A DNA stretch of 64,000 nucleotides, taken from NCBI RefSeq assembly GCF_040939785.1, contig NZ_CP162553.1, forward strand, positions 2,666,001-2,730,000. Direction: 5' to 3'. Of this stretch, positions 1 to 64,000 are shown piece after piece (position 1 is the first letter of the stretch; each line of letters opens with the position of its first letter). The stretch comes from Bradyrhizobium lupini (GTDB lineage Bacteria; Pseudomonadota; Alphaproteobacteria; Rhizobiales; Xanthobacteraceae). The position numbers and the translations under genes are program-made. The notes under the pieces are model-generated. The model ran no database searches. It saw only the letters and a list, made by a program, of their open reading frames with translations, and was not told the origin of the DNA.

Positions 1-299
1 CTAGATCCAGCCGCATAACAGTCGCTATCTGCCCTTGACTGTCGTACTATTGAACAACGGATGCTATCGCATCATCATGCAACGCCGCTAGGCATTCTAT
101 GGATTTCCATGAGCAATCAAACGATTTATCGCAATGGCGCGCGCTTGGCCTAGGGCCACCCGCGATACCGAAGGCGCTAGACTTCACGAGGTCTTGTCGG
201 CCGCGACCGAACGCCGAGGTTCGGAGTTCATGGAGGAGGTCGTCGACGGCGCTCTTTGAAGAAAGCGTGACATCAACGCCACGCTCTCGCATTGATGTC
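1..299. other. no gene recognised at window edge
   Basis: I see no convincing coding region here. The plus-strand reading frames in this stretch lie antisense to the secreted-protein gene that follows and look like shadows. Confidence 0.4.
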
Positions 300-821
300 T
301 CAAGGCGCGGGACAGTTCTTCTCAGCCACGCATCTAACGCACTGGATCGCCCAAGACTTGATGTTCTCGGCCGCAGGCTGCCGAATGATCACTCCGCGAA
401 TTCGAATGTTCTGCCACGCACGTCCTTCACCTGGTCCCTTGCCATCGCAGCTGATCGGCACAGTTACGGTTCGATTGTCCGCGGAGATCGACGGCTGACC
501 ATACCTGCCGTTATTCTGGCTGATATTATCTACGCTGATCGCATCGATCGAACGATTTTGAATGATCGTCCCGGGAGGGGCCATGTAAGTCACCGCGCCG
601 CTCCTGTCGTTGCGACGAATACGCGGCGGGAAGCCAACGACATCCCCCGCCGGGCAGGTTATCTCTCCCTCTTGCGTGAACTGTTGCGGGCTTTCATACG
701 CGGCTTGTAGGTTTGTCATGCATTGGTCGATCTCGTCGGCCCAGACAACATCGGTCGAATAGGCCACGGTAAGCAACAATGCACCAATCGTTCTAGCGTG
801 GCGCGCCAATGACGTCGGCAT
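300..821 (-). CDS. secreted hypothetical protein
   Basis: This gene encodes 173 residues with an N-terminal signal peptide (MPTSLARHARTIGALLLTVA, predicted cleavage near VWADE). The mature part has six or seven cysteines, including a C-terminal CVAEKNC, so it is probably a small disulfide-bonded periplasmic protein. I chose the ATG at 821 because it starts directly at the signal peptide and lies just after the upstream gene ends. The ATG at 857 would overlap that gene by 22 bases and add a charged leader. It appears to be the second gene of a two-gene unit with the membrane protein at 836-1411. I do not recognise the family. Confidence 0.6.
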   Translation of the reverse strand: MPTSLARHARTIGALLLTVAYSTDVVWADEIDQCMTNLQAAYESPQQFTQEGEITCPAGDVVGFPPRIRRNDRSGAVTYMAPPGTIIQNRSIDAISVDNISQNNGRYGQPSISADNRTVTVPISCDGKGPGEGRAWQNIRIRGVIIRQPAAENIKSWAIQCVRCVAEKNCPAP

Positions 822-835
822 CTTGGTTACCCTCT

Positions 836-1411
836 TCACTTGCCTGCCTGCAGGCACTGGCGTGATTGAACGGTCACTTCAGCGACCGACAACTTTTCCT
901 TATCGATCGCGTTCAGACACGCGTTGACGCGTGCCACGTCAACCTGAGGTCCTTGTCCGACGGGAGAGGCGGAAGGCGTGTCCGATCGTGGCACCGGCTG
1001 GACCACCGGGGGTGTTTGAGTCGGCTTCTCCAATTTGGCGACGGCCACCGATTGACCGAACGTGACTAGCTCTGCGAACGAACCTGGCCAGCGGAAGAAG
1101 AAGCAGCTGATGCACAAGCCCAAGACAACGCAGATGCTCAGCGTATAAGCCCAAACAATCACGAAAACCGGCAAACGGAGGATGGCAAACCCTTGGCGAT
1201 CACGCCCCAATATTCCCGCGATTGCAGATACGATCAGGAACAGGATGAGCAATATCAGTATGACGATTGCTCCAAGCGCAGCGACGCTCCAACTGATACG
1301 GAAGGACTCGATGATGGCCAGCACCGCAACAATGGCGATCGCCGGCCACACGATACGGGTGGCCGGGTACTCTCGATTTGCCTCCCGCAGGAGCTCAAGA
1401 GGCGAAACCAT
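836..1411 (-). CDS. membrane protein with four predicted helices
   Basis: This 191-residue protein has hydrophobic segments at about residues 20-36, 42-69, 79-105 and possibly 105-115. A proline-rich linker (PTQTPPVVQP) and a soluble C-terminal tail of about 60 residues follow. A strong ribosome binding site (GAGGAG, six bases before the ATG at 1411) fixes the start. The gene lies 14 bases upstream of the secreted-protein gene, so the two probably form one envelope-associated unit. The family is not recognised. The C-terminal motif VNACLNAIDKEKL is a short helix that could be a separate small domain. Confidence 0.6.
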   Translation of the reverse strand: MVSPLELLREANREYPATRIVWPAIAIVAVLAIIESFRISWSVAALGAIVILILLILFLIVSAIAGILGRDRQGFAILRLPVFVIVWAYTLSICVVLGLCISCFFFRWPGSFAELVTFGQSVAVAKLEKPTQTPPVVQPVPRSDTPSASPVGQGPQVDVARVNACLNAIDKEKLSVAEVTVQSRQCLQAGK

Positions 1412-1896
1412 GAAAACTCCTCAGTCAAAAAGCTACAGTGAATGATTCTTGGCAAAGACCTTACCGCTCGCCTTTCGCCACACGCCACACGTGGAAGACA
1501 CGCGCCCTTTAGAGCACGGTCGCAAGCGGCTACCTTGCTTACCGCGCAACCGCTTGAAATCGCTCGACCAAATAACTTTCACTCTACAATCTAGGGCTGT
1601 ACGCCGTTTGTCAAGATGAGCTACGGGTCTAGTCGACACGCAATGAGCCGATCTTCAATCCTGACGAGGTCCATGACCCAAACCAACCGCCGGTCATCGT
1701 GGATTGGCTGTAGGAATGCGACGAAAGGTCGACCGGCGCTGCCAACGGCCTTATCCGTCTGGCAGCGCACGTCTGCCGAGGGGGCAAATGGGCATGGATC
1801 TCGAAGGCAGGGCTTCACCGAAGCATTTCGACGCTTGCGATCCAGAACTCTCCGGAAGTATGAGACCACCTCGCCTTCGCCCCTGAAAGAACGTCG
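1412..1896. other. intergenic, nothing recognised
   Basis: This gap separates the divergent membrane-protein gene and the 635-residue gene. Short overlapping frames exist on both strands. None has a signal, motif or ribosome binding site I can support. The promoters of both flanking genes must lie here. Confidence 0.35.
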
Positions 1897-3804
1897 ATGA
1901 CTGATTTTAATTTCACGCTGGATACGTTCCTTGACCGCCGCGAGATGCGATCGCTGATCATCAACGATACGCGGCTTCAACCAGATCATTTCAAGTTTGA
2001 GAAGACGCAGGCGAACGCGCTCATTGAGCGATTTCGCGTCAGCGCCCCCGAATTCTGCCGGACATACGACACATTCATCGCAATCTTCGATGATTTGCGA
2101 AATGCGCTGGCATCCTACCGCCTATCCGCTAAGCACTCCGAACCAGTACGCCGTTCTGCGGTCCTTTTGTCGCTATTTGACGGCTTCCACATATTCGATC
2201 AACCATTCATTCCGCCAACCGATTCCGATACTATTTCCGAATCCGACCTGATGAACCTTCGCGCGTTCCGGACGGCCGATGGCAACGACTATTCCGGCGA
2301 CGATCTCCTGGAAGGCATTTTTGACACGCTCAAAGTTGCACTAGATTACTGCGCCTTCCTCAAGTCGCAAACTGATCATGGCGATGGCGCGGCCCCGGAC
2401 CTTCGCTTGCTCTTCAGAGTCTTCAATCAGTTCAGGATTTGCAAGAACGACTGGCTAGAGTGCCTCTGCCTTGGCAACGAGGTGGATACCAAGCCGGAAG
2501 CGCTCGCAGACAATGCTATTGAGATTGCACAGCGAATCAGTTTGGCGCGCGAGGGGTCGCTGAGAATGCAGCACATCTCGTTCGGCGGCGCCAAAGGCTT
2601 CGCCGTGGCACAGCATCGTTTCGTCGACGGCCAATTGCGCGTGGGACGAAAAAATCGACGGGACTTTGCCAAATTTCGCGCGAGCATGCACGATCACATT
2701 GCCTATCCGTTCCTAAGAAACATTATTCGGCATCTGAAGGCGGATCATCCCGCTTCGCGCGCGCTCGATGTTTATCTTCTCCTCACCTTCATATCACTCG
2801 GAAACCTCTCCCGCTTCGGCCTCAAGAACGAGAGCAACTCATATTTGTTCGACGCGACGTCATTCGGCGCATTTGTTGCGGCCTTCCTCGACATGGACGA
2901 GAAAGTGGCTAGCGAGCTGTTGGACCGGTTCGTGTTCGTACCGGGCCAGAAGCACGACATATGGTTCACCCCACTCGTATTTTTTGAGACGAGCTACGCG
3001 CTGCTCTCTCCGATGTGCGCTCATGCGAACTTCGAGCGTTACGTCGAGGAACTAGTATCGGGTAACGATGACATAGACATCGGCCGCGATTTCGAGACCT
3101 ACATCGCTGACCTGACGACGCGCGCGATCAAGAAGGCGTTGCTGCCCTTCGCGGTCCGTGGGCCCATGAAGCTAAAGCCGAACGCCTCGACTTTTGAGGA
3201 GGTTGATCTACTGATCCTAGCTGATAAGACAATCTACCTCGCCGAAGTGAAGTACGATGCGTTCTCAGCCGAGCCACTTGCAATTCTGCAGCACGTGGAA
3301 AAGATGGCCGGAGCTTGCAAACAGGCTGCCAGAAAGGCGGACTTCCTTATCGCGAATTGGTCCGCCCTGTCTTCGAGCCTGAACTGGCCGGCTGACATCG
3401 AGAGAGTTGTTCCATTCGCCTTGACAGAAAAGACTTTCCTGAATGGCTTTTCGTTCCGCGGAGTGCCGATCGTTGCCCTGAGAGATTTCGAGGACTTTTT
3501 CAGTGGTGAGATCTTATTCAACTTGAGCCTCGGCAAAGGCGGGATTATTTCCGGCGGCTCCTTTCAGAAGACCTTCGAGAGTCGCCAGTCCGCGGCCTCG
3601 GACCTCGAAACGTATCTGAGCGAGCCTCTGAGACGACGGGAATTCGCAAAGCGCCTCCGGATCCGGGCGATCGACCGCAGACCGACGCAAGAGGTGAGAA
3701 TTTCCTACCGCAGACACGAATTCGAAGTCGTCAACGTGGTTTCGTCCGGGGATCAGGATTCATCTTCACGGGAGGGAAGTGCTTCCGTGTCCACTGGACG
3801 CTAG
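1897..3804 (+). CDS. large hypothetical protein with PD-(D/E)XK-like C-terminal region
   Basis: This gene encodes 635 residues. The N-terminal two thirds are helical and not recognised. At about residues 437-452 the sequence EEVDLLILADKTIYLAEVKY has the D-x(n)-E-x-K layout of the PD-(D/E)XK nuclease fold: a hydrophobic strand carrying D, then E-V-K. This is seen in the sequence; a nuclease role is inference. A basic and serine-rich tail follows. There is no obvious ribosome binding site before the ATG at 1897. The gene sits left of hipBA, a DUF2130 gene and a Rad50-like ATPase, a setting often seen for restriction-like defence proteins. It could instead be a large accessory protein of unknown role. 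Confidence 0.65.
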   Translation: MTDFNFTLDTFLDRREMRSLIINDTRLQPDHFKFEKTQANALIERFRVSAPEFCRTYDTFIAIFDDLRNALASYRLSAKHSEPVRRSAVLLSLFDGFHIFDQPFIPPTDSDTISESDLMNLRAFRTADGNDYSGDDLLEGIFDTLKVALDYCAFLKSQTDHGDGAAPDLRLLFRVFNQFRICKNDWLECLCLGNEVDTKPEALADNAIEIAQRISLAREGSLRMQHISFGGAKGFAVAQHRFVDGQLRVGRKNRRDFAKFRASMHDHIAYPFLRNIIRHLKADHPASRALDVYLLLTFISLGNLSRFGLKNESNSYLFDATSFGAFVAAFLDMDEKVASELLDRFVFVPGQKHDIWFTPLVFFETSYALLSPMCAHANFERYVEELVSGNDDIDIGRDFETYIADLTTRAIKKALLPFAVRGPMKLKPNASTFEEVDLLILADKTIYLAEVKYDAFSAEPLAILQHVEKMAGACKQAARKADFLIANWSALSSSLNWPADIERVVPFALTEKTFLNGFSFRGVPIVALRDFEDFFSGEILFNLSLGKGGIISGGSFQKTFESRQSAASDLETYLSEPLRRREFAKRLRIRAIDRRPTQEVRISYRRHEFEVVNVVSSGDQDSSSREGSASVSTGR

Positions 3805-4053
3805 ATGGCGAGCACGCTGCTGAAACCACAATTCGTTGCGCTGGACTCCTCCCACGTTGCGGATCTTGCGCGTGATCGCGCCTCCATTGACGAGCGACTT
3901 CGGCATCTCGAAGGAATTCCGGAGCGCGTTTGATACGACGGGTATCCGAGATCAAAATAGTTGACATGCTGCGCGGGCGCGCTCGCTTGCCTGAGGACAT
4001 TCGGCATCGCCTTCGGGCTATGCACCTGCGATTTTCGTTCGTTTCCCGCCCGC

Positions 4054-5397
4054 TTAGCGTGGACGGGTGGTCGGCAGCTCTTCGACGTCGTCGGTTGCGA
4101 TCGTCGGATCCTCCAAATTGTAACCGAACCCTTCGTAAATGAACGCGCTGCGGATCAGTTCGCAATCCCGCTCGCTGACGCCAACTTGCCGGCAGACTCG
4201 ATACCAGGCCTCATCGATGGTAGCTCTCATGCCGTCAACGATTGCCGTGGCGTCTTCTCTGGACAAGAGAAAACGTTCGCACTGCGACAGCAAGTTGACC
4301 CGGTTCGCGTATCGTCCCCAGTCGCCGAATGCCATCGCCAGGTCCCGGCGCTCCAATGCAATCATCGGGTTCGGTGTGAGGTCGTATGCCGGCGACAGCG
4401 ACCACGCCTGGTCCTTTGCCAAGATGGCATGGTTACGTGGATGATCGTCGGTATTCGAGATGAGGGTGTTAAAGCACACACGCCGAAACAGCTCTGGCAG
4501 ATCCTTCGACTGACTTCCGGATGCGGCTCGCCGTATTTCATCAGCCAACAGAAGATATGACCATTTTTGACGCTTATCGGCAGTGTCGGGCGTGTCATCC
4601 GCATCGAGCAGCGTCAAGGCGCTCACCATCCTGCTGCGGTGGTAACCCTTCTCGGCCTTATTCCGATCGAACCGCTTGATCAGGACGACATCCTTGTCGC
4701 CGATCGTGGTCATCCGGCTCTCCGCGCACGAGATCCCGCACTCACGAGCAAGGGTCAGCATGGCGTGCTCGACCCGCGGGTTGTTCCATCGATCGTCGCG
4801 ATGGGGAAATTTCGCGAGCCAAAGCGCATCCTCGTCCTCGACGGTAGCCTTCGGCCGCGCGCCCCCCATCGAGGTGCCCGCACGCATCAACGCCTCGGCC
4901 TGTTCAGCGTCAGCACCTGCTGGTACTCGTGCTGCTGGATCCTTTTCAGCGGCGACGATCTGGTCGGCCACTTCGATCAAACGCGCCAAGTCCAGCGTCT
5001 TGTTGAACGTACGAACAGGTGCCGGCGGTTGCACGTTAAGACCAAAGCCCAAGGCGCCGGCGCGATCGTCGGGTGAGTTGAGCAGATATTGAATTTCGCT
5101 CGGCGACGGATTGCCCAGACGAGTTTCGATCAGCTTGCGTCCCCAGGCGTCCGGAGAGCTGTCCCGCAACGCGCCAAAATTGCCCCGCAGCTTCGTTGTC
5201 CGGAACGGAGGGACTTGAATCTTGAGCTCGACCGGATCGAACTCGACGCGATCCTTTCGCTCGAGGTAGCTGCGGCCATAGACGAATTGTCCAACGGCGG
5301 CCCCTTGGCGTGTCGTGTCGAGTTGATACCGCCCCGCCGTAACCGGTTCTGTCTGGCCTGGCAGCGTGATGTAGACGAAACACTCCTCAGAAGGCAT
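4054..5397 (-). CDS. hipA: HipA-family serine/threonine kinase toxin
   Basis: This 447-residue protein belongs to the HipA family of type II toxin-antitoxin kinases. Known members phosphorylate translation factors such as glutamyl-tRNA synthetase. Visible hallmarks are TSMGGARPKA (nucleotide-binding Gly-rich loop), NTDDHPRNHA (catalytic-loop region) and SPAYDLTPNP. I chose the ATG at 5397 because GGGGAGG lies about eight bases upstream. An ATG at 5436 would run deep into hipB. The gene overlaps the end of hipB by 11 bases, as usual for translationally coupled hipBA operons. The C-terminal tail is acidic and probably disordered. The host target cannot be read from the sequence. Confidence 0.92.
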   Translation of the reverse strand: MPSEECFVYITLPGQTEPVTAGRYQLDTTRQGAAVGQFVYGRSYLERKDRVEFDPVELKIQVPPFRTTKLRGNFGALRDSSPDAWGRKLIETRLGNPSPSEIQYLLNSPDDRAGALGFGLNVQPPAPVRTFNKTLDLARLIEVADQIVAAEKDPAARVPAGADAEQAEALMRAGTSMGGARPKATVEDEDALWLAKFPHRDDRWNNPRVEHAMLTLARECGISCAESRMTTIGDKDVVLIKRFDRNKAEKGYHRSRMVSALTLLDADDTPDTADKRQKWSYLLLADEIRRAASGSQSKDLPELFRRVCFNTLISNTDDHPRNHAILAKDQAWSLSPAYDLTPNPMIALERRDLAMAFGDWGRYANRVNLLSQCERFLLSREDATAIVDGMRATIDEAWYRVCRQVGVSERDCELIRSAFIYEGFGYNLEDPTIATDDVEELPTTRPR

Positions 5398-5728
5398 TGC
5401 TTGGTCCTCCCCCCTGTCGCGCACGCTCGCGCTCATCGAGGCCGCTTAGCGCGAGCCCCTCCTCATCGTTCTTCGGGTTGGCAACGTCGGCAAGCGACGG
5501 GAGCAGATTCATTGCCCACAGCATGCCGACATACACGCCGGCACTGGTGCTCAATTTCCCGTTCTCAGCGTCAGCGATGACGTGACGATCTACGCCCAGC
5601 TTAGCTGCCAGCTCTGCATGGCTCAGGTTGCGGCGCAGGCGCGCGGTCCGGAGATTGTTGCCCAAGCGCTTGATCGCCTCCTGAACGGCTGAGGGTGGCG
5701 CGCTGATTAATTGGCTACGAGGAGGCAT
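5387..5728 (-). CDS. hipB: HipB-like antitoxin, XRE helix-turn-helix repressor
   Basis: This 113-residue protein has an XRE-type helix-turn-helix at about residues 22-75 (GNNLRTARLRRNLSHAELAA followed by VDRHVIADAENGK). It lies directly upstream of and overlaps hipA. By family knowledge it neutralises HipA and represses the operon. The C-terminal 30 residues are charged and likely flexible. The start codon at 5728 is directly preceded by the first of four operator-like repeats, so HipB or HipBA binding there would cover the leader and block expression. Confidence 0.9.
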   Translation of the reverse strand: MPPRSQLISAPPSAVQEAIKRLGNNLRTARLRRNLSHAELAAKLGVDRHVIADAENGKLSTSAGVYVGMLWAMNLLPSLADVANPKNDEEGLALSGLDERERARQGGGPSNAF

Positions 5729-5863
5729 GGCGTCTTAAGGCTCCCTTAAAAGGCTTCTTGGCGCCTTATGGCTCCTGGAGAATATAGCCACTCCTCCTCT
5801 GCGATGTCAATCGCTTGGCGCCTTAAGCAGCCGCAAATGCCTATATTGGCGCCTGAAGACGCC
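5729..5863. promoter_or_regulatory. four operator-like repeats upstream of hipBA
   Basis: Four related copies are visible: GGCGTCTTAAGGCTCC at 5729-5744, GGCGCCTTATGGCTCC at 5760-5775, GGCGCCTTAAGC at 5817-5828 and GGCGCCTGAAGACGCC at 5848-5863. Copies 1-2 and copies 3-4 are each 31 bases apart (start to start), about three helical turns, so two pairs of sites face the same side of the DNA. The first copy touches the hipB start codon. Autoregulatory binding by HipB is inferred from family behaviour. Confidence 0.7.
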
Positions 5864-5865
5864 AC

Positions 5866-6216
5866 TAGAATTCTCAGAAAGGTTTAAATTCGAACGGCTA
5901 ACCGAGTGCAACCTTGCGCCTCAACATGGCTCGCGGATCTGGGGCCCGATCCTGATAGCCATCAGATTAAGAAACCAATTGACGACCGCCTCATGAGTAC
6001 ATAACAGGAACATCTAACATTGCCCCCCTTTCGACCTCGCTCAATGTGGCAAAGCCAGTCTCCGCCAAAGCGCCGGCGATTTCTGCCCAACTCGAAAGTG
6101 CGGATTGCGTGGAAAACCTCTGCGATCGGCGAACAGCATGTGGACATCGCCGCCTCAGACGCCCCAACCGCGCTTGGATGATGTTCAATCCGCACCGATC
6201 CGAATGAGGAAAGTTC
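5866..6216. other. intergenic between hipBA and DUF2130 gene
   Basis: No coding region is supported here. The stretch is divergent between hipB and the DUF2130 gene and must hold the promoter of the latter. Just before position 6217 there is a clear ribosome binding site (GAGGAAAG). Confidence 0.4.
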
Positions 6217-7530
6217 ATGAGCTTTAAAGCAGCGGCAGCCGGAGCTTCAACTGAACCGACCCTGCAATGTCCCAATTGCAATCACGAGATCCGTTTGACG
6301 GAATCGTTGGCTGCTCCGCTGCTTGCTGAGACGCGTCGACGCTTTCAGGAACAGCTGGCGAGCAAGGACGCCGAGTTGGCTCGCAAACTCGAGGTGCTGC
6401 GGCTCGAACGCGAGCAACTTTCGAAGGACCGCGAGCAAGTCGAAGACCAGGTCAAACAGCGATTGGCGGCAGAGAGGGCCCAACTTGCCGCTAGCGAGGG
6501 AAAGAAGGCGCGCGAGGCGGCTGCTGCTGAGCTAGAGGCAAAAGAATCGGAGACTGCAGAGCTGCGGGCCAACTTGGCCAACAATAACCTCAAGCTCGCC
6601 GAGGCGCAGAAGCAACAAGCCGAAATGATGCGACAGCAACGAGCGCTCGAGGACGAAAAGCGCGAGCTCGACTTAACCATAGAAAAGCGCGTGCAGGCAT
6701 CCATCGGGGAAATCCAGGCTAAGGCAAAGCAGGATGCCGACGAAGCTGCGCGCTTGCGCGTTGCGGAAAAGGACCAAACGATCGAGTCTATGGCCCGCAC
6801 GATCGAGGAGTTGAAGCGCAAGGCAGAGCAAGGTTCGCAACAGTCGCAAGGTGAGGTTCTCGAACTTGAACTCGAGGAATTGCTTCGAGGAAGGTTTCCG
6901 ACCGATCTGATCGAACCGGTCGGCAAGGGTGAGCTCGGTGCCGACGTGATACAGCAGGTGAACGGCTCGATCAGTCAGCCCGCCGGCATCATCCTCTGGG
7001 AGTCGAAACGGACAAAGGCCTGGAGCGACGGCTGGCTTGCAAAACTTCGCGATGATCAACGCCGCTGTGGCGCCGATGTGGCGCTCATCGTCTCACAGAC
7101 CCTGCCGAAACATGTGGAACATTTCGATCTCATCGACGGCATCTGGGTTGCTCATCCGCGATGTGCGCTCCCGGTTGCAGTGGCTCTCCGCCAGGGACTG
7201 ATCGACGTCAACAGTTCGCGCATGGTTCAACAGGGACAGCAGACCAAGATGGAGCAGGTCTACCAGTACCTGACCGGCACGAAATTCCGCCAGCGGGTAG
7301 ATGCCGTGGTCGAGAAGTTTAACGATATGCGCGAGGATTTGGACAAGGAGCGCAAATTCTTGGGGAGGCAGTGGGCCAAGCGCGAAACGCAAATATTGGC
7401 TGTGATCGAGTCGACCGTCGGCATGGTGGGTGACCTGCAAGCGATCGCCGGCAAGGCGATGCCGGAGATTCCGAGTCTAGAGGTCCCAATGCTGGAAGCC
7501 GTAGGCGACCCTGACCGGAAAATAGGATAA
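6217..7530 (+). CDS. DUF2130 domain coiled-coil protein
   Basis: This 437-residue protein matches the DUF2130 family in length and layout. An N-terminal zinc-ribbon-like CPNCNHEI comes first, then a long charged coiled coil at about residues 40-215. A C-terminal globular domain starts near ELEELLRGRFPTDLIEPV. Within it, GADVIQQV and ILWESKRTK give the D...E-x-K pattern that links this family to the PD-(D/E)XK nuclease fold, and WSDGWLAKLRDDQR is a conserved block. Function is unknown in the family; a DNA-processing or genome-conflict role is often proposed. The start is supported by GAGGAAAG upstream of the ATG. Confidence 0.88.
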   Translation: MSFKAAAAGASTEPTLQCPNCNHEIRLTESLAAPLLAETRRRFQEQLASKDAELARKLEVLRLEREQLSKDREQVEDQVKQRLAAERAQLAASEGKKAREAAAAELEAKESETAELRANLANNNLKLAEAQKQQAEMMRQQRALEDEKRELDLTIEKRVQASIGEIQAKAKQDADEAARLRVAEKDQTIESMARTIEELKRKAEQGSQQSQGEVLELELEELLRGRFPTDLIEPVGKGELGADVIQQVNGSISQPAGIILWESKRTKAWSDGWLAKLRDDQRRCGADVALIVSQTLPKHVEHFDLIDGIWVAHPRCALPVAVALRQGLIDVNSSRMVQQGQQTKMEQVYQYLTGTKFRQRVDAVVEKFNDMREDLDKERKFLGRQWAKRETQILAVIESTVGMVGDLQAIAGKAMPEIPSLEVPMLEAVGDPDRKIG

Positions 7531-7821
7531 TCGCATATCGATCCTCGCCATCACGCGTGGTCGATAGCAATTGTCTGCAGGTATTGCTGGCTTTGAGCCC
7601 CGGCGAGGCACACGACGTCCGACTTGCCGGAAAATTGCCATCTCGTCTGAATTCAGGTCGAATGCTCCTTGCCAGCTGCGGCTAGTCGATTGGATCAGAG
7701 AGCTTGCCTTGAAAAGGGCACCTAGGCCAACATCCCGCGAAAAGCAATCGCAGCGATCCAATCTGCTTCAGCCTTTATCTCTACCGGACCTGCAACTGGG
7801 TTGAGCGGTTCTTCAACAGGA

Positions 7822-10332
7822 TCAAACAACGTGGCCGGGCTGAAACGCGCTGCGACTGCGCGTCATTTCTTTTTTCGCAACCAGGTTGAGACTAATCGTG
7901 CCGCAGCTGCAGCGGAGCACCTCCTTGTCGCCCTTGATAGGTGAAACACAGAGGAACTCACCGCAGTCGGTGTTCGGGCATTGCATCAGCCGAAGCAATT
8001 CCTGAAACGAACTCGCGACCGCAACGAATTCCTTCGGCTGGAGATCCGCCCAGGCGTTGTAATGGACGGCCTTGTTGATCATCCATTCCTCTGACTTCGT
8101 CGCAGCAACGCGTTTCTTGGATTCCACCTGGAGCGTTTCGGCCTCCTGGATATTCTTGCCCCATGAGGCCGCAGAATCGCGTGCCTCCTGGAGGCGGGCT
8201 TTCCATGCGGCCAGCACGCTGGGCCAGAGATCGCCGAGATCGTATTGTCCGTTACCGTGGTATTCGATGCGAGCACGCAGGTTGTCCGCTAAGATCGTCG
8301 ATGTGAATTCGAGGTAGCGCCGCAACGTTCCCGCCGCCTGCGGCACATTGCCCTTGGCGAGGCATCCGTCGATCTGCGTCCAGACATCGCCTTCGGTCCA
8401 GACCTGTGGGCCCCCGTCAACCGTCCAGCCGCCGAAGCTGAGTGTGCTCTGAACTAGCTTTTCGCTCTGCATGAACTTGAGCCACACCCCGTCGTGGGTG
8501 GTCAGAATAAACTGGGTGTTTGGGAACTTTTGCTTCAGGAGTGCACAGACCTCACGCCGATGGCCGGCGTCGACCGACATCAGAACATCGTCCAAGACGG
8601 CGAGTGTGAACCCGTCGCCAAGCGTATGCTTCACCAGCGCGAGATAGAGGCAAAGCCCCATGCCGTCTTGATGGCCCTCGCTATGATAGGCCCCCGGAGG
8701 AAACTTGCCGCGCCCGTAGAAGTCGACATCGAAAGCGAGCTTGCCGAATGACGGCGAGAGCTTGCCCTCGAACTTGTCCTCATCGTCACGGTTGATGAAG
8801 CTGTAGTATTCGGTGAAATCCTTCTGCACCTTGTCGTAGATGCCCTCCAGGATTGCGGTGCTGACCGCGCCGTAGTGGCTCAGCACGGCCGAAGCCTTCT
8901 CGGCCTGCTGCGCCGACAAACTCAGCGCGCGCTGCGTCACTCGGCATTGATCGTACTTTTCCTGCGCGACGATCAGAAACTCCTTCGCCGCTTCCTCCTT
9001 TGAAGGATCTGGTAACGTGTCGATGTAGGCCGCCAGACCGTCTGTGGCTTGGAGCAGCTCGCCGGGGGTGGGCGTACCCAATCGGCCGAGCGCTTGCAGG
9101 GCCTCAGCAATGACCGCTGGATCGCGAACGATCTTCTCGAGGATGACCCGGTCGCCGTCGAGCACCTTGGCATGCGCGCCGAGCGCCGAAGCATCTATCG
9201 GAGGGTTGGCCTTTTCGCACCATTGGGCCACCTTGCCGGCTTCGCGGACCACTGCCTGCAGGTGCGCCGTGAGAGGAGCGATTGCGGATGCAAGCTGCTT
9301 CAGAACCGCGGAGGCGGCGTCGGCCTTTGCGATCTTCTCCTGAAGATGGGCGACCAACGCGGCCATTTCCCAGACATTGTCGCAGAGCGGACAAGCATCT
9401 TCCTCGATCAGTTCGAGCCCCCGTTCGAGCAGCGCACGTTGCTTGACCACCTTCAGCAAGGCAGGATCATCGGTCAGTTTGGTAAGCCCGGCAACAGCCG
9501 CAGCCTTCTCACCTAGTATTCCCGCCTGCTGCGAGACAGCCAGACAGTCCTGATAGGCTGCAAGGTCGCTCTTGGCACCAAGCTTGGAAAAGGGCTGCGG
9601 CGCCTTCTCTTCGGCCTCTGCATTGACGCCGGCCTTCAGGGCATTTGCCGGCGCGAGGTCCGTGATCGGATCGAGCTTCAGAACGGCCCGCCGGGCATTC
9701 ACCGCGGCAAGCAGGTCATTTTTCTTCGGAGCCGCAATGTCAACATGCCGATAGAAGTCGGACTTGGTCCGCCGATCTTCCGCCTCAGCACGGGTATGAT
9801 CTCGCTTTGCGTCATTGGCAACGCGCTGAAACGAGGTCCGCAGCTTTTCGAGTTGATCGAGACGCAGAAGCTCCTGGACGTATTGGGACCGCTTCCCTGC
9901 CGGGACGAGGATGTATTTGATGATCTCGCGACGGGACAGCGCAAACTCGGGATGGGTTTCGAGCTGGGCGAGGACGGCCTTAGTGTCGGCGTCATTCGGC
10001 TTCAACGTCGCGATGCTTGCGTTCTTGACGCTCCGTTCGATTGTGATGGTTTTCTTCAGTGCAGGCGCATAGACCTTGAGGCGGACCAATGCGTTCTCGG
10101 GCTTCTTGCTCGAGTCCACATGCGGCGCGTGCGCCTTGACACTCAGCTCAGCCGTGCCCGCGCCGCCAAGCCGCGTGATGTTTCCGGTGAGGGCAAACTC
10201 GATTGCGTCCACGATACCGCTCTTACCGGTGCCGTTCGGACCCGCGATGCCGAGGCTCCTTCGCCCGAGCGAACGCTTCAGATGCCGGATGCCACGGAAC
10301 TCGACAATTTCGATTTCTTCAATCTGGATCAT
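7822..10332 (-). CDS. Rad50/SMC-like AAA ATPase with zinc-hook-like cysteines
   Basis: This 836-residue protein has a Walker A motif at residues 31-38 (GPNGTGKS), long helical arms, and a central CPLC near residue 315 that recalls a Rad50 zinc hook. An ABC-signature-like SEGHQDG and a Walker B (LAVLDDVLMSVD) with a following switch histidine (LTTHD) come next. A C-terminal zinc ribbon has four or five cysteines (CPNTDCGEF and CSCG). ABC-type ATPases of this kind drive DNA repair or, when mobile, multi-gene defence modules. The gene overlaps the small upstream gene by 14 bases, so the two are translationally coupled. Which nuclease or effector it works with is not visible. Confidence 0.85.
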   Translation of the reverse strand: MIQIEEIEIVEFRGIRHLKRSLGRRSLGIAGPNGTGKSGIVDAIEFALTGNITRLGGAGTAELSVKAHAPHVDSSKKPENALVRLKVYAPALKKTITIERSVKNASIATLKPNDADTKAVLAQLETHPEFALSRREIIKYILVPAGKRSQYVQELLRLDQLEKLRTSFQRVANDAKRDHTRAEAEDRRTKSDFYRHVDIAAPKKNDLLAAVNARRAVLKLDPITDLAPANALKAGVNAEAEEKAPQPFSKLGAKSDLAAYQDCLAVSQQAGILGEKAAAVAGLTKLTDDPALLKVVKQRALLERGLELIEEDACPLCDNVWEMAALVAHLQEKIAKADAASAVLKQLASAIAPLTAHLQAVVREAGKVAQWCEKANPPIDASALGAHAKVLDGDRVILEKIVRDPAVIAEALQALGRLGTPTPGELLQATDGLAAYIDTLPDPSKEEAAKEFLIVAQEKYDQCRVTQRALSLSAQQAEKASAVLSHYGAVSTAILEGIYDKVQKDFTEYYSFINRDDEDKFEGKLSPSFGKLAFDVDFYGRGKFPPGAYHSEGHQDGMGLCLYLALVKHTLGDGFTLAVLDDVLMSVDAGHRREVCALLKQKFPNTQFILTTHDGVWLKFMQSEKLVQSTLSFGGWTVDGGPQVWTEGDVWTQIDGCLAKGNVPQAAGTLRRYLEFTSTILADNLRARIEYHGNGQYDLGDLWPSVLAAWKARLQEARDSAASWGKNIQEAETLQVESKKRVAATKSEEWMINKAVHYNAWADLQPKEFVAVASSFQELLRLMQCPNTDCGEFLCVSPIKGDKEVLRCSCGTISLNLVAKKEMTRSRSAFQPGHVV

Positions 10333-10522
10333 CGGTCTGCTCCGCAGGGGTGAAGATCGCCTCCCGCAGGCTTTCTGCGTCCAGCTTGTGATCCGCCAAA
10401 GCCTGTCGCAGCGCGGAGAGCGATGCTGGCGGAAGGGTCTTGTGGTCCTCGAGCCTTTGCAGGAAAGCGTCGATCACGGACGAGACCGTGGATGAAAAAG
10501 GCGGATCACTCGGAGCAGCCAT
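10319..10522 (-). CDS. small partner protein of the Rad50-like ATPase
   Basis: This gene encodes 67 residues that look like a short helical, acidic-ended protein (VSSVIDAFLQRLEDHK and SLREAIFTPAEQ). It ends inside the start of the ATPase gene. I chose the ATG at 10,522 because TAAGGA lies five bases upstream; a GTG at 10,552 would add ten residues. Small helical genes fused or coupled to ABC ATPases occur in three-component conflict systems, where they act as a middle component. That comparison is inference, and I do not recognise the sequence itself. Confidence 0.6.
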   Translation of the reverse strand: MAAPSDPPFSSTVSSVIDAFLQRLEDHKTLPPASLSALRQALADHKLDAESLREAIFTPAEQTDDPD

Positions 10523-10899
10523 CTTTGTCCTTACCGTCCGCCATCGCGTCACGGCGTATGCCGTTCATCGCTCGCCGACGCGATGCGCGCAATCTGAGGG
10601 TGCGCCACGGAAAATCGAGGGCCCAGCTTGCAGCGGGTGAATATACCTGCTGTATAAATGAAGGCGTTTGCGCCGGCTAGATGGAGCGCGCCGAATCCTA
10701 TCGCGGATGTTGGTATGCAAGGACTCGATTGCGGCTCGACGCGGAGCTCCTGGAGGCGCGAAGCACCGCCGCCGCACGACATCTAATCCTTGCGAGAGTC
10801 CCTAGCCTGGCCAAGGAGGCCGTTTTACGTCACCCAAGTCGACCCACGAGACGAATGCGATCTCAAGGGGAACGCAAGTATTTGATTTATAGAGAAACT
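10523..10899. other. intergenic left of the tRNA-Lys scar
   Basis: No gene is supported. A plus-strand frame running into 10,941 ends in WWAHQGSNLGPAD, which is the familiar false translation of a tRNA 3' end read on the wrong strand. The stretch should hold the promoter of the ATPase unit. Confidence 0.45.
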
Positions 10900-10945
10900 T
10901 GGTGGGCGCACCAGGGCTCGAACCTGGGACCCGCTGATTAAGAGT
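10900..10945 (-). other. 3' fragment of tRNA-Lys(CTT), attachment-site scar
   Basis: On the minus strand this reads ACTCTTAATCAG, then GCGGGTCCCAGG, a T arm with TTCGAGC, and GCGCCCACCA. That is the tRNA-Lys(CTT) 3' half from the anticodon loop (CTT at 10,940-10,942) through CCA. The match stops abruptly at 10,945, where the 5' half should continue, so it is not a functional tRNA. Such 3' fragments are left at the far end of elements that integrate into tRNA genes. The polarity places the element to the right of 10,945. Confidence 0.85.
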
Positions 10946-11105
10946 TATCTGTGCGCTAAGCATTATCAATGACTTGCTGGTCCCACGCCGTGTTTTTTCA
11001 GGCCGGAAATCAAGGTCTGTCGCACGTTCACGATACCTCATTGAGCTGCATATCGTGGGAGTGGCTGAAGGCCAAAGAGCATAGCGTCGGTTGGGCGTGG
11101 CGACC

Positions 11106-11235
11106 TCAGCCCGCTGGCTGGGACAAGCCGAGCGAATCGCGCAAGGTCGAGCCGTGGTACTCGGTGCGGAACAGCCCTCGATGTTGCAGCTCCGGCACAA
11201 GGCCGTGGACCAGCTGCTCGTGCAGTGCAGCAGAG
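11106..11235 (-). pseudogene. C-terminal remnant of a flavin-dependent monooxygenase
   Basis: The minus-strand frame ending at 11,106 reads LVPELQHRGLFRTEYHGSTL and then RDSLGLSQPAG. This is the typical C-terminus of NtaA/SnaA/DszA-type monooxygenases. The intact paralogue at 18,284-19,627 ends with the comparable VPILRRRGLFRHDYAGKTLR. Only about 40 residues remain, and sequence upstream of 11,235 does not continue the domain. It was probably cut off when the neighbouring element inserted. Confidence 0.7.
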
Positions 11236-11308
11236 TTCATTAGTTCACATTCGTGAATCCCAAGATTGAAAGACTTACGGTAGGATCTGGCTTTCCGAGG
11301 GGCGTACC

Positions 11309-11509
11309 ATGTTTGAACAAGCGACAACCGCTCTATTGCGAGCGGTACTCGACGAGGTCTGCGAAGAGCTACCAAGTTCCGAGACCGGCGCTCGCACTCA
11401 CGTGGCCTGCAAGATCCTCGAGGCCGCAAAGACCGGCGAGAGGACACCGGACCAGCTACGGCAGATCGGCCGGAAAGCCCTGACACAAGCGCCGACGATG
11501 TGGCGTTGA
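11309..11509 (+). CDS. small conserved hypothetical protein
   Basis: This gene encodes 66 residues (MFEQATTALLRAVLDEVCEE...), predicted to be mostly helical. A good ribosome binding site (GAGGGG, seven bases before the ATG) supports the start. It resembles a family of very common small hypothetical proteins in Bradyrhizobium, with no known function. It lies 16 bases upstream of the next small gene and is probably co-transcribed with it. Confidence 0.6.
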   Translation: MFEQATTALLRAVLDEVCEELPSSETGARTHVACKILEAAKTGERTPDQLRQIGRKALTQAPTMWR

Positions 11510-11525
11510 TCGGGCAAGGTGCGGA

Positions 11526-11927
11526 GTGAATTTCCAAGTCACGGTCTTGAAGATCCTGGTGAGTTACCCCGAGGGATTCGCCGTGATGGCGGACCTCAAG
11601 CGCGACATGGCCATCCTCGCCACCAGCGGCCCGGACTGGGCCGAGCGCACCAAGCGGCTGGCCGCGCGCGCCCGGGCTCGACATTTTTCGGACCGCCTCG
11701 TCGAGCGTCAAAACGGCGGCTGGAGAATTACTGTGAACGGACGAGCCGTGCTCGAATCCATGGAGGCGCGCCGGACCGAACACGAAACAGTCGAGAAAGT
11801 AAGGGTCGAAACGGCAGGGTCGCGGGTGCGATCGTTGCCGCAGCCGATGGAGCGAGCGAAGCGCCGACGCGAACGGCTGCAGCGTCGCCGCGAAGCCCGC
11901 GAACGCGCCCGAGCGCATGCATCTTAA
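11526..11927 (+). CDS. small hypothetical protein, paralogue of 22,945-23,367
   Basis: This gene encodes 133 residues from a GTG start. The N-terminal half (NFQVTVLKIL, DLKRDMAILAT, GWRITVNGRAVLESMEARR) matches the protein at 22,945-23,367 almost motif for motif (NFQASIMKVL, DIKRDLAFLAT, GWRLTARGAIALEMME). The spacing D-x-K-R-D-x-A-x-L-A-T is shared, with a strand-turn GWR-x-T near the middle. The fold resembles a winged-helix domain, but this is inference. The C-terminus is a run of arginine-rich repeats and may bind nucleic acid. The function is unknown. Confidence 0.6.
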   Translation: MNFQVTVLKILVSYPEGFAVMADLKRDMAILATSGPDWAERTKRLAARARARHFSDRLVERQNGGWRITVNGRAVLESMEARRTEHETVEKVRVETAGSRVRSLPQPMERAKRRRERLQRRREARERARAHAS

Positions 11928-11956
11928 GCGGAAACGGCCTGTCCGAGCGCCGCCAC

Positions 11957-12277
11957 TCACTGACCAAAGAGTAGATAGCTCTGGTCGATGCCGCGGCGAT
12001 CCCGCGTGTCGTCGGTCCAACCGACAGCTCGGCGATAGCTGCCCATCACCGCCGTTCGCTTGAGCCCCGTGAGATCGACGGGCTGCTTCTCATCGGCGAA
12101 GGGGGAGACCCAAAGCGCATCCTCGGGACAATAAAGCTCGCAAAGGAAGCAGGTCTGGCAGTCGTCCTGACGGGCAATGACCGGAATTCCATCCGTCTTA
12201 TCGAAGACGTTGGTCGGGCACACATTGACACAGATGTCACACGATGTGCACCGCTCAGCATCGATGACCTCGATCAT
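11957..12277 (-). CDS. 4Fe-4S dicluster ferredoxin, AprB-like
   Basis: This 106-residue protein has two four-cysteine motifs, CTSCDICVNVCP and CQTCFLCELYCP, each expected to bind one [4Fe-4S] cluster. The start overlaps the stop of the flavoprotein gene by four bases (ATGA), so the two are translationally coupled. Pairs like this resemble adenylylsulfate reductase (AprA-AprB) or fumarate-reductase-type flavoprotein plus iron-sulfur partner. Here it probably passes electrons to or from the FAD protein. The ~35 residues after the clusters are not a recognised domain. Confidence 0.85.
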   Translation of the reverse strand: MIEVIDAERCTSCDICVNVCPTNVFDKTDGIPVIARQDDCQTCFLCELYCPEDALWVSPFADEKQPVDLTGLKRTAVMGSYRRAVGWTDDTRDRRGIDQSYLLFGQ

Positions 12278-13902
12278 TCCGCGGCCTCCGCATAGACAGC
12301 TTCAGCGTGTGGCCGAACCGAGGTCCAGACATCGTTGAGACCGCCTGTCGTCACGTAATGACGCTGCTGGATATCCTGGTCAGGAAAATCGTCGCGGCGG
12401 TGCATACCGCGAGTTTCCTGACGCGCCAGCGCGCTGCGGTACATCCACCTAGCCGTCGCCAGCATGGCCGCGCTTTCGCGAGCCCGCAACACATCGGCTC
12501 CGTTCGCCGCGTCCGCGTCCGAGACGCCGATCCATGCCGCGTCAAGACGCGCCAGTGCTCCATCCAAGCGTGCCCCATCGCGAAAGTAGTTCAGTTCATA
12601 CGGAAAGACCTCGTCCTGAACCGCTCTTGCGAGCGCCGCGGGTTCGAACGGGCGCAGCGACCGGTTACGAAGAGCGACCGTGCCCGCAGATGACAGTTTT
12701 CGCCTGACGGTCGTACCAAGCTGCTTGGCGTAGTCGGCGGCGCCCTGCCCCGCCCAGCTTCCCGATGACATAGCCCAAGCCGCATTGTGGCTGCCGCCGC
12801 CGGTGAAACCGCCGCAGATCAACTCGCGCGTCGCGGCATCGCCGGCCGCATAGAGGCCCGGTACACTGGTCGCACAACTGTCGTCAACGATGCGGAGCCC
12901 GCCGGTGCCGCGGACGGTGCCCTCGTGCCTGAGCGTGACCGGAAAGCGAACGCTAAACGGGTCGACCCCGGTGCGATCGAACGGCAGGAAGAAGTTCGGC
13001 TGTGACGCACGCATCTGGCGCTGCACGTCATGATCAGCCTTGTCGAGCCGCGCATAGACCGCGCCCTCGAGCAACGCTCGGGCAATAGCCGAGCGCCCAC
13101 CCTTCGAGGCCGCGCCGGGGACAACGCTGCCATCTTCATAGGTAAAGGTTGCCCAACCGTAGAACAGGGTCTTGGTTACCGAACCGAAGGCCGGGGAAAT
13201 TGCATATGGATTAGAGAACTCCATGCTGCTGAATTCAGCGCCAGTTTCCGCAGCCATAAGATATCCATCGCCGGTCAGAACATTCGATCCGAGGGTTTTG
13301 CTCAGGAACGCGCAGCCGCCTGTTGCAATCACGACCGCCTTGGCCCGCACCGTCCAGCGATCATGCTTCTGCCGGCGCAGGCCGCTGGCACCAGCAACGG
13401 CGCCATTGTCGTCCACGAGCAGTTCGAGCGCAGGACTATGATCTAGAATGGTGACGCCAGCCTGCTTGGTCCTCTTGCGCATCAGGCGCATATATTCTGG
13501 ACCCTGCAGCGAGGTGCGCTGCGACTTACCCTCGTTATTGCTGGGATAAGGATAGCCCCAATCGGCGAGCCGGTTGCTCTGCTGGTAGGTCTGATCGAGG
13601 ACGCGTGCCATCCAACGGCGGTCTTGGAGCTGCCCGCCCAGCTTCTCGCGCTTGGCCATCGCCACCTCGCGAAACGCAGGATCCGGGTCGACGTACCACA
13701 CGCCTGTGCCGGCAGCAGCTGTAGCCCCGGACGTGCCACAAAAACCCTTGTCTGCCAGCACAACGCGCGCCCCGCGTTCCGCCGCACTCACCGCGGCCCA
13801 AGTGCCCGCAGGTCCGCCGCCGAGGACCAGCACGTCGGCATCGAACTCAACCGACTCCGGCGGGGCGGACACGCGCTCGGCACGATGGCGTTGGCTTGTC
13901 AT
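12274..13902 (-). CDS. FAD-dependent oxidoreductase, AprA/FrdA-like
   Basis: This 542-residue flavoprotein belongs to the succinate dehydrogenase/fumarate reductase/APS reductase superfamily. The dinucleotide-binding GGGPAGTWAA lies near residue 30. Typical later blocks are LICGGFTGGGSHNAAWAMSS and the C-terminal ETRGMHRRDDFPDQD. I chose the ATG at 13,902 for its strong ribosome binding site (AAAGGAG, six bases upstream); the ATG at 13,932 lacks one. It is coupled to the ferredoxin gene and follows an SsuABC-like transporter. It probably oxidises or reduces a product of imported sulfonate breakdown. The substrate cannot be read from the sequence. Confidence 0.85.
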   Translation of the reverse strand: MTSQRHRAERVSAPPESVEFDADVLVLGGGPAGTWAAVSAAERGARVVLADKGFCGTSGATAAAGTGVWYVDPDPAFREVAMAKREKLGGQLQDRRWMARVLDQTYQQSNRLADWGYPYPSNNEGKSQRTSLQGPEYMRLMRKRTKQAGVTILDHSPALELLVDDNGAVAGASGLRRQKHDRWTVRAKAVVIATGGCAFLSKTLGSNVLTGDGYLMAAETGAEFSSMEFSNPYAISPAFGSVTKTLFYGWATFTYEDGSVVPGAASKGGRSAIARALLEGAVYARLDKADHDVQRQMRASQPNFFLPFDRTGVDPFSVRFPVTLRHEGTVRGTGGLRIVDDSCATSVPGLYAAGDAATRELICGGFTGGGSHNAAWAMSSGSWAGQGAADYAKQLGTTVRRKLSSAGTVALRNRSLRPFEPAALARAVQDEVFPYELNYFRDGARLDGALARLDAAWIGVSDADAANGADVLRARESAAMLATARWMYRSALARQETRGMHRRDDFPDQDIQQRHYVTTGGLNDVWTSVRPHAEAVYAEAAE

Positions 13903-13976
13903 CGTACACTCCTTTAAGCGGAACAATCTCAATCGTGCGCTGCGTCGGCTAGATCATCACATGTGGAGCTGACGGA

Positions 13977-14852
13977 TTACGCCGTCACTGGCGCCTTCCA
14001 GCGCATGAAGCGCCGCTCCAGCGCTTCGAGAACGGCATTGGACGCCAGCCCGATGACGGTGATCCCGAGAATGCCGAAATACATCTGCGGGATCAGGAAG
14101 CTGTATTGGCTATTGATGATGAGATAGCCGAGGCCGGCCTTCGCGCCGACCATTTCGGACGCCACCAGCACCAGCATGGCCGACGCGCTGGCGAGGCGTA
14201 TCCCGACAAAGATGGTGGGAAGCGCTGCCGGCAGGATCACCTTGCGGAACAGCTGCTGCGGAGTCGCCCCCATGGTCCGCGCCGACTTGATCAGCAACGG
14301 ATCGACCTGCTTCACCGCGGCAACGGTGTTGAGCAGCAGCGGCCACGCGCAGCTATAGACCACCATCGTGATCTTCGACGTTTCGCCGATGCCGAGCAGC
14401 AGGATGAAGACCGGCAGCAGCGCGAGCGGCGCGGTATTCCGGCAGATCTCGATGAACTGATTGACGAGATCACCGAGCCGGGCATACCAACCGACGGCCA
14501 CGCCGAGCGGGACGATCAACGCGACCGAAATTAGAAATCCGCTCAGGGCGCGCAACAGGCTGGCGGAGACGTCATCGTAGAGCTCGCCGGTTTGCGCAAG
14601 CTGCCAGCCCGCAGCGATAACCTCCGAGAAGGGGGGCAGGAACACGGCATCGATCAGCCCGATTCTCGGAGCTGCCTCCCAGACCGCCAGCAGGGCAATC
14701 AACAGCAACGAGCGGTGCCCGAAGGCAGCCAGCCCGCGGGCCGCGGCGCGGATCCGGTCCGCCACGGGCGATGCCGGTCTTTCCATGCTGGTGAGCGGCT
14801 CTCGGCGCCCATGGGCAACCTCCAGCAATGTCAACATTTCGAGACTAGACAT
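13977..14852 (-). CDS. ABC transporter permease, SsuC/TauC-like
   Basis: This 291-residue inner-membrane protein has about six helices. The loop SARTMGATPQQLFRKVILPA is the EAA motif that docks on the ATPase. This is the permease type of nitrate/sulfonate/taurine importers. The ATG at 14,852 has GAGG six bases upstream and overlaps the ATPase gene by eight bases, so I prefer it to a TTG at 14,858. It is the fourth gene of a six-gene minus-strand operon. Confidence 0.88.
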   Translation of the reverse strand: MSSLEMLTLLEVAHGRREPLTSMERPASPVADRIRAAARGLAAFGHRSLLLIALLAVWEAAPRIGLIDAVFLPPFSEVIAAGWQLAQTGELYDDVSASLLRALSGFLISVALIVPLGVAVGWYARLGDLVNQFIEICRNTAPLALLPVFILLLGIGETSKITMVVYSCAWPLLLNTVAAVKQVDPLLIKSARTMGATPQQLFRKVILPAALPTIFVGIRLASASAMLVLVASEMVGAKAGLGYLIINSQYSFLIPQMYFGILGITVIGLASNAVLEALERRFMRWKAPVTA

Positions 14853-15714
14853 GGGCAACCTCTTTCACTTTGCGGGCGGCGGCACGCTGCGTGTCAATGG
14901 CGCTGGCCAATTGTCCCTGCTGTGCTTTCAACACTTCCTCGCGCAAAAGACTCCAGACGTCGTGACGCACGCGGCCGAACTCGGATAGCGAGCGTACGTC
15001 GCCATCTTCACTGCGCAGCACATCTGGAATGTCGAATACCTGCTTGATCCGGCCCGGGCGCGACGTCATCATGGCCACCCGCTGGCCGAGCACGATCGCC
15101 TCGTCGATGCCATGGGTGATGAAGACGATGGTTTTTCCGGTGGCACGCCAGATCCGGAGCAATTCTCCTTGCAGCGTCTCGCGGGTCTGAGCATCGAGTG
15201 CGGCGAACGGCTCGTCCATCAGCAGCACCTCCGGATCGTAGGCGAGACTCCGCGCGATCGCGACGCGCTGCTTCATGCCACCGGAGAGCTCGTGCGGGTA
15301 GCGGTCGGCAAAGCCGGACAGGCCGACCAGGTCAAGGAAATGCCGGGCGATGTCGCGGCGCTGCTTGGGCTTGAGCCCTGCGATATCGAGCCCGAACTCG
15401 ACATTCTCAATGGCGGAACGCCAAGGAAACAGCGCATACTGCTGGAACACGATTCCGCGGTCGCGACCTGGTCCGGCAATCGGCCGCCCATCGAGCAGAA
15501 TCCGGCCGCTACTGGGCAGCGTGAGACCGCCCAGCAGATCGAGCAAGGTGGACTTTCCGCAGCCGCTGGGGCCGACAAGAGCCAGGAACTCGCCGGAGCG
15601 AACATCGAGCGTGATGTCCTCAAGCGCGGCAAAGTGCTTTCTTTGCTCGCCCCCTTCGCCACGCAGGAAAAACTCCTTACGGACTTGCTCGATACGGATT
15701 TTGACCGAGGTCAT
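14845..15714 (-). CDS. ABC transporter ATPase, SsuB/TauB-like
   Basis: This 289-residue ATPase has Walker A GPSGCGKS, the Q loop in FQQYALFPW, signature LSGGMKQR, Walker B VLLMDEP and switch ITHGIDEA. It energises the sulfonate-type importer encoded on either side. It overlaps the binding-protein gene by four bases (ATGA). The ~40 residues after the NBD are longer than in the smallest SsuB proteins and are mostly helical. Confidence 0.92.
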   Translation of the reverse strand: MTSVKIRIEQVRKEFFLRGEGGEQRKHFAALEDITLDVRSGEFLALVGPSGCGKSTLLDLLGGLTLPSSGRILLDGRPIAGPGRDRGIVFQQYALFPWRSAIENVEFGLDIAGLKPKQRRDIARHFLDLVGLSGFADRYPHELSGGMKQRVAIARSLAYDPEVLLMDEPFAALDAQTRETLQGELLRIWRATGKTIVFITHGIDEAIVLGQRVAMMTSRPGRIKQVFDIPDVLRSEDGDVRSLSEFGRVRHDVWSLLREEVLKAQQGQLASAIDTQRAAARKVKEVAHV

Positions 15715-16766
15715 CGGGCCTCCGCCGTCTTACCGGGACGAAAGTAGTTGAACTGGTTAGTGTAAGTGTCGGAGGCCTTGACCTGCCCCGGTTTGAACAG
15801 GCCGTCCTTCTCCAGCCAGTCGATCCAGACCTGGATTTCGGCATCCGAGATCACGCCGCCCTTGGAGGCGACGCCCGTACTCTTCCAGTACTTGATCGAG
15901 GAGGCATCCTCATTGCGCTTGCGCTCCGCGATGATCTTGTCGAACCGGGCCCTCACCTCTTCCGGAGCTGTGGTCTGGGCCCATTCGATCGCCTGCGAAA
16001 TCCCTTCCACCAGCTTGCGCGAGGCATTGGGATTGTCCTTGATGAATTTGTCTCGCAGCACGTAGGCACCACCGGTGAACTGGCCGAACAGATCGGTGTC
16101 ATTGAAAAGCGAGCGGATGCCCCCACGATCGAGGGCCTTGTCGCGCAAGACCCCGCTGAGCGCGCTCACCTCGACCTGACCCTGGCGCAACGCTTGCTCG
16201 CCGCTCACCGGTGGGATCGCCACCAGCGTGACCTGCTTGGCCTCGCTCGGGCTGAGGCCGGACCTAGCCAGGTACTCGCGCAATACGAACTCCAGATGTG
16301 CGCCCAGCGTGTTGACCGCCACCTTCTTGCCGATCAGGTCACGCGCGGTCTTGATCGGACTGTCGTCCTTCACGAAGTAGCCATAATAGGTATTGGCATC
16401 GGAGCCGTAATAGCCGACGACCGCCTTGATCGGGGCTTTCGCCGCGATCAGCTTGAGGATCGCACCATAGAACGCGCCGCCGATGTCGATGTCACCGGTG
16501 ACCACGGTCTGAATATCCTGCGGTCCGCTGATCGTATTGCCGACCCATTTCAGTTTCAGCGGCGCGAGATAGCCGAGGTCCTCGGCCAGCTCGGTAAAGG
16601 TCACCTGTCCCGCCCAACCCTGGTAACGGATCTCGGTCTTCTCGAGCGGCGGCTCGGCGAACGCCGGGGCCGTAAGGCCGAGCGCCACGGCCCCGGCCAA
16701 AAGAACTCGCGCGGCCGAGCGCACGGTGTGCCGCGGCGCGTGGAGCATTCGACTTATCGCGTTCAT
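15711..16766 (-). CDS. periplasmic substrate-binding protein, SsuA-like
   Basis: This 351-residue protein starts with a basic stretch and a signal peptide (VLLAGAVALGLTAPAFA, cleavage before EPPLEK). The mature part is an NMT1/SsuA-like type II binding protein, with GDIDIGGAFYGA and GKKVAVNTLGAHLEF marking the two-lobed fold. It delivers an aliphatic sulfonate, taurine-like or related organic anion to the transporter. The TauD-like neighbour favours a sulfonate; the exact ligand is inference. Confidence 0.87.
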   Translation of the reverse strand: MNAISRMLHAPRHTVRSAARVLLAGAVALGLTAPAFAEPPLEKTEIRYQGWAGQVTFTELAEDLGYLAPLKLKWVGNTISGPQDIQTVVTGDIDIGGAFYGAILKLIAAKAPIKAVVGYYGSDANTYYGYFVKDDSPIKTARDLIGKKVAVNTLGAHLEFVLREYLARSGLSPSEAKQVTLVAIPPVSGEQALRQGQVEVSALSGVLRDKALDRGGIRSLFNDTDLFGQFTGGAYVLRDKFIKDNPNASRKLVEGISQAIEWAQTTAPEEVRARFDKIIAERKRNEDASSIKYWKSTGVASKGGVISDAEIQVWIDWLEKDGLFKPGQVKASDTYTNQFNYFRPGKTAEAR

Positions 16767-16794
16767 TTCATGGTTTTCCTGGAGTGGGCTTGAA

Positions 16795-17724
16795 TCAAGC
16801 GGCTTTTGCGGCCTGAGGTTTGGATGCCTTGACGCGGGTCACGCTGGACCGGCCGTCCACGCTCAGCGGCACCTCGCCATCGATCGTGGCGCGACGGACG
16901 ATGCGGTGCTGATCGCCGTAGTCGTTGACCGCGTAATGCTGTGTGGCGCGATTGTCCCAGATCGCCACGTCGCCGGTCTTCCAGCTCCAACGCAGGGTGT
17001 TTTCCGGCGCCGTAATGTGCGATTGGAACAGCTCGAACAGCTTCTGGCCGTCATACTTCGGCAGCCCAACGAAACGCTGGACGAAATTGCCGAGCACGAG
17101 GGTCCGTTCGCCGGTCTCGGGATGGACACGCACCACCGGATGCTCGGTTTCGTAGCTCGTTCCGGTGAACACCTCGTCGAAGTGTTTCCTATCCGCTTCA
17201 GTTGCTTGCGTCTTCACGGCGTAGTCGTAGGCATTGCTGTGAACCGCCCACAGCTCGTCGGCGAGCTTGCGCAGCGGTGCCGGCAGCTCGAGATAGGCTG
17301 CCGCCGTGTTCGACCACACCGTGTCGCCGCCATAGGGCGGGATCACCACCCCGCGCAGCACCGAGATCTTCGGATAGGCATCGACGAATGTGACATCGGT
17401 ATGCCATTGGTCCGCGCGGCCACCGCCTCGACCGGAATCCAGCTCCAGGATCGACGACGTCCCCTTGATCGCCCCGACCGTCGGATGGGGAACCAGCTTG
17501 CCAAGCCGGATGGCAAAGCGCTCCTGCTCGGCATCGTCGAGATGTTCCTGGTTACGAAAGAAGATGACCTTATGCTCGAGCAGCACCTGGTTGATGGCAC
17601 GGACGGTCTCGTCGCCGAGATCGCCCGATAGCTTGATGTTGCTGATCTCGGCGCCGAGCCGCGCCGCACGCTTGACGATGTCCGCGCGCGGAATGACATT
17701 GTCGATGCTTGTCGTGTTGCTCAT
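16795..17724 (-). CDS. TauD/TfdA-family alpha-ketoglutarate-dependent dioxygenase
   Basis: This 309-residue enzyme carries the iron-binding facial triad: HTD in QWHTDVTF near residue 112 and the distal histidine in NRATQHYAVNDY. The 2-oxoglutarate-binding arginine follows in QHRIVRRATI. Family members use Fe(II), O2 and 2-oxoglutarate to cleave sulfonates (taurine) or related compounds and release sulfite. It is the first gene of the six-gene operon, 28 bases upstream of the binding-protein gene, so it likely attacks the imported substrate. Taurine itself is plausible but not proven. Confidence 0.9.
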   Translation of the reverse strand: MSNTTSIDNVIPRADIVKRAARLGAEISNIKLSGDLGDETVRAINQVLLEHKVIFFRNQEHLDDAEQERFAIRLGKLVPHPTVGAIKGTSSILELDSGRGGGRADQWHTDVTFVDAYPKISVLRGVVIPPYGGDTVWSNTAAAYLELPAPLRKLADELWAVHSNAYDYAVKTQATEADRKHFDEVFTGTSYETEHPVVRVHPETGERTLVLGNFVQRFVGLPKYDGQKLFELFQSHITAPENTLRWSWKTGDVAIWDNRATQHYAVNDYGDQHRIVRRATIDGEVPLSVDGRSSVTRVKASKPQAAKAA

Positions 17725-18283
17725 GATCGTTTCTCGCCATGCGATCCCAAGGCAAAGCTCCGCCGAACGCCGGTCGCAAGAGCGACGGCGGAGATAAATC
17801 AGGTCATTTCAGGCTGCGGGCCCTATTCGGCCGCAACATGCTCCCGCACACGGCCGGAGCCGCAACATCGATCGCCGGGATCAAATTGGAGCATGACGGA
17901 CCCTCGTGTTGAGGCTCTGAATGGTACGGGTGATCGGCCGCCAGTCAATGAAACGAAATCAGCTTTGTTTTTGGCGATAGGCAACGAACGCTTTGCCATC
18001 GATGCTCACGCCGAAAGATTTGCAATGATGACGCCTCGTCGGATCGAAAGAGGGATGCAATCTTCACCGAGGCAACGCACCATTGCTCGGTATGAGTGAT
18101 GAAGTCGCTGCAGCTAGCACCCTTTCTGGTGCTGGCGCTTGCCCTGATCTCCGCTTAGCGCTCCGCTCGCAAGATTCATGCTTGCATCCGACTCAACAAT
18201 GCAAATTCATTTCATCGACATCAAACCGGGTGCAGACGTAGAGTTTCGCTTCCTACAGCTCCCAATGGATGCGGATCTCAGAC
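17725..18283. other. divergent intergenic region
   Basis: This gap holds the promoters of the minus-strand TauD operon and of the plus-strand monooxygenase. No small gene is convincing. A weak -24/-12-like match (AGGCGTCATCATTGCA on the minus strand near 18,024-18,039) lies about 300 bases from the operon and is not strong enough to call. Confidence 0.35.
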
Positions 18284-19627
18284 ATGAGCGGACGACGGCA
18301 ACTTTCTCTCAACTTCTTCATATATCCTGACGGCCATCACGAGGCCGCTTGGCGTCACAGAGATTCAGCATCCGACCGTATTCTCGACGTCACCTACTAT
18401 CAGGAGCTGGCGCGGCGCGCCGAGGCGCACAAGTTCGACGCGGTCTTCTTTGCCGATGGCCCGGCGCTGGCGGACAATGTCCGTTATGCCCAGCGGTTTC
18501 GGCTCGAGCCGATCACCCTGCTCACGGCGATCGCATCGGCTACCAGTCGGATCGGCTTGATCGCGACGGCGTCGACGACCTACACCGAGCCGTACAACCT
18601 GGCGCGACTGTTCGCCTCCCTGGATCATATCAGTGGTGGCCGCGCGGGTTGGAACATCGTGACCACGAGTTCGCCGCAGGCCGCGCAGAACTTTGGTCTA
18701 CCCGAGCATCCTCCGCATCACGAACGCTACGAGCGGGCGCGGGAGTATCTCGACGTGATCACACGGCTTTGGGACAGCTGGGAGGACGACGCGCTTGTCA
18801 ACGATCCCATCTCGGGTATTTTCGCCGACACCGGCAAGATCCACGCGATCAATCACGTCGGAAAGCATTTTCGTGTACGTGGGCCGCTGAACATCTCAAG
18901 GACGCCTCAGGGACGGCCGGTCTATGTCCAAGCAGGGTCGTCCGACGATGGACGGGCCTTTGCAGCACGTTTCGCCGAGGCGATCTTCACCGCGCATCAG
19001 ACACTGGCGAGTGCCCAGGAATTCTACGCCGACATCAAGCGCCAGGCTCGCGCCTTCGATCGCAGCCCGGATCAGATCAAGATCCTGCCCGGCATCAGTC
19101 CTTTCATCGGCAGCACGCAGCTCGAGGCCGACCGGCTGCAGGAAGAATTCAATGACCTGATCCAGCCAGAGTATTCGCTGAGCCAGCTGCGTCAGATGCT
19201 CGGGCTCGACCTTTCAGGCTTTAACCTCGACGATCCCTTTCCCCGTCATTTGATCGATACTGGCAGCGCGCACGGCGTGGCCAGCCGCTTCAAGCTGGTG
19301 GTCGATATCGTGGATCGCGAGAAACCGACCCTTCGTCGACTCGTGCAACGACTAGCGGGGGCGCGCGGCCATTGGGTGATCGCTGGTCCGCCGGAAAAGA
19401 TCGCCGACAACATCCAGACATGGTTCGAGAACGGCGCGGCCGATGGTTTCAACGTCATGCCGCCTTGGCTACCCGGCGGATTCGACATCTTCGCCGAGCA
19501 GGTCGTGCCGATCCTGCGCAGGCGCGGTCTGTTCCGGCACGACTACGCGGGCAAAACGCTGCGCGATCACTACGGCTTGGATCGGCCAGCAAGCGTTTTC
19601 TCGAATTCCATTCAGGCGATCGCGTAG
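18284..19627 (+). CDS. LLM-class flavin-dependent monooxygenase, NtaA/SnaA/DszA type
   Basis: This 447-residue member of the bacterial luciferase-like family starts with the typical QLSLNFFIYPDGHHEAAWRH. It carries the blocks LDHISGGRAGWNIVTT and GRPVYVQAGSSDDGRAFAAR. It ends with VPILRRRGLFRHDY. These enzymes use FMNH2 from a partner reductase to desulfonate or hydroxylate organic substrates. I chose the ATG at 18,284 because the family starts there; an in-frame ATG at 18,269 adds five residues and lacks a ribosome binding site. No flavin reductase gene is adjacent. With the divergent TauD operon it suggests organosulfur use. Confidence 0.88.
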   Translation: MSGRRQLSLNFFIYPDGHHEAAWRHRDSASDRILDVTYYQELARRAEAHKFDAVFFADGPALADNVRYAQRFRLEPITLLTAIASATSRIGLIATASTTYTEPYNLARLFASLDHISGGRAGWNIVTTSSPQAAQNFGLPEHPPHHERYERAREYLDVITRLWDSWEDDALVNDPISGIFADTGKIHAINHVGKHFRVRGPLNISRTPQGRPVYVQAGSSDDGRAFAARFAEAIFTAHQTLASAQEFYADIKRQARAFDRSPDQIKILPGISPFIGSTQLEADRLQEEFNDLIQPEYSLSQLRQMLGLDLSGFNLDDPFPRHLIDTGSAHGVASRFKLVVDIVDREKPTLRRLVQRLAGARGHWVIAGPPEKIADNIQTWFENGAADGFNVMPPWLPGGFDIFAEQVVPILRRRGLFRHDYAGKTLRDHYGLDRPASVFSNSIQAIA

Positions 19628-20148
19628 CTTGCCGGACCTTTTCTCATGTCCTTCAGCGCCGGCTTTCTCGAATTCTCAGGTCGATTGTAGCGGATCGACC
19701 TGACGCCTTCGCGGGATTTAAGCTCGCAGCGACCTTTCGAAACCGCAGCCTCATAAATCGGTTTCTGACGCCACAACGGAGTCGATCTTCATTCTTCGAG
19801 ACGCGAATTTGCGAACACCTTCCAACGCGCATTTCCAGCCGAAGCAGGTTCTCCTGATTGCGGCCACCCTTGCGGCCCTTGTCAAGCTTGTTCTTGTCGA
19901 TCGCCTGCGGGATCCGAACCGCGGTGTAGTACGCCAATTCACCCCCTTTCGCGTCCGCCGCGATAGTGAGAATGATGGCATTCGGGAAAAGAACGTCGCT
20001 CTCGGCCCAGCGACAGCCTTTAAGTGGGCCCTGATCTCCGGTTCCAGTGATCCTTCGATGTGGCAGCCGGCCGAATGCTTGATGCGGGCAATATTCCACC
20101 GAGAAGGGATGATGATGGCGGCCAGCAATTAGCCTGCAAAACTTGCAG
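19628..20148. other. decayed sequence, no gene
   Basis: I see only short overlapping frames with no supported start and no recognisable domain. The stretch between the monooxygenase gene and the first long repeat appears to be degenerate. Confidence 0.35.
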
Positions 20149-20337
20149 GCCGATTAACACTCTCCGGACCTGTCGCAGCCCATGAGCACGTGAAAGCATG
20201 TCCTCCCAAGTCATGAAAACACGCGATCGGCAGCGCGAACCCGCCGCGGGCGCCCGCCTACCGAATGCGACGGAACGGGCCACCGAGGGTCGTTGGGGTA
20301 AACCGCTGATCGTTCGCGATGGCGCGACACGACGGAA
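20149..20337. repeat. dispersed repeat copy 1
   Basis: This copy is nearly identical, with small indels, to 20,932-21,129 in the same orientation. Shared blocks include CTCTCCGGACCTGTCGCAGC, CGGCAGCGCGAACCCGCCG and CTGATCGTTCGCGATGGCGC. Read on the minus strand it encodes SRHRERSA, the signature of a dispersed repeat that is common in alphaproteobacterial intergenic DNA. Confidence 0.75.
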
Positions 20338-20413
20338 AGACATCTCGATGGGGCGACCGGCTTCTCCGAACTTACTTGTTCGAGGCCGCCACTGTCCTTC
20401 TTTATCGAACCAA

Positions 20414-20569
20414 AAAGTGGTCTCCCTAAAGGCCTGGGGCATGAAGCTCGCCAAGCGGATCGGCATGAAGAAGGCAAAGGTCGCCATCGCCCGAAACATC
20501 GCCGTGATTCTCCACTGCATCTGGGTCGATGGCACGTCGTTCGACTGGGGCCAGCCGAAGCCAATCTGA
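20414..20569 (+). pseudogene. C-terminal remnant of an IS110/IS1111-family transposase
   Basis: The frame reads [20 protein letters not shown] and then [20 protein letters not shown], followed by FDW. This is the conserved end of IS110-family (DEDD) transposases. Nothing upstream continues the protein, because repeat copy 1 ends shortly before. The fragment is about 50 residues of an original 300-400 and cannot be active. Confidence 0.75.
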
Positions 20570-20931
20570 TATTTGCTCGCAAGTTCCTGGTCCGGTCCGC
20601 CGGACTGGCGATGTCCCGCTGGAACGGTGGTCGTGGTGACCTCGGTCAATCGGCTGGTGGCGGTTCGCCCGCACTCCGCTGCAAACGTTGAGGCGCCCGA
20701 TCCGGACATCATCATGAGGTGCTCGCGACCTCGGAAAGGACCATGACCCCAACTACGACATCAACCCAACCCGACGAAGCCGCCAACGACGTCGATTGCC
20801 AAGCCCTCTAGGCAATCGTCTCGCCATCCGCGATCGCTCCGTCTCCGCAACCTGACCAGCTCCGACGGAGCAATCGCTACCGGCGTGTCACTGGAGAGAG
20901 GAAGAGCTTGACAACAAACCGCAATTAAAGG
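20570..20931. other. no gene recognised
   Basis: This stretch lies between the IS110 remnant and the second repeat copy. No frame shows a motif or ribosome binding site. Confidence 0.3.
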
Positions 20932-21129
20932 GCCGATTGACCCTCTCCGGACCTGTCGCAGCGCATGAGCACGTGAAAGGAAAGCATGTCCTCCACAAGG
21001 CATGAAAATACGGGATCGGCAGCGCGAACCCGCCGCGGCCGCCCGCCTAGCCAATGCGAGGACGCAACCGGCCACCGAGCCTCGTTGGGGTAAACCCGCT
21101 GATCGTTCGCGATGGCGCGACACGTCGGA
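20932..21129. repeat. dispersed repeat copy 2
   Basis: This is the second copy of the repeat at 20,149-20,337, in direct orientation 783 bases downstream. It has small insertions (for example GGAAAG after the CACGTGAA block) and a few substitutions. The two copies could recombine and delete the IS110 remnant between them. Confidence 0.75.
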
Positions 21130-21145
21130 ATAGTGATTCCTTCGC

Positions 21146-21508
21146 TTAGTCTGACCCTGGCGTTGGAAACGTCGCCCGGAGTGCCGGGCGCCCCCCAACA
21201 GTCCACCTTGTCACAAACCGCAGCGCGACTTCCTGCCCGTTCAGTCGAACCAGTTCGCAACGCCGGAATGCCAGCCCCGTCGTGGACAGCAATAGGAAAC
21301 ACCGACGCGATTGCAGGACATCCGTCGGTCCACTTATTCGCAGTCTCGCGCCAGTTTCAGAAACATCGATGAATACGCAATCGCGCCACCATGTTCCATC
21401 AGCCCCCAAGAGAGTGGCTCTGTGCTGATGTTCAAATTGAACACGCCTCGCCTTCCGCTTATCCCAGTTCATAGGCTCACGCTGTTCAATAACAGCTTCA
21501 ATAGTCAT
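21146..21508 (-). CDS. PilZ-domain protein
   Basis: This 120-residue protein consists mostly of one PilZ domain, the c-di-GMP-binding module. It has the arginine motif (RKARR, near residues 17-21) and the D-x-S-x-x-G motif (DVSETGA, near residues 48-54). Small single-domain PilZ proteins act as c-di-GMP adaptors in motility or polysaccharide control. No good ribosome binding site precedes the ATG at 21,508, and an internal ATG at 21,472 (MNWDKRKARR) would still give a full domain. It stands alone, pointing away from the repeat. Confidence 0.75.
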   Translation of the reverse strand: MTIEAVIEQREPMNWDKRKARRVQFEHQHRATLLGADGTWWRDCVFIDVSETGARLRISGPTDVLQSRRCFLLLSTTGLAFRRCELVRLNGQEVALRFVTRWTVGGRPALRATFPTPGSD

Positions 21509-22944
21509 TTAAAGAATTAGACCGAGATACGTCGGCTCAGAGCGAGGGCTTCGACAGAGACACAGTCCGTCAGCAGCGGGTAACCAGCTTGAGACAGCGC
21601 CGAGAAGATCGGCTTTTAGCTGAATGCAGAGAGATCGAGTTGAGCAGAGTGATCCTCACTGCGGTGAAGGCAAATTACATAACCGCCTCGAACTTGAGAG
21701 CGCTAATTGCTGCCAAGTACGCTGGCTGAACCGAGATTGTCCTTCAAATTGACCGCATAATTACTGCTGTTTCCGCGCCAGAGCGCAATTTGTCAGCGGA
21801 TTTGCCGAACCGCCCGCCGTTTTGCGGCGGCAACAAAGGATTTCGCGTCTGAGACAGAGAGCGAGAGACCGCCGCCGCGACCGACGGGGCAGCCGCTCGA
21901 CGGATGGGTCCTGACGGCTCCGCCTGCTAGAGTGGCCTCGCAAGGCTGCTTCACACTCACGATCGGGGCCACGCGTGCGGCCGATTAGAAGCCTTTGACC
22001 GAAAGTGAACTCTCGATTCTTTGTGAACTGCTTCACAGGTTCGTCACCGTCGGCCTGTTCGCCTTACTTCAGTGGGAGCTCTCAAGGGCGCGGTTGAACA
22101 ACCGCCGCCACGGCCCTTGGTTTCGTCAGGTGGCGCCGGCTTGAGTGACTACATCGCAGTCGGCGAGACCGCTAATCCGGCTAGGCATGCGGAAGCAGCG
22201 GAGCTTCGACGTCATGAAAAAGGCCAGTGTGAGTTGCCGATGATGGAAACTGAGCAGTCGGCTCGAACGCAAGCTTGTCAAAACAACATCCAACGATACC
22301 GCCGGTAATTGCGAACCCGCCTGACCGAATTTGAGCGCTCGTTTATCGAGAAGCGTTTGAGAAGAGCTGTCGCAGCTAGCGAGACTGGCCAGCGCCGATT
22401 CTACTGAGCTCGAAACACGCCGCTCGGCCTGCTCGGATATTTCGTAGGCAAGTTTTCATTGCTGGTTCAATGCAGGTCAGCTGGTACTCATTTTTGCAAG
22501 CGCCGCGCCGATGAATCGATTGGTGAGTTCTTCTGGCCTTTTCCAGAGCGGTTGTTTGAATTTTTGCTGGCTTTTCGTGAACGTGGGCTCCAGAATCTTG
22601 GGGGAAGGCTCTGCGTGAATGCAGAACGCAGCAGAGCCCGCGTACGTGAGCGAACAGCCACGTTGTAACATCCGGTATCCAAATTCAAGTAACCATTTAC
22701 GGTGTAGGTCAAGGTCTATGCAGTGGGAAAGGCGGAATCAAAGAAATGGGTTAGCGGCCAAGCGGTTGTGAAAGCCTCGTCAGCCCCCCCAACAAAAACC
22801 GCGCGCTGCTCGCTGCGATTGGCTTTCGGACGACGCTGAGCTCGCACCACCGAAGCGCATTCCAAGTCGTTGCGGAAACTGCGGGCCGCTCCATTGTACC
22901 CCAAAGCAGCGTGTAAAGCGCACGTTGCGGACCGACAGGAGCTG
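21509..22944. other. long stretch without intact genes
   Basis: No intact gene is supported. Around 22,260-22,390 on the plus strand the frame QACQNNIQRYRR, a stop, then LRTRLTEFERSFIEKRL looks like a small rhizobial hypothetical protein broken by an in-frame TAA. The rest shows only short frames. Confidence 0.4.
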
Positions 22945-23367
22945 CTACGCGGCCTTGCTTTGGCCACCCTCGACCACGGTAAACCGGGCGCGCCGATCCG
23001 CCGGTGACGCCGGTTGCTCGCTCTGCCCGCCAACTTCCTCTACGTCTGATAGTGATGGATCTACTCGGACGGAGTCCGGCGCGGTCGCTTCCCCCATACC
23101 CCGTACCGTGGCTCTGGCGCTCTCTTCCATCATCTCAAGCGCAATCGCACCCCTCGCGGTCAACCGCCAGCCGAACGAATATCGCTGCACGAAACCGAGC
23201 GAGAAGATGTCCAGCGAAGGAAACGCGGCACCAAGGCGCTTGCTATACTCCGTCCAATCCGAGCCGCAGGTCGCGAGAAATGCGAGGTCGCGCTTAATGT
23301 CCGGAAGCCTAGCCAACTCGTTCGGGCAGCTGGCAAGCACCTTCATTATGGACGCTTGGAAATTCAC
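22945..23367 (-). CDS. small hypothetical protein, paralogue of 11,526-11,927
   Basis: This gene encodes 140 residues from a GTG chosen to match the paralogue, which also starts GTG-AAT-TTC-CAA. Shared blocks are listed under that gene. The second half differs: it is acidic and serine/proline-rich instead of arginine-rich, so only the N-terminal domain is conserved. The function is unknown. The two copies are about 11 kb apart and in opposite orientation. Confidence 0.55.
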   Translation of the reverse strand: MNFQASIMKVLASCPNELARLPDIKRDLAFLATCGSDWTEYSKRLGAAFPSLDIFSLGFVQRYSFGWRLTARGAIALEMMEESARATVRGMGEATAPDSVRVDPSLSDVEEVGGQSEQPASPADRRARFTVVEGGQSKAA

Positions 23368-23847
23368 AACCGCAACCCACACCAAAATAGCAAGGCCATT
23401 CTGTCAGCGATGCACTGCCCAAAGCAACCACTTCCAAGTCGCTGTGCGGTTGATCCGGCTGTTTTTTAGCCCTCGGGTCTGGGTTTGCCCTGAATTCCCG
23501 GCGCCCGAAGGTCGAAGAGCGGTTTCTTCCATTCTCGTGAGCACGCGTCCCAAGGATAACGATTCCTCAGGTTCAACAGGCCGACCGCTGGTCAAGCGTC
23601 GCATCGTGCCCAATGGCGATCGCACTCCGAATGGTGGACTATCGATCCCGTTTTCGATTTGTTGATCAGGCGTTCAGCCGGATCGGCGCACGCTCTTCGG
23701 TGAATGCCGCGGCTCCGTTTGCGGCGTCCTCGATAAGATCAGGGTTCGCAGCAGCTCATCATTTGATGACCGGCGTTGCTCGCGCGCCGCCTCCGCAGCT
23801 GTCCTTGAATCCCTCCGCAGGCCGCGTCCGCCCCAAGCTCGGCGTCT

Positions 23848-23889
23848 TGGAGAGTTGGGTGGGCTCGAACCACCGGCCTCCTATTCAAG
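23848..23889 (-). other. tRNA-like 3' fragment
   Basis: The minus strand reads GGCCGGTGGTTCGAGCCCAC and then CCAACTCTCC, a five-base-pair T arm (GGTGG/CCACC) with a TTCGAGC loop and a possible acceptor strand. The plus-strand translation WVGSNHRPP is again the false peptide typical of antisense tRNA ends. There is no matching D arm or 5' acceptor strand, and CCA is missing. The amino acid identity is unclear. It may be a second integration scar. Confidence 0.45.
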
Positions 23890-23990
23890 AGAGAGAGAGA
23901 GGGCGCTCCAATTCCTCTTTGGCGATCCAAACTAAGTTCCTAATGAGCTCTTTGTTGGCCGCAAAATGCTCCAGCTCATGCCGTAACTTG

Positions 23991-24266
23991 TCAAATGTTC
24001 TCAGGCGCATCGCCGCTGTACTGTTTACCAAAGCGATCATCAATATAGCGCCTGAGTGCCGCAGCCGCGTTCAGCATATGGGCGCGCATCCGCCGCGCTG
24101 CCGTATCGCCGTCACCCTCCGCAATCACTTGCATGATGGCCTCATGCTCGTCTCGGGAACGGCGAATGCCCGATGTCGCAGTTGGTAAACTGATGGACTG
24201 TGACCTTCGCAACAGGGTTCTCCCGCTGCCTGATCCTCGGGTTTTAGTCCACGATGAGCTCGCCAT
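23991..24266 (-). pseudogene. C-terminal remnant of a GntR/FCD-family regulator
   Basis: The frame DEHEAIMQVIAEGDGDTAAR, then RMRAHMLNAAAALRRYI, is the end of an FCD ligand-binding domain of FadR/GntR-type regulators. The N-terminal winged helix and the first half of the FCD domain are missing, and no start with a ribosome binding site is present. It lies next to dctA but need not have regulated it. Confidence 0.65.
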
Positions 24267-24519
24267 GCATGACCATCACCCGATCGGGCGATCCTGGCTA
24301 CTACGCCTAGATCATGCGTGATCTAAATGATGCTCATAAGGGAACGGTCGAGCCGGCTCACTTTCGAAGTCGAAAGCTTAAGGGGAACCATTGGTCTGTT
24401 TAGCCCTTTCGAATAAAACAAATGTCTCCACCGGATGATCGCCTGCTACCAGTCAGGATTGAACGGGACGGCTTTGTTGGCCCGCGGCATTCGTCAGCGA
24501 TCTAGGCTGAGCTCGCACA

Positions 24520-25818
24520 TTATTTTAACTGCGCGTGTAGCGAAACATTATCGAGTTCGCCTTCCCACCAGGACACAAACACCGCGGCAATACCGTTTCC
24601 GATGATGTTGGTAAGTGCACGCACCTCGCTCATGAACTTATCGATCGAGAATACGATCGCAATGCCTGGGACAAGTTCAGGACTGACCACAGTCAAGGTC
24701 GCAGCCAGGGTGACAAAGCCGGCACCGGTAACACCGCTTGCGCCTTTCGAGGTGAGCATCGCCACAATGAGTATCGTGAGCTGCTGGCCGAAATTGAGAT
24801 CGACCCCGAGCGCTTGCGCGATGAACAAGGTCGCCAACGTCATGTAAATGTTCGTCCCATCTAAATTGAAAGAGTATCCTGTCGGCACCACTAGGCCGAC
24901 GACCGCCTTCGAACAGCCGAGCCGTTCCAGTTTTTCCATCAACTGCGGCAGCGCGCTTTCGGACGAGGATGTTCCGAGCACGATCAGCAGCTCATCCTTA
25001 ATATACCCGATGAACTTTAGAATAGAAAAGCCTACCAAGCGCGCGATCAGGCCAAGCACAATGATCACGAAGAGCCCGGCTGTCACATAAAACAGGGCGA
25101 CCAATCCGAGGAGTTTACCGAGCGCGGACGGTCCGAATTCGCCGATAGTGTAGGCCATGGCGCCGAACGCCCCGATTGGCGCTGCCTTCATTACGATCCT
25201 AATGACTCCAAACACCGCTTGCGCAGCATCGTCAACCAGACCGCGCATCCGCTCACCCCGCTCCCCAAGCGCCATCAGCGAGAACCCGAATAGGATGGCA
25301 AACAGTAGCACCTGGAGCACGTCACCTCGGGCCAGGGCGCCAACTACACTATCCGGAATGATATTGAGGAGGAACTCGACCGTCTTCTGCGCTTCCGCCG
25401 TCTTGACGTAGTTGGCTACGGCCGCGGCATCCCCCTTGGGAGCGAGCCCATGACCGACCTGAGCGAGATTGCCCATCACAAGACCCAGAATGAGCGCGAA
25501 GGTTGATACGATCTCGAAGTAAAGTAGCGCTTTGACGCCGACTCGGCCGACCTTTCGTGCATCCTGAACATGCGAAATTCCGGAGACAACAGTGCAGAAG
25601 ATGATCGGCGCGATCACCATCTTGATCAGCTTGATGAACCCATCACCAAGCGCTTTGACCCAGCTACTCGTCCCCACAGCGGGCCATAGCCAGCCAACGA
25701 GAATGCCAATCAGGATCGCTATGAGTACCTGGACGTAAAGCACTTTGTACCAGGGCCCAGATTTCCGGAACAGGGCGGCAGCTTTGGCAGAGCGGCGCTG
25801 GCGCTGATTGTACATCAT
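24520..25818 (-). CDS. dctA: C4-dicarboxylate:cation symporter DctA
   Basis: This 432-residue inner-membrane protein belongs to the DAACS (glutamate/dicarboxylate symporter) family. The hairpin motif [12 protein letters not shown] and the substrate-site motif [12 protein letters not shown] are intact, as is the length. DctA imports succinate, fumarate and malate, the carbon supply of nitrogen-fixing bacteroids. No dctBD regulators are adjacent, and I found no convincing -24/-12 promoter upstream, unlike dctA genes controlled by DctD. The gene may be an extra, island-borne copy. The start is one of two adjacent ATGs (25,818 or 25,815). Confidence 0.93.
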
Positions 25819-26354
25819 GCTCGACCCGGCGCCGTGCTCGCAAAGAGGCTCATTGAAGGTACAGCTTCGCTCAGTGTTCCTTCACCGGCGGGCGCAGGGG
25901 AATCTGACGGCTCCGAACAGCACAGTCCAGAGCCACGGACTGGCGCCTCTCCCGAATCGGCTTGCCGTCCAAGCGGAACGAAGTTCTGAACCGCTTCCGA
26001 CAGCAGCGATAGAAAGTTGAGAAAGCTTCCTTGAGAGCTGGAAAGCATCAGCGTCACCACCCATTTCTATCTTTTTGGTTGTTCGAAGATGCCATCCAGC
26101 ATCTTCTAGGACGCCAATCTTAGCAGCCGGCGACCACTCTTCACTTCAGCAGGCACTCCCGCCGCTATCGCGTCGGAGCGCGACCAACCTTGAGGAAACA
26201 TTCGCCATAAAGAAGTTATGGTGGTGCGGCCTCGCCTGCGTTCACCGGCTCGTGCCAACTGTCCGCACTTCATGTGAATGCCCGACATTCCCAAGAGGCT
26301 TCGATTTCGATCGCAAAACCACGAGGCTGAAAAAGAAATGCCAAGCAGCATTGC
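25819..26354. other. intergenic, nothing recognised
   Basis: This stretch lies between the dctA start and the end of the thioredoxin-TPR gene, both on the minus strand. It must contain the dctA promoter. The frames in it have no supported start. Confidence 0.35.
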
Positions 26355-27569
26355 TCACGCTGCCTCCCTTGGCGATCTCGGTTCCGGTTTTTCGAGAGCC
26401 GTGTTTTGCGGGGCTGAACAGCACTCCTCGTAAGAGAGCTTCTCACTCCTGTAGCTCGCCAAAGCCTGGAGAGAGCACTGCACGACGTCCCGTTTCGCTA
26501 GATCCGAGGCAGGCGCTGCATCCAGCCACTTCAGCGCCACCTCGACCAATTCGATCGCGCGGTCCCTCTTACCGGTCTCGTAATAGTACTGAGCGACCGC
26601 CCCGTACGACAGGAACTTCGCGCCGTCGCTGCCTCGGGGTGGATTCGCCGCCAGGATGTGTTCGGAGAGCTCCTTGCCCATGGCAAAGCGCTCCGCATGT
26701 GGAAAATCGGAGTAGTCTTTCGCGGGGTCGAACAGTTGGCGGATCGCGACGCTCATCCAAACCGCGGACTTCTTCTCGATCGCGTCGCGAACTAATTGGC
26801 GCAACACCGGCAGGCCAGCCCCCAGGTTGCGTATCTTGTGAAGCAACAATTCCGCGTGAAGCCCACGGAAGGTGACCTCGTCCCGCATCGCCGCGAGGGC
26901 CTCCTCGATAGCTGAAAGGGCTGCCGGCCAATCCTTTCTCTTCATGGCGGGCTCAAGTCTGGCAAAGATCGGCTCCACCAGAGCTCTCTTCTGCGATAGT
27001 TCACGCTTTCTGCGTCGGCCCGTGTTTATCCTTTCCGCATCCAGCGCTTTGGCCTCATCGCTCGTTGCCCAGGATCCGTTCAGAACTTTTGGCAAGGCAT
27101 GATCGAGCTGCGTCGGATGGCCAATAAAGGCGATGTGGCCGTCATGGTCAACGACGAATGACGTGGGAATCCCGACAGAAAAGCTTGGGTCCAGCCAAAG
27201 CTTGTTCATTTCGCCGGCGTAGTCGAATGCGATCGCGTAGTTCAGATTTGACAAGCTTTTTGTCAACCAGGCGTCCAAGCTGGCTCGCGCTTCATTTTCC
27301 GTCGAAGCTTGTTCGTGAGCCGCGATGCCCACCACCTCAACTCCGTTGTTCGTGTATTTGTCTTGCAGGACCACCAGATTTGGCATCGAGGCGATACATG
27401 GTCCGCACCACGTCGGCCAAAATTCGAGGATATATACCTTCCCACGTTCGAACTTTCTAACGGGCTGGCCGCGTGGCCAGTTCTCCACTTTGATCGAGGG
27501 GGCCCGCGAACCGACGCTCAGCAGGTTCGCCGCACCGACTTGACTTGCGCTCTCAGTCAGACTGGTCAT
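26355..27569 (-). CDS. thioredoxin-like (TlpA-type) protein with helical repeat C-terminus
   Basis: This gene encodes 404 residues. Residues about 15-165 form a TlpA/AhpC-TSA-type thioredoxin domain with the active site WCGPC at 54-58, followed by the cis-proline region VGIPTSFVVDHDG. Residues about 200-385 are helical with TPR-like blocks (KDWPAALSAIEEALAAM, GKRDRAIELVEVALKWL). No signal peptide is visible, so it should act in the cytoplasm unless exported otherwise. A near-perfect sigma54 promoter lies 39 bases upstream, which suggests NifA control and a redox or protein-protection job during nitrogen fixation. Confidence 0.82.
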   Translation of the reverse strand: MTSLTESASQVGAANLLSVGSRAPSIKVENWPRGQPVRKFERGKVYILEFWPTWCGPCIASMPNLVVLQDKYTNNGVEVVGIAAHEQASTENEARASLDAWLTKSLSNLNYAIAFDYAGEMNKLWLDPSFSVGIPTSFVVDHDGHIAFIGHPTQLDHALPKVLNGSWATSDEAKALDAERINTGRRRKRELSQKRALVEPIFARLEPAMKRKDWPAALSAIEEALAAMRDEVTFRGLHAELLLHKIRNLGAGLPVLRQLVRDAIEKKSAVWMSVAIRQLFDPAKDYSDFPHAERFAMGKELSEHILAANPPRGSDGAKFLSYGAVAQYYYETGKRDRAIELVEVALKWLDAAPASDLAKRDVVQCSLQALASYRSEKLSYEECCSAPQNTALEKPEPRSPREAA

Positions 27570-27607
27570 TGCTCAAATTCGCTTTACCTGGGCTCTGCGG
27601 AGAAAAT

Positions 27608-27623
27608 AGCAAGTCGCATGCCA
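27608..27623 (-). promoter_or_regulatory. sigma54 (-24/-12) promoter of the thioredoxin-TPR gene
   Basis: The minus strand reads TGGCATGCGACTTGCT, against the consensus TGGCACG-N4-TTGCW, with the GG-N10-GC spacing exact. The expected transcription start is near 27,596, 27 bases before the ATG. Confidence 0.75.
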
Positions 27624-27663
27624 GCCAGCGCTCATTGAAATTACGCATTTTTTGTATCATTCC

Positions 27664-27697
27664 TGTCGAGCTTGCGACGCATGTCGCATATCCGACC
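27664..27697. promoter_or_regulatory. two near-consensus NifA sites
   Basis: TGT-N10-ACG at 27,664-27,679 and TGT-N10-ACC at 27,682-27,697 each differ by one base from the NifA upstream activator consensus TGT-N10-ACA. They lie about 40-75 bases upstream of the -24 element, closer than usual. They could be weak sites or chance. Confidence 0.4.
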
Positions 27698-28435
27698 AGC
27701 TGCTTGGAGCTTCTCAGGCAATCAGTCGGTCGGAGGTTCTTGACGCGCCTGTTGACCGACGAGGCGGGAAGTCAGGCAGCGCAAGGTCGAGTTCACCACT
27801 CCACGTCCTGATCGGCTTCCAGGATGACCATTCGGCGCTCGGATCACGACGTGAACTGACCTGCTTTGGCCCGTCGACTTGCGCTTGAGTGCGATCTGAA
27901 ATTTCCAATGTAACTTTTTGAGCCAAGGGGGATTGAGGGATAGTTCCTTCCTTTGCCGGCCATTGCTCGAGAATTCACCCCGTCCCGTACTGGACGAGGA
28001 AAGCCCGCCCGAAATCCAGAAGTTGAGCACCTGCTCATTCCGATCGATGGCCGCGTAAACAAAAGCATCCATAGGCGGCCCGCTCCAGGAAGCGCTCAAG
28101 AGCCGCCTGGGCGACGACGCTCTCGCGCATCCGCGGGCGGTCAGCACAATGCTGTCTGGAACTTTGAACCGCTATCTTTCTGGTCCGCGGAGCTTCGCTT
28201 GGGCTCAGCTGCGCGTCCACCTCAGCGTCATTCCGACTTGAGCTCGGTTTTTTGCGGCGCTCGGCGCCAATCTGCATATCCAGCTTGCTTCTCTCTGCGA
28301 AAGCATGATGGAGCTGCTGGCGTCGATCGCGCCGCGCTTTCTCAACCACTTTGCATTCGAAACGTTTCCAACGATCAGGGGCAACACACTGCAACCCATC
28401 GATAAAGGCTGGGCCTTCGAACAGCCTTGGTACTA
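27698..28435. other. no intact gene
   Basis: Several minus-strand frames overlap here, and two neighbouring frames read as alternating protein-like segments (for example DRWKRFECKVVEKARRDRRQ). This suggests a decayed gene, but I cannot identify it. Confidence 0.3.
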
Positions 28436-28624
28436 ATGCGGTGGAAAAACCCTGCACATAGGAGAACTATAAAGCGCATAACTGAACTCGTCGCTGAAAA
28501 AACATCGATAGATAACGAGCTTAAAACGCTCAAGGAGCAGATCACTCAGGAGACTGCGGCACTCAAGAAACCCCGCGCGACGCGCAAGAAGAAAGGGAGG
28601 GAGCTCCAACTGGTGAACCAATGA
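28436..28624 (+). CDS. small basic coiled-coil protein
   Basis: This gene encodes 62 residues (MRWKNPAHRRTIKRITELVA...). A heptad-like helix (ITELVAEKTSIDNELKTLKE) is followed by a lysine/arginine-rich tail. It is one of three short, basic, coiled-coil genes in this block (see also 29,476-29,655 and 33,904-34,089). No strong ribosome binding site is visible. The function is unknown. It lies 40 bases upstream of the zinc-ribbon gene, so the two may be co-transcribed. Confidence 0.4.
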   Translation: MRWKNPAHRRTIKRITELVAEKTSIDNELKTLKEQITQETAALKKPRATRKKKGRELQLVNQ

Positions 28625-28664
28625 GTAAGGTCAACCTTGAAGGATCGGACAAAAGAGGACTGCC

Positions 28665-28898
28665 ATGAGCGACCTTCTCTGGTGTCCCGAATGCCGTCAC
28701 TCTCGCATTAGCGAAGAACGCTCCTGGCTCTTCGTTCAGCGCTGCGAAAGATGCGGAACCGAGTTGGAGGACGATGCGCCGCCTCTCGAAGTCGATTTCA
28801 GAGAAGTCGATTTCGGCTACAATGTCGAAGAAGAAGAAGAGGACGACGGAGAAGCCGAGCGGGACGAAGCTAAGGGCGACGAAGCCGACGCGCAGTAA
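28665..28898 (+). CDS. small zinc-ribbon protein with acidic tail
   Basis: This gene encodes 77 residues. CPECRH near residue 7 and CERCGTE near residue 27 form a four-cysteine zinc ribbon. From about residue 40 onward the protein is strongly acidic (EEEEEDDGEAERDE). The start is supported by GAGGA seven bases upstream of the ATG. A hairpin terminator follows directly. The function is unknown; such proteins may bind nucleic acid through the ribbon or act as small adaptors. Confidence 0.65.
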   Translation: MSDLLWCPECRHSRISEERSWLFVQRCERCGTELEDDAPPLEVDFREVDFGYNVEEEEEDDGEAERDEAKGDEADAQ

Positions 28899-28904
28899 GA
28901 GGAG

Positions 28905-28931
28905 GAGCCGCGCGAATGCGGCTCTATTTTT
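28905..28931 (+). terminator. Rho-independent terminator
   Basis: A perfect seven-base-pair stem GAGCCGC/GCGGCTC with a six-base loop is followed by TATTTTT. It lies six bases after the stop codon of the zinc-ribbon gene and should end that transcript. Confidence 0.85.
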
Positions 28932-29004
28932 GGTGTCACTTGAGTTACGCCACGGATTTAGCGTCTAAGAATATGCAGCATGTCCAGGCGATCACCGGTC
29001 ATGC

Positions 29005-29255
29005 TCATTCGTACCGGCGCTGCCCTGTTTCGGCCTCGTTCGAAGCCAAGCAACGTCGGGCCCATTCGATTTGTGCGTCGGTAGCACCGTGATTACGAGC
29101 GTACATCTCGGCCACCGGTGCCGAATATTTCGCGACGTAGTATCTGACCTCGCTGCATGATACCGCGATGTGGGTCTGTAGTGACGCGAAGCGAAGGCTT
29201 CGGAGCCCAGGGGCATCAGCAGCAACGCAACAATGGCCCCCGCGCGTACAATCAT
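29005..29255 (-). pseudogene. frameshifted small secreted protein
   Basis: The ATG at 29,255 opens a signal peptide (MIVRAGAIVALLLMPLGSEA). After a shift near 29,190 the other frame continues CSEVRYYVAKYSAPVAEMYA and then RNHGATDAQIEWARRCL. Joined, they give an ~80-residue secreted protein whose two cysteines and A-x-x-x-A-R helix match a family of small exported proteins common in Bradyrhizobium. The break is either a real mutation or a sequence error. The function is unknown. Confidence 0.6.
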
Positions 29256-29475
29256 TCCCCCGGCCCCTCTCTACTTCCCACGGAGAGCAGGTCTGAGTCG
29301 CGCACACGACGCAAATTAAGAATCGCGCACTGGTCAAAGCGCCGGGAAACTGTTGCTCCAATGCTTCGGTGTTGCAGATAATGGCTGCAGATGCAGGTGT
29401 TTTGAAGCGGCCTGGACGCGGCTTCGTATCAATGTCGACGCGGGGACGCGCGATCGTTGCATTGAACGGTGGCTA

Positions 29476-29655
29476 TCACCGCCGAAGAACTCTCCTTCTC
29501 CGCGCGGCCTTCGGGATACGCCGACCAAACCTTCTCGCGTTAGCGGCTTGCAGGCGACGCCTGAGCGTCTGCAGTTGCCCGAATAGTGCGATGAGCTCCT
29601 CGACCCGTTCGCGCAGAATAACCGAATAATTGTAAACCTGACCTCGATTACTCAT
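29476..29655 (-). CDS. small basic coiled-coil protein
   Basis: This gene encodes 59 residues. A helix (ILRERVEELIALFGQLQTLR) is followed by arginine-rich blocks (RRRVLRR end). The ATG at 29,655 has GAGG five bases upstream. The layout, M(S/T)N-x(4-5)-Y-x-x-(S/A)V and then a leucine-rich helix with LRxRL, matches the gene at 33,904-34,089, so the two look paralogous. The function is unknown. Confidence 0.45.
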   Translation of the reverse strand: MSNRGQVYNYSVILRERVEELIALFGQLQTLRRRLQAANARRFGRRIPKAARRRRVLRR

Positions 29656-29909
29656 TACTGCCTCGAACAATGACTAAACTATATGCAGGCCGCAACGGGA
29701 AGAGTATGCAATCAGAGGTAGGACCATACAAGCCCCAAAAGACGGTAGCGTGAACTTGGAAGGCCCCAGACACCAGAGGGTTGTCGCTGCGCGTTCCTTT
29801 CGCTTTGTGTTTCGGGTCAGCTCCGTTCGAAGGTTCAGTCGATTGACAGGGCTGCGGGGGCGATGCTGCAATACAAGAACGGGCACACGCGCCGGCACCG
29901 GTGTGGCGG

Positions 29910-30110
29910 TTACTTTCCTACTGATGGGTCTGGTGCTCGCTCAAGAGGCGTGCGAGGCTTGCCCAGCCCCGTGGTCCCGGAGGGAGCCTCGCCACCAGCT
30001 GTGGTGCTCCCAACCCGCTCAAACGTCGTGACGAATGCCGCGAACGCCGCGACTATCACGGCAATCGCGAACAACAGGATCATAGGGTCGGGATTCCGCT
30101 CAGTACTCAT
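29910..30110 (-). CDS. small single-pass membrane protein
   Basis: This gene encodes 66 residues (MSTERNPDPM...) with one transmembrane helix (ILLFAIAVIVAAFAAFVTTF) and a proline/glycine-rich tail. GGAG lies six bases before the ATG at 30,110, which supports translation. No partner is adjacent. The family is not recognised. Confidence 0.45.
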   Translation of the reverse strand: MSTERNPDPMILLFAIAVIVAAFAAFVTTFERVGSTTAGGEAPSGTTGLGKPRTPLERAPDPSVGK

Positions 30111-30649
30111 GAGCAACTCCACTCAGGCGGCCCGGCAGCTGAGCAGCGCCCCAAATAAGCCGCGCATCGCTGCGTATCAGCTTTCGGTCGAGAGCTCCGG
30201 GCCCAGCGGTCTCCAAATTATCACGTGCGCTTACAAACCGCGCAGTTTATTGCAGATTCAAAATATTTGTTGGTCAAACCGGGGCGTTGGTTCAGATGGG
30301 TTAGCGCCCCGAACAAGCGGGTGCTCCCGCGAAGCATCATGCCATGTTGGCTGAGTGTCCTGAGCGCCGTCGGGGCTGAGGAGCGTGGGCAGGTTTGCTG
30401 TCGTAACCCGCCAGGCTGACGCGCTGCTTCGACGGTTATTGAAGCAACTGCGGGTCCTAGATCCGGAGGCGGTACCATCCACCGCCCGCGAGCAGCACCA
30501 CGTTTGCGATTGAGGAAGGCCGCCGATCCGAACGGAAGCTAAATCGAACGAAGGCGTCGTCGGTTCGAGACTGCTTGCCGGCCTGCTGCTCGCCATCCTT
30601 CCGGCGCTCCAATCAAGCCCGGCGACCCAGTCTGACCATGCCGACTTGG
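30111..30649. other. no gene recognised
   Basis: This stretch lies between the small membrane protein gene and the broken secreted-protein gene. The frames have no supported start or motif. Confidence 0.3.
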
Positions 30650-30950
30650 CTACCGTTCGGGATCGTCGAAGCTGCCATACTCCCGCACGATGTACTCCCG
30701 CGTGAAGCGCTCGACCGGGCGCCAGTGCTCGCGAACGACGATTGTCGGAGTCGGGGGCGTCCAGTGGTCCGCGTGGATGACTATTGTCGGAGACGGCGGG
30801 TAGACATAGGGCTGTATGAACACGCCAGCAAACCTCTCCCCTACACGCAATAGCGGCGGAGGCGCCCGTACTGGAGAGCGCAAGAAGGCCGGCAGCGACG
30901 TTAGCGGCTAGAAGAGCGTTCCTGCCCAAAAACCGATTCAGCTCGTTCAT
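30650..30950 (-). pseudogene. frameshifted proline/tyrosine-rich secreted protein
   Basis: An unusually strong ribosome binding site (AGGAAGGAGG, five bases before the ATG at 30,950) starts a signal peptide (NALLAANVAAGLLALSSTGA). Near 30,845 the reading shifts to a frame with RFAGVFIQPYVYPPSPTIVI, then HADHWTPPTPTIVVREHW, rich in P, T, V, H and W. The combined product of ~100 residues would be an exported protein of unknown function. Good translation signals on a broken gene suggest recent inactivation or a base-calling error. Confidence 0.6.
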
Positions 30951-31257
30951 GTTTTCCTCCTTCCTGAGAGCATTTCTTCTTTGCTGCCTCGAAACAAGCC
31001 CCAGCAGAAACCGGCTAGTTTCAAGCTTCCAAGATTAAAACTCACTTGTGTTCGAAGGCAGCGATCAAGTCCCGCAACGACCTGGGATAAGTTCACCCCT
31101 TCCAGCTACTTCGCAACGTGAGCGACTGGGGGCCCTCGTATCGCGCTTGGACAGCCTTTGCGATCCACTGCCGTATTTATTTGCTGATGTGTGCACCGGC
31201 CGTTAAGGGTTGGTTAAATTCCCGGTATAATCATTGGCGATCGCAAGGGACCTGAGC
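30951..31257. other. divergent intergenic region
   Basis: This is the promoter region for the two diverging, both frameshifted, genes. A sigma70-like GGTATAAT lies at about 31,223-31,230, just upstream of the plus-strand gene. Confidence 0.4.
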
Positions 31258-31985
31258 ATGCAATTGCACCATGCGAATACCTTGGCGGAAAGGACCGAGA
31301 CGCTCGCGGATCACGGCAGTGGCGAGGTCGCGACGTCGCCGGTCACCTTCGACCAATCAGATTTCACGACCTCCGATCGAGATGAGATCCTGGCGCTATT
31401 GGCCCCAAGTGGTCAGTCAATACCCACCACATGGCTCGTTCTGGCCGCATTGGCGGGGGGCTTTGGATTGGGCTGGGCTGGTGCGTGGTACGGTCCTGCA
31501 GCTCCTCTCGACCCGACTGCCCAGGTAGAAACGGCCTCGCGTCGCATGCCGGACACAACGGCGGGGGTAAAGCCGAAGGCCTCCGACAGATTGCATCGGG
31601 TTCGCGAACAGCGCCTGCTTTGGGGCAACCCTCGACAGTCGTCGCGAGCGTTGCTCCGAAGCCTCTGGCCAGATGGTCGGACGGGGCCCAGTCCGCGGAG
31701 TTTTCAAGCAGGCGTTCTCCGACCATCCAAGCGGATGTGACTGTGACCGGCTCGATAGAGCCCAGAGCGCCTCTCACACCCTCGCCGGACACAACGCCGA
31801 CGACGATTGAGGGGTGGACCATTCTAGATGTTCGAGGCGGGACGGCGGTTCTCGCTGGTCCTGCTGGCGTTCGGATGGGAATGCGCGGCGACACAGTCCT
31901 CGGCATCGGGCGCATCGACTCTATCGTGCGTTGGGGCAACCGCTGGATAGTGGCGACGGATAGCGGATTGATCACGACGCCATGA
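31258..31985 (+). pseudogene. frameshifted membrane-anchored protein
   Basis: From the ATG at 31,258 (AAGGGA upstream) the frame encodes a soluble N-terminus and one transmembrane helix (TTWLVLAALAGGFGLGWAGA). Near 31,600 the coding signal moves to another frame. That frame ends with EGWTILDVRGGTAVLAGPAG and RMGMRGDTVLGIGRIDSIV, then RWGNRWIVATDSGLI, a compact beta domain. One indel separates the halves; the intact protein would have about 240 residues. The C-terminal domain resembles one found in many Bradyrhizobium proteins of unknown function. Confidence 0.65.
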
Positions 31986-32579
31986 ATGCCGCGCGGATCG
32001 TGCGTTCGTCTACAGCGTATGCGGCGTTTTGAGTTCGTTCCTAGGAGGCCAGTCTTCGTCGCTGGGATTGGTCGGACGACTGTTTTGCTCGTTGAGCCGC
32101 TCCTCCGGTGGAAACCTTCGATCTCGCCGATCGATAGGGAGCCGAGAGCAGCATCAGGAAAAGCGCCCTGGCTGCTTTGTATCTGGCGGCGGCTCTGCTG
32201 GTCTCCCGTCCTGACATCACGGTCGTCTCTTCGCGGGTGCACACGCGCCAAGTCCACCTTCGGCCTCGCCGTTCAAAGGCGATATCAAAGACTTCGAATT
32301 GGTCAGGCATTGCGGTGCACAACAATTCCGGGCAGGTCTAGAATAGTCGAAAGCGCTGACCCAATCCACAAGTGACTGACATGCCCCTCAACGCCCCCAG
32401 CCGGAATTTGCTCGTCTTTGAGGCGTACGAATTGGAGTGGTCGAGGAAAACTGTTTGAAGGCTAAAGGACCGCGGTATAGCATCGGAAAATCCGGCTTTG
32501 ATGAAAGCTTTGGAAGTGCCGCCTCATTGGCGGGTTCATATTCCCGCAGCATGGTACTTCGTCCTTCCGAGATCACAAC
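31986..32579. other. no gene recognised
   Basis: This stretch lies between the frameshifted membrane protein and the NYN gene. No frame is supported. The NYN promoter should be near the right end. Confidence 0.35.
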
Positions 32580-33212
32580 ATGTCGTCTCCCAGCAAGATT
32601 GCGCTCTTCATTGATGGAGCCAATCTCTATGCGACAGCCAAGACGCTCGGCTTCGATATCGATTACAAACGCCTGCTGAGCGAATTTCAGAGCCGCGGTA
32701 CGCTTCTGCGCGCGTTCTACTACACCGCCACTATCGAGGACCAAGAGTTCTCCTCGATCCGTCCGCTGATCGACTGGCTTGATTATAACGGCTACACGGT
32801 CGTCACCAAGCCGACCAAGGAGTTCATTGACGCTGGCGGCCGACGCAAGGTCAAGGGCAACATGGACATTGAGCTCGCGGTCAATGCCATGGAACTCGCC
32901 GCGCATATCGACGAGATGGTGCTGTTCTCCGGTGACGGCGACTTCCGGTCCCTGGTTGAGGTGGTGCAGCGCCACGGCGTTCGGGTCACCGTCATTTCCA
33001 CGATCGCGAGCCAGCCGCCGATGATCGCCGACGAACTGCGCCGCCAAGCCGACGTGTTCACCGATCTTATCGAGCTCCAAGCTAAGATCGGCCGGAATCC
33101 GTCCGAACGCCCAATTGCCCGTGAGCGCGAGTCGCGCTATCGCCCGCAGCAAGTCCCGGAGCGTCAGACCATCGCGGGACCGAAGGGAAATGACAGCCTT
33201 CTTGAGAACTGA
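32580..33212 (+). CDS. NYN-domain protein, LabA/DUF88 family
   Basis: This 210-residue protein has a PIN-like NYN domain at about residues 5-160. Conserved acidic residues appear in FIDGANLYA (D12), KGNMDIELAVNAM and LFSGDGDFRSL. NYN proteins are metal-dependent ribonucleases or RNA-binding relatives. The C-terminal 40 residues are charged and likely disordered. The gene stands alone among decayed genes, although orthologues are usually chromosomal housekeeping genes in Bradyrhizobium, so this could be an island copy. Confidence 0.9.
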   Translation: MSSPSKIALFIDGANLYATAKTLGFDIDYKRLLSEFQSRGTLLRAFYYTATIEDQEFSSIRPLIDWLDYNGYTVVTKPTKEFIDAGGRRKVKGNMDIELAVNAMELAAHIDEMVLFSGDGDFRSLVEVVQRHGVRVTVISTIASQPPMIADELRRQADVFTDLIELQAKIGRNPSERPIARERESRYRPQQVPERQTIAGPKGNDSLLEN

Positions 33213-33615
33213 TTCGGAGCGAAGCCGCTGGTGCATCCAGCCTGGAAGCGATCGCACTTGGTCGTTCGTTGAAGCTGTGTGCCGCCGAATGAGCTTGATG
33301 AATGAGCCCGGCATTTGCGCCGGGCTGATCGCCAGTATGGTTCAGGTGCTGAGCAACGAACGAAGTAGAAAGACCCTTCGTGGTCCGTCGGTTCGGATTC
33401 CGACGTTGCATGCCCACTCGACCCGCTTCGCACGCATGTTGCTGCACCCTTCATTACCTCAAGCTGCGGAATCCGCGCGCGACAATGCCGCATCAAGTGG
33501 CATTCGAAACTGATGTGAAGCCTGAAGCGAAAGTAGTTCCGTTTTGATGCTCTGACGGAACCTAATTGGATGCCATGCAAGGGCAAATTTAGTTATGTCC
33601 GATAATCATGATGAC
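33213..33615. other. no gene; contains a perfect hairpin
   Basis: No coding region is supported downstream of the NYN gene. At 33,305-33,326 there is a perfect eight-base-pair stem (AGCCCGGC/GCCGGGCT) with a six-base loop but no T tract. It may act as a transcript-end hairpin. Confidence 0.45.
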
Positions 33616-33649
33616 TCCACCGCAATAATAAGTCCACCGCAATAATAAA
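33616..33649. repeat. two tandem 17-base repeats
   Basis: TCCACCGCAATAATAAG is followed directly by TCCACCGCAATAATAAA, differing only in the last base. The pair lies 40 bases upstream of the 45-residue gene, in an AT-rich stretch likely to be its promoter region. Confidence 0.8.
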
Positions 33650-33688
33650 AAAATAAGATTGGGGAAAATAGAAGCAGGGAGTTTTGCG

Positions 33689-33826
33689 ATGGAAGCTATG
33701 CGCCGCTTTCGCGCGATGGCGTTGCTATGCCGACAAGCCGCCGCGCGTGATCCCGAGAGAAGCTGGAAGCTGCTCGCAGAGGCAGAGTACTGGGAGCATC
33801 TGGCGGCTACAGCTCTAGCCCACTAA
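33689..33826 (+). CDS. 45-residue conserved small protein
   Basis: This gene encodes 45 residues: MEAMRRFRAMALLCRQAAA..., then SWKLLAEAEYWEHLAATAL. It is a single helical, aromatic-rich protein. A GGGAG ribosome binding site lies just upstream of the ATG. I recognise the motif SWKLLAEAEYWEHLA as typical of very short proteins found in many copies in rhizobial genomes; no function is known. It is too short for most gene finders. Confidence 0.65.
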   Translation: MEAMRRFRAMALLCRQAAARDPERSWKLLAEAEYWEHLAATALAH

Positions 33827-33903
33827 GCGCACGAAGTAGCGATTGCGCAATTGTTCTGTTCTATCGGAAGCTGCTTAATTCAAATCATATTTCGGGGCAG
33901 GTA

Positions 33904-34089
33904 ATGACCAATATTCGCGAGGGCTATAGCTGTGCTGTTGTGCACGCACGCCTCCAAACGCTCATCGCCGAGCTTAGAGAGGTGGAGAAGCTTCGAAATA
34001 GGCTTCGAATCGTAGAGGCGAGAACAATCGGCAGAAGACGGCGGGCCGGAGCGGGCAGCAGAGCAAGAGCCGTTTGGAGACGATGTTAG
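33904..34089 (+). CDS. small basic coiled-coil protein
   Basis: This gene encodes 61 residues. The helix LQTLIAELREVEKLRNRLRI is followed by an arginine/alanine tail. It looks like a paralogue of 29,476-29,655 (see there). The ATG at 33,904 has a fair ribosome binding site (GGCAGG). The function is unknown. Confidence 0.45.
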   Translation: MTNIREGYSCAVVHARLQTLIAELREVEKLRNRLRIVEARTIGRRRRAGAGSRARAVWRRC

Positions 34090-35030
34090 ATGCGCCCGAG
34101 CATTGATCCGCATCAGCTCATGCGCGGCCCGGGCTGGGGCCCTTCTTTGCCTGGTACAGCCCCCGAGTCTACCTTCCCCTCAACAGCGCAACAGCACAAC
34201 TTTCCGAAGCACGCGGCTCGAGCTTAAGACGGAGCCGATACCCAACGCCATTAGCAGCACGCCTATCCAGGACGGCGCCCAGCCGCTTCCCTCAACGTCC
34301 ACCTTTGTGGCGCGCGCGCCGGCCGGCATAGCGGGAGGCACCCCAAGGCAGCGACCGCTTCGATAGCCGCTGGCGCGCCCGCGAGGACCTTCTCCAACTC
34401 GACTTGCCACGGGACGGAATGATCAGGCGTGACCTGGCCGGGCGGAAGATCGGTGACGGTTGCCGCCGGCATCAGGGCCCCTGTACCGAAAACGGATGCG
34501 CGCGCGGGGGCAGCGGATCGCGCTCGTCCCTGTAACGAAAGTGTAAGTGAACCAAAGGCACACAACGGCGAGCGATACAAGATGGCGGGCCTACGGCGTA
34601 AAGAATGAGAAATAGCCGGGCACGGGGAGGGCAATCTCTTCCCAAAATCCTGGCCACCTATTCGCCTCGCCGGTGCAGCGGCAACCGGAGTTTGTGCCCT
34701 CCATCCAGTCACAGATAGCCACGAGACGAGCTTGCCATTTCTACGCTGTCTTGGGCTGCAGCGTCACGGCTGTTGCCCCTACAAGTCGAGAGCAATCGTT
34801 TGGAAGACATCCTGCTACGGGAGACGGTATATTGGGTTCATACGTAAACTGTTTGTGCCCTTCTCTGATTTCGAATTCGACGATCCCCCTCGGCGGGCAA
34901 ATATTGGGCGAAGGATCTGGATCGCCGCCTACTCGCAGAACTACTCGATTGGTCTTTGCGGTGCCCGCCCAAGGAATCCGTGTCCCATCATGGCTCATTT
35001 GCTCCACAGACACATTTTTCGGCTCGTGCC
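34090..35030. other. decayed region
   Basis: Minus-strand fragments in different frames (VPWQVELEKVLAGAPAAIEA around 34,380, and WIGVLLMALGIGSVLSSSRV around 34,230) look like pieces of one small membrane protein broken by frameshifts. A second piece at 34,741-35,013 (IPWAGTAKTNRVVLRVGGDP) could be the mature part of the secreted protein whose signal peptide lies at 35,031-35,192. Neither is identified. Confidence 0.35.
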
Positions 35031-35192
35031 TTAAGAGGGTTTCCCGAAAAAATATCTTTGCCGTTCAAGCAATTTGGGCGCGTCCGCGGACCGGCGAGGT
35101 TGCTCGGCGAGAACCGGCCAGCAGCCAAGTGCGACTAGCGAGAGTAAGATTGCTATGGAAAACGGCTTAACGACAGCATGCCCTCGAAGCAT
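35031..35192 (-). pseudogene. signal-peptide-bearing fragment
   Basis: The ATG at 35,192 has AAGGA seven bases upstream. It opens a clear signal peptide (PFSIAILLSLVALGCWPVLA, cleavage before EQPRRS). The frame stops after 53 residues. The next frame downstream (34,741-35,013) reads as a beta-rich domain, so the gene is probably frameshifted. The function is unknown. Confidence 0.4.
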
Positions 35193-35689
35193 TTTTAGAT
35201 CCTTCTCGACAAATTGGATCGACAACAACTGAAGCTAGGAAAATCCACGGCCCAAAAGCCACGCCTATCCTATAACGATGATCGTGCGACAACCAATGGG
35301 TGTTTTTATTGCAGAGCAGCCATCTGTTGCAGCGCTTTGAGGTTTCATCAATGTCAGCCGCTGAGGGCCGTGGCGTCAACGCGCTCTGTGAACGCTGACA
35401 GCAAACGACCACTATGAGTGCGGCCATCATTACTGTGACGCTGCCAGGGCAGCGGACAACGGCGGTCGCGTTGTCTTATTGTGCGAAAATTAGATGTGTG
35501 CGGGTCCAACCAGCCTCGCCCGAGGAAATATAACAATCGGTAGAAATTTGGAGAGGGGGCGCGACGAGATGTCTACACTAGTATGTGCTTATGAGCCACG
35601 AACCGAAGTTTGACCTACTGCCCAGACCGCCTTCGTTCGCCGACGAGGTAATCGTTGTACAGGCGACTACAGGCCGATACTGTTCGAGT
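35193..35689. other. no gene recognised
   Basis: This stretch lies between the secreted-protein fragment and the recombinase remnant. I see nothing supportable. Confidence 0.3.
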
Positions 35690-36075
35690 GGTACAAGTTC
35701 GTGGGCAGTTTGAACGTGGTCGTTGCCCACATACGACGCGAATCGCCCGCCTTCAGACCGATCCCTGACAAACAATTCAGTGTACTGGTGGGCCTGCTGA
35801 ATCGGTGTGCTCGTCTTGCCGGTCGTCAGCACAATCGCGTCCTCGCCAACATGAGACCAGGACAAACGCAGCAAGTCGCCTAGGCGCAAGCCAGTATGCC
35901 CGGCCAGATCAACGGCGTGGGTGATTTCGGCAGAGCAGGCCTTCCTGATCCGCGCGACGTCAGAGTCGGTCCAGATGATCTCCGAACGATCGTTGTTGTA
36001 GAGGTGCCTAATGCCTTCACAGGGATTGCCTGCGATCTTGCCGAGCTCGACGGCGTGCGCACCCGCGGGCTTCTA
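35690..36075 (-). pseudogene. tyrosine recombinase (phage integrase) remnant
   Basis: On the minus strand the frame reads NPCEGIRHLYNNDRSEIIWT, then AVDLAGHTGLRLGDLLRLSW and SHVGEDAIVLTTGKT. This is the start of the catalytic domain of a tyrosine recombinase: TGLRLGDLLRLSW carries the first catalytic arginine. The later H-x-x-R and the tyrosine are missing, and the frame runs into unrelated sequence. The N-terminal DNA-binding domain is also absent. The gene is dead. Confidence 0.8.
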
Positions 36076-36189
36076 GCGCTGCGGCGCCAGCATTCACGCG
36101 GCGTCTGAGTGCTGGCTTACGCATCTGCTCACGCATTTCAGCAAACCATCTGAATGGTCGCATTTTGAAACAGAAGTTCTTGGCGGATA

Positions 36190-36384
36190 GTGCCGCTCGA
36201 AAATATAGCTTTCGTTCTCGAGGATATTTCGAACGATCTCACGACTGTTTGCCATCACTTGAGCGCGGTGGGTGCCGGCCCGGTGAAACCTGACTTCAAG
36301 CGACTGGGCGAGACGAAGAGGCTTTTAAGCGAAGCCAAGGATAACCTCGAAAAGTGTCTGGCCGATTTGGAAAGGATCGGCTGA
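36190..36384 (+). CDS. small hypothetical helical protein
   Basis: This gene encodes 64 residues from a GTG (LENIAFVLEDISNDLTTVCH and LLSEAKDNLEKCLADLERIG). The amphipathic helices make it protein-like, but there is no clear ribosome binding site and no recognised family. Confidence 0.3.
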   Translation: MPLENIAFVLEDISNDLTTVCHHLSAVGAGPVKPDFKRLGETKRLLSEAKDNLEKCLADLERIG

Positions 36385-36570
36385 TGCGGAAAGCGAGGGC
36401 TCGAGGTGGTCGCCTGCCAGCTAGGCACTAGGCAAAACCACCTACTTCTTCGAATGGCAACGAGAGTGGTGGCACGTCGGCGATCTAAACTACAATAGGA
36501 CGCCGCTTTCCTGATCATACCTGAGAAGTCTCATGGTGCGGCTCGGATCTTCTAAAGGCGCCATAGCAAA

Positions 36571-37390
36571 CTAGAAGGAGAACACTTCTTCAACGTCCAA
36601 GAGCTTGTAAATCCCCGTTCGCCCTTGGGGAACCAAGTCGATCATGTTGTTCAACTTGGCGCGAAGCCTTGGCACGAAGACGTCCAGTCGAACGTGCTTA
36701 TCACCTTTCTCTCTACGCAGCACCTCGATGTTGAAGACTTCGCTATCGATAGCATGATCCTCCACCGCACAGAGATGGCGCAGGAAAATGTGTTCGATTA
36801 TCGAAAGCCGCTTGGAGATCCCCAAACGATCGGTAATCTGACGATCACCAATCGTGAACGTCCAATTCCCGATCCGAAACCTCCGGCCGGAATGCGATTG
36901 CTTGGAACGCCTCTCGGTATGCGTTCTTCGCCAGACCGACATTGCCCGGGGTGCGATTGCCATGAAGCCGTAGGATTTTTCGACGTAATCATCTGCTCCA
37001 TACTCGATGAGGGGTGGCGCCTCCTCGTCAATCGGCAGATTAGAACATACGATGATGCCAGCATTCGTATTGTTGATTACAGCTTTCACGAAAGCTTTGC
37101 CCGTTTCCTTGTCGGTCGGCTTTTCCCAGTATTCCGAGATATCAAGGTCAAGGAAATACAAGTCGATATCATCTTTCTCGAGATATTGGCGAGCGCTTGC
37201 TACGTAGTTGACCCACTCTATCTTGCAATCAAGCTGCCCAATTTCGTCAGGGGATTTTTTAACGCCGTTCCAATGCGATCTGCATCAGCCTTATCGTCAT
37301 CGACGATTAGGATGCGGGGGCGCGCATCACATCGGCCGGACCGGAAGGACTCCTGTCTGCGAGATCGCTAGGCTTTTTGGTCGAAGCCAT
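36571..37390 (-). pseudogene. response regulator with winged-helix output, two frameshifts
   Basis: Three frames join into one protein: MASTKKPSDLADRSPSGPAD (from 37,390), RPRILIVDDDKADADRIGTA (receiver start with the acidic pocket), and YFLDLDISEYWEKPTDKETG to the end at 36,571. The last frame includes the phospho-acceptor region and an OmpR-like winged helix (KRLSIIEHIFLRHL, ...GRTGIYKLL). The breaks fall at homopolymers: G5 at 37,316-37,320 and T6 at 37,255-37,260. Restoring one base at each would give about 270 residues. No sensor kinase gene is adjacent. Confidence 0.75.
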
Positions 37391-37545
37391 AACTCGGTCA
37401 GCCGCCCCTGCATCAGCATCGACAACAGAAAGCACGGCATGATCGCGATCTCCGGCTTGTGCCCAGCGTGAAGCAAAACCGTGGAGAGCGCGATTACCGT
37501 CAAGAAGGCGATCAACATCTTCCACGATGGCTCGTCCGCAGTCAT
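37327..37545 (-). CDS. small two-helix membrane protein
   Basis: This gene encodes 72 residues with two hydrophobic segments (MLIAFLTVIALSTVLLHAG and IAIMPCFLLSMLMQG). GGAGG six bases upstream of the ATG at 37,545 supports translation. It overlaps the start of the response-regulator gene in another frame, so it probably belonged to the same unit. The function is unknown. Confidence 0.5.
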   Translation of the reverse strand: MTADEPSWKMLIAFLTVIALSTVLLHAGHKPEIAIMPCFLLSMLMQGRLTELWLRPKSLAISQTGVLPVRPM

Positions 37546-38642
37546 GGCGACCTCCACAATTGGGGCACATAGCCCACATACCCTACATAACGCACAATTT
37601 CTTACCTGAGATTGGAAAACGAAACACTAAGCTGCCGGCATCGAGGACATGACCAAGCGGCAGGCGTGCGGCTATCAAAGTTGGTTGAGGATGTCGTTGT
37701 ATGTGACACCGAGCGAGAAGCGCATCCCAGGACGCTCGGAGTCGAAGCGAAATTGCGCGTGCCACTCGAGTTTTGTCCGATGAACACCGCAATTGGGTTG
37801 TCGGTGAACTGATCCCCCGTGAAAGACGATGAGCGAACCGCGCCCGAGCCAACCCTGAAACTGCTCATCGCGATACCGTAGATATAGGTGAAGTCGCCCG
37901 TGCCCTACCAGCGCCGCCGACTTGCTGCAGCGGTTTAGAAAAGTCGGAAGTCAGTAGGGCGGAACATTCGTACGCAAGGCCAGCGCCCCCACTCCTGTTC
38001 TGGACCCATCATCGAGAAGACGCCTCGCAAGTCCGACCGTAGCGCTGGCGCCCGGATATTTATCCAGCCGCCCTCCCGAGCGTACGAAGAGCATGACGAC
38101 GACGCTCCCTTGTATAGCGTTTCCAACTATTGAAATTCACGGCTTGCTGTGTGAAGTTGTGGTAAAGAATTCGCACTTTTGACTGCGGCAAAGTGCACTC
38201 CCAGTCTCACTTCGGGCGGCCGATCCCGATGCACGTCGATGATGATGACATGGCCCTTGGGGCGGCGGCAACGGCCTCACATTTGATCGGAAGGCTGCCA
38301 TTCAACTCATTTCGAGAGAGCTTGAATCGTACGTAGCGTCATAGTGTACGCTATCGATCGCAGTTGCGCCTCCGTTGTGCCATTGCGAAGTCAGTTATCG
38401 CGGATGTGTCGGCTTATGGACAATACCTCCAATGGCATGAGTGATGCTTGTTGGAAGAAGCGAGAGGTTAGATCGACGCCGTCGATGCATGTGCACCCGG
38501 CAGCCACCGGATCCTCCTGGACTGGGGCGCTAGGGTGAGTGAGCCGTCGGCGCTGTCTTCATCTATCGCGGGCCGCGGCTTGCGACCGTGAAGTGTCGCG
38601 GTGATGGGCGATGAACCGAGGATGATGCATGAGCGAACCGAC
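37546..38642. other. decayed region
   Basis: No intact gene is supported. On the minus strand around 37,600-37,870, segments in neighbouring frames (FTGDQFTDNPIAVFIGQN, then WHAQFRFDSERPGMRFSLGV) look like one protein broken by a frameshift. I do not recognise it. Confidence 0.35.
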
Positions 38643-38714
38643 ATGAAGGATGCAACGAGAGGGTGCCCCCTCAAGATCTCTTTGTTCCCAATGGCGGAGC
38701 GCGGACGTGGATAA
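38643..38714 (+). other. 23-residue open reading frame before the radical SAM gene
   Basis: ATG at 38,643 encodes MKDATRGCPLKISLFPMAER and then GRG, ending inside the likely start of the radical SAM gene. It has a cysteine and a compact core, which would suit a short modified-peptide precursor, but the ribosome binding site is weak. It could be chance. Confidence 0.2.
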
Positions 38715-39597
38715 TATACAATCGATGACTGCCCAGGAGCTGCGCTCTGCAATTAGTGGCGGCAGGGTCTTGGAGGTAACCACGACAACGGGCTGTGTCG
38801 TCGGATGTTCTTATTGCCCGCAGGACAAGTTCGCCGAACGGCAAAGAGCTATATCCGACGTGAAGCATCTTTCTTTGCAAGATTTCAAGCGATGCCTGGC
38901 ACGCGTACCAGCAACTGTGGACATCAGCTTTTCCGGGTATTCGGAGCCTTGGCTCAATCCGGCTTGCACCGAAATGGTTGAGCATGCCTACGCGGGTGGC
39001 CATGGAATCCGGATTTTTACAACCCTGGTAGGAATGAATGGGCGGGATCTAAGACGCTTGCGTGCGTTGCAGTTCCGCGGTTTCCTGGTGCACGTTTTTG
39101 ACGACGGCACGCATATGGACAGTGGTCTCGTCAGGCGCAACTATGTCGATTTGATGCGCCAACTTGTTGATGCCGGCATTTCGTCACTGCTCTTCATAGT
39201 CATGGGCGAGGTGCATCCTGAACTACTCGACATAATACCTGACGAAGCGCTCGTTCGCTCGCGTCCCCCGCGCAGCAGGCCTGGGAGCGGCGAGCTTAGG
39301 ATGGTTGAAGCACGACAGCCAATCCTTGGAGCGTTGAGATGTCCAGACGAACGGCAATATCGGAATGTTCTTCTCCCAAACGGCGACGTTACCTTCTGCT
39401 GCATGGATTTTGAGCGACGCCACGTTCTGGGCAACCTTCTCCGCGACAGACACAAGGATCTCTTCGAAGGGGCGGCTTTTTGCAAGATTACCAGTCGCAT
39501 GAACGGCGCGGACGGTTTTCTACTTTGTCGATCGTGTGAATTCGCCGAACCAACAAGGTCGGAATGCTCATCGTTGAGAGCAGTTGACCCTAACTGA
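38707..39597 (+). CDS. radical SAM protein with SPASM-like C-terminus
   Basis: This protein has 296 residues if it starts at the GTG at 38,707, which has GGCGGAG about eight bases upstream. The ATGs at 38,650 and 38,725 are alternatives. The radical SAM cluster motif is CVVGCSYC (C-x3-C-x2-C), followed by [14 protein letters not shown]. The C-terminal part has [16 protein letters not shown] and [14 protein letters not shown], like the auxiliary-cluster domain of SPASM/Twitch enzymes. These use S-adenosylmethionine to modify peptides, sugars or cofactors. The substrate is not evident; neighbours give no pathway. Confidence 0.85.
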
Positions 39598-39655
39598 TCG
39601 AAACGAATCGGGAGCCCAGGCGAGGACGGCCTTGCCGCTCATCATCACATCAGCC

Positions 39656-39688
39656 GCGGGGACGACCCCGCCATGAACGGACGGTTGC
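39656..39688 (+). ncRNA. guanidine-II (mini-ykkC) type riboswitch
   Basis: A six-base-pair hairpin GCGGGG-ACGA-CCCCGC lies at 39,656-39,671. A second, weaker hairpin around CGG-ACGG-TTG follows at about 39,678-39,687 and ends two bases before the start codon. Two hairpins with ACGR loops in front of a SugE/Gdx gene are the definition of the mini-ykkC class, which senses guanidinium and frees the ribosome binding site. The first hairpin is a perfect match; the second is marginal in its stem. Confidence 0.75.
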
Positions 39689-39689
39689 C

Positions 39690-40004
39690 ATGGCCTGGAG
39701 CATTTTGTTGGTCGCGGGCCTCCTGGAAGTCGCCTGGGCAATCGGACTCAAATACACTGAGGGCTTTACGCAGCTTGTTCCGTCCGTGCTCACGCTCGCG
39801 GCCATGGCTGGCAGCGTGATCCTGCTCGGCCTTGCTCTTAAGACGCTGCCCATTGGAACTGCCTATGCGGTCTGGACCGGCATCGGTGCGGTCGGCACCG
39901 CGGCGCTCGGCATCATCCTGTTCGGGGAGCCGGCCGCCGCGTTTCGCTTTGCCAGCATCGGACTGATCGTGGCCGGCATTGTCGGGCTGAAGCTCGTGTC
40001 CTGA
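39690..40004 (+). CDS. sugE: SMR-family guanidinium exporter, SugE/Gdx type
   Basis: This 104-residue protein has four transmembrane helices and the key acidic residue in [18 protein letters not shown] (E13, proton/substrate-binding glutamate). Other SugE-type hallmarks are [20 protein letters not shown] and FGEPAAAFR. Members of this subtype export guanidinium in exchange for protons. The guanidine-sensing leader directly upstream supports that function over quaternary-ammonium resistance. Confidence 0.93.
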
Positions 40005-40658
40005 CGAAAACATCGAAAGCATTGACCCCGACCAGGTCAGCGCCGCAACGATCGCCGAGACTCTGGCCGCCGTAATTGTCGAGCTGGCCGCGTTTGCAGC
40101 GCACCGCCGAGGGGCGCGGCACCGACAACGGCGCGGTGATAATGTGGCCGCAGAAAGTCGCCGTGAACCAGATGCCGATGCAGGCCCTCTGGGCCGAGAC
40201 CTGTTGACCGCGAGCCTCAGTCTCGCAACGTGAAAGCCCGTGGTACGGACGATACGCCCGTCGCCAATCGGCGTGCCCACGGCCATTGCGTCTGGCCCGA
40301 TGCACCACCTGGAGCGGCACCAACAATTGGCTGCCAACTCGCCAATGCGACCAACGGACCCAGCTATGCCGCTGATGCTCATGGCGGCGGCCAAGAAAGG
40401 TCGCTTGCTCGAGTCATGCGATGCCTGCTCTACGGAGCTGCAGGGGAGAAGGTGCATCACAGGACGATATGATCGGCAGAGCGTCTTCGTTTGCTCCGAA
40501 CTGGTTCCGACCATCCCGCCTAAGAGTACGAGACCATCCTACTCGTCGCATGGTTGGGCGGCAGTGTTGAGGACTTACTCCCGATCGAGCCAGCTCGCTC
40601 GTGACTGTCACCTCACGCGGGAGCCGATTGCGGCGTATTCTGGTGTAGGGGCCAGCCA
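40005..40658. other. no intact gene
   Basis: The plus-strand segments PDQVSAATIAETLAAVIVEL (near 40,035) and GAVIMWPQKVAVNQMPMQAL (near 40,140) are protein-like but broken and not recognised. Nothing else is supported. Confidence 0.3.
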
Positions 40659-41210
40659 TCAAGGATGTGCATTCGCGTCGTCCGAACAGCTGGCTGGTCG
40701 ACCACCCAACCGAATGCACTCTCGATATAACGAAGGTACGGCAAAGCTGCCCGACCATAAGCCCAGTCCGGCACGATCGGCGGCGCGTTGCGCGGCCCGG
40801 TATGGTCCTGTGGAAGATTGCGTCTGATCGAACGCGAGACCATTGCGCACCAACCATTCTCCGACATCGATGCCATCGGCTGAACAGGTCGCAATCGTCC
40901 GTCCAGACTCATCCTGCAGCACTGACAGGCAACTGACTTCGCGCTCTGCAATGAAGCCTTCAAGGTCGCGCACGGCCCTGAGGCCACATCGATATGGATT
41001 GCCGTTGATATCTCTGCACATTTGGGACTTGTCCGGCGCGTCGATGCCCCAGAGCCGAACGCGAGTCCTGTTGATTTCAACGGTGTCGGTGTTGATGACC
41101 TTTGCCCGCCCGGTCAACTGGCCGGCCAACACGATGCTGCACAGTGCGAACATGGTCAACACCACGATCAATCCGGGCATAGCGATCTTCTTTTTCCGAA
41201 CTGCGAACAT
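40659..41210 (-). CDS. secreted thermonuclease-like (SNase) protein
   Basis: This 183-residue protein has a signal peptide (MPGLIVVLTMFALCSIVLAG within the first 31 residues) and a staphylococcal-nuclease-like domain. TDTVEINRTRVRLWGIDAPD covers the calcium-site aspartate and the catalytic arginine. The usual glutamate after P appears as D-K-S-Q, so activity is uncertain. The C-terminus (GLGLWSG, then a cysteine-containing tail) matches rhizobial exported SNase proteins. The open frame continues 118 codons further upstream (to 41,564) with another protein-like segment. I consider that segment a separate, degenerate gene fused by loss of a stop. Confidence 0.7.
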   Translation of the reverse strand: MFAVRKKKIAMPGLIVVLTMFALCSIVLAGQLTGRAKVINTDTVEINRTRVRLWGIDAPDKSQMCRDINGNPYRCGLRAVRDLEGFIAEREVSCLSVLQDESGRTIATCSADGIDVGEWLVRNGLAFDQTQSSTGPYRAAQRAADRAGLGLWSGSFAVPSLYRECIRLGGRPASCSDDANAHP

Positions 41211-41564
41211 TCCGGCCGAGCGCAGCAGAGCATAGGCAAGTGGCCAAAGGCGCTCGATCGCAGTGCCCAGAAGGGTGCTAATGTTGAATAGGTAAGCTCG
41301 CCCGACAGATGAATCTCCCTGAATGAGCAGCGCAACACCTCCCTCGCGTCCAACCTCGCCCACGATGGTTTGTGACGCGCCTGCTGCGCTGACCGAATGG
41401 GGCCATTGCTCCACGCCATTGCGGCAGTCCGCCTCGACTGCATCGCGCACCGGCAGGACGAAATCCGTCGTGCGCGTACGCTGATTAGCCATCAAGCAAG
41501 CGCAGACCGCTGCCCGCAAGTCCGCGTCATACGAATTCCTGGTGGCCTTATCCGAAATGAGCAT
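41211..41564 (-). other. open upstream extension of the SNase frame
   Basis: The frame upstream of the SNase signal peptide encodes 118 further residues (including DLRAAVCACLMANQRTRTTD and DAVEADCRNGVEQWPHS). This looks like a small cysteine-containing hypothetical protein. A signal peptide in the middle of a fused product would be odd, so this is probably a remnant of an adjacent gene. Confidence 0.4.
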
Positions 41565-41734
41565 AAGCTCGCCGCCTTTCTGGCACCGATAGCAGCGAGC
41601 ACGCGCCGTCCGCGGTCGCTGCTCACGGCAACTATAAGGGAAAGTGTATGCATCGCTGGAGCAAAACGGGCGGTCCGAGGGCCATCGTTGTTTTCAACGG
41701 CAACATGCCTTCTACAGGCGGTTGGCGACGACTC

Positions 41735-42376
41735 CGCCCGCAGTCACGCCGCCCAACTTGTTTCGCGAGCGCCAGGACAGCCATCTCAACCCCTAGCCGG
41801 ACCAGGGCCACAAGTGCGTAGGAACCGCGAACCATGCGATGTTATAAAGATTGGCGGCGCCGAAGCCCGCGCCGTAGAGGGCCCAAAACGTGACGCAGAC
41901 AACGATACCAGACTGATACGCCGTCGAGAGGGCAAGCGCTTTGCTGTACTGCAGATCGCGATGCGCGGTGTTGGACGGGATGAGCCGATTGGCGAGCGCC
42001 TGGATCGCAAACAGCGGCAGCCAGAAGCGTCGTGGCATTCATACCAAATTGCGGCAGGTCGGCCGGAACAAAGAGTATGTTTTCCAGCAACAGGCCGAGC
42101 GCAAGACCAAAAGCAGCCGCCGCCGCGCCGAACAACAGAAACAGCATCGAGCCGGGGACGAAACGCACCTCGGAGACCCCAACCGCAAAGTGCGGCAGAC
42201 TCTCGAAGAACATGAACACTAGCGTCGCGGCGATGGCTTGTAGGGCAAATGACAGAGCGCCCCGCTCGCGCATAGTCTCGACCAGAAGCTTGGCGGGCGA
42301 CGCAGCACGTCGCAAGGCCTAGCACGCAGCTTAGCACAAGCCTGGCGCCTGTTACTATTCCCGGTTCGATATGCAT
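41735..42376 (-). pseudogene. CbiM-like cobalt/nickel transport permease, three frameshifts
   Basis: The ATG at 42,376 starts MHIEPGIVTGARLVLS, an N-terminus I know from energy-coupling-factor Co/Ni permeases of rhizobia. The protein then continues in other frames: ALSFALQAIAATLVFMFFES to DLPQFGMNATTLL; PLFAIQALANRLIPSNTAHR to VTFWALYGAGFGAANLYN; and ALVRLGVEMAVLALAKQV. At least three indels separate these parts, so the gene cannot make a full protein as read. A very good sigma54 promoter and two NifA sites precede it. Cobalt feeds cobalamin synthesis and nickel feeds hydrogenase, both relevant to symbiosis. Confidence 0.75.
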
Positions 42377-42534
42377 GGTCCAGGTCCCTCTTGCCTTTGT
42401 ACTCGGGCCTTGTGTGGTAGACCGCTCGAAACGGCGATTTCAGTTTCCGCACCTCGGTCGACCGCTAACGTCCTGCTTCCGCCATATCGGACCGGGTGTG
42501 CACACAGCCTCCGCTCGGTCTGCGGGACTTTGAT

Positions 42535-42550
42535 AGCAACAGCTATGCCA
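42535..42550 (-). promoter_or_regulatory. sigma54 promoter of the CbiM-like gene
   Basis: The minus strand reads TGGCATAGCTGTTGCT, against TGGCACG-N4-TTGCW, with GG-N10-GC exact. The expected transcription start is near 42,523, about 147 bases before the ATG. Confidence 0.75.
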
Positions 42551-42590
42551 CCCTCGCCACCGCGCTTAAGCCTCTGATTGCGCGTTGAAA

Positions 42591-42632
42591 TGTTTCCGTC
42601 CCCACAAGGCTCGCCGTGTGAGCTAGCTGACA
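42591..42632. promoter_or_regulatory. two NifA upstream activator sites
   Basis: TGTTTCCGTCCCCACA at 42,591-42,606 and TGTGAGCTAGCTGACA at 42,617-42,632 both match TGT-N10-ACA exactly. They lie 41 and 67 bases upstream of the -24 element, and their starts are 26 bases apart. Confidence 0.7.
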
Positions 42633-42789
42633 TACTCTGGATGAAATTGAACACACATGGGTGCCCCGTCTTTGCTCAACCTGTGCCGTTTCGAACGATC
42701 GTTCTACCTCCCTTCTTGAATTGGAAATCCTGCGGCCGCCGGCGCGAAGACACCCTTTGCACTCGAACTAGCCGAGCGCGGCCGACCGC

Positions 42790-43075
42790 GCGAGGACCCA
42801 AGGGCATTCTCCAGCTGATCGGCGATGCGCTCCTGGTCCAGCAGCGTGTGGCGGGCCGCGCAGCCATTGCCGAGAAGCCCGACGCACTCTGGGGCAAGCC
42901 GGCGCTGGAGCGGCTCTATTCGCGGCTGACTGACGAATACGAATTGAAGGAGCGTCTTGAGATGCTCCAGCGCAAACTGCGGGCCATTCCGGACGGCCAA
43001 CGCCCCGACGGACATCATCGAGACACGGCGCTCGCTGCGTCTAGAAGGTTATAGTCGTGCTGATCGCGACGAAAG
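42790..43075 (+). pseudogene. C-terminal remnant of an RMD1/DUF155 family protein
   Basis: The plus strand reads GILQLIGDALLVQQRVAGRA, then DALWGKPALERLYSRLTDEY and ELKERLEMLQRKLRAI. After a shift it continues TDIIETRRSLRLEGY. This is the conserved end of RMD1-family (DUF155) proteins, which in complete form have a final transmembrane helix. The N-terminal part and the last helix are missing. The gene is dead. Confidence 0.75.
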
Positions 43076-43937
43076 TTGCGATCGGATGCGGTCAGATTAT
43101 TGCAGCAGCTCAGTGAAGTGCGGCTGGTCACAGCAGGCGAGGCGCTTTCCTGGCCTTTGAGCGGGCTCACTAACGTATCAGGCCGGGTAGTTGCGAGGAA
43201 CACGCTGTTCGGCGCACGCGGCGGCGTGTTTTGGCGAAGCCTTCGCCGTGCTCTTGCACGCGAGGTTCGACGAAATCCCGGTGCGGCTCGCGACCGAGCA
43301 AATAGGCGAGGCGACTTCCGGCGCAATCTCCGGAAAATCGATCAACGATCATGCGTGTATGGCAGACGCGCGGCAGAGCGTTCACCCCGACGATCCAGCG
43401 TGATCCGAGAAGACCCTTTGTCAGTTTGCGGCGGACCGCAACTGAGCTTGTCCGCTGTTGCCGAGTAGCTCGCGGAATACTTGCGCTTCCCCGTCGTTCG
43501 CCAGCGCGCGGCCAGTGACGACCGGAACAAGGACGGTCGATTTCACCAGAGCGCCTCGCTAAGAGCGAACGCCTTTCGCCGCGTTGACACATCGCCGCGG
43601 CTCGGTCGACGTCGCCTTCGGTGATTTCCCTTGCTTGGCTGTTACCGAAAGGCTCCATGATCGAGGAGCGCAGCGCACCGCGCGTGCTACAACTGGACAT
43701 GAAAGCTCCGAACCGCGGTCCTCGGGTTGACTAAGGCGACGGTCGCCGAGCTATACGCGCTCGGTACTGCCATGGAGCGTGCATGGCAGCTCCGCGTCAG
43801 CGATAAACGGAGGACAAGGAACTGCGCCGCGAATTTCAAGCGGTTTTGACCTCGCAAGCAGGCGCCGAGATATCCGACGTCCCGGTTGCCTGTAGACATT
43901 CCATCTGCAGGGATTGTCCTCAAAGCGCCCTCGCCAC
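43076..43937. other. no intact gene
   Basis: Several overlapping frames occur. A plus-strand segment near 43,230-43,400 (FGEAFAVLLHARFDEIPVRL) is protein-like but isolated and not recognised. Confidence 0.3.
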
Positions 43938-44467
43938 TCACGTGCGGGCGGCAACTTCCCCTAAATCCACTTCTGAACAGAACCCGCCATGTCGATGCTT
44001 AGCTGGCTCGTTCAGAAGGCCGGCGAGCCTGAGGCCTTCAAGGACACCTTCGAGCCGCTGTTCGCGAACGATTGCGGCGAGCAGCGAAACGGCCTCCTCC
44101 CGATGGACGGTGAAGCCGACGTCAGGCGCTCGCTGAACCAAGAGGTCCATCAGGGTGGGAAGTTCAGAACGTGGTCGCGTAAGGTCGAGACCACATCATT
44201 GGCGAGATAGGTCGTCAAATCCCCTTTCGCCGGCGGATCAAAGTCCAACTCGACCGCGGCGCGCTTCTCGATTGCCTCTCGTATCAACTCGCGCTGGCTT
44301 CGTGCATTCATCGAGAGCATGAACGCCGCATCCGCGAGCTTCTCGCGCGGCAAGCTTCTCAGTTCGACTATGCGAGCCTGGATGTCGGCAATCGAACTCT
44401 CACGCCCTGCATCTGCTTGCCACGCGTTAGCTCCTGCCCTGCTCTTTTGTACCCGAACCATCATCAT
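43938..44467 (-). pseudogene. hypothetical protein broken by a frameshift
   Basis: Two frames meet near 44,150: IREAIEKRAAVELDFDPPAK up to LRDHVLNFP, then LMDLLVQRAPDVGFTVHREE and SLLAAIVREQRLEGVLEGLR. Joined, they give about 165 residues, mostly helical. I do not recognise the family. The first half has a weak resemblance to the helical part of the thioredoxin-TPR protein (AIEKKSAV), which is too short to rely on. Confidence 0.4.
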
Positions 44468-45040
44468 GCTCTCCGGCGGACGATATATCCCGGCGATACA
44501 GCGGAATGAAAGTGCAAAGTTGTGTGGTGCATGCGCGCAGTCCGCCTGACGAACGCGGAACCGGCGGTCGCGCGAAGGACTCAGAATGCGCTATTTTCGT
44601 AATGCGCTCGTGCTTTTCTCGTCTACAAGGCGCGGGATGGCATGTTGTCGGGTCGTGGCTACGGCCGAGCGAAGGCCTGCTTCCAACATTCCGTCAGTAG
44701 GTGATAGGCAGCGAGGCGGTGACGGCGGGCGGATCACCGCCAACCTTCCAGGGAGGACGAAACCGGCCAGATATTCCGGAAGACAACCAGACCGTGGACC
44801 AGATCCGAGACGGACGACGTTGCGTTTGCACCCTTGCTTCGGATCCGCTCGCTTTGGCTATCTTCGGGAATATTATAGCGGAAACCGGAAACTGCGTTTG
44901 TCCACCATGCAAGGGCCCGCCGGGTAGATGGAAGATTGGGACACCGGTTGAACGTGACCGGGTTAACGCCGATTTCGCGCGTGATCTCGTTGCATCGCGA
45001 GAACGACGTAGCCGCCGTGGCAGGGCTCTCACCTGAAGAT
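44468..45040. other. no gene recognised downstream of fixX
   Basis: All frames here are unsupported. No clear terminator for the fixBCX transcript is visible. Confidence 0.3.
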
Positions 45041-45337
45041 TTAACCGAACTTGAATAGGACACCGTAACCGCCGCGTGGGTAGCTCCACTCGATATCACC
45101 ACTTTCTTCGCAGATCACCCTGCAGGTGCCGCACTCGATACACCCATCGACTGTCACCTCAACATGACCTTTATCATTGAGCTCGTAGCACCGTGCAGGG
45201 CAGGCCTTCAGCATCGATAAGAGCCGCGAGGATGGCGTGGTGTGCGGACGTACCTTGATGTGGGCGCGGCCGGAATCAACGAGATAACGGTTGTAGAATA
45301 GTTTATCCTCGACACGTTGGGATGGCTCGCTCGGCAT
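45041..45337 (-). CDS. fixX: ferredoxin-like protein FixX
   Basis: This 98-residue protein has the usual FixX length. It has the cluster motif [11 protein letters not shown] (C-x2-C-x2-C) with another cysteine pair in [10 protein letters not shown], and ends with the typical [13 protein letters not shown]. FixX accepts electrons in the FixABCX electron-bifurcating complex, which delivers low-potential electrons to nitrogenase. I chose the ATG at 45,337 (GGAG upstream); a longer frame to 45,424 would overlap fixC. It lies 40 bases after fixC. Confidence 0.96.
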
Positions 45338-45377
45338 TTTTTCTGGCTCCGTCGTTCGTCGTCGTCTTAGGTTTGGA

Positions 45378-46685
45378 TCACCGCCAGGCCCGGGCAATGC
45401 GCAGGGCATCGCTAAACAGCCCACTCCAAGACCGGGCCTTGATGAACGAGCTCAGCATCAGCTTCTCTTTCTCGAGCTTTGGTGTGCCGTCGACGCGCAC
45501 GTAATCCTGCATCGCCTTGGAGAAGAGCTGCGGATATGTGAGAAAGAAGTTCTGCGAGTGGGTATGCATGAGTGCCGGCATATCTTTGTACTTCTTCAGG
45601 TCCTTGATCACGAAAGAATCAGTTAGCATTTTCTTGTAAAGCGAAAGATTTTTGGCCGTCATCGGATCTTTTCGCGATCTGATAAGGCAGATCGCTTCCG
45701 CCGCGATACGGCCCGACGTCATCGCCAAATTGGACCCCTCGCGATGGATGGCGTTGTTAAGTTGGGCGGCGTCTCCGACGACCACCCAGCCCTCCCCGCA
45801 AAGCTGCGGGATTGCCCTGTACCCACCTTCGGGGATCAAGTGCGCGGAATATTCCTTGACCTCCGAACCTTCGATGAGCGGCGCGACGGATGGGTGACGC
45901 TTGAAACCCTCGAGCAGGCCGTAAGGCGTCTCGCCGGTACGCTGGAAGTCGGCAACAAGACAGCCAATACCGAGCGAGATGCATTCCTTATTGGAATAGA
46001 TGAAGCCCATACCGGTCATGCCGCGGGAGATGGTTCCGACCGCTTCGATGACGAGCCCCTCGTCGCCTTTGAGATTGAAGCGAGCGTCGATTGTCTCGCG
46101 TGACAAAAAATGCATCTCCTTAACCGCGAGTGCGACCTTGTCCGGTTTCGGCCGCCCTCTTAAGCCCGCGCCCGTCCCGAGCACTCCGTTCACCCCCTCG
46201 GCCAGCACGACAACATCTGCATGGATTTCACCCCCATCGCGGTCTGTGCGCACCCCGACGACCCTGCCATGGGAATCCTGGAGGAGCTCGGTCACCGTGG
46301 TCTCGCACAGCACGGTAGCGCCGGCGTCGCGGACCTTCTGCGACAACCATTTATCGAACTGGGCGCGGATGATGGTGTAGCGGTTCGGCTTCTCCTCGTT
46401 GAAATCATCGGATCGATAGTGAATCCCGGTGTGCGAACGCTCGTCCAGGATCCAGAAGCGTTGCTCGACTAGATGCCGCTCAAGCGGCGCATCTTCTCGG
46501 AAATTCGGAATCAGCTTCTCCAGCATGTCGGCATAAAGGATGGCCCCTTGCACGTTCTTCGACCCGGAATACTCGCCGCGTTCCAGCTGCAGCACTTTCA
46601 GACCCCGCTCGGCCATTGTAAGCGCCGCCGCGTTCCCGCCCATGCCAGCACCGACGACGATGGCGTCGAATCTTTCCTGAATCAT
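45378..46685 (-). CDS. fixC: flavoprotein-ubiquinone oxidoreductase FixC
   Basis: This 435-residue protein has the FAD-binding [11 protein letters not shown] at the N-terminus and the ETF-QO family blocks [20 protein letters not shown] and GVIGTGAGL-like [13 protein letters not shown]. FixC is the quinone-reducing flavoprotein of the FixABCX complex at the inner membrane. The gene follows fixB by 11 bases and precedes fixX by 40. All features suggest it is intact. Confidence 0.97.
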
Positions 46686-46696
46686 AACAAGCTCCC

Positions 46697-47809
46697 CTAG
46701 CCAGCGATGCGGTCGTGCGAGTGCGGCGATAGCTGCGCGCGGAATGCAGAGGTCAACGCCGGCAACAGTCGAATGGCGTCGGTGACGATGCCGATATGGG
46801 CAAAGTCGAAGATCGGAGCGTTCTTGTCAGTGTTGATGGCAACGATGAGGTCGCCGCCCTCCACGCCGACGCGATGCTGGATAGCGCCGGAAATGCCGGC
46901 CGCGATATAGAGCTTTGGCCGGATGGTTTTCCCGGTCTGGCCGATTTGTCGGTCGGAGGTGGCCCAGCCCTTCTGGACCAGCGGCCGCGAGCAGCCATAT
47001 TCGGCGCCAAGCACGTCCGCGAGCTGGTGTACCAGTTGGAAATTTTCAGGCGATCCCAGACCGAGCCCTCCAGCGACGACCACGTCGGCATAGGCAAGGT
47101 TGGACTTTGTAGAATCGCGGTCTGGCAGGAAGGACAGGACTTTTGTGACGATATCTTCTTCTACAAGCCCGAGCGGATGCGAGATGACGCGCGAGACGGC
47201 GCCTGTCACGCGCTCGGGCATCGGCATCACGCGCGGTCGGACGGTTGCCATCTGTGGACGATAGTTGAGTGTGTAGATCGTGCACAACAGTGAGCCGCCA
47301 AACGTCGGCCGGGTCGCTGCAAGCGAGCCGTCGGCATCGACATCGAGTTCTGTGCAGTCGGCAGTTAGGCCGGTGAGCAGTGTGGTGGCCACTGAGCCGG
47401 CGAGATCACGGCCGAGTGTTGTTGCCCCTAGGAGTAGGATTTCCGGCTTGTAAGTGTTGACCAGCTCTGACAGGGCCTTGGTATAGGACTGGTTGCGATA
47501 ATCGGCCAAGAGATTGTCCGCGACGATATAGGCGAGATCGGCGCCGTAGCAGAACGATTCGGCGACCGCCTGCTGCGTTGTCTCCCCAACCGGGCCGATG
47601 ACAACCGCGGCGAGGTCAACATTAAGCTTGTCGGCGAGCCGGCGGCCGGCACCCATCAGCTCCCATGAGACGGGGTGCACGACCCCGCGTTCCTGCTCGA
47701 TGAAAACCCAGACGTGCTTATACGGCTTAAATCGCTCGGGCAGCTCCCTCTTGGTCGCCGCGCGACCACCACCCGCGGCCGGAGCTGCACTTTTCGGTGC
47801 GGTGCTCAT
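46697..47809 (-). CDS. fixB: electron-transfer flavoprotein alpha-like FixB
   Basis: This 370-residue protein has an alanine-rich N-terminal extension and the ETF-alpha C-terminal FAD domain. The blocks [20 protein letters not shown] and [20 protein letters not shown] bind FAD. FixB pairs with FixA to oxidise NADH with electron bifurcation. Two adjacent ATGs (47,812 and 47,809) follow GGGAG. An intact fixA is missing from its expected place directly upstream; only a relic of its start remains (48,392-48,522). The complex must use FixA from elsewhere, as in other symbiotic bradyrhizobia. Confidence 0.96.
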
Positions 47810-48391
47810 CATCTGTACTCCCATTCGCATTCAGTTGCGGCTCGCCAGCGGAGCATGCTCCGCCTCCAGGTTGGAATTCGCGCTTGAAGATTTCTTCAGT
47901 TAAGCGTCGGGCCAGATGCCGGCCAGCATCGCGTCAGCACCGCCTGGCAGCAGCGCGGGGCCGACACAGCCCTTGCTGGACCTGGGCCACGAGCCCGGAA
48001 GCATGCGCTTCGGGTTCGTTCCGGATTCGGCATACTGGGGCGACGGTTTGGTTCCGGGCACTGCTAAGGCACCGACCCGGCCGGTCAGGCGTGCCGATCG
48101 ATTGGTCCTCCTCATCTTAGAGATGCAACAGAGGTGCAACAGATCAAGGAGCTGCGAGGGGCTCGGCTGGTACGATTGTCGGCCGCGTGCTTGCCGATGG
48201 AAGCGCGATCCCATTGCTCCGAGTGCCCTTGTTTCTTGCCGATCATAGCGACAGGCACGCAACTCCTCGCGAAGACAGGAGGGGCGGCGCTCAAGGCGCC
48301 CGGTCAACGGCGCCGCACGGCCGGCGCTGTTGAGCAACGGCTCCCCCCGCGAAACCTCGGCCAGGGATCGGCCAACGGGGGCGCACGAATC
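47810..48391. other. leader region of fixBCX without intact gene
   Basis: This stretch should be transcribed from the sigma54 promoter at 48,553-48,568. No intact frame is convincing. It occupies the place of fixA in a fixABCX operon, and sequence beyond the first ~40 codons of the relic is no longer recognisable. A poor -24/-12-like match at 47,910-47,925 is probably chance. Confidence 0.4.
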
Positions 48392-48522
48392 AAACGCAGC
48401 TTTCAGCTCCGCCGGGTATGCGACCATCGCTTTGGCGTCGCGACGCATTATGGTGCCGGCAGGCAGCGCGCGCGAACCGGCGCGGCGTCAAAAACAAAAT
48501 CGATGCGGACCAAGACGAGCAT
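48392..48522 (-). pseudogene. fixA: relic of the fixA 5' end
   Basis: The ATG at 48,522 has GGAG six bases upstream and lies about 19 bases after the predicted transcription start. It reads MLVLVRIDFVFDAAPVRARC. Positions M1, V5, I7, V10, D12, A14 and R17 coincide with the FixA start MHIVVCIKQVPDSAQIRVHP as I know it. After a one-base shift the frame continues TIMRRDAKAMVAYPAEL, against FixA TIMRQGVPAIVNPYDL. Spacing and position upstream of fixB support a fixA remnant. The family comparison is from memory, not an alignment. Confidence 0.55.
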
Positions 48523-48552
48523 GCGCTTCTCCAGACTAGCTGAGCATATGTC

Positions 48553-48568
48553 AGCAATTGTCGTACCA
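48553..48568 (-). promoter_or_regulatory. sigma54 promoter of the fix operon
   Basis: The minus strand reads TGGTACGACAATTGCT, one base from the consensus TGGCACG-N4-TTGCT, with GG-N10-GC exact. The predicted start is near 48,541. The intact part of the operon (fixB) begins about 730 bases further on. Confidence 0.8.
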
Positions 48569-48664
48569 ATTTGCGCAGGCGATGAAAATTGATCGCTATT
48601 TCAGAATCTTATCGAAGGAGGCGGCATCTCACGAGATCGAAACATTCGAGACCGTACTGACCCG

Positions 48665-48680
48665 TGTCAGGAATGCGACA
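48665..48680. promoter_or_regulatory. NifA site of the fix operon
   Basis: TGTCAGGAATGCGACA matches TGT-N10-ACA exactly, 97 bases upstream of the -24 element. This is the normal distance for NifA activation by DNA looping. Confidence 0.75.
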
Positions 48681-48952
48681 GAAGACACTCATCCGAACCT
48701 TGGTGAGCTTTCGTCGCGACGTGTGCGGTCCCGCTGCCGGCGCATGATTGCAGGAGATAGGTACAGCATGCGTACCAGCTTAAAAGGATGGAAATATCAG
48801 CGGTGAGTCGTGATTGGCCCCTAACGAGCCGAGGTGCTCAAGCTGCGGATCCGCGAGGCCGCGACTGTAACTTTCCGCTTGAATTCGAAACCATGGCTTG
48901 CTGTCAGGCTCTCGGGACCTTCACGGTCCAGAGCACGACATATGAGCTCAAT

Positions 48953-49285
48953 TCACTCCAACAAATCGAGCTGGACCAATGCTGGATGCTTGTTCGCTTG
49001 TGGTGCGGCCGCATCCTTCAGCACCTTGAATACGCGCTGTTCGATCGGGGTGGACGTGACGAAGTCGGCATAGGCGCGCTCAAGCGTGGCCTTGCAACGC
49101 GCGGCGATCTCAGGATCAGATGCACCGGTCAACTCCTCGCCTGCGAGATATTGGCCCATGCGACGCAGGATGTGAAGCCGCGCCACATCGACGATTTTCG
49201 CATCGTACTCGACGCCGAGGAGTGAAAAAAACTCCTCTGCGGCCGAGGCCTTGTTCAATCGCGCAAGGATGCCATCAGTCGTCAT
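48953..49285 (-). CDS. nifW: nitrogenase-protective protein NifW
   Basis: This 110-residue protein matches NifW in length and sequence (ILARLNKASAAEEFFSLLGV, ARLHILRRMGQYL, AYADFVTSTPIEQRVFKVLK). NifW associates with the MoFe protein and is linked to its maturation or oxygen protection. The ATG at 49,285 has GGAGG six bases upstream. It follows the nifV relic and probably belongs to the nifH-nifQ transcript, with the fix promoter starting downstream of it. Confidence 0.95.
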   Translation of the reverse strand: MTTDGILARLNKASAAEEFFSLLGVEYDAKIVDVARLHILRRMGQYLAGEELTGASDPEIAARCKATLERAYADFVTSTPIEQRVFKVLKDAAAPQANKHPALVQLDLLE

Positions 49286-49335
49286 TCTCAACCTCCATCT
49301 CGATCCGCGCCCAGAAACGACCAGGCTGGAATGTT

Positions 49336-49840
49336 TCAACCCGATCGCGCGACGCGCGTGGCTGATTCGCTGTTGACGAGCGAGCTCTCGTGAATGTCGC
49401 GCCAGATCGCCAACACCGTTTCCTGCACACCAAACCTTGGTGCTCGATCGCATGCTTGCGGACGGGCGCGGGGATGGTTTCGCTTTGCTCGGCGCCGAAA
49501 GAAAGCTGCACGACAGCAGCAAGGTGATCGGGGCGAACCCTGAATGCTTTCCGATCACAACCCGGGAGGAGCGGCGAGCAGCCCCGGGCCGAGCCCCTCG
49601 TAGCTGCGCCGGGTCCTTTAACAGCCCGTGGTCGTGGATGCCGGGTGCATTGGTAAAGACATGCTCGTCGACAATCGCCTTGTTGAGCGGGATGGTACGG
49701 GGCGCAGCGGCTGCAACGACGACCGCGGCTTTTTCCAGTTCGGATAGCAGTACGCCGGTATCACCGCAACAGAGCTGTCTGGGTGCGACGGCAACTTCCT
49801 TCAGCGGCGCATTGTCGGCTCCGCCAGATATCAACCCGCG
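49336..49840 (-). pseudogene. nifV: truncated, frameshifted homocitrate synthase (nifV relic)
   Basis: On the minus strand the frame reads LISGGADNAPLKEVAVAPRQ, then IVDEHVFTNAPGIHDHGLLK and VVIGKHSG. This is the second half of a NifV/LeuA-type synthase, including the conserved V-F-x-H-x-x-G-I-H-x-x-G-L and G-K-H-S-G blocks. It continues after shifts as VRKHAIEHQG and VLAIWRDIHESSLVNSESAT, ending at a stop at 49,336. The N-terminal half with the acetyl-CoA/metal site is missing. Many symbiotic bradyrhizobia lack NifV and receive homocitrate from the plant, so this relic documents its loss. Confidence 0.8.
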
Positions 49841-49979
49841 ATCATCAGACGCCGCCTCGGCCTTAGGTCGGGTGCGCGCAATCGTTTGCCCCGGCCTGTT
49901 TTCACCCCCCATGCGACAGGTGGCCGAAAGCTCGTAGAATACTCCCGCAATGGCGCCAAAGAGGGTATCAATAATGAAC

Positions 49980-50705
49980 TCAGCCTTTCAAGCTTGGGAC
50001 GGCTTGGACGGTGTCATCAAGGCGGCGCAGATGATCCCGCCGACGTCCGGCCATCCGGCTCTCCCCGCTCTCTTCGCCGAAGCAAAGATCAAAATCATTG
50101 CATTCCGTGCAGACCGGCGTGGTACACATCACCAGGCCGTCATCTTCGCATAGCATGCGATAGAAGAAGCGCTTCCAGCGCATGTTCTTCGTGTTGCGAG
50201 CCGCCAGCGGCCCGAAATGGCGCATGAGGACACGGGACAATTCATCCCGCTTCCGCAGGCCGAGATCTTCCCATAAGTGATTAGGCTCCATGGCGCGCCG
50301 CGCGATCATCGTCGCGAGCCAGCCGCCAACCTCGCCATGAGTGGAACGTTGCGCAAGCAGGAGGTCGCGTACCATGACTGTCTCGTCAAGAGCCGGTAAG
50401 GCGGACTGTTCGCGCCAGGTACAACTCCTGACCGGGGCGGATGGGAAGTATTGCACCAAGAGCGCATTGAGCTCCTGGTTGGTCAAGTCAGCACGTTCGG
50501 GAAGTTGGCCGCGATCCATAGCTGATGTGGCCAGAATGCAAGCGAGCACATGGCGATCGAAGTCATCATTGTCACTGATGTCGACTTCTGCCGGATGGCG
50601 CCCCGTCAGAAGCTTGTAGAGCTCACTCGCATCGCGCTGCTCGGCGACGTGAGCTACCGATACGCGAGATGAGATCGTGCCGGCCGTTTTTCCTTTGCCG
50701 ATCAT
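49980..50705 (-). CDS. nifQ: molybdenum-processing protein NifQ
   Basis: This 241-residue protein has the C-terminal cysteine motif CTTPVCTECNDFDLC (C-x4-C-x2-C-x5-C) that defines NifQ. It is preceded by WKRFFYRMLCEDDG. NifQ carries a Mo-Fe-S cluster and supplies molybdenum to FeMo-cofactor assembly on NifEN. I chose the ATG at 50,705; an upstream start at 50,768 would run almost to nifH. It lies 66 bases downstream of nifH and should share its transcript. Confidence 0.93.
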   Translation of the reverse strand: MIGKGKTAGTISSRVSVAHVAEQRDASELYKLLTGRHPAEVDISDNDDFDRHVLACILATSAMDRGQLPERADLTNQELNALLVQYFPSAPVRSCTWREQSALPALDETVMVRDLLLAQRSTHGEVGGWLATMIARRAMEPNHLWEDLGLRKRDELSRVLMRHFGPLAARNTKNMRWKRFFYRMLCEDDGLVMCTTPVCTECNDFDLCFGEESGESRMAGRRRDHLRRLDDTVQAVPSLKG

Positions 50706-50771
50706 AACTTTCGCACAGCTTCTGAGTGGACGAGGTCGGCCTTCCCGGATCGAGAAGGCCGACAACATGAA

Positions 50772-51788
<1,017 letters not shown>

Positions 51789-51820
51789 TCAGCCCTCGCT
51801 CGTTGTTGCTCCATCCAGTT

Positions 51821-51836
51821 AGCAACTGGCGTGCCA
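51821..51836 (-). promoter_or_regulatory. sigma54 promoter of nifH
   Basis: The minus strand reads TGGCACGCCAGTTGCT, a full match to TGGCACG-N4-TTGCT. The predicted transcription start is near 51,809, about 147 bases before the ATG. The same 16 bases form the nifB promoter. Confidence 0.93.
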
Positions 51837-51905
51837 TTTCCTTCGCACCTGCATTAAGCTTTTGATTACCCTCAACTAACAGCGTGGCCTCGGACGCCGG
51901 CGTGC

Positions 51906-51921
51906 TGTGGCGGACCGGACA
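51906..51921. promoter_or_regulatory. NifA site between nifH and the peroxiredoxin gene
   Basis: TGTGGCGGACCGGACA matches TGT-N10-ACA. It lies 70 bases upstream of the nifH -24 element and about 210 bases upstream of the divergent peroxiredoxin promoter. I found no other full site between the two promoters, so it may serve both. Confidence 0.8.
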
Positions 51922-52131
51922 GCCGCAAAGGCTCTGACAGAAACCCGACAAAGCCTCTGCGCTCCGATTCCACTACGAGCGCCGGCCAAGGAGCACAAAC
52001 GGGAAATCTCGCGTCTTACGCCCGAGACGATTGAGGAGACGGACATATTGCAGATCGGGCTCGAGGACATCGCCACCATCAAAGGCGAATGTTCCACGAC
52101 GGGTATGGCGGGCACTTGCCGCCAGATCGGG

Positions 52132-52147
52132 TGGCATATTGCTTGCT
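52132..52147 (+). promoter_or_regulatory. sigma54 promoter of the peroxiredoxin gene
   Basis: TGGCATATTGCTTGCT fits TGGCACG-N4-TTGCT with GG-N10-GC exact. The predicted start near 52,159 gives a leader of about 35 bases before the ATG at 52,194. Confidence 0.8.
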
Positions 52148-52193
52148 CAGTCGCGGAACGCTGTTCCGTGTGACCCGATGTTGTGAGGACAAT

Positions 52194-52748
52194 ATGCTTG
52201 GAATTGGAAGTAAGTTGCCGCCGTTCGACATCATAGGCGTGAAGCCCGGCTTTCACCTGCAGGAGGAGGACGGGCAAAGCGCTTTCGAGACGCTGACTGA
52301 GAGAAGCTTCCCCGGCAAATGGAAAGTCATCTTCTTTTACCCGAAGGATTTCACATTCGTCTGCCCAACCGAAATCGCCGAGTTTGCCCGCCTGACGAAG
52401 GATTTCGCCGATCGCGACGCAATCGTGCTTGGTGGGTCGACCGATAACGAGTTTTGCAAGCTCGCCTGGCGGCGTGACCATAAGGACCTGCACCGTCTAT
52501 CCATCTGGCAGTTTGCCGACACCAAGGGCGCACTGGTCGATGGCCTTGGAGTGCGCTCGCGTGATGGCATCGCACATCGCTATACCTTCATCGTCGATCC
52601 TGAGAACACGATCCAGCATGTCTACGCGACTAGCCCCAATGTCGGCCGCAGCCCCACCGATACGTTACGTGTTCTGGATGCGATACAGACTGATGAGCTC
52701 TGCCCTTGCAACCGCGAAATCGGTGGCGACACGCTTAAAATTGCCTGA
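52194..52748 (+). CDS. peroxiredoxin, AhpC/Prx family
   Basis: This 184-residue protein has the peroxidatic cysteine in FTFVCPTE near residue 47 and the resolving cysteine in ELCPCNRE near the C-terminus, the layout of AhpC-type 2-Cys peroxiredoxins. It reduces hydrogen peroxide and organic peroxides with a thiol donor. GAGGA five bases before the ATG supports the start. Its sigma54 promoter and head-to-head position with nifH suggest it protects nitrogen-fixing cells from peroxide. No AhpF or AhpD is adjacent. Confidence 0.93.
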   Translation: MLGIGSKLPPFDIIGVKPGFHLQEEDGQSAFETLTERSFPGKWKVIFFYPKDFTFVCPTEIAEFARLTKDFADRDAIVLGGSTDNEFCKLAWRRDHKDLHRLSIWQFADTKGALVDGLGVRSRDGIAHRYTFIVDPENTIQHVYATSPNVGRSPTDTLRVLDAIQTDELCPCNREIGGDTLKIA

Positions 52749-53586
52749 GGCAACATATCGATCGTGCAGTTGGACGAGCGTTCCGGCCGCGGGACGTCAG
52801 ACGCAATCGTTCTTCGATGATTTCAGGTGAGACGATGCTGCCGCAAACACTGCTAGCGAGTGCGACCCGCAATTCAGTTCTCTTTACCGGTCATGAACTC
52901 TGACGCCGCCGCCGCGATATGGGCGCGGCAGTCGCGGCGGCGATATCCACGGTCTCGATCACGACGATGAACAGCGTTCACGGCCGCTTTGCCCTCACAT
53001 CATCCCGAACACAAGCGGATGCCGTCGCGGCTGCCCATGAACATACAAACGCTTGTACGCTTCTGCGCCTGCCGGACGCACATCTCCCGCCGGAGTTCCT
53101 TATACTTCGTCGCAGGTCGGGACCGCGGTTCTCTTTTGTCTGCGGCTTACCGGCAAGCAACTTCAAGGGCGCGATCCAGCGCGCACGAGGTCAGAAACAG
53201 GGTACCAATCTCTCCCTCTTGGGGCATTCTAGGTTTCAGTCGCCGCGCCTTGAGAAGGGTGGACGCAGCGGCATATGGCTTAGCGCGAACGACGTGTGCC
53301 TGCCGTCGGTCGACGCGCTCGCACACCGTATTTTCCGGGCCTGGCAAATCTATATTCAGCGCCTAAGCAGCACGTTGCGACGAGCGATTCGCTTGAGTCG
53401 CTGATTGAACACGACAATCGGTTGGGTTTAGGTCAAGTAACCGGATCGACGGAGAAGCCGGTCAGCTCGTTCGCCGCGCGACCTAACCGTCGGCGCCGAG
53501 CCTGAGACGACCAACTGGCCAGCAATCGCACGCCGCCTGACGGTCTCGATCATCACGCCGGTCGATTTCCGAAGCTGAATCCCATC
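52749..53586. other. no gene recognised
   Basis: This stretch lies downstream of the peroxiredoxin gene. The plus-strand frames are arginine-rich and without motifs, and no ribosome binding site stands out. Confidence 0.35.
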
Positions 53587-53760
53587 TCAGCGCTGGTGAC
53601 CCAAGCCAATCCCCAAGGTAGACGCTTTCTGCCTTAGGGAGCCTTCGGATCGCTTCATAAGCTTTGAAACCCTAGCTACGGGGGTGCGCGCCCTTGAGTG
53701 CGCCTTGAGCAGCTTGACCTCATCCTTACTATATTCTTTGCGCTTGGTGCTTTTCGCCAC
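53587..53760 (-). CDS. small basic conserved protein, SANT/Myb-like
   Basis: This gene encodes 57 residues from a GTG at 53,760 with GGAG eight bases upstream. The sequence KRKEYSKDEVKLLKAHSRAR and RTPVARVSKLMKRSEGSLRQ looks like a short three-helix SANT/Myb-like DNA-binding unit. Close relatives starting MAKSTKRKEY are very common in Bradyrhizobium. It may be a small nucleoid or regulatory protein; the function is unknown. Confidence 0.65.
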   Translation of the reverse strand: MAKSTKRKEYSKDEVKLLKAHSRARTPVARVSKLMKRSEGSLRQKASTLGIGLGHQR

Positions 53761-53980
53761 GTGACGTTCTCCGATTTCGCTTTGCACATTTATCTGCAGC
53801 GCCTTGTTTTTGAAAAACGACGCAACTAGCTTCCCATTACCATATCAATGACCATCGGCAACTATTCAAGCGGGCTTTTTATCTTCCAGATAAGAACATG
53901 AACTACACGCGAATTTGTTCTCTGTCCTTCTGTATCTTTATCCGCGTGACAAACCCGATTCCCGACGCACGTCAGGCGCT

Positions 53981-54169
53981 TCAACATGGAAGCAAGCTAT
54001 CGAGACAGGGATGCTCGATTCGGTCCTTCAAAAAACAACTCGAAAGCGCTTCTTGCTCAAGTACATCAACTTCACTCACCAAGAAGTTTCGTAGAGCAAT
54101 ATTCAGGCGCCAGTATTGATGGAGTAGCGCTGGATCGGCCAGGACAATCGTGGTGCTCCCGCGCATCAT
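53981..54169 (-). CDS. small hypothetical protein
   Basis: This gene encodes 62 residues (MMRGSTTIVLADPALLHQYW... ending in EHPCLDSLLPC). AAGG lies about eight bases before the ATG at 54,169. The sequence is protein-like but not recognised. It lies at the end of the nifZ unit and could be its last gene. Confidence 0.35.
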   Translation of the reverse strand: MMRGSTTIVLADPALLHQYWRLNIALRNFLVSEVDVLEQEALSSCFLKDRIEHPCLDSLLPC

Positions 54170-54556
54170 GAACCGGCCTTCACCGCGCGTGTACGGCGTT
54201 ACCGCGCGAAGAATAAACGTCCTCTCATACTTTCTGGGCTTCTGCGGACCTAGGTCGAGTACTCACAAATGCAAATCCTGCGACGGCTGAGGTTTGCTTC
54301 GTCAGCTGATCGAGCACGGCTTGCTCTTCCTCATTTGACCGCCGCAGTATCCTTGATCGAAGAGGCCACGTAGAGATAGCCAGGCAATTCCATCCTCAGC
54401 GAACAAGATGCGAGACCATCGCCTGCCCCGTGCCATGGACCCGATGAACGAGCGAGCGATCTGATCGTGATATTTCGCCAGGCCTAGCACGACGGCATGG
54501 CAAACAACCCGCGGGCTTAGCGCCCTGTGAGCTGGCACCGGCAGGCGACTGCTTGA
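54170..54556. other. no intact gene
   Basis: A minus-strand frame from a GTG at 54,538 (VVLGLAKYHDQIARSFIGSM) is protein-like but lacks a ribosome binding site and a recognisable domain. It may be a fragment. Confidence 0.3.
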
Positions 54557-54823
54557 TTATGACATGGCAGAGCGCTTGGCCAGCACAATGCCGCTGGCGC
54601 GCCGCGGATCATTCGTGATCTGTGCACATTGATCTCCGCAGTCGAGTAAATGCAGGTCGAATTGGCCAAACCGGCGGAACGGGGTGTGCGTCATGTCGGA
54701 GGCGTCGCAACAAATCCAGGCAAGATGTGGAAATTTCTGCCGGAGCGTCAGGCAGGGCTCAGAGCCTATGTCAATAGCGGCGAGCGTCTGCTCGATCATC
54801 GTCAATTCGCCTTGGCGCACCAT
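54557..54823 (-). CDS. nif-cluster hypothetical protein, 88 residues
   Basis: This gene starts at the ATG at 54,823, which has GAGGA seven bases upstream. It encodes TMIEQTLAAIDIGSEPCLTL, HLAWICCDASDMTHTPFRRF and FDLHLLDCGDQCAQITNDP. Five cysteines in a short alpha/beta protein are notable. The N-terminal part resembles a compact sensor-like fold, but I do not recognise it. It lies 10 bases after the preceding gene in the nifZ unit, so it is probably expressed under nitrogen-fixing conditions. Confidence 0.65.
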   Translation of the reverse strand: MVRQGELTMIEQTLAAIDIGSEPCLTLRQKFPHLAWICCDASDMTHTPFRRFGQFDLHLLDCGDQCAQITNDPRRASGIVLAKRSAMS

Positions 54824-54833
54824 CCACAAATCC

Positions 54834-55193
54834 TCATCGCCAGAATAAACGTTCAGGATCGGTATTCAGAACCGTTGTCGCCAAGCCAAGCCGTTGATGG
54901 GTCGAATGCCACTCCCAGACGCCCTTACGGTGATCTTTGCGGAACAGCTGCCATGCCGCCCCAGTCCTGTCGTGGCGCAGCAGGGCGACCTCGACGAGGC
55001 CGCCCTCCGCATTGATATTGCCTGAGCAACACGGGCTCTCGACCAGATAGCCGCCAGGAACCGCAGTCACCTCTGGCGAGACATATCGGTAGCGCTCGCG
55101 CTTCGTGAGTGCGCGCACGATTCGCCATCGATCGAGCTCGTTGGGATGCGCAGGCAAGCCGGAATGATGTCTTCTGATGATTGCCGCGTTCAT
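54834..55193 (-). CDS. nif-cluster hypothetical protein, 119 residues
   Basis: This gene encodes 119 residues. AGGAGG seven bases before the ATG at 55,193 is a strong ribosome binding site. The central part (RYRYVSPEVTAVPGGYLVES, PCCSGNINAEGG) has paired cysteines, and the C-terminus WQLFRKDHRKGVWEWHSTHQ is aromatic-rich, followed by a conserved-looking LNTDPERLFWR. Proteins with this ending are often seen near nifZ in rhizobia; no function is known. It lies 11 bases after the second NifZ-like gene. Confidence 0.7.
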   Translation of the reverse strand: MNAAIIRRHHSGLPAHPNELDRWRIVRALTKRERYRYVSPEVTAVPGGYLVESPCCSGNINAEGGLVEVALLRHDRTGAAWQLFRKDHRKGVWEWHSTHQRLGLATTVLNTDPERLFWR

Positions 55194-55204
55194 TCCTCAA
55201 CCTC

Positions 55205-55444
55205 CTAGAATGCAGAGATTTCTTCCTCGATGCAGCCAACCACCAACTGCTTGCCGAAGTCGACCATATAAATGAATAGGTTCGCTTCCGTATGGCGACC
55301 GATCTGGACGATCTCACCAACGTGCCCGACGCTGACCAGACACTCTTCCGGCGACGCGTCCGGAAAGGAACCGTCGTTGAGCAGATCTATCGCCGCCTTG
55401 ACACGTTGGCCTGAGTGGTATCTTGGCAGTCTTGGTTCGATCAT
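55205..55444 (-). CDS. second NifZ-domain protein
   Basis: This 79-residue protein consists of a single NifZ-type domain (YHSGQRVKAAIDLLNDGSFP, SVGHVGEIVQIGRH, NLFIYMVDFGKQLVVGCIEE). It overlaps the end of nifZ by four bases (ATGA), so translation is coupled. NifZ helps mature the P-clusters of the MoFe protein. Having two tandem single-domain NifZ proteins suggests either division of labour or a hetero-oligomer; that is inference. Confidence 0.85.
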   Translation of the reverse strand: MIEPRLPRYHSGQRVKAAIDLLNDGSFPDASPEECLVSVGHVGEIVQIGRHTEANLFIYMVDFGKQLVVGCIEEEISAF

Positions 55445-55761
55445 CGGGATGCCGCTCCTGGCAAGGAAGGCCCCTCGCCTTCGTGGCTTCGCCTGACTAG
55501 ATCGAGCTCCTTGCCTTTCATGCCGACGCGATAGCCGGAGCCGAGGAATTCGACCCCATAGATATAAAATTGTTGTAGGAACGTGCCGATCGAGACGACA
55601 TAGCCAAGCTCACCTTTCTTGACCAGAACCTCACCGATCTCCTTGCCCACATAGGTGCCGTCGTTGCGGATGGTGCGGTTGGCCCGCACCTTGTCGCCAT
55701 AATCAAACAAGGGGGTGTCCGTCAGCTCGACGATCTCACTATCGCGGGCGATGTTGCTCAT
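55441..55761 (-). CDS. nifZ: NifZ, P-cluster maturation protein
   Basis: This 106-residue protein has the NifZ domain DYGDKVRANRTIRNDGTYVG, GELGYVVSIGTFLQQFYIYG and VEFLGSGYRVGMKGKELDLV. NifZ acts with NifH in forming the second P-cluster of NifDK. I chose the ATG at 55,761 because the family starts near there; a frame to 55,803 adds 14 atypical residues. It is the first gene of a four- or five-gene minus-strand unit. Confidence 0.92.
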   Translation of the reverse strand: MSNIARDSEIVELTDTPLFDYGDKVRANRTIRNDGTYVGKEIGEVLVKKGELGYVVSIGTFLQQFYIYGVEFLGSGYRVGMKGKELDLVRRSHEGEGPSLPGAASR

Positions 55762-55797
55762 GCTGTCGTCCCCGTTCCACCGTTCGATACAACGTCT

Positions 55798-55813
55798 CGC
55801 CAACGCCCTGCCT
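55798..55813 (-). promoter_or_regulatory. possible sigma54 promoter of nifZ
   Basis: The minus strand reads AGGCAGGGCGTTGGCG. GG-N10-GC spacing is exact and the -24 half is good, but the -12 half is TGGC instead of TTGC. The predicted start lies about 26 bases before nifZ. No full NifA site was found upstream. Confidence 0.4.
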
Positions 55814-56851
55814 CACGGACCCCCTTATCATTATCCCCGATCAACCGCGTCGATCCCCGCACGGCGGCGCGACTTGCGATCACGGATTGCATGAGCCTAT
55901 CGAGACCCCCGGTGCAGCAACATCAACGCCCGCAACTTCAAGTCCAGATGCTCGAGATAACTATCCGTGAGCCCATGGTTGATGTTGAACAAGCCCTCGA
56001 TGCGGCACGCGCGTCCGTCATCGACGGAGGCATGGTTGAGCGGCCGCGAGCCGCGTGTTTCAGCCCGATGCGCACAGCCGGCGGAGTCGGCCTGATTACC
56101 CCGGCAACTGAGGGCATCGTGGACGTCACCATTCACGGTCCCGTCCATAGGCTCAAGCATCCCATAAAAACACCTCGGCGCTGACCTTGTGCGTGGAAGC
56201 GAGCCCCACCAGTCCTTTGACAGCTGCGTCGGTTCTCGAGTTGCCCGAGACGCAAGCAGGCGCAAGAGCGTTGAACGAGAACAGGACGGCGCACGCCAGG
56301 GCCATAGCGGCCAAACTCGGGCTTGCCGGCGCCGCGAGCGCCATTCGGCAGGAAACCGCTTCTCCGCATCACGTGATCGGGTGCGAACGCGTTGGCTTGG
56401 CGCAGGTCGATTTTCGGCATGTTGATAGGATCACCCTGCCCGCCCTGAGATGATGCTAGGCCAGCTCGACACCGCACGACCAACGCAGGAGTCGGTGAGG
56501 ACGCCCTCGTTTCTCTCGGATGGCGGACTGAAGAACGACTTGAGCATGAATGTCGCCGATTCAAGGATGGCTGCAGGGGACTGGATCGATGTCGCGGAAG
56601 ACGCGTCCAGCGAATTCGACCCGCGACGCTCAGGAGAGCGGGCTTCGGGCGGACAGAAATCGTTTGACGCAGTCCCGCCGATGCCCGCGTCGCCAGAATA
56701 TGGCTTGGTAGCTGGCGAATAGCTTGGCGACCAGCGCGAGCCTTCCATCCGGTTTGAGAAGGCAACGGCCGCGGCCGCCGGCCGTTAATGCGGAGCATCA
56801 ACCGCCCGAGTTTCTGAACCGCTAGTGTCGTCATGACATCCATCGTGGCCC
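55814..56851. other. gap between nifZ and fdxN without intact gene
   Basis: Overlapping minus-strand frames show a signal-peptide-like stretch (LAAMALACAVLFSFNALAPA near 56,280) and fragments near 56,700 that read as protein in alternate frames. This looks like a decayed gene inserted in, or lost from, the nifB-fdxN-nifZ order. I cannot identify it. Confidence 0.35.
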
Positions 56852-57076
56852 TTAAGCAGGCTCCTGGTGACGCGGCAGCGCCGCGTCGAGCACGCATGTA
56901 TTGTCAACGGGGCAAACCGCCACGCATTGTGGCTCGTCAAAGTAGCCGGCGCACTCGGTGCATTTCTCAGGATCAATCAGGAAAACGCCGGCTCGCTCGG
57001 AAATAGCGAGGTTCGGGCATTGCGTTTCGCACGCCGAACAGCCCGTGCATTGCGACGCGATGATCTTGAACGGCAT
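56852..57076 (-). CDS. fdxN: 2[4Fe-4S] ferredoxin, FdxN/FrxA type
   Basis: This 74-residue ferredoxin has two cluster motifs, [12 protein letters not shown] and [18 protein letters not shown]. The second has the long insert typical of nif-associated ferredoxins. It lies 15 bases after nifB, the position of frxA in Bradyrhizobium. Such ferredoxins supply electrons or clusters for NifB-dependent cofactor synthesis, or reduce nitrogenase. Confidence 0.93.
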
Positions 57077-57091
57077 TATTTGAACCCATCC

Positions 57092-58645
57092 TCAGGCGGC
57101 GGAAGTCAGCGCGTTGGAGCAGGCCGCCGCATTGACCCTTTCAACGTGATTGATCTTCCCCTCATTGACTTTATCGAGATAGAGTTTGAACCAGGCGGTG
57201 ACCGAGCCATCGATGAACTCGTAGGCGTACCGATCGACCGGCTCTATGCCGGCCTTGATCAATTCGGCCTTCGGGCAGCCGCCGATCTTTGACACGAATA
57301 TGGCGTGGCAATCCTTGATGGCGCCGATGGCGATTTCGAGCTTGCTGTCCTCGCCATGACCATCTTGGCAATAGGAATGGATTGCTCGATGACCAACGTA
57401 TTTCGCGCCTGAAGTCGAGAGCTCGTAGACCTGGAACTCCTTGGCATGACCGAAGTGCTGGTTGATCAATCCCGAGGCCTTGGTTGCAACCGCCACCAGC
57501 ACCTTGATTTTGCTGGACGCGCTGGCGAGCCGCGCAAGCGCCTCCTGCTTGGCCACAAGGTTCGCGGTGCGCGCCTTCTCAACCTTAGCCTGATACTCCT
57601 TCCGGGCCTGCTCGTCGTATTTGATGTCCATCGCCATGATTTTTTCCATGGTGAACTCCGCGCCACGGTCCTCCCCGAGCAGTCCGACGGCGTCAGCCCG
57701 GCACTGGCGACAGTGACGCATCATGTTCATCTCGCTTTCGCAGCTATCCTGCAATGCTGTCACTTCCTGTGCAGTCGGGCCGCGTTGCCCCCTGAGGCCG
57801 AAGACGGTCCCATGCTCCGGCGACGATATCAGCGGCATCACGTTATGCAGGAAGGCGCCGCGCGACTTCACGGCCTTGTTAACCTCGACCAGATGCTGGT
57901 CGTTAATCCCGGGGATCATCACCGAGTTGACCTTGCACAGGACGCCGCGCGCGGTGAGCATCTCCAGCCCTTGGAGCTGTCGATTGCTGAGTATTCTTGC
58001 GGCTTCAATGCCGGTGCAGCGCTTGTGGTCGTAAAAGATCCACGGATGGATCTTTGCACCAATTTCGGGATCGATCATGTTGATCGTGATCGTCACGTGG
58101 TCGACCTTGAGTCTCGCGATTGTGTCGACATGATCGGGTAGCGCAAGGCCGTTCGTCGAGAGGCACAGCTTGAGATCTGGCGCGAGCCTATTGACGAGCT
58201 CGAATGTCCTGAATGTCTTTTCCGGGTTCGCGAGCGGATCGCCAGGACCGGCAACGCCGACCACGCTCATCTGAGGGATCGCGGAAGCGACCGCCAGCAC
58301 CTTCTTGGCGGCCTGCATCGGCGTCAACTTTTCACTGACAATGCCAGGACGCGATTCGTTGGCGCAATCGTACTTACGATTGCAGTAATTGCATTGGATA
58401 TTGCAGGCGGGTGCGACGGCGACATGCATGCGGGCATAATGGTGGTGCGCCTCCTGGCTGTAACACGGATGGTTCTTCACCTTTTCCCAGATCTCAATTG
58501 GCAGATTGGCGATGCCAGCCTGAGATCCGCAGCTTGCCTTACCGCTGCCACCGATCGTACCGCAGCCCTTGTGCGTCGCCATGACTTGCAAGGTCTCGCT
58601 GATGTCGCCGCCGCAGGATACCTGGTGTTGCGCTGAAGTACTCAT
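57092..58645 (-). CDS. nifB: NifB, radical SAM FeMo-cofactor precursor synthase
   Basis: This 517-residue enzyme has the radical SAM motif CNIQCNYC at residues 81-88, with a further cysteine in RKYDC. Additional cluster ligands occur near the N-terminus ([16 protein letters not shown] region) and in [15 protein letters not shown] NifX-like C-terminal domain starts near [20 protein letters not shown]. NifB fuses two [4Fe-4S] clusters and inserts carbide to make NifB-co. I chose the ATG at 58,645 by family length. A perfect sigma54 promoter and NifA site precede it. Confidence 0.97.
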
Positions 58646-58713
58646 TGTTCCAATTCTCTTCGCAAGCCGAACCCTTTCGGCAAGCATCCCCAGAGTCTTT
58701 CTGGAAAGCCAAG

Positions 58714-58729
58714 AGCAACTGGCGTGCCA
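58714..58729 (-). promoter_or_regulatory. sigma54 promoter of nifB
   Basis: The minus strand reads TGGCACGCCAGTTGCT, identical over 16 bases to the nifH promoter. The predicted start is near 58,702, about 57 bases before the ATG. Confidence 0.93.
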
Positions 58730-58806
58730 TTCCTGCAGAATGAATTTAACAGTTCGCTTTCAAGCACTTAGCTAAGCCCTGGTCGATTGTTAGCTTTACC
58801 AGTTCA

Positions 58807-58822
58807 TGTTGGAAAGCTGACA
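58807..58822. promoter_or_regulatory. NifA site of nifB
   Basis: TGTTGGAAAGCTGACA matches TGT-N10-ACA, 78 bases upstream of the -24 element. Confidence 0.82.
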
Positions 58823-59504
58823 GGGATTGCGATCACAACAGCGCTGACACCATTGTTTTGAGGCCCGGCAGGCTGCTCAGCTATGGCTTCGGCAAGCGGC
58901 AAGCGGGTGGCGTCGTTTGAAAGTTGATCTTCCGTCAGAATGTGACGCCTAGGCAAAGCACAATCCGCAAAAGACGTTCCGGGCGCTTTGAAGGACAGGT
59001 TGATAAGGCGAGCCTAGAAGCAGAGAAAGCGGTCCTGTGACTGACCTATGCCATGGAAGATCACGCGGACCCCGGCGTGATGTTCCGGAAGGGCATTGTC
59101 AACCAGGTGAAGAGAAACGCCCGCTCGCCAGGGTCAGGGATCATCACGAAGGTTGATACTTCTGAGCCTGCGGTCTGGGCCGGCGCGCGACTCAACCATT
59201 CAAAGCTGAACCTTATCGAGTCCAGCCATTGGCCCGACGCTGTTAAGACGCGCGGAATGCAACGAGCGGCCTGGCGGTCGCCGAAAAGGGGAGGTCGCGA
59301 AGGCCTCCCCATCAAGACCATTGCGCTGGTCGGATGCCTCGATGCTGCGCCCCGGCCAAGATACTGCCTTTGGCCCGCGCGGCAGCACGATCTTGGTTCC
59401 GAACAAGGCTGCATGGGCTGTCGCGTTTACCGGTACGCGCGCACCGCGCCCGCCAAGACTTCCCTGGACATCCCAGTTTGACGACGTCCGTAGACACGGA
59501 GCGT
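58823..59504. other. no gene between nifB and nifT
   Basis: No frame on either strand has a recognisable domain or good start. It separates the nifB unit from the end of the iscA-nifS-nifT unit. Confidence 0.4.
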
Positions 59505-59729
59505 TCATTTTTCGGTTGCTTCGCCTCCGCGCTTCTTGGCGTTTATGGTGATTGGTAGGGTGGTGTCGCTCGCCATCTCCGGTAGGTCGAGCACCCAGCC
59601 GTTTGCGATTTTGACCCAACCACCCCACAGCGTCTCGTGCTCCCAATCGACGATCGGTTCCTCAAGATCTTTCTTGGGTACATAAATCGAAAGGCCTGTC
59701 TCGGGCGAACGACGAATCATGACCTTCAT
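59505..59729 (-). CDS. nifT: NifT/FixU family protein
   Basis: This 74-residue protein starts MKVMIRRSPETGLSIYVPKK and continues DLEEPIVDWEHETLWGGWVK and IANGWVLDLPEM, the complete NifT/FixU domain. Its role is unknown; it is conserved in nif clusters and dispensable in some hosts. The ATG at 59,729 overlaps the nifS stop by four bases, which decides the start over the longer frame to 59,783. Confidence 0.93.
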   Translation of the reverse strand: MKVMIRRSPETGLSIYVPKKDLEEPIVDWEHETLWGGWVKIANGWVLDLPEMASDTTLPITINAKKRGGEATEK

Positions 59730-60937
59730 AGGGGCTCTGCAGGTTGCGAACTCTCGCCCGCACGCTCCTGACACGCACGCCACAAGGCTCTCTGTTTGGA
59801 AATAATGTGCGCCAGGACTTGCAGCACACGACCGATCTCATCCGGCGCCGTGTCTCGCGAGAGCGAGAAGCGCACCGCACCGCGCAAAAAGGTCGCTGGT
59901 ACTCTCATCGCGCGCAGGACATGAGACGGCTCCATCGAGCCGCACGCGCAGGCTGAACCGAGTGAGGTGGCAATTCCGTCACGATTCAGGTGGTGGACGA
60001 TGGCCTCCGCTTCGAGACGCTCGAAGGCCATGTTAGAGGTATTTGGCAGGCGGTTTTTGATATCACCGAGCACGATGCAACCGCCGAGCGCGAGAATGCC
60101 GCGCTCCAGCCGGTCGCGAAGCGCGCAAATCTGGATCTGATCTTGTATGAGGTGTGCCGCCGCGAGTTCCGCCGCCTTGCCGAGCCCAACAATGCCTGGG
60201 ACGTTTTCGGTGCCAGCGCGGCGACGCCGCTCTTGCGCGCCGCCGAAGATCAGCGGCCGGAACTTAATGTCATTGCGCACGTACAGCGCGCCGATGCCCT
60301 TCGGACCATGCAGCTTGTGGCCGGAGAGCGACAGCATATCGATATCCGTCGTCTTCAGGTCAATTGGAATGCGCCCGACGGCCTGGACTGCATCGGTGTG
60401 AAAGAGCGCGCCGACTGAGCGCGCCATCTTGGCGAGGGACTTCACCGGAAAGATCGTACCGGTCTCATTATTGGCCCACATGATCGAGGCGATTGACGTA
60501 CGCTCCGACAAGGCGTTGCCATAACTCTCGATGTCCAATCGACCGCTTGCATCGACCGGAATGACGTGGATCTTGATTCCTCGTCGGCCCAGCTCCTGGG
60601 CAACAGACAGCACGGCCGAATGCTCAACGGCCGTTGTGACGATCTCGTCGCGTCCTTCCTGCACGGCGAGCGCGGACAGGATCGCAGTGTTGTCAGATTC
60701 CGTCGCGCCGGAGGTGAAAACGATCTCGTGATCGAATGCCGCGCCAATGAGAGCCTGCACATTTCGGCGCGCCTGCGTCAATGCGGGCGCAACCTCAATG
60801 CCGAATGCATGCCCGGAGGACGCATTGCCGAATTGCCCAGAGAAGAACGGCAGCATCGCGGCAACCACCAAGGGATGTGCAGGGGTCGTGGCGTTATTGT
60901 CGAGGTAAATCGGCCGCACGGAGAGTTCGCTCTGCAC
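59726..60937 (-). CDS. nifS: cysteine desulfurase NifS
   Basis: This 403-residue PLP enzyme starts with IYLDNNATTP. The PLP lysine lies in LSLSGHKLHGPKGIGAL and the catalytic cysteine in SLGSACACGSMEPSHVL. It removes sulfur from cysteine to build iron-sulfur clusters for nitrogenase. It starts directly after the NifU-like stop with no gap and overlaps nifT. The sulfur acceptor would normally be NifU; here only a NifU C-terminal-domain protein and an A-type carrier are adjacent. Confidence 0.97.
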   Translation of the reverse strand: MQSELSVRPIYLDNNATTPAHPLVVAAMLPFFSGQFGNASSGHAFGIEVAPALTQARRNVQALIGAAFDHEIVFTSGATESDNTAILSALAVQEGRDEIVTTAVEHSAVLSVAQELGRRGIKIHVIPVDASGRLDIESYGNALSERTSIASIMWANNETGTIFPVKSLAKMARSVGALFHTDAVQAVGRIPIDLKTTDIDMLSLSGHKLHGPKGIGALYVRNDIKFRPLIFGGAQERRRRAGTENVPGIVGLGKAAELAAAHLIQDQIQICALRDRLERGILALGGCIVLGDIKNRLPNTSNMAFERLEAEAIVHHLNRDGIATSLGSACACGSMEPSHVLRAMRVPATFLRGAVRFSLSRDTAPDEIGRVLQVLAHIISKQRALWRACQERAGESSQPAEPL

Positions 60938-61231
60938 TTAATGCCTCACTTTCGCAGCTTCGGGGAGCGGGATCAGGCGGACAAACTCGCCGAGCCGCTC
61001 GATCAGGCGCGCCTGAATGGTCGCGAGCGTCGTGCCCGCAAGCTTGCATACCATGCAAGCGCCAGCGAGCCTGACCATGATCTTATTGCCGTCTATTGCG
61101 ACGAGCTCACAATCTCCCCCATCGCGCCTGAGGCTTTGCCGACTCTCATCGAGCACGGCGCGGACGATCCGCTCGCGATCGGCAGGCTCGATAGTCGAAC
61201 ACTGCTTCATCCGTTCAGCCTTCAGGCCCAT
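60938..61231 (-). CDS. NifU C-terminal-domain (Nfu-type) protein
   Basis: This 97-residue protein matches only the last domain of NifU, with the cluster-binding C-x-x-C in LAGACMVCKLAGTTL. The IscU-like scaffold and ferredoxin domains of full NifU are absent. Nfu-type proteins carry a [4Fe-4S] cluster between dimers and pass it to targets. I chose the ATG at 61,231 (AAGGAG nine bases upstream); an ATG at 61,249 has a poorer site. It lies between iscA and nifS in one unit. Confidence 0.9.
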   Translation of the reverse strand: MGLKAERMKQCSTIEPADRERIVRAVLDESRQSLRRDGGDCELVAIDGNKIMVRLAGACMVCKLAGTTLATIQARLIERLGEFVRLIPLPEAAKVRH

Positions 61232-61264
61232 GTTCGATGCTCCTTCCATTGGTCCCAAGGCGAC

Positions 61265-61585
61265 TCAGCTGAATGATTTGCCGCAGGAACAGCTCGATTT
61301 GGCATTTGGGTTATCGAAGCGGAACCCTGATCCTTCGAGGGACACCACGAAATCGATTGTGGTGCCGTTGAGATGCTCCCGGCTTGCGTTGTCGACGAAC
61401 ACTTTTATCCCGCCTTGCTCGAACACTGTCTCATCGGAGCTCGGCTCATGAGCAAGACCCATTTTATATGTGAATCCCTGGCAGCCGCCGCCTTCGATCA
61501 TGATCCGCAAACCGTTTGTCGGCTGCGCAGTCGAGGAGATTGCGGCCTTCAGTGCCTTGATGGCGCTATCCGTCAGGTGGATCAT
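61265..61585 (-). CDS. A-type iron-sulfur carrier, IscA/HesB family (IscN-like)
   Basis: This 106-residue protein starts MIHLTDSAIKALKAAISS. It has the three conserved cysteines of A-type carriers: GGGCQGF, and SCSCGKSFS at the C-terminus. It binds and delivers [2Fe-2S] or [4Fe-4S] clusters. The ATG at 61,585 is chosen by family length; the frame to 61,627 adds atypical residues. It is the first gene of the iscA-nfu-nifS-nifT unit and lies 38 bases from a sigma54 promoter. The rhizobial gene in this place has been called iscN. Confidence 0.92.
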   Translation of the reverse strand: MIHLTDSAIKALKAAISSTAQPTNGLRIMIEGGGCQGFTYKMGLAHEPSSDETVFEQGGIKVFVDNASREHLNGTTIDFVVSLEGSGFRFDNPNAKSSCSCGKSFS

Positions 61586-61622
61586 CTCTGGCTCGCTCTC
61601 GCTTCTGTCGCAAGGCACAAAT

Positions 61623-61638
61623 CGCAAATCCCATGCCA
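61623..61638 (-). promoter_or_regulatory. sigma54 promoter of the iscA-nifS unit
   Basis: The minus strand reads TGGCATGGGATTTGCG, with GG-N10-GC exact and one mismatch in each half relative to TGGCACG-N4-TTGCW. The predicted start is near 61,611, 26 bases before the ATG. Confidence 0.82.
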
Positions 61639-61695
61639 GTCGAAATGCAGCTGGGATCAGCTTGTTCTGCGGGACCCAGCATTCGATTTGCGACT

Positions 61696-61711
61696 TGTCG
61701 GATTCGCGACA
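61696..61711. promoter_or_regulatory. NifA site shared by two divergent promoters
   Basis: TGTCGGATTCGCGACA matches TGT-N10-ACA. It lies 58 bases from the -24 element of the iscA promoter and 120 bases from that of the plus-strand gene at 61,910. It is the only full site I found between them. Confidence 0.78.
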
Positions 61712-61830
61712 GGCGGGTTTCCATCATCGCGACGTGATCCAGCCGAGACCTCGTGATGCTGCCAGCACGTAACCATGCACATCGCGCCAAAACGCCGCTT
61801 ACGCTCTACGTCGCGGCAGACACAGGGGGA

Positions 61831-61846
61831 CGGCAAACAACTTGCA
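61831..61846 (+). promoter_or_regulatory. sigma54 promoter of the 196-residue gene
   Basis: CGGCAAACAACTTGCA has GG-N10-GC exact and a perfect -12 half (TTGCA). The -24 half (CGGCAAA) is weaker. The predicted start near 61,858 lies about 52 bases before the ATG. Confidence 0.65.
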
Positions 61847-61909
61847 TGAAGGTCGCGGACACGTCGCATTGGGCGACGCGTGCACACCACACTTGATGAG
61901 GAGCCTTCC

Positions 61910-62500
61910 ATGACCTCGATCGACAACACCGCTCTTGGCCCGCTGGACAAGGACGGGCGGTTGCTGAATGCGGTGCTTAAGAGCGAAACAACGAAGTCGA
62001 GGCGATTTGGATTTCGAGGCGACATCGCGCTGAAGTTCCAAGCCCAGCTTGCCGACGAAAAGCGACCGCCGGACTATTCCATCGAACAAGTTCTTGCAAT
62101 CGCGCAGGAAGGTGAACCGACCATCCCAGTGCTTGCCGGATATCTGCATTCCTTCGCGTATCTACCCGAGGCCGCGAAGGTGCTGGATGGCAGGCTGAGC
62201 CCCAACGGCAGCTATTTCATGTTCTGCAACAACATTGATCTGCTCGCGAAGTACCGCACCAAGATAGGTGACATCACCTTCCGCATTCTGCCTTGCGACG
62301 AATCCACTGTGTGGAAAGAAATGATGGACCTCGCCGGCGTCGATAAGAATGACATCAAGAAGCTCGGTACGGCCGGTAGGCTCGATTACTTGCTCGACGC
62401 GGCCAAGGACATCGGCGGATCATACAAGGAGATCTCATACGAGGACGGGCTGACTAAAATGGAACCAGTAAAGAACAGAAGCGAAAACCGCCCCGTCTGA
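61910..62500 (+). CDS. nif-cluster protein of unknown function, 196 residues
   Basis: This gene starts at the ATG at 61,910 with GAGGAG six bases upstream. It encodes a soluble alpha/beta protein (FRGDIALKFQAQLADEKRPP, GEPTIPVLAGYLHSFAYLPE, SYFMFCNNIDLLAKYRTKIG, FRILPCDESTVWKEMMDLAG). There are no membrane segments or signal peptide, and only two cysteines. It has its own sigma54 promoter and shares a NifA site with the iscA-nifS unit, so it is very likely expressed with nitrogenase. I do not recognise a described family. Confidence 0.8.
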   Translation: MTSIDNTALGPLDKDGRLLNAVLKSETTKSRRFGFRGDIALKFQAQLADEKRPPDYSIEQVLAIAQEGEPTIPVLAGYLHSFAYLPEAAKVLDGRLSPNGSYFMFCNNIDLLAKYRTKIGDITFRILPCDESTVWKEMMDLAGVDKNDIKKLGTAGRLDYLLDAAKDIGGSYKEISYEDGLTKMEPVKNRSENRPV

Positions 62501-62645
62501 GAAAGCGCCTCAAGACCCTCTCTCGCCAGCTCGACGGGTCTGCCGCAAAGAGAGTCACTGCAGCCGCATCGCGTGGGACTGGCTTTGACAAACCCTCGTG
62601 ATGCGCTTCTCGGTCTACGTTTGGGGGATCACGCGGCCACTCTGC

Positions 62646-63699
62646 TAGAGCGTTAGCCCACCTGACTGAATCGTTGGGGATTCACAAATCAGCGTTTTGG
62701 TGATTCAAGCTACCCGCCGGGACGGGACGCCGGCGGGCATGGCGAAGCCGCTGTCGATGGACCTTCGTGAACGAGTGCTTGGCACCCTTGCGGGCGGCGT
62801 CTCCGGCCGGCATGCTGCCGAGCGGTTTGGAGTAAGCGCGGCGAGCGTCAGCCGGTGGCGGATACGCCAGCGGGAGCAAGGGGATGCCCAGCCAAGGGCT
62901 CAGGGCGGCGATCGCAAGTCCCATCGGATCGATGCCCATCAGACGAGGATTATGGCCTTGCTCAAGGCAACCCCTGACATCACCATTGAGGAATTGCGTG
63001 ACAGCCTGAGCAAGGAAGGTCTTTCCTTTGGCTATGGGACGATCCGGCGCTTCTTCGAGCGCCACAACATCACGCGCAAAAAACGACCGCCCATGCCACA
63101 GAGCAGGATCGCCCGGATGTCTTGACGCGGCGGGAAGCCTGGCGTGCGAGCCAAGGCAAGCTCGATCGGGAGCGGCTCGTCTTCATTGATGAGACCTGGG
63201 CGTCGACCAACATGGCGCGAACACATCGCCGCTGCCAGCGCGGCAAACGTCTGCGAGCTGCCGTTCCGCACGGCCACTGGAAAACGACAACCTGCGGGGC
63301 CGCTTTAACGACGCGCGGTATCATCGCGCCCTGGGTGCTCGATGGCCTATCAACCGTGATGCCTTCGAGACTTACGTGTGGAAAAGGTGCACATCCCGGA
63401 ACTTCCGCAAGACCGATTGTCATCATGGACAACCTCTCCAGCCATAAAGGGCTGCGCATACGCCAGATGATCGAAGCCCCCGGCGCAACGCTCCTCTATC
63501 TTCCGCCCTACAGCCCCGACCTCAACCCGATCGAGAACGCATTCGCCAAGCTCAAAGCAAATTTGCGAAAGGCCGCCGAACGTACGGTCAATGGTCTCTG
63601 GGAAGCTATTGGTCGCATCGTCGACACCTACACGCCCGCAGAATCCACAAACTACTTCGTGGCCGCAGGGTACTTGCAACCTGATCGGCTAACGCTCTA
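62646..63699 (+). mobile_element. IS630-family insertion sequence
   Basis: Perfect 15-base terminal inverted repeats (GCTAGAGCGTTAGCC at 62,644-62,658 and its complement at 63,687-63,701) enclose a transposase gene pair. The TA at 62,646-62,647 and 63,698-63,699 fits the TA target duplication of IS630/Tc1 elements, which puts the element itself at 62,648-63,697 (1,050 bases). Both ends are intact, so the element may be active. Confidence 0.9.
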
Positions 63700-63700
63700 G
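62739..63700 (+). CDS. IS630-family transposase, two frames joined by -1 frameshift
   Basis: The first frame (from the ATG at 62,739) encodes the helix-turn-helix part (DLRERVLGTLAGGVSGRHAA, VSRWRIRQREQG). It stops at 63,125. The -1 frame carries the DDE domain: ERLVFIDETWASTNMARTH, IVIMDNLSSHKG and LPPYSPDLNPIENAFAKLK. A run of six A (63,078-63,083) followed by C lies where the frames must join (RKK/TTAHATEQDR), as in programmed frameshifting of this family. The stop codon TAG at 63,698-63,700 uses the flanking target TA. Confidence 0.92.
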
Positions 63701-63701
63701 C

Positions 63702-64000
63702 GGTCATTTCAGAGGGCTGATCCACGGTGGTGGATCGTCTTTGGCGTTGCGCTCCAGGCCTTTGCCGGCCTGAGCGGCGCTCAGATGTCGCGCGAGGAGC
63801 GATCACTATGCTGATGTTCAAGGAACGCCCGCCCGGCGATCGGGACGCTCCGCGGCTGGCCGATCTCCGTGCCGCAGAAAGCCGGCGCCATCCGCGAATT
63901 CGGGAACATTCCTCCATGGGGCAATACGCAGTTCCATCCTGATTGCCGCGCCGCAGTGATTACACGATTGACGCGAGCCCCTGATACCAGACGCAATTTC
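63702..64000. other. window end, no gene recognised
   Basis: A plus-strand frame (LMFKERPPGDRDAPRLADLR) is protein-like but short and unsupported. Nothing else is visible before the window ends. Confidence 0.3.

Follow-up and report, generated by a model that had tools for sequence, protein, structure and literature searches.

A fixA relic in front of fixBCX and the probable complementary decay of two operons in symbiotic bradyrhizobia

In symbiotic bradyrhizobia, fixA stands apart from the other genes of its former operon: in Bradyrhizobium diazoefficiens USDA110, according to an excerpt of the published account (PMC4036050), it is found behind nifA, and fixBCX is located 260 kb away. The locus analyzed here raises the question of how this separation came about and what the DNA that now occupies the place directly in front of fixB represents. 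The window (the entire stretch of 64,000 nucleotides of Bradyrhizobium lupini DNA that was analyzed; G000:C1:2666001-2730000) comes from a genome that consists of a single 7.83-Mb contig and encodes on the minus strand, in this order, nifH, nifQ, a nifV remnant, nifW, a fixA relic, fixB, fixC and fixX. Among the loci listed, that of Bradyrhizobium canariense BTA-1 is the closest one (99% for FixB).

Within this cluster, nifH (51677-50772) was named from its sequence and place, and nifQ (50768-49980) and nifW (48953..49282; NifW family, E 1.3e-31) were identified using Pfam. The nifW gene is the upstream neighbor that marks the ancestral nifW-fixABCX order, which is also present in Mesorhizobium, Sinorhizobium and Rhizobium. 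On the other side, fixB (46697..47809; Pfam) is intact, starts at the conserved ATGAGCACC in a frame that is open from position 47830 and has kept its gggag ribosome-binding site. It is followed by an intact fixC (45378..46685), with FAD-protein domains detected by Pfam and 99-100% identity to the FixC of L005, and by an intact ferredoxin-like frame (45041..45337) that is named fixX from its place and sequence. The nifV gene between nifQ and nifW is decayed too: the remnant (49505-49819, minus strand) matches only residues 228-332 of Mesorhizobium NifV, no site in the genome scores above the NifV family cut-off, and L007 is the only one of the seven clade relatives examined that holds a long unbroken nifV match (residues 2-325).

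A full-length fixA relic between nifW and fixB

The initial annotation of this region described about 42 codons that track the FixA N-terminus, followed by some 600 bases of unreadable DNA. The homology is real, but it is not confined to the N-terminus: similarity to fixA extends from the ATG at 48522 to the old stop at 47831, adjacent to fixB (47831..48522, minus strand). In Smith-Waterman alignments of this segment with six intact linked fixA genes, the scores are 91-116 (z 5.7-8.4) and were never matched in 200 dinucleotide shuffles for each of the six genes; similarly, none of 500 codon shuffles of the L038 fixA attained its score of 116. The real scores thus lie above every shuffle, in keeping with the homology proposed initially. 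Control comparisons of the relic with fixB, fixC, nifH, nifQ and reverse-complemented fixA yielded scores of 31-42, and the unlinked fixA of the same genome scored only 54. When the entire window was scanned (E <= 0.01) with a DNA HMM derived from the sequences of 28 intact linked fixA genes, two matches were obtained, both on the correct strand (48363-48093, 9.1e-6, and 47967-47831, 2.9e-5), and nothing was detected elsewhere. The bases considered unreadable are therefore mostly fixA too, and the additional remnants whose presence was suspected between 47,810 and 48,391 were recovered up to the old stop.

The relic contains frameshifts and shows a net loss of bases. An early 1-base loss, present in each of the eight rows aligned for the window's clade, precedes the codons ACC ATA ATG CGT (48443..48454, minus strand), which encode TIMR in a frame other than that of the ATG, exactly as the initial reading, with its single shift, had it. 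In a MAFFT alignment that included the window row, the relics of seven relatives and five intact genes, the window row and the L033 fixA are aligned in 688 of 843 columns, with 53% identity; the respective values for the relatives' relics are 53-54% (L005) and 56-59% (the other six). A protein search of the genome with intact linked FixA missed the relic even at E <= 1; besides the unlinked fixA, this search reached only an etfB-like gene (31%) and one match at E 0.48. The proof rests on the DNA level and on the relatives. The homology in the right place and orientation, the broken frame and the change without coding constraint confirm that the stretch in front of fixB is a real full-length fixA relic, which is a gene fossil of an already known sort. 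An earlier report of a fixA relic in front of fixB was not found in openly licensed papers.

The linked fixABCX systems of free-living and photosynthetic Bradyrhizobium, Rhodopseudomonas, Azorhizobium and Xanthobacter have fixA at the same position in the gene order, with nifW upstream in most of them; the position of the sigma54 promoter is the same and the DNA is homologous. Their fixA genes, however, are intact and consist of 280-282 codons, whereas that of the window is frameshifted and partly deleted. For a broader comparison, the best-scoring 80 fixB loci of a longer list were used. A fixA frame is located directly upstream of fixB in 29 of these 80 loci (in L016, it is cut by the contig end) and is absent there in 51. 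The intact linked fixA lies between nifW and fixB, which bears out the notion that the operon was once fixABCX. Among the 51 loci of this set that lack fixA, the HMM (E <= 0.01) detected a relic in 50, the weakest E values being 0.008 and 0.0056; in B. embrapense (L065), no relic was detected with this HMM and threshold. The decay is graded: in jicamae and sp. 190, the HMM traces almost the whole length of the gene; the retamae-valentinum group retains approximately codons 1-60 and 160-281, and in several loci, e.g., nanning and huanghuai, the relic is down to short pieces. Another lesion, a 1-base loss at base 88, is common to jicamae, sp. 190 and lablabi, the three strains for which lesion lists were used; for the retamae, macuxiense and japonicum types, the lists are unreliable owing to an insert between the promoter and fixA that leads to over-alignment. 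In 10 loci (L022-L025, L027, L028, L031, L043, L050 and L055), an inserted stretch between the sigma54 promoter and the relic contains a small frame of approximately 42-55 residues with the core LPLLLA..GI.LW.T.A.MP.E..FDAI; this frame is changed or broken in other members of the group and is absent from the window's clade.

The signals in front of the former gene were recognized in the initial annotation, and all of them hold up. The sigma54 -24/-12 promoter TGGTACGACAATTGCT (48553..48568, minus strand) is the sole match between nifW and fixB and aligns with TGGTACGACACTTGCT, the promoter that precedes the intact fixA of five relatives. The NifA-type upstream site TGT-N10-ACA (48665..48680, minus strand; consensus as cited in an excerpt of PMC4999443), identified by pattern matching, is likewise the single match between these genes and lies 112 bases before the -24 element; at this site, the aligned intact loci have TGT..GACG, an imperfect match. 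The two elements stand at the usual spacing, which is the motif arrangement of a NifA/sigma54-dependent unit. The former fixA ribosome-binding site ctggagaagcgc (48523..48534, minus strand) directly precedes the ATG at 48522, and these 12 bases are the same as those in front of intact fixA in two of the 28 intact linked loci (L011 and L014). No sigma70 promoters were detected in 47700-48960, and the one terminator-like match in this interval is on the plus strand, with a frequency no higher than in shuffles. Judging from the motifs, NifA and sigma54 would start transcription near 48542 and read about 730 bases of the relic into fixB, so that the relic, presumably retained due to its position between the NifA/sigma54 promoter and fixB, would now serve as the leader of fixBCX. 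Gubler and Hennecke reportedly described, in 1988, a fixBC leader of about 700 bases in B. japonicum. Leaders in USDA110 are typically 20-40 bases long and rarely exceed 200 bases, as stated in an excerpt of PMC4842269.

Such a placement, between a conserved promoter and fixB, is also what would be expected of a functional long leader, a regulatory RNA or a small peptide, that derives from fixA and has come under selection at the sequence level. The rates of change, expressed as the mean difference in 28 pairwise comparisons among eight strains of the window's clade, bear on this possibility: the values are 0.137 for the relic, 0.149 for the nifW-side spacer and 0.096 for the promoter block, next to 0.156 and 0.013 for fixB, and 0.183 and 0.019 for fixC, at fourfold sites and codon positions 1+2, respectively. 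The relic thus changes slightly less than the fourfold sites, which allows for weak constraint, but about 10 times more than fixB codon positions 1+2; furthermore, the gaps are mostly of one base in the one relic pair examined, no open frame of uniform extent spans the relic in nine relatives, and Rfam yielded nothing at E <= 0.1. These rates fit a relic that changes almost neutrally, preceded by a promoter that is better conserved, with slight constraint on the relic possible, and a leader selected for its sequence appears improbable. Still harder to credit is the replacement of fixA by another gene, such as the opposite-strand hypothetical protein of Bradyrhizobium sp. 187, in the record of which an annotated frame crosses the relic. 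Both strands of the window do carry long frames, but across nine relatives no frame on either strand keeps its extent: for the longest antisense frame, the alignment covers the full length only in L005, about that length in L007 and 30-135 residues elsewhere, and the 182-residue sense frame is blank in Pfam. Without a frame of conserved extent in the relatives, a replacement gene was rejected.

The unlinked fixA and the genes behind it

The same genome contains an intact unlinked fixA (G000:C1:2380308-2381165), which lies at a distance of about 330 kb from fixB. The arrangement of fixA and fixBCX is the same as in USDA110, where the split is 260 kb; the excerpted account of that genome (PMC4036050) states that fixA is located apart from fixBCX and, within its compass, makes no mention of a fixA relic in front of fixB or of a fixB relic behind fixA. 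FixA was searched for in 78 genomes, a set to which the genome of L011 does not belong. An intact unlinked fixA was found in 50 of the 51 relic genomes from the best-scoring 80 loci; in the remaining one, the draft of B. mercantei (L042 in G037), which has fixBCX and the relic, an intact fixA was not found, which may reflect a gap in the assembly. Of the searched genomes with linked fixA, only that of B. sacchari has a second FixA with more than 60% identity, located within its second, relic-bearing set. In B. zhengyangense (L067), which is on a long FixC branch, a nifH-nifQ-nifW cluster is combined with an intact linked fixA and an unlinked FixA with more than 60% identity was not found; this could be a case of the linked copy being kept.

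Altogether 50 unlinked loci were compared, 49 from relic genomes and that of the window genome. The C-terminal part of NifA is encoded upstream of fixA on the same strand in 40 of these, and a sigma54 box is located 50-55 bases 5' of the start in 47. In the FixA tree, a single branch (SH-aLRT 99) sets off all 50 unlinked proteins, next to the linked Bradyrhizobium FixA. Further broken fixA copies exist outside both main loci (G002:C102:44246-44974 and G050:C75:23641-24491), along with fixA pieces in G017, G018, G020, G022, G023 and G024, these copies and fragments showing 47-97% identity to the FixA of the window genome.

A decayed fixB follows the unlinked fixA in 12 of the 50 loci, and in two more, those of both macuxiense strains, a 5' remnant of fixC alone is present; no trace of fixB or fixC was detected within about 1.5 kb past fixA (the extent of L085-L144) in the other 36. 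In jicamae, sp. 190 and Ai1a-2, which harbor the longest relics at both loci, almost all of fixB can still be traced, distributed over two or three frames; in other strains, the fixB relic is reduced to approximately the first third. The FixC of the second locus (FixC-II) is open in nine of the 12 loci with a fixB relic, namely without a stop in retamae, valentinum, hereditatis, archetypum, Leo170, lablabi, Ai1a-2, jicamae and sp. 190. In BRP22 the FixC-II frame is broken, and no FixC-II was detected in algeriense or CSA112. In five strains, dN/dS is 0.21-0.41 for FixC-II versus 0.08-0.20 for FixC-I; with the open frame and these values, FixC-II in the five strains is relaxed rather than neutral. 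The traces of fixX at the second locus are weak.

These remains show that the second locus was nifA-fixA-fixB-fixC, probably with fixX included. FixC-II likewise forms one group next to the linked Bradyrhizobium copies, and the second operon may have originated by duplication within the lineage or by transfer from a close relative. Behind the unlinked fixA of the window genome, tblastn and the fixB and fixC profiles revealed no remains of fixB, fixC or fixX; because only fixA remains there, the second operon in this particular genome is inferred from the relatives. Two operons thus probably underwent complementary decay. The original idea that fixA decayed after a second copy took over is right in that fixA did decay and a second copy does exist, but it calls for refinement: this copy was a fixA-fixB-fixC operon that itself lost fixB and, in most strains, fixC.

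One or several losses of fixA

A tree of FixB and FixC was constructed after dropping nine rows with a short FixB translation (eight relic, one intact); L060 has no fixC in its contig. In the free tree, seven intact free-living clusters group with 13 relic loci that include the window's (SH-aLRT 96), and 31 other relic loci stand apart from the window's group. On DNA, seven relics (jicamae, sp. 190, Ai1a-2, WSM3983, Oc8, valentinum and lablabi) are placed beside the unlinked fixA (97), and four window-type relics are placed with the free-living linked fixA (80-81, a weak support on a long branch). Under one scenario, fixA would have been lost once, in the common ancestor of all relic-bearing symbiotic bradyrhizobia, with only later deletions differing. 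The confinement of all unlinked FixA to one group agrees with such a single loss, as does the result of constraining all 44 relic rows together, which costs 24.9 log-likelihood units and is not rejected (AU p 0.096). Against it stand the grouping of intact free-living clusters with the window's relic loci, the split of the relics between linked and unlinked fixA on DNA and the large deletions, which differ among the relics, with no lesion seen that is common to all of them. A single loss accordingly seems somewhat doubtful, and at least two separate losses are favored, although not proven. In both trees, the window's clade is placed with free-living linked clusters and not with the lineages in which reciprocal relics occur, so the nifW-side cluster of the window may have a separate history and may derive from a free-living cluster type. 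A bolder proposal, which we regard as unlikely, is that convergent splits of fixABCX occurred two or more times, always in one direction, with fixA kept by nifA and fixBCX by nifW to yield a hybrid FixAB flavoprotein; this one-sidedness would then stem from selection, e.g., for coupling the expression of fixA to the nifA region, and not from chance loss.

Proposed history and its implications

Whatever the number of losses, it is highly probable that the fixA relic descends from an ancestral nifW-fixABCX cluster, that two operons decayed complementarily, and that FixAB is now assembled from both. This history builds on the observed relic and its nearly neutral rate of change, the synteny, the intact second fixA and, at the second locus of the relatives, the remains of fixB and the frames of fixC. 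The 692 bases that precede the frame of fixB are the full-length remains of fixA, which would have been the first gene of the ancestral cluster, and the ancestor of symbiotic bradyrhizobia would have held a second such operon, adjoining nifA. With each gene present twice, redundancy would have permitted decay: the nifW-side operon would have lost fixA and kept fixBCX, and the nifA-side operon would have kept fixA and lost fixB, plus fixC and fixX in most lineages. The FixA encoded about 330 kb away would then have to pair with the FixB of the window, forming a FixAB flavoprotein that comes from two former operons.

In reciprocal, or complementary, loss after duplication, each of two redundant sets loses members that the other retains, and the two add up to a single set. 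The case described here differs from the general one in that the genes concerned belong to a single operon that encodes one protein complex, and in that jicamae, sp. 190 and Ai1a-2 still show partly decayed states at either locus. The strains decayed to differing degrees at the two loci provide a graded series for complementary operon decay, which is the part of this work that deserves the attention of specialists. Such a history would account for the unlinked fixA of symbiotic bradyrhizobia, a long-known oddity of gene order, and for the unusually long leader that fixBCX would carry; it would also mean that the subunits of one obligate complex are now produced from two former operons, under separate promoters.
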